DNA of 29,743 bases. It comes from a virus. The notes below the pieces were generated by a model that searched no databases, had not been told where the DNA came from, and worked only from the letters and a program-made list of their open reading frames with translations. A program made the translations under genes and the position numbers. Shown in pieces: positions 1 through 29,743 of this stretch. The DNA is taken from the IMG/VR virus record IMGVR_UViG_3300017776_000103, positions 1 through 29,743 of that record. One strand, given 5' to 3'. Position 1 is the stretch's first letter; the number at the start of each line of letters is the position of its first letter.

Positions 1-112
1 CCCAAATCCAAATCTAATGAAAGAAAAACCTAAACACAACATGGCGTCTCACATGGCAGATGCGTTGCGCTACGGATTATACTCATTTCAAATCTCAAAT
101 GTATCCTTTTAA
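1..112 (+). CDS. Terminase large subunit, C-terminal end (5' truncated)
   Basis: Reading from base 2 gives an open frame of 36 codons ending in TAA at 110-112. Its tail carries HMADALRYGLYSF, the C-terminal H-x-ADA-x-RY motif characteristic of phage large terminase nuclease domains. The family cuts concatemeric DNA and pumps it into the prohead through the portal. Only the extreme C-terminus lies in the window, so ATPase and nuclease catalytic residues cannot be checked. The position directly upstream of an HNH nuclease and the portal is the usual one for TerL. The identification rests on this short motif plus context. Confidence 0.8.
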   Translation, partial: PNPNLMKEKPKHNMASHMADALRYGLYSFQISNVSF

Positions 113-135
113 TGATACCAGCTTAAAAATAGTTA

Positions 136-164
136 TTGACAAGTTACCTTAAACTAGATATAAT
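136..164 (+). promoter_or_regulatory. Consensus sigma70-type promoter
   Basis: TTGACA at 136-141 and TATAAT at 159-164 match both hexamers perfectly with a 17-base spacer. An A/T tract lies just upstream (about 124-135). Transcription would start near 171, giving a leader of about 27 bases before the HNH gene at 198. It sits in the only gap (113-197) between terminase and the HNH-portal block, so it probably drives the head genes. The spacer contains a short inverted repeat (AGTT at 142-145, AACT at 152-155) of unknown relevance. Confidence 0.85.
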
Positions 165-197
165 TCTTTAAATGAAAAATAAAGGAACCAGAGGAAA

Positions 198-563
198 ATG
201 CCTAAGTTAAAACGTGACATTGTAAAGTATGTACGAGATAAGGCAAAATCCAAGTACGAGAAGGGTTCCTCTTGCGAGATTTGCGGTGCAACAGAGCAGT
301 TAGACTTTCACCACTTTTACAGTCTCACACCATTGTTAAACAAATGGATAAAAGATAACAATCACAATCCCGAGTACATTCAAGCACTTCGGGATGATTT
401 TATAGAAGAGCATCATGCTGAGCTCTATGATCACACAGCTACTTTGTGTCATACTCATCATTTGAAACTTCATTCAATTTACGGTAAAGATCCAGCACTG
501 ACTACAGCTACAAAGCAGATGCGTTGGGTAAAGATTCAAAGAGAAAAACATGGCTTGGTATAA
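198..563 (+). CDS. HNH endonuclease, packaging-associated type
   Basis: A 121-residue protein with a zinc-binding HNH fold. C26-x2-C29 lies in the first half, a histidine pair at H38-H39 follows LDF, and C84-x2-H87 with H88 and H92 lies in the second half (LCHTHH..LH). The cysteine/histidine pairs fit a structural zinc site and H38/H39 the general base of the beta-beta-alpha-metal fold. In HK97-type phages an HNH protein beside the terminase assists cleavage of packaging substrates; that role here is inferred from position. It starts 27 bases after the predicted transcription start, with GAGG at 191-194 and AAAGGA at 181-186 upstream. Its end overlaps the portal start by 14 bases. A homing endonuclease is the alternative, but the promoter-proximal place in the operon argues against it. 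Confidence 0.85.
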   Translation: MPKLKRDIVKYVRDKAKSKYEKGSSCEICGATEQLDFHHFYSLTPLLNKWIKDNNHNPEYIQALRDDFIEEHHAELYDHTATLCHTHHLKLHSIYGKDPALTTATKQMRWVKIQREKHGLV

Positions 564-1737
564 TCCTTTTAGTAAAAAACCTGTTGATGTCGAAGAGAAG
601 TTGAATCCTGCTCAATATCTTGATGGTGGGAATGTAGAGTCTAGCCGAGAAAATACTATTAGCTACGAAAGAGCTTACGAAGATCTAGAAATTGTAAATC
701 GTGGCGTGAATATGATCGTAGATGATGTTGCTGAGATTCCTACTCTTGTACTACCCAATGCTCAACGAGGTGTTGTAAAAGGTATAAAGAGAACAAAAGT
801 AGAGCTTCTTTTAAATAAAGAACCTAACCCTTTCCAGGATATTAATACTTTTCGCCGTAATTTGATTACAGATTTTATACTAGATGGAAACATCTTTATT
901 TACTTTGATGGTGCTCATATGTATCATCTACCAGCAGATAAAGTACAGATTCATGCTGATAAAGATACTTATGTAGAAAAATATACTCTTAACGAAACTA
1001 CATTTACTCCTTCTGAGATTATACATATTAAAGATAACTCCTTTCATTCGATTTATAGAGGTGTACCAAGGCTTAGACCCGCTATGCGTACAATGAACTT
1101 GATGGCTTCTATGAGAGCTTTTCAAGATAATTTCTTTAAGAATGGTGCAGTTCCGGGTTTAGTACTTAAGTCTCCGAACACATTGTCAGAGAAAATTAAA
1201 GAACGTATGATGGTATCTTGGCAGACTCGTTATAAGCCAGATACTGGAGGTAAGCGTCCTCTCATACTAGATGGAGGACTAGAAGTCGATAGCCTCACAA
1301 AAGTAAACTTTAAAGAATTAGATTTTCAAAGTGCGATTACAGAAAATGAAAAGATCATTTTAAAAGCCCTTGGAATCCCTCCAATTTTATTGGATTCAGG
1401 TAATAATGCAAATATTCGTCCCAATTTACGACTTTACTATTTGGAGACTATATTACCTATAGTTAGAAAAATTAATTTTGCAACTACTCGATACTTTGGT
1501 TTCGAGTGTAAAGAAGATATTACAAACATTCCTGCTTTACAGCCAGAGCTACGTGATAGTGCAGCATTCTACACATCACTAGTAAATGGTGGTATTATTT
1601 CTCCAAACGAAGCTCGTGAAGCATTAGGATACGAAGCTAGAGAAGAAGCAGAAGATATACGAGTTCCTGCAAATATAGCAGGGTCTGCAGCTAATCCGTC
1701 AGAGGGCGGTCGACCAGAGGAAATAGAAGAAGAATGA
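550..1737 (+). CDS. Portal protein, HK97 family
   Basis: A 395-residue protein with the size and sequence pattern of HK97-type portals. The N-terminus (MAWYNPFSKK) leads into a region around residues 40-130 typical of the family, followed by the stretch near residue 265-290 (KIILKALGIPPILLDSG) where portals carry an L-G-I/V-P-P motif. Twelve subunits would form the vertex channel for packaging and the platform for the neck. The acidic, glutamate-rich C-terminus is disordered-looking. The start overlaps the HNH stop region, and the stop overlaps the next start as ATGA (1734-1737), implying coupled translation. Assignment is by family resemblance and position between terminase and protease. Confidence 0.9.
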   Translation: MAWYNPFSKKPVDVEEKLNPAQYLDGGNVESSRENTISYERAYEDLEIVNRGVNMIVDDVAEIPTLVLPNAQRGVVKGIKRTKVELLLNKEPNPFQDINTFRRNLITDFILDGNIFIYFDGAHMYHLPADKVQIHADKDTYVEKYTLNETTFTPSEIIHIKDNSFHSIYRGVPRLRPAMRTMNLMASMRAFQDNFFKNGAVPGLVLKSPNTLSEKIKERMMVSWQTRYKPDTGGKRPLILDGGLEVDSLTKVNFKELDFQSAITENEKIILKALGIPPILLDSGNNANIRPNLRLYYLETILPIVRKINFATTRYFGFECKEDITNIPALQPELRDSAAFYTSLVNGGIISPNEAREALGYEAREEAEDIRVPANIAGSAANPSEGGRPEEIEEE

Positions 1738-2048
1738 CACCTGGAAAACACAGACAGCAAGCAAAGTATCAAGCAATATTACGAATTTCAAAATACTTTG
1801 TAAAGAATAAGACATGGATTACGGAAGAAGATTATAATAAACTTGGAAGATTAAGTACTCCTTGTTTACCCAAAAATTTGTATGATATATTTGGAACATA
1901 TAAAGATATGTTACAGTATTTGGAAGTAGGTCCAATGGCAGATGAAATTAAATTGCTAAAACCTAAACCGGCAGTAAAAAAGCCTAAAGCATCCGCTAAG
2001 CCTAAAATGGTAAAGCCTGCTAAAGCAAAGGAGAGTAAAGATGAATAA
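1734..2048 (+). CDS. Small basic protein of unknown function
   Basis: I do not recognise this 104-residue protein. Residues 1 to about 75 look folded, with mixed charged and aromatic residues. From about 76 it becomes a low-complexity tail of lysine, proline and alanine (KPKPAVKKPKASAKPK and similar), strongly basic. It overlaps the portal stop by four bases (ATGA) and the protease-capsid start by eight bases. It is therefore translated with the head genes and probably acts in head assembly. The basic tail could bind DNA or the acidic portal C-terminus; both are guesses. The AAGGAG at 2028-2033 inside its end is the ribosome site for the next gene. Confidence 0.75.
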   Translation: MTPGKHRQQAKYQAILRISKYFVKNKTWITEEDYNKLGRLSTPCLPKNLYDIFGTYKDMLQYLEVGPMADEIKLLKPKPAVKKPKASAKPKMVKPAKAKESKDE

Positions 2049-4134
2049 GTTATTTAATCTTACATCCACATTTAAGTCTCATGAAGCAGACGATGGATCT
2101 GTAATGATACGAGGAATGGCTAGTACAGCTGACTTTGATCGCGCGGGTGATTCCATTTCAGCAGAAGCCTGGACTAAAGGTGGATTATCAAATTTTGAAA
2201 AAAATCCAATTATCTTGTTTAATCACGATTATGACAAGCCAATTGGTAGAGCTACGGGGTTGAAAGCCGGTCCCGATGGCTTGGAACTGGAATGTAAAAT
2301 TAGTAAGGCTGCGCCTGCTAATGTTGCACAATTAGTTAAAGACGGTGTTCTTGGAGCCTTTTCTGTTGGTTTTCGAGTCAAGGACGCTGATTACTTAAAG
2401 GAAACCGACGGACTAATGATTAAGGACGCTGAGTTGTTTGAGGTATCGGTAGTATCTGTACCATGCAATCAGTCAGCTACTTTTTCGCTCGCGAAGTCTT
2501 TTGACTCAAATAAAGAGTACGAAGAATTCAAAAAAACTTTCACAAATCGTGTAGATCTAGCCGGTCAGTCTCTGGCTAAAGACGAAGTTAATACTTCTAG
2601 CGTAGCTAGTGACACACCGAAAAGCGCGGAGAAATCCGCAGATCAGGAGATCAAGATGGATAATCAAAACATCGACTTGGAAGCTTTTGCAAAGAAAGTA
2701 GCAGAAGACACTGCCGCTAAGATTGCTATGAAGCAAGCCGAGCAAAAAGCAGCTGACGAAGCCACCGCTAAAGCAGCTCAAGAAGCAGAAGAAGCGAAAG
2801 CTTTAGAAGCACAATCAATTAAAACAGTTATCAACTCTGGTGTAGAATCAGGTGTTGAAAAACTTATGGGCGACGTTGAAGCTAAACTAGCTGAAAAAGA
2901 CGCAAACCTACAAGAAATCATGGGCACTTTCCAGAAAGAACTTGACGAGAAGAAAGCAGAAATCGAAGCTATGCAAAATAGCAAGAAGTCTTTCTCTGAT
3001 CGTGGTTCTGATCTAAGTGCGTTCGGTAAGGACTTCCTTGGCGCTCACATTCTTGGTAAAGTAACTGGCAAAGGTTATGACACTGACTATGCTAAGTCTA
3101 TTATGGCTAAAGCAGGTGTTGCTTACACAGCTAATGCTTCAGATACAGGTAAACTAGATACTCTTTCTACTACAGCTTTTGAAGAAGAAATGGTTCTAGA
3201 GCAAAAAATTGCTGGCTTGTTCCGCGAAATTGCTGTAAACTCAGGCGCAACTGTAATTCCTACAGTTACTGATACTAATGCTGCTACTTTCTCAGCTGGT
3301 GGTCTTGAAAGTGGTTATTTGACGAACCGTAATGTTGGTACTGCTAACAGCTATGATATGGCCACTGTTACTGCATATGCTAATCGTCTAATCTCAGGAA
3401 CCTATATTCCTTCTGATACTGATGAGCAAACTTTTGTAACTATTCTACCAATGATTCAATCAGCTCTAGCTCGTGCTCACGCTCGTGCCGTTGACAAAGC
3501 AATCTTGTTTGGTACTGGTTCTTTGGATGCAAGTGCAGCTGCAGGTACTACAACTAACTTTGTTGGTCTAGTAGGTAACTGTGGTGTAGATGGTTCTAAC
3601 GCACTAAATACTTCTAGCACTGATCATGGTGGTTTAGCAGGCGATGGTGCTACCAAAGCACGTAGTGCTGTTAATGCTGTTACTGCTATGACTGCTCGTG
3701 CTGGCATGGGTAAGTACGGTATTAATCCTGCAGATGTTGCGTATGTAATGGGTACTGCAGCTTACTACAGCATGATTGATGATGTAACTTCAGGTTCTGA
3801 CTTCACAAGCATTGATGAAGTAGGTCCAAATGCTACTAAGTTAAGTGGTCAGTTAGGTTCTGTTTACGGCTCACCAGTAATCGTTTCAGATCTTCTTGAC
3901 TCTACAGATGGTGGTGATGTTACAGTAGCTTCAGGTGTAACAAGTGACTTTAAAGAGACTTCTCTTATTGCTGTTAACCGTAACGCATTCGTTATTCCAC
4001 GTCTTGGTGGTGTTAACATCGAATCTGATTACGAAGTTGCAGGCCAGCGTACAGCTGTAGTTGCTAGCCAATCTCTTGGCTTCACTCAGTTGGAAGGTGG
4101 TTCACTAGCAGCTATTCGAGTAGTTACTGCTTAA
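2041..4134 (+). CDS. Prohead protease-scaffold-major capsid fusion
   Basis: One 697-residue frame holds three head functions. Residues about 20-150 match the HK97 prohead protease family (peptidase S78): H62 in LFNHDYDKPIG, S108 in GAFSVGFR and E134 in ELFEVSVVSVPCN are the expected conserved positions, with H62 and S108 the likely catalytic pair. Residues about 206-320 are alanine-, glutamate- and lysine-rich coiled coil, like the HK97 delta (scaffold) domain. Residues about 320-697 match an HK97-fold major capsid protein, ending in the usual beta-rich C-terminus. The start has AAGGAG (2028-2033) seven bases upstream. Self-cleavage is expected to release mature capsid near residues 314-325, but the exact site is not visible. 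An internal start at 2656 probably makes scaffold-capsid alone. A terminator follows. Confidence 0.9.
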   Translation: MNKLFNLTSTFKSHEADDGSVMIRGMASTADFDRAGDSISAEAWTKGGLSNFEKNPIILFNHDYDKPIGRATGLKAGPDGLELECKISKAAPANVAQLVKDGVLGAFSVGFRVKDADYLKETDGLMIKDAELFEVSVVSVPCNQSATFSLAKSFDSNKEYEEFKKTFTNRVDLAGQSLAKDEVNTSSVASDTPKSAEKSADQEIKMDNQNIDLEAFAKKVAEDTAAKIAMKQAEQKAADEATAKAAQEAEEAKALEAQSIKTVINSGVESGVEKLMGDVEAKLAEKDANLQEIMGTFQKELDEKKAEIEAMQNSKKSFSDRGSDLSAFGKDFLGAHILGKVTGKGYDTDYAKSIMAKAGVAYTANASDTGKLDTLSTTAFEEEMVLEQKIAGLFREIAVNSGATVIPTVTDTNAATFSAGGLESGYLTNRNVGTANSYDMATVTAYANRLISGTYIPSDTDEQTFVTILPMIQSALARAHARAVDKAILFGTGSLDASAAAGTTTNFVGLVGNCGVDGSNALNTSSTDHGGLAGDGATKARSAVNAVTAMTARAGMGKYGINPADVAYVMGTAAYYSMIDDVTSGSDFTSIDEVGPNATKLSGQLGSVYGSPVIVSDLLDSTDGGDVTVASGVTSDFKETSLIAVNRNAFVIPRLGGVNIESDYEVAGQRTAVVASQSLGFTQLEGGSLAAIRVVTA
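2645..2658 (+). promoter_or_regulatory. Internal ribosome binding site and in-frame start within the fusion
   Basis: AGGAG at 2645-2649 lies six bases before ATG at 2656-2658. The ATG is in frame with the fusion (codon 206) and falls exactly at the boundary between the linker after the protease and the coiled-coil scaffold. Sequence and spacing are as good as any start in this window. Confidence 0.7.
2656..4134 (+). CDS. Scaffold-major capsid product from internal start
   Basis: Translation from ATG 2656 would give a 492-residue protein beginning MDNQNIDLEAF. It contains the delta-like coiled coil (about 115 residues) followed by the HK97-fold capsid domain, and lacks the protease. This is the size and layout of a stand-alone HK97-type capsid precursor. 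The role is inferred: hundreds of capsid subunits are needed per head but far fewer proteases, and internal initiation resolves that conflict in a fused gene, as lambda C/Nu3 does for protease and scaffold. The evidence is the strong ribosome site and its placement at the domain boundary; no expression data are available. Confidence 0.6.
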   Translation: MDNQNIDLEAFAKKVAEDTAAKIAMKQAEQKAADEATAKAAQEAEEAKALEAQSIKTVINSGVESGVEKLMGDVEAKLAEKDANLQEIMGTFQKELDEKKAEIEAMQNSKKSFSDRGSDLSAFGKDFLGAHILGKVTGKGYDTDYAKSIMAKAGVAYTANASDTGKLDTLSTTAFEEEMVLEQKIAGLFREIAVNSGATVIPTVTDTNAATFSAGGLESGYLTNRNVGTANSYDMATVTAYANRLISGTYIPSDTDEQTFVTILPMIQSALARAHARAVDKAILFGTGSLDASAAAGTTTNFVGLVGNCGVDGSNALNTSSTDHGGLAGDGATKARSAVNAVTAMTARAGMGKYGINPADVAYVMGTAAYYSMIDDVTSGSDFTSIDEVGPNATKLSGQLGSVYGSPVIVSDLLDSTDGGDVTVASGVTSDFKETSLIAVNRNAFVIPRLGGVNIESDYEVAGQRTAVVASQSLGFTQLEGGSLAAIRVVTA

Positions 4135-4153
4135 TAGTAATACTTTTACTTTT

Positions 4154-4187
4154 AAACTTCGGGGAGGTTCGCCTCCCCCAAGTTTTT
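4154..4187 (+). terminator. Hairpin terminator after the capsid gene
   Basis: A stem of seven G-C rich pairs (GGGGAGG 4161-4167 with CCTCCCC 4172-4178) closes a TTCG tetraloop at 4168-4171. After one C-C mismatch the stem continues with six more pairs (4154-4159 with 4180-4185), and the 3' arm ends in a T run (4183-4187). This is a strong intrinsic terminator. No promoter is visible before the connector gene at 4207, so downstream genes would depend on read-through. Confidence 0.9.
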
Positions 4188-4206
4188 ACTAATGGACTTA
4201 TAGAAT

Positions 4207-4794
4207 ATGGCAAATTTAATAACACTATCGAACTATAAAATAGCAGAAGGAATTCAGTCTACGAAAGACGATTCTAAGATAGAGTCTATTATCGCTCGTG
4301 TGAGTCAATTAGTAAGAACTTATTGTGGAAATGGTATAACTACTTATCATACTTCGGCAAAAACCGAAACGTTAAGTGTTAATTGGGCATCTAATATTGT
4401 ACAACTTACAGAAAGCCCTTTAGTAGGAGTAACTTCAGTAAAAGAGAGAGAGAATCTCTCAGATAGTTACACTACTCTTGTAGAAAATACTGACTACTAT
4501 GTAGACTACTCTACCGACAGTATTTATAGAGTATCTTCAAGTGGCGCAGCAAGAAACTGGGCAAATGGTCCAGGTGCTGTGCAAGTAGTTTACAATGCAG
4601 GATATCAAAATTGCCCTGCTGATTTAGAATTAGCAGTTATTGATTTAATTACTTATTATGTAAAAGACGAGCACAAAGCGCGTCAAACTATTGCGGGTGC
4701 GAGCATACAGAATCAAAGCTCTTCAAGTCAGAGAAACAATGTAGCGTTCCCTGACCATATTAAAAGAGTACTAGATCTTTATAAGAACTTCTAA
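4207..4794 (+). CDS. Head-tail connector protein (gp6-like)
   Basis: A 195-residue protein with the pattern of the phage connector family (HK97 gp6 / Phage_connect). Helical N-terminal residues (KDDSKIESIIARVSQLVRTYCG) are followed by a beta region with V-x-Y-N-A-G-Y near residues 127-133. A second helical part follows (ADLELAVIDLITYYVKDE). Such proteins form a ring below the portal and prepare the neck for tail joining. It is the first gene after the capsid terminator. The upstream ribosome site is weak, and its stop overlaps the next start (TAATG at 4792-4796). Position between capsid and tail terminator supports the call. Confidence 0.8.
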   Translation: MANLITLSNYKIAEGIQSTKDDSKIESIIARVSQLVRTYCGNGITTYHTSAKTETLSVNWASNIVQLTESPLVGVTSVKERENLSDSYTTLVENTDYYVDYSTDSIYRVSSSGAARNWANGPGAVQVVYNAGYQNCPADLELAVIDLITYYVKDEHKARQTIAGASIQNQSSSSQRNNVAFPDHIKRVLDLYKNF

Positions 4795-6197
4795 TGGCTC
4801 AGAAAGATTTATTAGTATTTCTAAATAAATTAGACTCAGAACTAACAAAAAGTTCGAAAGACTATAGAAGAGAACAAGCCGATAAACGTGCACATATTTT
4901 TAGGTTTAACTCAGGAAAGTTTGCAAAACAAATAAAAATACAAGCAGAAGCGCAAGGTATACCTTTAAGCAATAAAGACAAAGGATTTATAAATAAAGCA
5001 GCAAACGAGCTACTAACTAAGTTAAAAAGGAGTTTACCGAGAGTTAAGGCAGATGAAAAAAAGTTAACTTCTGGAAAAACTTTTATAAGAATGACCTTTA
5101 CTTCTTCTGTAAAAAAGAAGAGTCGATACGGAGATCCTGACTCTATTTATGGAAAAATATACGACACATATAGACCTCATTTAAAAGTATGTTTTACTAA
5201 TATACAAAACTACTTGAGACAGCAAGAGTTTACTAACGAAAAGACTGGAAGAGTAAAAAATAAAGCACTGCGAACCAAGACAGGAAAAGTAAGAGAGGCT
5301 CCAGGACGAGAAGTACAACTGGGTCACGTTGAAGGAAAGAGTGTTATAGAATCTTTAATCAGGGATGCTTTTGAAGACGTAATAGGAGATGAGTCCCTTT
5401 TTACAGAAACAGGAGATGCTTTAAAAGAGCCAGACATTAGAAAAATGATGTCAGACTTGGGTATTGATGTTAGCATTATTAAAGACGCAAAAATAGATAC
5501 TTATACTGTAGAACTAGAAGCTGCCGTAGACAATAGGTCTGGAGGCGCAATGTTAAAAAAGCAAAAAAGCGTACTACAAGGTCAAATTAAAAAAGCCATA
5601 AAGAAACTTGGAGGTATTGAGAATCTCTCTGGTTCAGATACTCCCAGAGAAAAGTACATTAAAAAGACTCGGCAAGAAGTTTTAGAGCCTTTTAAAGGTT
5701 TAAAAAATGTAAAAGTTTCAGCAAAAGATTTAAAAATAAATGATAAATCTAGTTCAGGAAATAGGAACTCTAAGGCTAAAGCTAAAAAAGCGTCTAAGTC
5801 TAGAAAGAGAATTGGTAGAGCAGCAGTACCGGCAGTAGCCAGAATGAGGCGAAAAAAAGCAACAAATACTTCTCCAGCTAGACAACCTTTGGAACTTTTG
5901 GGCTTACTTAATCAAAAACTTCCTGAAACTGTAAGAAAGAATATGAAAGAACCGGGACTTGTAAATAGAAGTGGCACATTTGCAAATAGTGTTAAAGTAA
6001 CAGAAATTGCTCAAACTCCTCAAGGATTTCCAAGTATAGGATATACATATAGAAGAGATCCTTACCAAGTTTTTGAGGAAGGTAGTAGCGGTGAGTGGTC
6101 AAATGGGGATAGAGATCCACGCGATTTAATTGATAAATCTATTCGAGAACTTGCAGCACAGTTTGCAATCGGTAGATTCTATACTAGGAGAGTATAA
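4794..6197 (+). CDS. Large basic neck protein with gp10-like C-terminus
   Basis: A 467-residue protein at the place normally held by a head-closure or HK97 gp10-like protein of 110-160 residues. Residues about 355-467 resemble that family: an amphipathic helix, a beta stretch (GFPSIGYTYRRDPYQVFEEG) and a final RDPRDLIDKSIRELA helix. Residues 1 to about 320 are not recognisable to me and are rich in lysine and arginine. A very basic low-complexity linker (SKAKAKKASKSRKRIGR and on to about residue 352) joins the two. The start overlaps the connector stop and its own stop overlaps the tail terminator start. Neck function is inferred from position and the C-terminal part. The basic half may contact DNA in the neck channel, which is speculative. 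Confidence 0.55.
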   Translation: MAQKDLLVFLNKLDSELTKSSKDYRREQADKRAHIFRFNSGKFAKQIKIQAEAQGIPLSNKDKGFINKAANELLTKLKRSLPRVKADEKKLTSGKTFIRMTFTSSVKKKSRYGDPDSIYGKIYDTYRPHLKVCFTNIQNYLRQQEFTNEKTGRVKNKALRTKTGKVREAPGREVQLGHVEGKSVIESLIRDAFEDVIGDESLFTETGDALKEPDIRKMMSDLGIDVSIIKDAKIDTYTVELEAAVDNRSGGAMLKKQKSVLQGQIKKAIKKLGGIENLSGSDTPREKYIKKTRQEVLEPFKGLKNVKVSAKDLKINDKSSSGNRNSKAKAKKASKSRKRIGRAAVPAVARMRRKKATNTSPARQPLELLGLLNQKLPETVRKNMKEPGLVNRSGTFANSVKVTEIAQTPQGFPSIGYTYRRDPYQVFEEGSSGEWSNGDRDPRDLIDKSIRELAAQFAIGRFYTRRV

Positions 6198-6646
6198 TGA
6201 GCAGAGTATACACAACGAGACGCTTAGGTATAATAAATGCTCTTGTAGAAAAACTAGAAGATATAAATGGGACGGGCTCATTTCTTAGTGATGTAGCAGG
6301 AAATGTATCTCCCAGACTTAAATTTTGGGATGAAGTGGAGGAGTTTCCTGCAATTCACCTAAATGCCGGCTCTGAAAGTAGAGAGTATCAGGGAGGCGGA
6401 TATAAAGACAGATTTCTGTCTGTAACAGTAAGATGTTATGTACAAGATGAAGATTCAGTATTAGCATTAGACGAGTTATTAGAAGATGTAGAGACTGTAT
6501 TGGAAACAAACTCTCGATTAGCGTATAAGGATCGTACTGGTGCGACCCAATACACTCAACAAATCACTATAGTCAGTTTAGATACTGACGAAGGTGTATT
6601 AGAACCTCTAGGCGTAGGAGAACTACAAATAGAAGTTCGATACTAG
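6197..6646 (+). CDS. Tail terminator protein (gpU-like)
   Basis: A 149-residue protein with the alpha/beta pattern of phage tail terminators: an N-terminal helix (RLGIINALVEKLEDI), a strand with FPAIHLNAGSE, a glycine-rich turn (YQGGGYKDR), a strand LSVTVRCYVQDED, then a long acidic helix (LALDELLEDVETVLE) and closing strands ending LQIEVRY. The family forms a hexamer that stops tail tube polymerisation and joins tail to head. AGGAG at 6186-6190 lies six bases before the start, which shares one base with the previous stop. It is followed by a 62-base gap and the tail tube gene, the expected order. Confidence 0.8.
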   Translation: MSRVYTTRRLGIINALVEKLEDINGTGSFLSDVAGNVSPRLKFWDEVEEFPAIHLNAGSESREYQGGGYKDRFLSVTVRCYVQDEDSVLALDELLEDVETVLETNSRLAYKDRTGATQYTQQITIVSLDTDEGVLEPLGVGELQIEVRY

Positions 6647-6708
6647 AAAATACAGGCACGAACAAAAGTTCACGTCCTTGTCTTTTCAAGAAACATAGGA
6701 GATAAACT

Positions 6709-7830
6709 ATGGCAAAATCTTTATTTTTAAGCCGCGAGGTACAAGTCTACGTTGAGTTTGATTCCCAATTTTGGGAAGTTCCAGTACTTGACGGTTTTTC
6801 TTTTTCTCAAGGCACAAACACAACTGAAGTAACGGTTGCAGAAATGTCCGACACTTCTGGTAACAGTCGACGAGGTAGAATTGCATTCAACGATAGCTTA
6901 AATGCTGCAGAGTGGTCTTTTTCAACTTATGCTCGTCCAACCATTATTTCCACAAAACATCGTGCAACTGAAGAAGTTCTTTGGGCTTTGATGGCAGGCG
7001 CAAAAGACTATGATGGTGCAGAAGGAAGTGGTAATATTTTCAACGATGGTGCTTCAAGTGCAGTAACAGTAATTAACTCAGACACTAGCAACATGGATAT
7101 CAATTTTGAAGGTTCAAATAAATTAGAGTTTGGAGCTGCTAATATCTGGTTCCGATTCCCTTCTAATGATGATGGTGGAAGTGATTCTGATGTTTTCTAT
7201 AAGTGTGAAGGAGCTGTTGTAAATGAAGCAACTTTAAACTTTGACCTAGAAGGCATTACTACAATCGAATGGTCAGGTATGGCAAATAAACTAATAGAAT
7301 CATCCGCACCTACTCTAGGAACCCCTCTAGCACATGGTGCTACTAGCACTAGTAACTTTATCCGTAATCGTCTAACTCAGTTAGTACTTAATGCTACAGA
7401 CGGTCAAGGATCTATTGAAGACAATGCTTATAATCTAGTACTTACAGGCGGTAATATCACAATTTCTAACAACATTAATTTCATTACTCCTTCTAGCTTA
7501 GGAGTTGTTAATGTACCTTTAGGACATGTTTCTGGTACTAGAAGTGTTACTGGTTCTTTCACTTGCTACTTAAGTGGGGATACTCGTGGTTCTGCCGACT
7601 TGATGGAAGATTTAATAGCTTCAAGTAACGTTGTTCAGAACGAATTTGCACTTACATTCAATGTTGGCGGTACTACTGCACCTAATCTCTCTTTCTCATG
7701 CCCACAGGCAATGTTAGAGATACCTACTCACAGTGTAGAAGATGTTATTAGTGTAGAGGTTAATTTCCATGCTCTACCTTCTGATATTGCAAATACCGAT
7801 GAGGTTACAATCACTTATACTGGTGCATAG
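6709..7830 (+). CDS. Major tail tube protein (first paralogue)
   Basis: A 373-residue beta-rich protein with two domains, the position and composition of a siphophage major tail protein. It has F30-x-F32-S33-Q34 near the N-terminus and RSVTGSF at residue 278 in the second domain. Both motifs recur at equivalent places in the next gene, so the two are paralogues. AGGAGA at 6697-6702 gives a strong ribosome site six bases before the start. The 62-base space upstream shows only a poor imperfect hairpin and no convincing promoter. The protein would assemble as stacked hexamers around the tape measure; which paralogue forms the tube shaft is not decidable from sequence. Confidence 0.8.
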   Translation: MAKSLFLSREVQVYVEFDSQFWEVPVLDGFSFSQGTNTTEVTVAEMSDTSGNSRRGRIAFNDSLNAAEWSFSTYARPTIISTKHRATEEVLWALMAGAKDYDGAEGSGNIFNDGASSAVTVINSDTSNMDINFEGSNKLEFGAANIWFRFPSNDDGGSDSDVFYKCEGAVVNEATLNFDLEGITTIEWSGMANKLIESSAPTLGTPLAHGATSTSNFIRNRLTQLVLNATDGQGSIEDNAYNLVLTGGNITISNNINFITPSSLGVVNVPLGHVSGTRSVTGSFTCYLSGDTRGSADLMEDLIASSNVVQNEFALTFNVGGTTAPNLSFSCPQAMLEIPTHSVEDVISVEVNFHALPSDIANTDEVTITYTGA

Positions 7831-7847
7831 GTGTAAAAAAATATTTC

Positions 7848-7876
7848 TTGACATTTATGGTCTCTTAGACTATAAT
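7848..7876 (+). promoter_or_regulatory. Consensus sigma70-type promoter between tail tube genes
   Basis: TTGACA at 7848-7853 and TATAAT at 7871-7876 are perfect hexamers separated by 17 bases. An A/T tract (7835-7846) lies directly upstream, like an UP element. The spacer includes a small inverted repeat (GTCT 7860-7863, AGAC 7867-7870). Transcription would begin near 7883, only about 14 bases before the hairpin terminator at 7897. The layout matches the promoter at 136-164 in hexamers, spacing and upstream A/T tract. Confidence 0.85.
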
Positions 7877-7896
7877 ATGGAATAGAAAAAGTTAAT

Positions 7897-7925
7897 AAAG
7901 GGGTCTTTTTCGACCCCTTTGTTTT
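7897..7925 (+). terminator. Hairpin terminator just downstream of a promoter
   Basis: AAAGGGGTC (7897-7905) pairs with GACCCCTTT (7912-7920) in a perfect nine-pair stem around a six-base loop. It is followed by GTTTT (7921-7925). It would end transcripts from the first tail tube gene and also those started at the promoter at 7848-7876. Confidence 0.85.
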
Positions 7926-7938
7926 ATTAGAGAAAAGT

Positions 7939-8943
7939 ATGCCTTATATTTTAAAAAGAACAGCATCTCTTTCGGTATCAATTCCTGCCGGAGAGAGTAG
8001 TTATTATAATATGGACGTAACGGATTTTAAGTATAGTCAAACATATACTGACTCGACATATACTCAAAAAACTTTACATGATCAACATAAGTTAAGCGAA
8101 GTCTCTAATATAACAAAAGCTAATCCGGCAAATTTTGAGTTTACAATAAATTTAGGAACAGAAGAAAATACCGGAGTACAAAAGCTTATCGAGCATTTAC
8201 TAGATCCAGTAGCAAACCAATTTCAGATAGTTGTTGCAGCTGGAGAAAATGAGGACGATTATCAGCATATTATAGCCATGCAAAGTTGTGTTGCAACAAA
8301 TGGGACATTCATAATTGATAAATTAGAGAATCTCAAGTTGACAATTTCAGGGCAAGGTACTGAGCTTCGGACTCTTGTTTCTACAGCGTATCAGCAGAAT
8401 GCTATTACCTTTGGAACCATAACTAGAAACCGTGCAGAAAATCAATTGCCCGCCTACGTCAAGGTACGACTTCCTGATCCTGATGAGGATATACCTTGTG
8501 TCACTTCTTTATCCGTAGAGATTCAAAACGACATTGAATGGAATCCCTATACAACGCTTCACGATTCTATAGGTACAAGTACAGAAGGAGATATATTAAG
8601 CATACAACGCCCTTCAAAATATACCTTGAAAAAGAGAACTATATCAGGATCTATAGAGGCGTATATAAAACCCAATACGGATGCCGGTACACAAATTACT
8701 GACGCAGATATTGGGGAGGCATATATGCAAAACTATGCTACAAATAAAACACTTTTTATAAGGGCAGGAGCATCGCCTTACTTAAATATAAAAATGAACT
8801 TAGTAAACTGTACATATACTAATCGTGTAAATCCGGGAAGTGTATTTACTCAAAGTTATGATTGGAGAATGGCTGATAGTCCTATAGATTTAACAGACTC
8901 TAGCTCAGACTCCCAATCATATATCATACTTCAAACAACATAA
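7939..8943 (+). CDS. Second tail tube-like protein (paralogue)
   Basis: A 334-residue protein aligned by eye with the preceding tail tube gene. F30-x-Y32-S33-Q34 falls at the same residue numbers as F30-x-F32-S33-Q34 there, RTISGSIEAYI at residue 233 matches RSVTGSFTCYL at 278, and the C-terminal parts share a beta pattern ending with a D-rich turn. It is probably a second tube subunit, a distal-end or tube-initiator variant, or a decoration form of the tube protein. It has its own promoter-terminator region upstream, so its level may be set separately. The ribosome site is modest (AGAG near 7930). Gene order before the chaperones is that of a tail tube gene. Confidence 0.65.
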   Translation: MPYILKRTASLSVSIPAGESSYYNMDVTDFKYSQTYTDSTYTQKTLHDQHKLSEVSNITKANPANFEFTINLGTEENTGVQKLIEHLLDPVANQFQIVVAAGENEDDYQHIIAMQSCVATNGTFIIDKLENLKLTISGQGTELRTLVSTAYQQNAITFGTITRNRAENQLPAYVKVRLPDPDEDIPCVTSLSVEIQNDIEWNPYTTLHDSIGTSTEGDILSIQRPSKYTLKKRTISGSIEAYIKPNTDAGTQITDADIGEAYMQNYATNKTLFIRAGASPYLNIKMNLVNCTYTNRVNPGSVFTQSYDWRMADSPIDLTDSSSDSQSYIILQTT

Positions 8944-8952
8944 GGAATAGAA

Positions 8953-9402
8953 ATGGAACTAAAAAAATTAATGGTTGATTCAAAAGCAGTATGGATTGAC
9001 TTTTCAGGTCTTGAGGGGTTCTCGGTAGAAGTTGCGAATCTTTCAAAAAAAGAACTAACATCTATACGAAAAAAGTGCACCGAGCAAAAATTCGATAGAA
9101 AGACCAGACAGCTTATAGAAGAACTAAACGAAGAAAAGTTTGTAGAAAATTTTACAAGAGCAGTTATTAAAAACTGGAAAGGTTTAAAACTCTCTTATCT
9201 AGAAACGTTACTACTTATAGATATGGGCAGCGAAGACCCGAATAAAGAGTTAGACTACAGCGAAGAAAACGCTGAAACTTTAGTTAATTCATCAACTGAA
9301 TTTGATACTTGGCTCAACGAGGTAGTCTTTGATCTAGAGAATTTTCGTACTGGATCAAAAAAGCCAGCTCCTAGAGCGACTGGAAAAATTACTGAAGAAT
9401 AG
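8953..9402 (+). CDS. Tail assembly chaperone, upstream frame (gpG-like)
   Basis: A 149-residue, mostly helical, acidic protein. Its pattern (LSKKELTSIRKKC, FDRKTRQLIEELNEEKF, FTRAVIKNWKGLK, YLETLL) is that of phage tail assembly chaperones encoded just before the tape measure. In siphophages these proteins coat the tape measure during tube assembly and are not in the virion. AGGA at 8943-8946 lies six bases before the start. The reading frame overlaps an open +1 frame over 9338-9402 leading into the next gene, as expected for a frameshifted G/GT pair. A run of six A residues (9357-9362) in codons TCA AAA AAG is the likely slip site. Confidence 0.75.
   Translation: MELKKLMVDSKAVWIDFSGLEGFSVEVANLSKKELTSIRKKCTEQKFDRKTRQLIEELNEEKFVENFTRAVIKNWKGLKLSYLETLLLIDMGSEDPNKELDYSEENAETLVNSSTEFDTWLNEVVFDLENFRTGSKKPAPRATGKITEE
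9338..9402 (+). other. Candidate programmed frameshift window (+1 or -2)
   Basis: Both the upstream frame and the frame of the next gene are open here; the downstream frame is bounded by TAG at 9335-9337 and the upstream frame by TAG at 9400-9402. The site TCA AAA AAG (9355-9363) has six A residues, allowing tRNA-Lys to slip by +1. A -2 slip reaches the same frame. The fused product would be about 258 residues. Confidence 0.5.
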
Positions 9403-9412
9403 CTCTTCAGGG

Positions 9413-9730
9413 ATGACAAAAGATCGTTATCTTAATATGTGCGAACAACTTGGTAAAAAGCCAGACATGGAGGAAATGCCTCCTGACTATAACGACTTTC
9501 CTGAGATAGTAATTCATGCTTTAAATGTTTATTCTATGTTAAACGATAGAATATTACCAGATATTGGATACTTAGGAAAAGATTATACAAACTTACCTAT
9601 TTATATAGAAACACTGGGTATAGATAATAAAGAATTATTTTTAGAGATTCTAGATACGCTAGACTCAAGCGCGGTAGAACACTCTCGCGAAATGCTTAAA
9701 AGAGAGCGAGAGAAGCTAAAGAGAAAATAG
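9413..9730 (+). CDS. Tail assembly chaperone, downstream frame (T part)
   Basis: A 105-residue frame, mostly helical, with YLNMCEQLGKKPDMEEMPPDYNDFP at its start (positions 9425-9499) and a very basic charged end (REREKLKRK). The Y-x2-C-E-x-L-G and M-P-P-x-Y-x-D-F-P pattern recalls the DUF1799-type proteins found between chaperone and tape measure. The frame stays open upstream to 9338. The only purine-rich sequence before ATG 9413 (AGGG 9409-9412) abuts the start with no spacing, so independent initiation looks poor. It is most likely made as a frameshift extension of the preceding gene, the lambda GT arrangement, where the T part recruits tube subunits. Expression as a separate protein is not excluded. 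Confidence 0.7.
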   Translation: MTKDRYLNMCEQLGKKPDMEEMPPDYNDFPEIVIHALNVYSMLNDRILPDIGYLGKDYTNLPIYIETLGIDNKELFLEILDTLDSSAVEHSREMLKREREKLKRK

Positions 9731-9732
9731 TA

Positions 9733-12700
9733 GTGGCAGATAAAATACAAGTTACGTATAAAGTCATGGAAGATGGCAGTCTTAAAGCTATCGGTAAAGA
9801 TGCCGAAAAAGCTGCTAAAGGCACGGATAAAGCTACCAAATCTGCTGATAAATATAGTAAGAAGCAGAAAGGTGTAGCAGGAATATCTTCTAACTCAACG
9901 AAAAACTTCTCAAAAATGACCACCGGCATCACTGGCGGTCTTGTACCAGCATATGCAACATTAGCCGCGAACGTTTTTGCGTTAACTGCGGCTTTTGGCG
10001 TGCTTTCTAGAAATGATGCAATCGCCAAACTACAAGAAGGCCTAGAATTTACAGGTAGAGCCGCAGGTAGAAATCTTACTTTAGTAGCAAGAAAACTTCA
10101 AGAAATTACTGATAATGCTATTTCTGCTGAACAAGCAATGCGTACTACTGCTGTAGGTGTTTCTGCCGGTTTTTCACAGGAGCAAATGGAAGGCTTAGCT
10201 AAGGTAGCAAAAGGTGCTGCTATGGCTCTAGGTAGAGATCTTGGAGATGCTATGGATCGTCTTACCAGAGGTGCTGCGAAGCTAGAGCCTGAGATTCTTG
10301 ATGAATTAGGTATTATGGTTCGACTTGATGATGCTGTAAGAGATTACGCAGACGCTATGAGCAAAAGCCATACTGAACTTACTCAGTTTGAGCGTAGAAT
10401 GGCATTTACAAATGCAATTATTGCAGATGGTACAGCAAAATTTGCCGCACTATCAGAAAGTCTTGATCCAAGTGCCTATTCCCAGTTATCCGCAACTTTT
10501 AGTGATTTAACTAAAACCTTTGTAAATGGAATTAACTCCTTCTTTGGCCCTGTGTTAAGATTTTTCGCAGAAACTCCTATCGCTGTTGGAGCTTTGGCTG
10601 CTGCTTTCGGTGCTTCTTTAACAGGTCAAATTATGGGAGGCCTGGAAGGAATGGCGAAAAAATCTGCAGAAGCCTCTAAAGCTACCAAAGATATGGTAGG
10701 GCAGTCGTTAAAAGGGGTATCTGCACATGAAAAGCTGGGTAAAGCTTTTAATAAAGTAGCAGACGGAGTCGACAGAGAGAAAAAATCTTTAGATAAAATG
10801 ATGAAAAGTCTAAATATGACTATCAATATGACCTCTAAAGATACTGTTAAACTAAAAATAGCTAAAAAGGTAAGAAACCAACTTACAAAAGAGATCCACT
10901 TACAAGCAATTGCAGAAGCAAAAGGAACCCATAGTAAAGCATTAGCAACTATGCAGACCCATGGCTTGACTGCCGCCGCAAAAGTACAAGTCCAAGCATT
11001 TAGAGAGCTTGCGAAAGCGCATACAACCGCTACCGCTACTACTACAGGATTTGCAACGGCAGGAGTATATGCTAGAACAGTTGCTACAACTTTGGCAATG
11101 AGTGTTAGATTCTTGGGAGCAGCTTTCTTAACAATCATGCCTTACATAGCCGGAGTTATGATGGCTGTTTCATTATTTTCTCCTTTATATAATAAATTTA
11201 TAAAAGATAACTCTAAGTTAGGAAAAGCTATTAAAGATAATGAAAAACGTATTAAAGAGTTTGATAAAGTAGCTGCTCAGTACGCTAAAACAATTCCTCA
11301 CGCTTCGAAGGCAACAGATGCGTGGTTAACTACATTAAAACCTTTAGCAGGTGTACTTACTGAAGCTGCCACTGCTCTTGATAATGCTTTTTCCTCTGCA
11401 AATGCAGATAGACTGATTAAAATGGCAGACGCAAGTAAAGTACTCGCATCTGCTAATGCAAGTTTAGCAAAAGGTTCTCCTAATCCAAAGGGTGTAACGG
11501 CGAAAAAGCTAGCAGTAAGTGCAGCAGAGGGCAAGAAAGACGCAGCAGGTACATTTGATACAGACGTTTTAGAAAGATTAAGACAAGATGCTGTTAGTGT
11601 TACGTCTAGCGTGCTAACAACTTTCGAAAACATGAGATCAAGTCTTACTTCGGAGTTGGATGCTGAAATAAAATTAGATGGAAAATCTGAAGAAAGCCTG
11701 AAAAGAATAGATGTTATAAAAAAGAGAATTGGAGGAACAACAGCCTTACTAGATACTGCTATTTCTGATGTAGACGCGGCTTTTAATAAATTTTTAATGG
11801 GAGATATGACTGAAGAAGCTTTTGTAACTTTATCAAAGTCAATTAAATCTTCTTCAAACAGTGCAAACTCTGCACTTAATGCTTTTACTAGTTTTGGCGA
11901 AACCATTAAAAAGGCTAGAGAATTAGTTGGAGACCCTACTAAAACATGGGGTGCATATTCTAAACAAATTGATAATGTTACTGAGGCAATTAACAAACTT
12001 AATGCTCAAGGTGAGAATGCCCCGAATGAACAACAAAAAAAGGATCTAGAAGCAGCATATGGTATAGGCCCCGATAGTAAAAGAAATATAGACAGCGTAT
12101 CAGCAGCGTTAGAAGATATTAATACGAGATCGAAAAAGAATGCTTTAGATGCGGCAAATCTTGCTCAAATGGAAGCACTAGGAATAAATGAAGTAGAAAA
12201 TGCTGTCGAACGAGTAAGAATAGCTAAAGAAAAGACAAGTATATTAAGCAAAGAACTACATGAAGTCACTGTTGACCAGACTGAAAAACAAGCGGAAGTA
12301 CAGATCAAACTTAACGCTGCCAGAGCGGAAGAGATAAAAGCCATTAAAGAAAAATTTAATTTATTAGCAGGCGATGCAAAAGACTCAGGAATGGGGGCAG
12401 GAGCATCAGCAGCGATTGCAGGTATGGGTATTGTTGCAGCTGCAGATCCATTAAAAGATGATGAAGTGAAGGCGGCAAAAGCTGAAGCGGCGGAAGGTAC
12501 TCTTAGAGGTGTAGCAGAAGATATGAAAGCACTAGGCCCTGAAGGTGCTTTAATGAGTTCAGCTATCGAAGGAGCTTTTAATGTACAATCAGCGTTTTCT
12601 ACTGCATTTGCTGCTATGGATGCGGACTCTGCTACCATGACCGACAAGATACAGGCCGGCATTGGTGCAACGACGGCGGTTGTAAATATGTTATCACAAG

Positions 12701-13434
12701 TAACAAAGGCAGCAAGTGATCAAAAAATTAAAGGTATAGAGAATGAAATTGCACGAGAAAGATCTCGAGATGGAAAATCAGCAGCCAGTATAAAGAAAAT
12801 ACAAGCACTCGAAGCAAAGAAAGAAAAAGAAAAACGAAAAGCGTTTGAGATGGAAAAGAAGATGAAAATCGCCCAAACCATAATGTCAACCGCACAAGGT
12901 ATTATGGCAGCATTCCAGATGGGTCCAATTGTTGGGGCCGTTATGGGAACAATGATTGCCGCTATGGGTATGAAGCAAATACAAATGATCAGAGCCCAGC
13001 AATACAATGGAGGCGGCGGCTCTCCTTCAGCAGGGTCTGTAGAGGTAGGAAAAAGAAATAATACTGTAGATTTAGCAAAAAGCAATAGTGCTTCAGGAGA
13101 ATTAGCCTATGCCAGAGGTGCAGAAGGTACCGGAGGAATGAATAACTTTAAACCTGCATTTACTGGTTACAAGCATAGACAGGCGGGAGGTTATGTAGTA
13201 GGTGAGCAAGGACCTGAGTTATTTATGCCACAAACTCCGGGAGAGATAATCCCTGCAGGAAAAACAGAACAAATGGCAAATACAAATGTTAATTTCTCTA
13301 TTAATGCGGTAGATGCCGCAGGCGTAGAAGATTTACTAATGCGTCAACGAGGAAATATTATAGGAATGATCAGAGAAGCAGCAAACGAACATGGAGAAGT
13401 GTTCTTAGAAGGAGTACAGGAGGGTTCATACTAA
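9733..13434 (+). CDS. Tape measure protein
   Basis: A 1233-residue protein starting at GTG, two bases after the chaperone stop. Hydrophobic stretches lie at about residues 66-95, 281-305, 436-486 and 1052-1090, separated by long helical regions; a charged coiled coil (lysine/glutamate) spans about 996-1050. After a glycine linker near 1092 the C-terminus carries AGGYVVGEQGPELFMP near residue 1160, the signature ending of many lambda-type tape measures, then a helix with RGNIIGMIREAANEHG. It sets tail length and is ejected with DNA; at about 0.15 nm per residue it predicts a tail near 185 nm, an estimate. The hydrophobic segments may form a membrane channel. No lysozyme or peptidase motif was seen. 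Confidence 0.93.
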   Translation: MADKIQVTYKVMEDGSLKAIGKDAEKAAKGTDKATKSADKYSKKQKGVAGISSNSTKNFSKMTTGITGGLVPAYATLAANVFALTAAFGVLSRNDAIAKLQEGLEFTGRAAGRNLTLVARKLQEITDNAISAEQAMRTTAVGVSAGFSQEQMEGLAKVAKGAAMALGRDLGDAMDRLTRGAAKLEPEILDELGIMVRLDDAVRDYADAMSKSHTELTQFERRMAFTNAIIADGTAKFAALSESLDPSAYSQLSATFSDLTKTFVNGINSFFGPVLRFFAETPIAVGALAAAFGASLTGQIMGGLEGMAKKSAEASKATKDMVGQSLKGVSAHEKLGKAFNKVADGVDREKKSLDKMMKSLNMTINMTSKDTVKLKIAKKVRNQLTKEIHLQAIAEAKGTHSKALATMQTHGLTAAAKVQVQAFRELAKAHTTATATTTGFATAGVYARTVATTLAMSVRFLGAAFLTIMPYIAGVMMAVSLFSPLYNKFIKDNSKLGKAIKDNEKRIKEFDKVAAQYAKTIPHASKATDAWLTTLKPLAGVLTEAATALDNAFSSANADRLIKMADASKVLASANASLAKGSPNPKGVTAKKLAVSAAEGKKDAAGTFDTDVLERLRQDAVSVTSSVLTTFENMRSSLTSELDAEIKLDGKSEESLKRIDVIKKRIGGTTALLDTAISDVDAAFNKFLMGDMTEEAFVTLSKSIKSSSNSANSALNAFTSFGETIKKARELVGDPTKTWGAYSKQIDNVTEAINKLNAQGENAPNEQQKKDLEAAYGIGPDSKRNIDSVSAALEDINTRSKKNALDAANLAQMEALGINEVENAVERVRIAKEKTSILSKELHEVTVDQTEKQAEVQIKLNAARAEEIKAIKEKFNLLAGDAKDSGMGAGASAAIAGMGIVAAADPLKDDEVKAAKAEAAEGTLRGVAEDMKALGPEGALMSSAIEGAFNVQSAFSTAFAAMDADSATMTDKIQAGIGATTAVVNMLSQVTKAASDQKIKGIENEIARERSRDGKSAASIKKIQALEAKKEKEKRKAFEMEKKMKIAQTIMSTAQGIMAAFQMGPIVGAVMGTMIAAMGMKQIQMIRAQQYNGGGGSPSAGSVEVGKRNNTVDLAKSNSASGELAYARGAEGTGGMNNFKPAFTGYKHRQAGGYVVGEQGPELFMPQTPGEIIPAGKTEQMANTNVNFSINAVDAAGVEDLLMRQRGNIIGMIREAANEHGEVFLEGVQEGSY

Positions 13435-14180
13435 TGCCAAGTTTTACTAGTTATCTAAATTTTTTACCGAATCCATCCCAAGGTATAGGAGATGGTGGTC
13501 AGGCAGGCACTACTATGGGGCCCGGATTTACTGCGGTTAAATTAAGTTCTGAGCATAAAATGCAAAATACGCGTACAAACTCAGGAAGGCTTATAAGTAG
13601 AGAAATCTCTGGACACAAGTGGAACATAGGAATATCTTATAATCCTATGACTAGAGACGAGTTTGAGCCCATATATTCATTCTTATTACAAAAAAGAGGA
13701 TCACTAACACCTTTCTTTGTACAGTTACCCCAATATAAAGAGCCCAGAGATTCTAATTTCAAAACTTTTGTAGCAAGCAATACATTCTCAGTCGCAGGCG
13801 CATCAACTATAGCAGCAGGTGCTACAAGTCTTATGATAGGGGCTACTGGGTACTCTTCGAGTTCTAATGGTACTGCAAAACCTGGAGATATTTTTACTAT
13901 TTCAGATGATAATCATGACTCTAATCACACCAAAGTATATCAAGTTACAAGAGTAGAAACAAACTCTACTTACGATGCACAAACCAGTCCACAACCTACT
14001 AGTACTCAGCAAAGAATACAGTTTATACCGGCATTACAACGATCTGTAAGTTCAAGTGCACAAATTGATTTTACCAACCCTAAGTTTAGGGTTGTAATGA
14101 GTAAAGACATACAAGAATACAACTTAAACACAGAAAATTTATACAGCTTTTCGCTACAGCTTGAAGAGGCCCAACCATAA
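13434..14180 (+). CDS. Tail tip protein (distal tail or gpM-like)
   Basis: A 248-residue beta-rich protein between the tape measure and the giant hub gene. The stretch HKWNIGISYNPMTRDEFEPI followed by a FFVQLPQY motif (about residues 60-105) has the form of distal-tail or minor tail proteins that cap the tube and bind the hub. The middle (about 115-200) is serine- and threonine-rich and may be an inserted domain, while the end returns to a strand (YSFSLQLEEAQP). AGGAGG at 13418-13423 is the best ribosome site of the tail region. Start and stop each share one base with the neighbouring genes. The exact family is inferred from position and this central motif. Confidence 0.6.
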   Translation: MPSFTSYLNFLPNPSQGIGDGGQAGTTMGPGFTAVKLSSEHKMQNTRTNSGRLISREISGHKWNIGISYNPMTRDEFEPIYSFLLQKRGSLTPFFVQLPQYKEPRDSNFKTFVASNTFSVAGASTIAAGATSLMIGATGYSSSSNGTAKPGDIFTISDDNHDSNHTKVYQVTRVETNSTYDAQTSPQPTSTQQRIQFIPALQRSVSSSAQIDFTNPKFRVVMSKDIQEYNLNTENLYSFSLQLEEAQP

Positions 14181-17100
14181 TGGCTATAAGAAATATACAC
14201 AATACATTAAAAACTTCACTTTTAAACTATGATCCTTATTCCGTAGTACATTTAATAAAGTTTGAACGCCCACGAAATGTTAATCAACCATCAGGAACTA
14301 TTAAAGGATCTTCTTTAGACTACGCGTACATGACAGACGCGCAATATGATATTTCTTATCAAGATGGTAGTATTCCTGTAGGTAGCTCTACACCTAATCC
14401 GGCTCAAACTTATAGAGCTAATAAAGTTATAAATTTAGGTACGGTAAACGAAAATATTAGAGCAAAAGCCTCTAACCTTAATCTTACACTAGATGCGGCC
14501 AGTCTTGGAACTTCATTAAATGTTTCATGTTCGTTTGTTAGCGGGACCTGTACTACCGACGGCAACCTTCCTGAAGCAGGTTTTCAAGAGGGTGACAAAA
14601 TATATTTGGAAACCGTTACAGGTACTAATGACGGAAAATATGTTATAATAGATAGGTTTACAAATGGAGGTACAGTTTTTAAGTATACTGCTATTAGTAG
14701 TATAACTGAGCAGGCTGCTGCTCAAGCAACTTCCGCTACTTACACTATTTCGCAGTCTTCTGAAGAGGTAGTAACACTTGTTGCAAACTCAAATTCCTAT
14801 ACTAATTATATAAATAGAGAAGTTATAATTTATAGAGCTCATATTAATCCAGAAAGCAGGGAAATAATAGGAGAGCCTTTCTTATATTTTAAAGGTATAA
14901 CATCAAAAGCATCCATATCAGAAGGCTTAGAAAAATCAACAATTACTTGGGGTCTTTCTAGTCATTGGGGCGACTTTTTAAAAGTAACAGGAAGAATTAC
15001 AGAAGATTCAGAACACAGAGCTTTAGGGCTAGACGGCACTCCGGACATAGATAGTCTTGTAAGATCTGAATACGCAAATGACTACGGATTTCTTCATTCT
15101 ACTGCAGCAGTTAATTTAGCAGCTACATACAACGAGTTCGAAACAAGATATAGAGAAGAAGATAGAACCGGGCCCGATTGGGCTACAGGAACAAGAACTG
15201 TTGAGTATCAAGAAGAAGTAACTAGAGAGTTAAATTTAGCTTTTAATCCTCAAGCAAAAATGTTACCAGTAGTATATGGGGTTAGAAAGGTAGATTCTTT
15301 TCCTATATTTATAGATGTGGATGCTGATGACTCAGGTATTGTATATAAAGCAGATGCTATATGTGAAGGACCTATTTCATCTATTATGGACCTGGACCTA
15401 GACGGCACTTCTTTAATATGTATAGATGAGGCTGATTATAGTATACGAAACTCTTCGGGATCTCAATATGTTGCTAGTGCAGTAGATATCCCCTGTTTTG
15501 GTAGGGCTGACTCAGGCGGTGTACTCGATGATTATCAGGCTGCAACTGGGGCGTACTATGACGACGATGTTGATAGATTTGTTACAAGGCTCGTTGGGGT
15601 TTTCTTTCCGTCAGTGACACTATCTAAGTGGCAACAAGTTAGTTTTAATACTGCTGACACAGGGTCAGATACTGGTATAGGAATAAATCATGAGAAGTCG
15701 CATACATTTCTTAGCCCTATTCGTGGTAATATTACTTTTCACGCAGGGGAAGCAAATCAAAAGTCTGATAATCTTTTAACATGGAAGTCTAATACTAATA
15801 AATTTAAAATTCAAAGTGACTTTTATGACAATGATAAAATTCCGTACTGGAGTACTTCGCATAGACTATTAGACACTGCTTATGTGACCGGTGAGTATCA
15901 TATAGCCTCAGGACAGACCGATATTCCAAATATAAAATATGTTGTAAGAGGAAGAGACCCAGAGTGTTATAATTATGACGGGACTTATACAAAAGATGAT
16001 ACTGTTAGCTCTATTAGTGCTGACAATTTTGACGTAGGGGACGAAGTAACACTACATAAAACTTCTAATAATGATCAGATAGGTACTACTGTTAAAATTA
16101 TAGATAAGTTTAGTCTTAAACCAAGAAGTTTTGGCAATGTCTCTGCGTTTGAGACCAACTTATCTACTAGATTCATATTCTCAACAACTCCCGACTTAGG
16201 TACAACTACTCGTTTTTATATGAAATCAGTTAGTACTACTTCTCACAAGTATTATTTTTCAACCTGGGATGACACAGCAGCTTCCGGAGATATTCAAGCA
16301 ACACTTAGCGCCACTATAACCAGTGGGATGATAGCGTCAGGAACTACTGCGGGTTTAAAAATTAATCTTGATGCTGCTACTGACTCAGATCTTGAAACTG
16401 CACTGGTACATGATAGTGCAATTATAGGTTTTGTAAGCGATGATATACCCAGTATACTGGCATCTAGCTACGCAGACACCGATACTTCTTTGGTCGGTGG
16501 TAGTGTAGTTATTGATAATATAACTAGCTATACAACAACATCAAGACCCGACCTCGATGAAGTCGTTCTTAAAAATGCTATACAGATAGAATCTGGTTTA
16601 ACCTCAGATGAAATCGTCGGAAGTAAAGTTATAGTAACAGAAGTTATAAACGATGTACCTAGAGTGCAGGAACGAACTGCCATTGCCTTTATTTCAAGCA
16701 GTAATATTGTTTTTGTAGATTCTCCCTGGGATTATGACTCTATACCTAGCGATGCTTGCACTTATAAGATTGGATTTAAGGGAGATAAGAGAGTTACTAT
16801 AAACCCTGCAATGCAATTACTAGACTATATGACTAATACCAGATACGGTAAAGGCTTATCGTTAGAAAAAGAAATAGATTTAGATTACTGGAAAGCTGCT
16901 GCAGGCGTTTGTGATACAAGATCAACGCAAACACTTATTGTTTCTAATACTACTGATATTGACGATGATGATATAGGAACCGTTTATACGTATAAACCCA
17001 ATGATGTAACCTTGTGGAGAGGTAAACTTAAATCAATCGAAAGTGCGCCCCAAAAATTGCAACTAACTTTTGAAGAGTGTTATCGTAAAATTGCATATAA

Positions 17101-20100
17101 ATCAGGCAGAGGTAGAGTATTCCAAGACGATGAGTATTACTGGAGTAACGGTACTTTGTACAAGCATACTGGAACTGCCGGTATTGCAACAGCTACTAAT
17201 CCTTTATCAACTACTGAGGTAAAAATATATAAAGAAGATAGCACAGACTCGGGACCTTCTAACTTAGTCTTAGACTATACCACAGGTGATTTTAACGGTA
17301 ACCCTATTGTTAAAAAGTACTCCAATAGTTCTCAGAGTTTTTCTGATTCAGGATACAGCCTATATGACTCTGATGATGTAAAATATTGGAAATATTTAGG
17401 ATGGGACTTTCCTAGCCAAAGAAATGTTACTCGACACCAGTTAAATCAAATAGTTTATACAACCAATTCTGTGTTTTCTAACATTAATAATATGCTTCAA
17501 CAGTTTAATGGTATTCTTAGATACTCAGCAGGTAAATATCAATTAGATATAAAAGGAACTAATCCTGGAGTTACAAGTGCAGGAAGAATATCAGAAGATG
17601 ATATTATTGGTACAATAAGCCTAGATGATAGCGGTATAAAAGGAAGCATAAATTCGATTTCAGCAAATATTGTAGATCCTGCTGCTAAATTTGAATCTCG
17701 TAGTATTTCATTTTTTAATTCCGACTATTTAAAACAAGATAATGGCATTAAAAAATCTGGTAATTTTAAATTAAGTGGAATTACTAACTACTATAATGCT
17801 CGTCTGAATATAAAACAATACTTAGACGAATCTCGGTTTGGGGTAACCATTAAGTTTAAAATGGCTCCTAGAGGTTTGATGCTTCTTTCAGGATCTATTA
17901 TAGAACTAACCTACCCTAGATTTGGTTTTGACAATAAAGAGTTTAGAATTGAAAACTTAAATTTTACAAAAGATGGAACTGTAGACGTTGTAGCAAGAGA
18001 ACATAATGATTCCGCCTATTTGGTAGAGTCAGTTCAAGGGTTTAAAGGCATTTCAGCCTCAGTAGAAGCAGGACAAGGTTCTGCACCAAGATCTATACCC
18101 AATAGACCTACAGCACTATCTGCTACACAAGTTCAACAAGGAGAAATTATTCTATCGTGGACTAATAGCTCTCAATTTTCTAGTGCTAGTCACCTAGTAG
18201 AGATTTATAGTAATACTGTAAATAATTTTGAAAATGTAAACACTACTTTAATAGGTACTTCAAGCTCTGACACTTATCATGATATATTATCAGTCGGAGG
18301 AGGCGTCGGAGTAGGAAACACTACTAGATACTACTGGATACGCTATCAAGTAAAAACTCCTAGACTCAACGGTGCCAGTACAGAATTGATCAATATTCCT
18401 TCAGAATATTTTCCGAACACTACCGACACTAATCATACAAATGGGGAGGGTATTGCAGGTACTGGCTCTACTTCAAACCCGTTAAGAGCGATAAAACTTA
18501 ATCCTGGTACAACTGGAAGTTTTGTTTATCAAACTGACGGCACTGGTATTGAATCTGGATATGATAGCACTACCACTCTTACAACTACTCGTACAAATAT
18601 TAGTGGTACAGAATCGTTTGTCTGGAAATTAGGTGGTAATGTTATAAGTGGCGAAGATGAAGCCAACTACGATTATACCCCTCCAACAAATTTTTCCGAT
18701 ATGCCTCAAGTAATAACTGTTCAAGTAACAGATACGGTAGGTAGCGATACATATACAGCCGAAGACAGTATCACAATTACAGCAAGTAGAATTATTGATG
18801 AAGGCGTTGTAGGTACCGACGGGTTTACTATTACTGCACAAAACTCTACTCATGTCTTCAGAACAGACTCTGACGGAGATATTACTGATTTTGCTAGTTT
18901 CCAGGCTGGTATTAATGTTGTAAAAGGGGATACAACTTTTGGATTTGATACAAGTGTCTCTCCGACTGCTAATACATATAAATATGGCACTATTGCCTAC
19001 GAAAATTCGGACCATATTACAGTAAATGTACTTCAAACATCAGGAAACGAAGGGGATATTACCATAAGCTCAAGCGCCGGCACCTTCAGAACTGGTACAA
19101 GTGTTACAAGAACTTCCTTTGTTATCCCAGTCATAGATAATAATACCGGGGATACTATAGCTAGTATTAAGTATTCTTTATCTAAAACTTTAGATGGAGC
19201 CGCAGGTGTTAAAACAGCGTTAGTATATGCGTATCAGAGATCAAGTACTACTTTAACAACCAACCCAGGAGCCGTAGATGTAAATCTTAATACAGGTCAA
19301 ATTAGTACTGCCTCCTTGGCAAATGGATGGCAAAAAGATATTGCAGACACTTCAGGCACTGATGATTTATATATTTGTGCAGCCAGTGCGTCAGGTACAG
19401 GAAATTCAGACAGCATAGCTGCTGGTGAGTGGAGTTCTGCTGTTACTCTTGCAGTACATGGCTCACACGGTAGTGATGCAAAAACAGTAATAGTAAGCCC
19501 CGATGCTTATTTCTTTGTTAAGGGTAAAAATGGTAATTTAACTCCTGGATCTATTAATGTAACAGCTAATAATCAAAATCTAACTGCAGATGGTACATGG
19601 ACTACTTCAGCGGGTACAATTAGTGAGCAGACAGATACTCATACAGCCGCAGTTTGTGAAATAGACTCAGACGACTTTGTAGATGGTATGGTTATTACGT
19701 ATACAGCAGCAAGTGCTGATGGGAGTCTGAGTGATTCCGTAACGTTAAAAGAACTAGAGGCAGGCTCTGACGCAATTCAGGGAATTTTATCAAACCCGGC
19801 GCACACACTGCATGCAGACTCCGATGGGGTAGTAAGTTCAACTACTGGCAGTGGAACAACGATTAGAGTATTTGAAGGTGCTACTGAACTTTCATTCACT
19901 ACGAGTAGTCCTACAGATGGAAAATTTAACGTAGCAGTTTCAGATGTAACAGGAATTACAGAAGGAGGTGTAACAGACTCAGGAAGTTTCTGTACCATAG
20001 GGGATCACAGCTCTGTAGATAGTAATACTGATAGTTTTGTAATTACTTATACTATTTCAGGCAAGTCAAGTAATGGAGAGTCGTTTACAACGTTTACTTT

Positions 20101-23100
20101 AGATCAAACTATAACTAAAGTTAAGGATGGCACTGACGCCGCAGAGCTAACAATAACAGGTACATCTGACAGCACTGATAGTTCTACAGGTGTTACAACT
20201 ACAACGATTACTTTTAGTGATAATTCAACAGTGGATATAGATCATGGTACCGACGGTACTAATGCTAGAACTGTTGAAATTAACTCTGAAAAACTAGCCT
20301 TTACTTATGACTCGGATGGAGATGCTGATGCCAACCAAACAGCAGTAGTCACTGCTACGCCCAGAAATACTTCAGGTACAGTTTTTTATGAGTTTTTCAT
20401 AGATGGTACCGCGCAAGGAAGTGGCCCTGCTAGTGGCACGGATGCGGATGAGTTTACTTATACACCTCCCACATCTTTTGCAAATATGCCACAAACAATC
20501 AAAGTAGAAATACGGGAAGGAGCAGCAGACGGAGCAATAGTAGCTACAGACACCGTACAAACTTTTGGATTACAAGATTCGGTTGACGGAACTAGCCCTT
20601 ATAGCGTAATTGTTACTAATCCTTCTCATGTATTCCCTGCCAGCACGGCAGGAGTAGTTACTACCTATAATGCATCAGCAACTAATATACAAGTATTTAA
20701 AGGTACAACAGAGCTAAACAGTGTGGCGGAAAGTGCTACACCAGGAGCAGGAGAGTTTAATATATCTTCTATAACTGCTACAAATATTACTGTTTCTGAG
20801 ACTAGAGAAGTATCGCCCACACATCTATATACAAGTAATCATAGTGCCTTTGATGATGATGAAGATATTGCTGCTATTGTATACAACTTAGATGTTGAAG
20901 GTTCTGAAACATTACAAGGATGGCAAACATTTACAAAATCCAAAAAAGGAGACACAGGAGATGTTGGTAAGAGTACTATTGTTGTTGCGGACTCAAACTT
21001 TTTTGTAAAAGCCGAAGATGGTACACTAACTCCAGAGACTATTACAATTACAGCTAATAATATGAACACTACAGCTGATGGTGCATGGAGTGTTTCATCT
21101 GGTCACACTTTAACAAGTACTACAAATACTCATACTGCAGCTTCTTGTACTGTAAGCAGAGATGATTTTACAGACGGAATGGTAGTTACGTATACAACTG
21201 CCAGTGCAGATAATTCAGTAAGTGATAGCGTCACCTTAAAGCAACTAGACGAAGGTTCTCGAGCTGTTACGGGTATACTATCAAATGAAACTCATATTGT
21301 TCCAACAGGTATAGATGGCGTAGTTACCACTTCAGCGTTAGCAGGTAGTGGCACAACAATTAAAGTATTTGAAGGCGCTACAGAGCTTGCTTTCACTACG
21401 GGTACTCCTGCTGCTGGAGAGTTTGCTATTTCTGCAACCTCTAGCGATATTGATACTGTGGGCGATATAACGGACTCAGGTACTTTTGCCACAATAGGTA
21501 ACTTACCTCGCTTAAAAGAACAATTTGGCGATGCCAATATCGCTGATACTCTTGATAATTGGACGGTAGTTTACACTATTTCTGGAAAAAATCAGAGAGG
21601 CGAGTCTTTTACTAGTTTTGATCTTGTTCAAAGTTTTACCAAAACTAAACGAGGAGAAACAGGACCTGACGGAATCATACCTGAGCAACTGGTAATTACG
21701 GCAAATAAATATGTTTTCCCTTACAGCAATACAGGGGTGCTACTAAATGAAGATGGAACTGTTCATGAGGATAACGACTCCGATGCTGATGTTACTCTTT
21801 ACATTAACGGCAATATAATTAGAAGAAGTGGGAAGTATAAAGTAAAACTTTATATAAATGGGACTTATTATGCCGGTAGCACCTATGGGGATGGCGTTAG
21901 TTATCAATCAGGAGATCAAAACAGTGATAATATACCTCAAATTACTATTGGTATTGACGATCTCGCACTCTCTTATAGTGATATGCCGCTACAAGTTAGA
22001 GTAGATATACATGACTATGATCCTAACAGTAATGACGATCCCGTACTTGCCACTGATAGCTTAGTAGTTTATGGGGCTAAAGAAGGTCACGACGCTTATA
22101 CAGTTGTACTGGATAATCCTACAGCAACTTTAATTAGTAACTCAAATGGTGTAGTTTCTGACTTTACAGAAACGGGCACAGATATTCAAGTCTACAAAGG
22201 AACAACTAAACTTATACGTTATAAGTCTACTGATGGGGCAGTAGATGGTGGATCATTTGCTGATAATGCAGACAGCAGATTTAATGTTACTTCTGTAAGC
22301 TACAGCGACTCAGACATAGATGGAACGATAGGCAGTGCTTTCGGGCACAATGACGCGGATGAGTTCGACGATACAAAATGGGTAGTAGGAGATATTACAG
22401 GGTGGCCAAACAATGAAAATCGCGGTTATAGAGAATTTACAATATCTGCAGAAAATGTACAAACCCTAAAAATTCGACAAAATCTAAATAGAGTGAAGCA
22501 GCCTGAGGATGCTGTTGAGATTTACGTAATCGATACTACTACGACTGAGTACGCGTTTAACTATGACAAAGAAGGGAATAAAATAGGCACACCAACTGTT
22601 ACAGTAAAAGCAGCTATTAGAGATAATCATGCTAGTTCTTATCAGCTTGGTTGGTGGAAATGGCAAGTTTTCGACGCAGACGATGACGTTGTCGCTACAT
22701 CTACTGGTTTGACTTCTAGTACCGACGGTTGGTATGTGAACACTAGCTTTACTAGTAATTATGCTGAAACAATGACTTATACTCCTCCTGCGGATATAGC
22801 AGATATGCCTCAAAAAGTTAGGTGGAGTTTTATAAGTGATGATGTGCAGTCGTATAATTCAGCCGTTTTTGCTTCACCTGATGCCAGAGATGAAGTACAT
22901 TTTATAGGAGTACGAGATGGTTTATCTGGAGAAGATTCAGTATTTGGAGTACTTACTAACCCTACTCATACTTTTACTTCTGAATATGTCAATAGCCAGA
23001 ACTATGACGTTGAGGATTATGATGGATCTGAAACTAGTATTCTTATTTTTAGAGGTACTACACCTCTATCTTACGGTGGCAATAGTAATGCGCGTAATAA

Positions 23101-26100
23101 CGAAACAGACAAAACTAATAAATACTATATAGACTCAGTAACTGAAACTAATATCGAACAATTTGCCACCAATTTTACTACCGAAACCATTAATGACGTT
23201 ACTGTAGCACGAAGTAGAGAGGCTGATAACTTTGCTAGTAATGAAGATCAGGCAAGTTTAGCATTCGTAGTTCACGCATATATTACTAACGCTGAGTATA
23301 TAGAGATTCCTCTTGAACAAACTTTCTCTAAAGCGAAAAACGGACAAGATGGAGGAACAGCAAAACTTGCACTTATTTCAAGCAACACCTCCTACTTTAC
23401 TAGGCATAAAGATGGTACGCTAAGTCCCGACTCGGTGCAGCTTAGCGCAAGAACGTTTAATATCCAAAGAACTAATGAATCTTGGACGTCCGTAGGAGTG
23501 ACTAACGATATTCTTCAGGTAGATAGCGATAACTTTACAGTATCAACCGGGGGCAATAAATATCTAACTTTTACTAAAGAAAACATGGAGGATCATTTAG
23601 CAGATATTGCTCAGCTTACTATAAGCAGTGTTAGAGACGTTGCAAGATTTAAGTATTATAGTGGTAGTCCTGATTTGAAGTCGGATGAGTTTGATATTGG
23701 TATACTTGAAGAAGGTAAAGACAGCATAACGGTAGAATTAACTAATGCGACTCATGCAATCGAAACAACTCGAGAAGGTAAAGTTAAAGATTATGATAAT
23801 TCCGTAGGGTTGGTCTCTTCCGGAACTAAGATTAGAATGTATCAAGGAGCAACTAAGTTTACTATTGAAGACACTTATAATGATATGACTCCTGGTACAT
23901 TTAGGTTCCTCGCCAGCTCACAACCCACACCTAACGGTATACTAAATTATGTTTCTAATAGCGGATCTTCCTATGGTACAGATGAACTTATTATAGATGA
24001 TTTACATCTTCAATCACCTTATACTCAAGACTGGCAGGATAGTAAAGTAACTTATACCCTATCGTATATGGATCTGGAAGGTAATCGCGGAAGTACATCT
24101 GCGGAACAAACTATTACAGGCCTTTCAGAAGGTATACAAGGTGATAAAGGTAGTAATGTAAGAATAACAGGCGGAAAAGCGGTAGTAAACTATAATAAAA
24201 ACGGGTCTAGTCCAGATCCTGGCAACCAAGGTTTTACTGCAGTTGTTTCTAGTCCTCCAGCCACAGGGAGTTTAGCTTATCGTTGGTATTTTAATGGTAC
24301 TGCTGCAGGTCCGGGAGCTAATGGTTGGGTTGCGGGCACTTTAGATAGTGATGCAAATGAACAATACTTTGGAATGTCAAGCACCTTTACCGGAGGTAAC
24401 GGTAGAGCGGGAGATGTGGTAAAAGTAGAAGTCAAACACGTACCTACGGGTAGTGATCTTGATGATATCACAGATGTTTTCTTAGTCGATGAGTTTACTA
24501 TTGGTCGTCTTAGAGAGGGAGAGCAAAAAGGTATATTGACTTTATATGCAGAAAGCGATAGCCCTAGTAACTACCTAACTGATATTAGTCTAGACGGCGG
24601 AAAATACGTTAATTTTTATGAGTATTCTGGTACTCAACCAAGTTACTTGACTCCATCCACTCTTGCTGACTTAAACTTTTTCAGAGTAGGAGGTTCAGGA
24701 TATAAAGCACTATATTCAACAGTCGAGGAACCAACACAGTGGAGCCAAATTAGCTTTACTCCGCAAAAGTATGTTCATTTTTTCGAGTATACGGAAGATA
24801 GTTTTACAAACTTAACAGATAGTCAAGTAGATGCTTTAGTATTTGTACAAGCAGAGGCAGACGCTTTAGAGGTTACGGGCAGCAGTGTTGTAGGAGACAA
24901 TACAGTTATTACATTTAGTGCAGGCCCAAATGTTAGTATTGCCAATCCTAGCGATGGTGATACTAAAGGTGTAAAAGTATTATATGCAGACTCTTCAGAC
25001 CCTCAAACTTGGGCTGCAGTTAGTTTAACTGACGGAGATTATGTTAATTTCTACGAGTATACTGACTCTTTCTCAACTCTGACAAATTTACAGGTACAAG
25101 CCTTAACTTTCACTCCAACCGTAGGTGTTGCAGAAGACGCTGCAGGTGTTACTCCTATCTACTCTACTAGCGCGACTGGGGATGATGAAATAATCGGCGA
25201 TAGCGACGACTTAACAGCTAACCATACATATATTAATTTTTATGAGTGGACTGGTAGTGCACCAACAACTGTGCCCTCAGATTTAACTTATATAGAATAT
25301 GTGGGGGAAGATGCAACCCCGCTAACTGTTACTGGCAGCAGTGTTGTAGGAAACAATACAGTTATTACATTCAGTGCAGGTTCAAATGTTAGTGTTCCAA
25401 ACGGTACTGATGGCACTACAATAGGTGTAAAAGCTTTATATTCAAATATTGCAGACCCTCAGACTCAAAGTGATATTAATACTACTAGCGGAGATTTTGT
25501 TAATTTTTATGAGTTTACGGGAACTTATTCTACTCCTAGTAATACAGTTATTGCGAATGATTTAGATTTTGTTCCTCGTACCTCTAATAACATTGTACCT
25601 TTATTCGCGGAGGTACAGAGTCCAACAGCATTTAGTCAAATTAGTCTTACTTCTGGAAAATTTGTTCATTTTCATGAGTTTACAGGAACATATTCTAATC
25701 CTAGTGATACAGATGTGGCGGGTATGACGTTTGTTCAGGTAGAAGGTGATGATGCAGCTCCTTTAACCGTTACTGGTAGTAGTCAGTCAGGAGACAATAC
25801 AGTTATTACATTTAGTGATAATGAAAGTGTTAATGTTCCAAACGGTGCTGACGGGCTTAATTCGGCAACTGTGTTTATTTATGAATGGACATCTACATCT
25901 AGTAACACTACTAATAATCCTCCTGGTAATACTACTTATACTTTCTCTTCAGGTGCAGTTTCTTTCTCTGGTACTACTACTTGGGAATCGAGTCCCCCAG
26001 ATGCGGGAGATAACGATCTTTATTTGTGGTATAAAACAGCAACTGCCTCTAGTACCGGAACTACTGCGACTATCGCTAACAATGCCTGGTCTAGTGTAGG

Positions 26101-27688
26101 GCTATTATCTGTAATACCTGCTAATGGTACTAGAGGTTCGGGTGTATTTACCTTTGAGCAAGGTGACAGCACCATCGCTACCAATACTGTTGATTCTTTC
26201 ACCGGTGACACTTTTGGCACCAGCACAGCCACGCTTGCTATGGGCCAAGTAGCAAATGCCGTAATAGATGCAGCAGTAGACGGCTTTATACGTCCCAACG
26301 ATAAAATAACTCTTTTTGACCCTTCGAATAATTTGGCTGGAACTCGTATTTATACTGGAACAGCTACTAGCACCTATACAGCTGCCACCTCTTGGAGTAG
26401 CCTGGTTGTAGAAACAATTGATGGTAGTCTTATTGTCGATGGAACCTTATCAGCGGATACCATTAGTTCAGATGATGCTCTTACAAATACATTAACTGTA
26501 GAAGGCGGTATAAAACTTTCTTCTACAGGTAAGATTTTTACTGCTGCAAAACTGTCGTATGGTGCGTCAGATTCAGGGATCTTCTTTCAAAATACAAGTG
26601 ACGGAACGCGATTAGATATAGGAGATGGAAACAAACATCTAAGATGGGATGGTTCGAGTCTTACTATAAAAGGGGACTTAAAAGGAGGCGGTTTAACAAG
26701 TGCTAGTACTCCTACTGATAGCTCTAAAGGTTTCTTCTTTGGGCAGGATGGCACCGCTTTTATTGGAAACAAAGATAAGTATCTTTCAGTAGACGTTGAC
26801 GGTCGTGCATTTATAACAAGTCTAACCGTCAAAGATCTTACTTCTGATATAAGCGAGGTAATGCGCTTATATGGACATGCTGATGTTGAAACAGGTGATG
26901 CTGATGGGTATGTAGACCCTACAGATGATAAGATAGCTTACTTCCCTCAACCTAGCTTCGATTCTGACGATGTTAGCTCTACGCCTACAGCAAATGTTAC
27001 CCTATCTGTAAGACAGCACAGAAAAATTGACGTTACTGACCTGTATTTAGAAATGAAAGAAAGGTTCCCTCTCACAGGAGGAAGAAATGTTAGAGTTGGA
27101 AAAATAATAAATCTAGTTACAGGGACTTTTGATAGTCCAGGTTTTATTGTAATAGATCACAGATATGCGAGCCCCGTTAATGGCAGTGGTATATCTGGTT
27201 ACAGTTACCCTGTTGCCAACGAAGAAATAGATTCAGCCTTTCTTACCGAACTTGACAACACATATGAGGTAAATAATGGCGATAAGCTAAGAGAGGTGGG
27301 ATCAACTACTACGTATACTGTTAGAAAGGCTTTTCATGGAGGAACATCTTTGGAAACAATAGTTTATTTTAATCAGACTAATCCTCCATCTAGCTGGGCA
27401 ATAGATGATTATGTAGAAGTGTTTGAAGCTGCCACTTCTACCGAAATCTGGGAAACTGTAGACCAAAAACGATTCTTTAAACAAGATCATGATAGTGACG
27501 CTGATCAGAGTATGTTGTATCACCAAATCTCTCTTGCAGGTACTTTAGGTCGGAGAACTAATAAGCAAGTAGATGTTAGACTCAAGTGGGTAACTACAGA
27601 TGATAGCCAAGATCATACTACCGATGATGGAAATGGTAATAGAAATGCCATAGAATCAATAGGGGGTTACTACACTAAAGTTAGATAA
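14180..27688 (+). CDS. Giant tail hub/fibre protein (lambda J-like), 4502 residues
   Basis: One uninterrupted frame covers hub and fibre. Residues 1 to about 1300 resemble tail tip hub proteins: WGLSSHWGDF near 255, and MQLLDYMTNTRYGKGLSLEK near 875, a signature of J-like proteins. Residues about 1306-1410 form a fibronectin III-like domain (P-x-RPTALSA, ILSW). About 1437-3448 hold alternating Ig-like modules, about 3452-3890 three F-F-E repeats, and about 3895-3985 a W/Y-rich module also present near 1677. From about 4081 (DGSLIVDGTLSADTISSD) the sequence matches the end of lambda-type central fibres, followed by a unique C-terminus, the probable receptor-contacting tip. Short collagen-like G-x-y hinges separate modules. 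No catalytic depolymerase or peptidase motif was found. Its start shares one base with the previous stop, and a terminator follows. Confidence 0.88.
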   Translation: MAIRNIHNTLKTSLLNYDPYSVVHLIKFERPRNVNQPSGTIKGSSLDYAYMTDAQYDISYQDGSIPVGSSTPNPAQTYRANKVINLGTVNENIRAKASNLNLTLDAASLGTSLNVSCSFVSGTCTTDGNLPEAGFQEGDKIYLETVTGTNDGKYVIIDRFTNGGTVFKYTAISSITEQAAAQATSATYTISQSSEEVVTLVANSNSYTNYINREVIIYRAHINPESREIIGEPFLYFKGITSKASISEGLEKSTITWGLSSHWGDFLKVTGRITEDSEHRALGLDGTPDIDSLVRSEYANDYGFLHSTAAVNLAATYNEFETRYREEDRTGPDWATGTRTVEYQEEVTRELNLAFNPQAKMLPVVYGVRKVDSFPIFIDVDADDSGIVYKADAICEGPISSIMDLDLDGTSLICIDEADYSIRNSSGSQYVASAVDIPCFGRADSGGVLDDYQAATGAYYDDDVDRFVTRLVGVFFPSVTLSKWQQVSFNTADTGSDTGIGINHEKSHTFLSPIRGNITFHAGEANQKSDNLLTWKSNTNKFKIQSDFYDNDKIPYWSTSHRLLDTAYVTGEYHIASGQTDIPNIKYVVRGRDPECYNYDGTYTKDDTVSSISADNFDVGDEVTLHKTSNNDQIGTTVKIIDKFSLKPRSFGNVSAFETNLSTRFIFSTTPDLGTTTRFYMKSVSTTSHKYYFSTWDDTAASGDIQATLSATITSGMIASGTTAGLKINLDAATDSDLETALVHDSAIIGFVSDDIPSILASSYADTDTSLVGGSVVIDNITSYTTTSRPDLDEVVLKNAIQIESGLTSDEIVGSKVIVTEVINDVPRVQERTAIAFISSSNIVFVDSPWDYDSIPSDACTYKIGFKGDKRVTINPAMQLLDYMTNTRYGKGLSLEKEIDLDYWKAAAGVCDTRSTQTLIVSNTTDIDDDDIGTVYTYKPNDVTLWRGKLKSIESAPQKLQLTFEECYRKIAYKSGRGRVFQDDEYYWSNGTLYKHTGTAGIATATNPLSTTEVKIYKEDSTDSGPSNLVLDYTTGDFNGNPIVKKYSNSSQSFSDSGYSLYDSDDVKYWKYLGWDFPSQRNVTRHQLNQIVYTTNSVFSNINNMLQQFNGILRYSAGKYQLDIKGTNPGVTSAGRISEDDIIGTISLDDSGIKGSINSISANIVDPAAKFESRSISFFNSDYLKQDNGIKKSGNFKLSGITNYYNARLNIKQYLDESRFGVTIKFKMAPRGLMLLSGSIIELTYPRFGFDNKEFRIENLNFTKDGTVDVVAREHNDSAYLVESVQGFKGISASVEAGQGSAPRSIPNRPTALSATQVQQGEIILSWTNSSQFSSASHLVEIYSNTVNNFENVNTTLIGTSSSDTYHDILSVGGGVGVGNTTRYYWIRYQVKTPRLNGASTELINIPSEYFPNTTDTNHTNGEGIAGTGSTSNPLRAIKLNPGTTGSFVYQTDGTGIESGYDSTTTLTTTRTNISGTESFVWKLGGNVISGEDEANYDYTPPTNFSDMPQVITVQVTDTVGSDTYTAEDSITITASRIIDEGVVGTDGFTITAQNSTHVFRTDSDGDITDFASFQAGINVVKGDTTFGFDTSVSPTANTYKYGTIAYENSDHITVNVLQTSGNEGDITISSSAGTFRTGTSVTRTSFVIPVIDNNTGDTIASIKYSLSKTLDGAAGVKTALVYAYQRSSTTLTTNPGAVDVNLNTGQISTASLANGWQKDIADTSGTDDLYICAASASGTGNSDSIAAGEWSSAVTLAVHGSHGSDAKTVIVSPDAYFFVKGKNGNLTPGSINVTANNQNLTADGTWTTSAGTISEQTDTHTAAVCEIDSDDFVDGMVITYTAASADGSLSDSVTLKELEAGSDAIQGILSNPAHTLHADSDGVVSSTTGSGTTIRVFEGATELSFTTSSPTDGKFNVAVSDVTGITEGGVTDSGSFCTIGDHSSVDSNTDSFVITYTISGKSSNGESFTTFTLDQTITKVKDGTDAAELTITGTSDSTDSSTGVTTTTITFSDNSTVDIDHGTDGTNARTVEINSEKLAFTYDSDGDADANQTAVVTATPRNTSGTVFYEFFIDGTAQGSGPASGTDADEFTYTPPTSFANMPQTIKVEIREGAADGAIVATDTVQTFGLQDSVDGTSPYSVIVTNPSHVFPASTAGVVTTYNASATNIQVFKGTTELNSVAESATPGAGEFNISSITATNITVSETREVSPTHLYTSNHSAFDDDEDIAAIVYNLDVEGSETLQGWQTFTKSKKGDTGDVGKSTIVVADSNFFVKAEDGTLTPETITITANNMNTTADGAWSVSSGHTLTSTTNTHTAASCTVSRDDFTDGMVVTYTTASADNSVSDSVTLKQLDEGSRAVTGILSNETHIVPTGIDGVVTTSALAGSGTTIKVFEGATELAFTTGTPAAGEFAISATSSDIDTVGDITDSGTFATIGNLPRLKEQFGDANIADTLDNWTVVYTISGKNQRGESFTSFDLVQSFTKTKRGETGPDGIIPEQLVITANKYVFPYSNTGVLLNEDGTVHEDNDSDADVTLYINGNIIRRSGKYKVKLYINGTYYAGSTYGDGVSYQSGDQNSDNIPQITIGIDDLALSYSDMPLQVRVDIHDYDPNSNDDPVLATDSLVVYGAKEGHDAYTVVLDNPTATLISNSNGVVSDFTETGTDIQVYKGTTKLIRYKSTDGAVDGGSFADNADSRFNVTSVSYSDSDIDGTIGSAFGHNDADEFDDTKWVVGDITGWPNNENRGYREFTISAENVQTLKIRQNLNRVKQPEDAVEIYVIDTTTTEYAFNYDKEGNKIGTPTVTVKAAIRDNHASSYQLGWWKWQVFDADDDVVATSTGLTSSTDGWYVNTSFTSNYAETMTYTPPADIADMPQKVRWSFISDDVQSYNSAVFASPDARDEVHFIGVRDGLSGEDSVFGVLTNPTHTFTSEYVNSQNYDVEDYDGSETSILIFRGTTPLSYGGNSNARNNETDKTNKYYIDSVTETNIEQFATNFTTETINDVTVARSREADNFASNEDQASLAFVVHAYITNAEYIEIPLEQTFSKAKNGQDGGTAKLALISSNTSYFTRHKDGTLSPDSVQLSARTFNIQRTNESWTSVGVTNDILQVDSDNFTVSTGGNKYLTFTKENMEDHLADIAQLTISSVRDVARFKYYSGSPDLKSDEFDIGILEEGKDSITVELTNATHAIETTREGKVKDYDNSVGLVSSGTKIRMYQGATKFTIEDTYNDMTPGTFRFLASSQPTPNGILNYVSNSGSSYGTDELIIDDLHLQSPYTQDWQDSKVTYTLSYMDLEGNRGSTSAEQTITGLSEGIQGDKGSNVRITGGKAVVNYNKNGSSPDPGNQGFTAVVSSPPATGSLAYRWYFNGTAAGPGANGWVAGTLDSDANEQYFGMSSTFTGGNGRAGDVVKVEVKHVPTGSDLDDITDVFLVDEFTIGRLREGEQKGILTLYAESDSPSNYLTDISLDGGKYVNFYEYSGTQPSYLTPSTLADLNFFRVGGSGYKALYSTVEEPTQWSQISFTPQKYVHFFEYTEDSFTNLTDSQVDALVFVQAEADALEVTGSSVVGDNTVITFSAGPNVSIANPSDGDTKGVKVLYADSSDPQTWAAVSLTDGDYVNFYEYTDSFSTLTNLQVQALTFTPTVGVAEDAAGVTPIYSTSATGDDEIIGDSDDLTANHTYINFYEWTGSAPTTVPSDLTYIEYVGEDATPLTVTGSSVVGNNTVITFSAGSNVSVPNGTDGTTIGVKALYSNIADPQTQSDINTTSGDFVNFYEFTGTYSTPSNTVIANDLDFVPRTSNNIVPLFAEVQSPTAFSQISLTSGKFVHFHEFTGTYSNPSDTDVAGMTFVQVEGDDAAPLTVTGSSQSGDNTVITFSDNESVNVPNGADGLNSATVFIYEWTSTSSNTTNNPPGNTTYTFSSGAVSFSGTTTWESSPPDAGDNDLYLWYKTATASSTGTTATIANNAWSSVGLLSVIPANGTRGSGVFTFEQGDSTIATNTVDSFTGDTFGTSTATLAMGQVANAVIDAAVDGFIRPNDKITLFDPSNNLAGTRIYTGTATSTYTAATSWSSLVVETIDGSLIVDGTLSADTISSDDALTNTLTVEGGIKLSSTGKIFTAAKLSYGASDSGIFFQNTSDGTRLDIGDGNKHLRWDGSSLTIKGDLKGGGLTSASTPTDSSKGFFFGQDGTAFIGNKDKYLSVDVDGRAFITSLTVKDLTSDISEVMRLYGHADVETGDADGYVDPTDDKIAYFPQPSFDSDDVSSTPTANVTLSVRQHRKIDVTDLYLEMKERFPLTGGRNVRVGKIINLVTGTFDSPGFIVIDHRYASPVNGSGISGYSYPVANEEIDSAFLTELDNTYEVNNGDKLREVGSTTTYTVRKAFHGGTSLETIVYFNQTNPPSSWAIDDYVEVFEAATSTEIWETVDQKRFFKQDHDSDADQSMLYHQISLAGTLGRRTNKQVDVRLKWVTTDDSQDHTTDDGNGNRNAIESIGGYYTKVR
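18488..24520 (+). repeat. Seven Ig-like module couplets in the giant fibre
   Basis: By eye three diverged module types recur. A (TYTPP..-MPQ type) lies at about 18488, 20262, 21685, 22505 and 24155. C (FVK..-GTLTP type) lies at about 19482, 20965 and 23355. B (NPTH..-G-V..-I-VF-GTTEL type) lies at about 18821, 19772, 20597, 21275, 22096, 22930 and 23733. Every B is preceded by an A or C module, giving AB, CB, AB, CB, AB, AB, CB, then a final A. One extra W/Y-rich module (D) sits between the first and second couplets. Modules are 95-135 residues and joined by glycine-rich hinges. Confidence 0.75.
19210..19480 (+). repeat. Module D, first copy
   Basis: About 90 codons from residue 1677 (TALVYAYQRSS). 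The pattern (aromatic strand, proline, GW, then DLYIC and EWSSAVTL) is repeated with divergence at about 25859-26130. It lies between the first B module and the first C module. Confidence 0.6.
24872..24949 (+). repeat. E segment DNA repeat, copy 1
   Basis: A 78-base copy. By hand count, its first 66 bases differ from copy 2 at five positions. It shares an uninterrupted 27-base core (starting GGAGACAATACAG) with copy 3. Confidence 0.8.
25328..25405 (+). repeat. E segment DNA repeat, copy 2
   Basis: A 78-base copy starting 456 bases after copy 1. It is nearly identical to copy 1 over the first 66 bases and matches copy 3 in its last codons (VPNG). Confidence 0.8.
25769..25846 (+). repeat. E segment DNA repeat, copy 3
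   Basis: A 78-base copy starting 441 bases after copy 2. The encoded VTGSS..GDNTVITFS is retained. A more distant E-like segment (LTITGTS..TITFSDNSTVDI) occurs at about 20140-20250. Confidence 0.75.
25859..26130 (+). repeat. Module D, second copy
   Basis: From about residue 3895 (ATVFIYEWTSTSS). It has a P-rich stretch, TTW, then DLYLWYKTAT and NAWSSVGLLSV. It aligns by eye to the copy at 19210-19480 and precedes the fibre C-terminus. Confidence 0.6.
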
Positions 27689-27690
27689 AG

Positions 27691-27720
27691 TAAAGGGGCT
27701 TTCGCCCCTTTATTATTTTT
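27691..27720 (+). terminator. Bidirectional terminator between convergent clusters
   Basis: TAAAGGGGC (27691-27699) pairs with GCCCCTTTA (27704-27712) in nine pairs around a four-base loop. On the plus strand it is followed by TTATTTTT. On the minus strand the loop reads GAAA, a GNRA tetraloop, and the stem lies directly after the TAA of the small minus-strand gene. It ends both transcription units. Confidence 0.9.
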
Positions 27721-27913
27721 CTTCTGGCTCAAGCTCCTCGCAAAGTAGCTCATTAAACCCTACTAGACAAACTTCTGTTTGATCTAACTCTATTTGTTGA
27801 GTTTTTCTTTTCTTTTGGAGTTCTTGTATTTGTCCTGCTAAATACTTTGCTCTTTCGCTTAGTTCATCTACAGGATAATCCTTGCCGTTAAAGTTCATAC
27901 TATTTTCTGTCAT
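27713..27913 (-). CDS. Small coiled-coil protein, DUF6447-like
   Basis: A 66-residue protein. The start (MTENSMNFNGKDYPVDELSE) has an N-x-NGK-x-YPVDxLS pattern followed by one long amphipathic helix (AKYLAGQIQELQKKRKTQQI), then an acidic tail. This resembles small phage proteins annotated as DUF6447, whose function I do not know. It begins eight bases after the nrdB stop with AGG upstream, so it belongs to the nrd transcript as its last gene. The stop codon touches the shared terminator stem. A helical oligomer or protein partner is likely from the heptad-like pattern. Any role in nucleotide metabolism is only by association. Confidence 0.7.
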   Translation of the reverse strand: MTENSMNFNGKDYPVDELSERAKYLAGQIQELQKKRKTQQIELDQTEVCLVGFNELLCEELEPEEK

Positions 27914-27921
27914 TATAATAC

Positions 27922-28884
27922 CTATTTAAATATATCTTGCCAGTTTCCGGTTGTACTGGCTTTTGAGTACTCAGTGGCTCTGTTTTCAAAAAAGTTAGCG
28001 TGTTCTACGCCGTTTAACATATAGTCTAGCCAATCTAAAGGATTTTTATCACTGCCAAAAATCTTTTTCAAACCTAGACCTAACAGTCTTCGATCTGCGA
28101 TGTATCGAATATACAGCTTTACATCTTCTGGCGTAAGGTCAGGTACATCAGCACCTGCGAAACACAAGTCGATAAAAGCATCTTCTAGCTCTACGGAACG
28201 TTCTGCCGCGCAATATATTTCATACTTTAGATCGTCATTCCATAGTTCTGGATTCTCTTGAATATAAGTACGGAATAGTTGACTCATGCCTTCAACGTGA
28301 AGACTTTCATCTCGTACAGACCAAGTAACAATCTGACCCATACCTTTCATCAAGTTATGTCGTGGAAAGTTCAACAGAATAGCAAAACTACTAAACAACT
28401 GTACTCCTTCGGTAAAGCCTGAGTAGATAGCCATTGTTTTTGCAATATCCATTTTACTGCTCATGCCAAAGTTGCTAAGATGTTCATGCTTATCCATCAT
28501 AGCTTTGTGTTCCATAAACTTCTGATACTCATCATCACCGAAACCAAGTGTTTCTAGTAGTAATGAGTATGCTTCCTGGTGTACTGCTTCCATTGCTGCA
28601 AATGCAGATAGCATCATACGTACTTCGGGCTGTTTAAATGTTGGCAAGTAATGTGTAGCATATCCACAACATACGTCAACATCTGCTTGCGTAAAGAAAC
28701 GAAAGATATTCGCTAATAGAGACTTGTTGCCTTCACTAAGGTTCTCACGAAAATCTTTCAAATCATCTGCAAGGTTTACTTCATCAGGTAACCAGTGCAT
28801 ATGCTGCTGAGACTTATAATGTTCAAACGCCCATGGATAGTTAAAAGGTTTATAATATTCTCTTTCTTCTAATAAATTACTCAT
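27922..28884 (-). CDS. nrdB: Ribonucleotide reductase class Ia, small (beta) subunit
   Basis: A 320-residue NrdB when started at the ATG at 28884, which overlaps the thioredoxin stop as ATGA; a GTG three codons earlier is less likely. The di-iron ligands are all visible: D68, E99, H102, E158, E192 and H195, with radical tyrosine Y106 four residues after H102. The E-x2-H pairs are in AMEAVHQEAY and RDESLH. The protein generates the tyrosyl radical passed to NrdA to reduce ribonucleotides to deoxyribonucleotides. The C-terminus (FFENRATEYSKA to IFK) has the expected tail for binding the large subunit. The complete ligand set with Y106 indicates the classical Ia type rather than the tyrosine-less Ic type. 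Phages use it to raise dNTP supply. Confidence 0.95.
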   Translation of the reverse strand: MSNLLEEREYYKPFNYPWAFEHYKSQQHMHWLPDEVNLADDLKDFRENLSEGNKSLLANIFRFFTQADVDVCCGYATHYLPTFKQPEVRMMLSAFAAMEAVHQEAYSLLLETLGFGDDEYQKFMEHKAMMDKHEHLSNFGMSSKMDIAKTMAIYSGFTEGVQLFSSFAILLNFPRHNLMKGMGQIVTWSVRDESLHVEGMSQLFRTYIQENPELWNDDLKYEIYCAAERSVELEDAFIDLCFAGADVPDLTPEDVKLYIRYIADRRLLGLGLKKIFGSDKNPLDWLDYMLNGVEHANFFENRATEYSKASTTGNWQDIFK

Positions 28885-29123
28885 GATAACCACTCCATTA
28901 TATCGGCCTTGCTTTTACCGCCTACTAGACGTCCCTGCTCTACCCCTTCGCTTGTAAGAAGTACCATAGTAGGTACTCCTCGTATGCCAAACTCACCAGC
29001 TAATTCTGGTTGTGTATCTATATCTACACTCTCTACTGGATAAGGTAGAACCATTTCATCAAGAGTTTTCTGTAACATCTTGCAAGGCCCACACCAATCA
29101 GCACTAAATTTTAATATTTTCAT
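28881..29123 (-). CDS. Thioredoxin-like protein, short form
   Basis: An 80-residue thioredoxin-fold protein with active site W10-C-G-P-C14 and cis-proline P51 in IRGVPTMVLL, then a glycine pair (LVGGKS) before the last helix. It is shorter than bacterial thioredoxin (about 105 residues) and lacks the first strand and helix, as in several phage thioredoxins. I place the start at ATG 29123, with GAGG six bases upstream, rather than the in-frame GTG at 29135 inside nrdA. It begins right after the nrdA stop and ends overlapping nrdB (ATGA). Lying between the two reductase subunits, it is probably their electron donor, reducing the C-terminal CxxC of NrdA. Confidence 0.9.
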   Translation of the reverse strand: MKILKFSADWCGPCKMLQKTLDEMVLPYPVESVDIDTQPELAGEFGIRGVPTMVLLTSEGVEQGRLVGGKSKADIMEWLS

Positions 29124-29124
29124 C

Positions 29125-29743
29125 TTAACCCTCACACGCTAAACAAGCGCCTTCGTCGATACTATCGAACATATATTGTCTTAATGCTTCGTCTGATACA
29201 GTCTCAGCTCGTTTGATTGCTTCACTACGCAAATAATATAAAGTTTTTACTTTTTGTTTCCATGCCATCATATGTATAGCATGTAACTCTTGTTTTGATA
29301 CATCTGCAGGGAAGAATACATTAAGAGACTGACTTTGGCAAATATGCTGCTGTCTATCTCCTGCCATTTCAATAATCCATTTTTGGTCTATCTCTACAGC
29401 TGTTTTGAACACATCTTTTGTATATTCATCCAAGAACTCTAGCTGTTGTACTGAGCCACTATTAGTAATTACACTTTTCCAAACTTCTTCTGTATCCATT
29501 CCAATTTCTTGGAGAGCATGTTGTAGATACTCATTTTTAAGTAGACTAGAGCCACTTTTAGTTTTTTGGGTGAAAGCATTAGCCCTATAAGGCTCAATAC
29601 TAGGACTAGTATTACCACAAATGATAGAACTACTAGCGTTAGGGGCCACAGCAAGAAGATGTGCATTCCTAACTCCATAGCCTTCGCCATCAGGGCATTC
29701 CCCTCTTTCTGTTGCAAGTTGTCTTGTGGCACGTACTGCCTCC
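29125..29743 (-). CDS. nrdA: Ribonucleotide reductase class Ia, large (alpha) subunit, C-terminal part
   Basis: The frame is open from the window edge, giving 206 codons of the C-terminal region; the 5' end lies outside. NTSPSIEPYRANAF marks the conserved phosphate-binding region of the barrel. KTLYYLRS holds the YY pair (Y730/Y731 of E. coli) of the radical transfer path. The protein ends GACLACEG, a CxxC redox pair that shuttles electrons to the active site. The in-frame GTG at 29649 is not the start: the upstream codons (RQLATERGECPDGEGYGVRN) are clear NrdA sequence. The stop is followed one base later by the thioredoxin start. The catalytic cysteines of the barrel are not in this window. 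Confidence 0.95.
   Translation of the reverse strand, partial: EAVRATRQLATERGECPDGEGYGVRNAHLLAVAPNASSSIICGNTSPSIEPYRANAFTQKTKSGSSLLKNEYLQHALQEIGMDTEEVWKSVITNSGSVQQLEFLDEYTKDVFKTAVEIDQKWIIEMAGDRQQHICQSQSLNVFFPADVSKQELHAIHMMAWKQKVKTLYYLRSEAIKRAETVSDEALRQYMFDSIDEGACLACEG

Follow-up and report, generated by a model that had tools for sequence, protein, structure and literature searches.

A promoter–hairpin pair behind the tail tube gene of uncultured marine T5-like phages as a putative transcription valve

Why would a phage place a perfect promoter among its late structural genes, and then follow it almost at once with what looks like a terminator? The question is raised by a short intergenic stretch of the window, by which we mean the whole 29,743 nucleotides of viral DNA analysed here. 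A first-pass annotation had offered three possibilities, namely a small RNA gene, an attenuator awaiting an antitermination factor, or an arrangement that insulates the tail tube gene and lets partial read-through supply its neighbour, and had thought such a pair unusual.

The cassette in its setting

The relevant features are as follows.

6709–7830, plus strand: major tail (tube) protein (MTP) gene, T5 pb6-like (PHROG 3575, E 8e-50)
7835–7847, plus strand: UP-like A/T tract AAAAAAATATTTC, upstream of the −35 and near-invariant in 20 aligned relatives
7848–7876, plus strand: sigma70-type promoter, as read from the sequence (−35 TTGACA 7848–7853, 17-nt spacer 7854–7870, −10 TATAAT 7871–7876)
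7857–7873, plus strand: dyad ATGGTC-N5-GACTAT in the promoter spacer and −10
7883–7925, plus strand: short RNA (~43 nt), predicted from these positions if termination occurs
7885–7891, plus strand: leader GAAAAAG, complementary to loop CTTTTTC at 7905–7911
7897–7928, plus strand: terminator-like hairpin and T run, with 9 pairs, a GC-rich core and loop TTTTTC
7939–8943, plus strand: baseplate tail-tube-like protein gene (PHROG 3889, E 2.8e-6)

Direct reading confirmed the perfect TTGACA-17-TATAAT of the first-pass annotation, and likewise its nine-pair hairpin with a T run about 14 bases past the start (14 nt, counted from 7883). The stem arms, AAAGGGGTC (7897–7905) and GACCCCTTT (7912–7920), enclose the loop TTTTTC (7906–7911) and are followed by the T-rich tail GTTTTATT, and a 48-nt RNA covering the hairpin folds at −17.7 kcal/mol against −7.1 for shuffled versions (z −4.5). 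The MTP stop codon lies 17 nt upstream of the −35, the stem begins 14 nt past the predicted start and the next gene follows 18 nt past the stem, which puts the terminator within a short leader. Transcription would start near 7883–7885 and the RNA would end at the hairpin; these two ends, like the efficiency of termination, its leakiness and the effect of the leader, are what we infer from the letters. If at most one mismatch is allowed, TTGACA-17-TATAAT is present in the window only at 136 and 7848, both of them perfect, where 0.46 such sites are expected in a shuffled window and two were reached in 10 of 100 shuffles. The promoter at 136–164 stands before the head genes, some 7.7 kb upstream of the cassette, and is kept in relatives with the spacer AAGTTAGCTTAAAnTnGA; longer contigs carry a further conserved promoter about 4.2 kb upstream of it. 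A/T tracts similar to that before the −35 also precede other promoters of these phages.

By tblastn the MTP is 34% identical to that of the Salmonella T5-like phage GSW6 and 32% identical to T5 pb6, and on the strength of these protein matches the window phage is a distant relative of T5. The downstream protein (7939–8943) found no relatives in a single-sequence search of viral contigs. Elsewhere in the window, a 697-aa ORF (2041–4134) matches both the head maturation protease (PHROG 80) and the major head protein (PHROG 617); T5 encodes these two separately. A UUCG-type terminator-like hairpin (4161–4178) lies directly 3′ of the capsid gene, where the T5 annotation has one too, and a strong terminator-like hairpin (27689–27714) separates a 4502-aa ORF from the minus-strand genes converging on it. 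Five MTP relatives (L153–L157) sit in contigs binned with marine Gammaproteobacteria (Porticoccaceae, Halieaceae) and one betaproteobacterium, hinting at possible hosts.

Conservation, and two orders of the same parts

Is the pair an accident? Pattern searches of IMG/VR found the cassette in many independent contigs of a large uncultured marine T5-like phage group, in every case between the MTP gene and the tail gene that follows it. Among 27 copies of type A, the cassette of roughly 90–100 nt has a mean pairwise identity of 87%, compared with 65% over the final 99 nt of the MTP gene in the same copies, and 20 aligned cassettes share 54 invariant positions even though the MTPs are 40–60% identical to most others. 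A search keyed on leader and hairpin alone returned 20 contigs of the cassette family, every one of which has the promoter (three of them with a single mismatch in the −35 or −10), and thus no family member without it; two other matches were chance hits from outside the family. The first-pass annotation had proposed aligning related phages, and in that alignment promoter and terminator are both conserved. A coding explanation for the conservation was rejected because there are indels between the −10 and the leader, and stops in the frames checked. Searches among cultured phages returned no similar DNA, and the exact cassette pattern was found in none of the bacterial genomes searched. It is the recurrence of promoter, leader and hairpin in the same spacer of many contigs, more than the counts in the window, that excludes chance, and in sister phages the two parts recur in opposite order; for these reasons the pair reads, on sequence comparison, as a conserved transcription valve and not as an accident.

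The opposite order became apparent among 119 distinct MTP-downstream spacers, from loci collected mostly with an MTP profile, plus MAG contigs. The promoter-then-hairpin order of the window (PT) accounts for 66 of the 119, a share somewhat inflated because about two dozen loci were first found by the cassette pattern, while 35 have the terminator before the promoter (TP) and 15 have the hairpin only. A terminator kept where the promoter is lost, which the first-pass annotation had named as evidence against its pairing, is thus confined to a distant subset, these 15 spacers. Is the pair unusual, as that annotation held? It is so when compared with the other promoters of these phages, since a strong hairpin follows within 65 nt of the start in 45 of 116 strong promoters, of which 44 are PT sites, but at this particular site it is the majority state. 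Three loci (L132, L148 and L237) have two MTP-like genes each, with different spacers downstream.

On a maximum-likelihood MTP tree, 11 changes are needed for PT and 7 for TP, and well-supported branches force at least 5–6 changes of order, where shuffled means are 22–28. The order may have changed repeatedly, or small cassettes may recombine, and under both scenarios the arrangements indicate that PT and TP can stand in for each other beside the same genes. One way in which both orders might serve is polymerase recycling, in which polymerases terminated at the hairpin stay on the DNA, slide to the adjoining promoter and re-initiate; this would work in either order because hairpin and promoter lie within about 70 bp, and both PT and TP do keep them adjacent. 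Post-termination sliding, with re-initiation at upstream and downstream promoters, has been shown in vitro (PMC6978380). We regard recycling as a long shot here, since it is known from in vitro work only and leaves the loop, leader and spacer features particular to PT unexplained.

A leaky attenuator and its rivals

What, then, would the valve do? The starting point is that some polymerases very likely cross the hairpin. On the plus strand of the window, between 7877 and 27688, where the tail genes end (20 kb), no promoter has 11 or more of 12 consensus matches, nor is there one after the cassette in three longer PT contigs (G004, 41 kb; G002, 31 kb; G019, 12 kb), and the tape measure and fibre genes beyond are needed for virions. 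Weak downstream promoters (8–10 of 12 matches), or promoters of other types, are a possibility and the main escape from this argument. Our leading reading, to which we give nearly even chances on the sequence evidence, is that an internal late promoter is here joined to a leaky, promoter-proximal, cis-acting attenuator. The hairpin would end most MTP mRNAs arriving from upstream and so cap MTP mRNA, and would also halt many polymerases started at the adjoining promoter, with the ~43-nt RNA as a by-product; those that pass would transcribe the genes for the baseplate, tape-measure and fibre proteins, which are less abundant and whose expression would in this way be metered. An attenuator acting in cis is favoured because the unit interchanges with TP without an evident partner gene. 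Among the three options of the first-pass annotation, insulation of the tail tube gene with partial read-through is accordingly the best supported, given that relatives swap the order of the parts and that there is no other strong promoter downstream.

Since the cassette must be crossed, its hairpin should be built to be passable, and this would show in the lack of a UNCG tetraloop and in a leader that, in most copies, would pair with the loop while the 3′ arm is still to emerge. Indeed, UNCG tetraloops occur in 20 of 23 distinct TP hairpins and in none of 48 PT hairpins (Fisher p 8e-15). Of five independent pairs on the tree, 4.4 have a loop that agrees with the order and 0 have one that goes against it (p about 0.125, the pairs being too few), and if cassettes recombine the association may reflect two old cassette lineages. 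The hairpin-only lineages have the weakest T runs (4.4 against 6.3 T of 8, p 8e-5), which fits passability, as those hairpins must also be crossed. Against the leaky attenuator, most PT copies have a good T run and may therefore terminate strongly.

The leader itself is of particular interest. Most PT leaders are complementary to the hairpin loop, as GAAAAAG/CTTTTTC in one type and GAAAATC/GATTTTC in another, and matched leader–loop pairs beat swapped leaders in 2000 of 2000 permutations (6.5 against 5.8 pairs); shuffled leaders reach 5.2 pairs, so that A-rich and U-rich composition accounts for much of the pairing, and the AG/UC switch in leader and loop may be a single event. In per-sequence shuffles, type A mostly reaches p 0.01–0.05 with the loop C included, and most cassettes other than type A are not significant. 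About ten PT cassettes have no such pairing, and in most PT cassettes the alternative helix is thermodynamically weak, predicted at −4.4 kcal/mol where the hairpin has about −17. Expected pairing also falls as the RNA includes more read-in sequence (4.8, 2.1 and 1.2 pairs), a generic effect of competing sequence that we do not accept as proof. We think it unlikely, but worth stating, that the hairpin discriminates between polymerases by origin, stopping those that read in from the MTP gene and passing those started at the adjoining promoter, either through a leader–loop helix that is then uncontested or by means of antiterminators of a new family that load at the spacer dyad. The PT cassette would in that case be an insulator and promoter in one piece, equivalent to the TP order of sister phages.

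The dyad in the promoter spacer and −10 brings in further alternatives. It is present in most PT promoters and mostly missing from TP and other promoters; the promoter region folds at a mean of −6.3 in PT (z −1.85), −1.4 in TP and −3.1 in other promoters (z −0.2), and about ten PT cassettes are without the spacer motif. In PT the promoter is itself transcribed as mRNA, and the dyad could thus be a stabilising hairpin in the MTP mRNA 3′ UTR, or a repressor operator, and as such the main cause of the conservation; this we consider the least probable of the alternatives, since the leader would be left unexplained and covariation in the dyad (two pairs with double changes against 1.4 in shuffles) is not above controls. 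Covariation at this level does not establish the dyad as an RNA helix, and that reading was set aside.

The main rival to the leaky attenuator, to which we give a real if minor chance, is processive antitermination of the Q/AlpA type, in which a phage or host protein would bind the spacer element of a paused polymerase, carry it past the hairpin and so set the time at which the later tail genes come on. The layout equals that of PR′/tR′ in phage 21 (PMC6606751) and of PalpB/tB (PMC9371919), each of which has a binding element between −35 and −10 and then an intrinsic terminator, and a spacer motif kept in PT and missing from most TP promoters fits well, because loading would matter only where the promoter precedes the hairpin. 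The PT cassettes that lack the motif count against it, as does the need for a dedicated trans factor, which makes repeated swaps of a ~100-bp cassette harder. Furthermore, PF06530 and PF03589 match none of 15 contigs, all fragments (PF06323 gave no match either, nor did its control), and pause hexamers resembling a −10 show no enrichment in the initial transcribed region, with 15 of 41 PT cassettes compared to a shuffled expectation of 14.2; the best hexamer in the window reaches 3/6. The attenuator awaiting an antitermination factor may still apply: its anatomy matches, but no Q-family gene turned up in those fragments and the pause motif is not enriched.

Could the short RNA be the point of the cassette? 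A small regulatory RNA of ~43 nt acting in trans would account for a conserved strong promoter, leader and terminator, and the predicted product is a discrete RNA with a 3′ U tail. We find this quite unlikely. There is no common seed, because the cassette types differ in leader and hairpin and some have a leader of only about 4 nt; the longest leader target in the window is 11 nt, lies inside the terminator at 27689 and was reached by 27 of 200 shuffles; Rfam gave no match above gathering score; and interchange with TP would remain unexplained. What survives of the small RNA gene proposed at first pass is therefore the expected RNA, with a role in trans less favoured.

Known systems and what the group offers

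The closest parallel is the lambdoid PR′/tR′ region with Q (phage 21, lambda, 82), which likewise has a strong sigma70 promoter with an intrinsic terminator a short way past it and late structural genes further on, and a conserved element between −35 and −10, known here from sequence alone. The cassette differs in its position within the structural operon, behind the tail tube gene, in an element that is inverted and not a direct repeat, in showing no enriched −10-like pause and no Q homologue in the 15 contig fragments, and in having its order swapped in sister phages. AlpA and PalpB-tB of Pseudomonas aeruginosa also have a spacer element and, as predicted for the cassette, a weak terminator downstream, whereas the cassette has a different sequence and a dyad instead of one 6-bp site. 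Intrinsic leader attenuators of the trp/his type also combine a short leader, a terminator hairpin and a competing helix upstream, but the cassette has no leader peptide and no known ligand, and its putative competing helix would pair with the loop, not with a stem arm.

T5 itself has a homologous gene order, a promoter near pb6 (P-J5) and a terminator behind its capsid gene, but in T5 and in Vibrio T5-likes the pb6 junction is at most 15 bases and holds no cassette. We found little in the literature on T5 late transcription that concerns the junction after the MTP gene. A TTGACA-17-TATAC/AT promoter is conserved inside the tail terminator gene, upstream of pb6, in T5 (P-J5) and Vibrio T5-likes (L037 3787, L034 2795, L035 2721, L036 2722), and distant relatives (L005 7283, L008 3009) have TTGACT-17-TATAAT ahead of the tape measure gene and, after this promoter, a hairpin that lacks a T run.

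What makes this phage group so attractive is that it amounts to a natural experiment, in which the same genes are accompanied by PT, TP or the hairpin only, with at least 5 changes on the gene tree. Two questions thereby become testable: how phages set protein ratios within a single late operon, and whether polymerases that have just started and those reading in can fare differently at an intrinsic terminator. The group could also point to an antitermination factor in a widespread group of uncultured phages.
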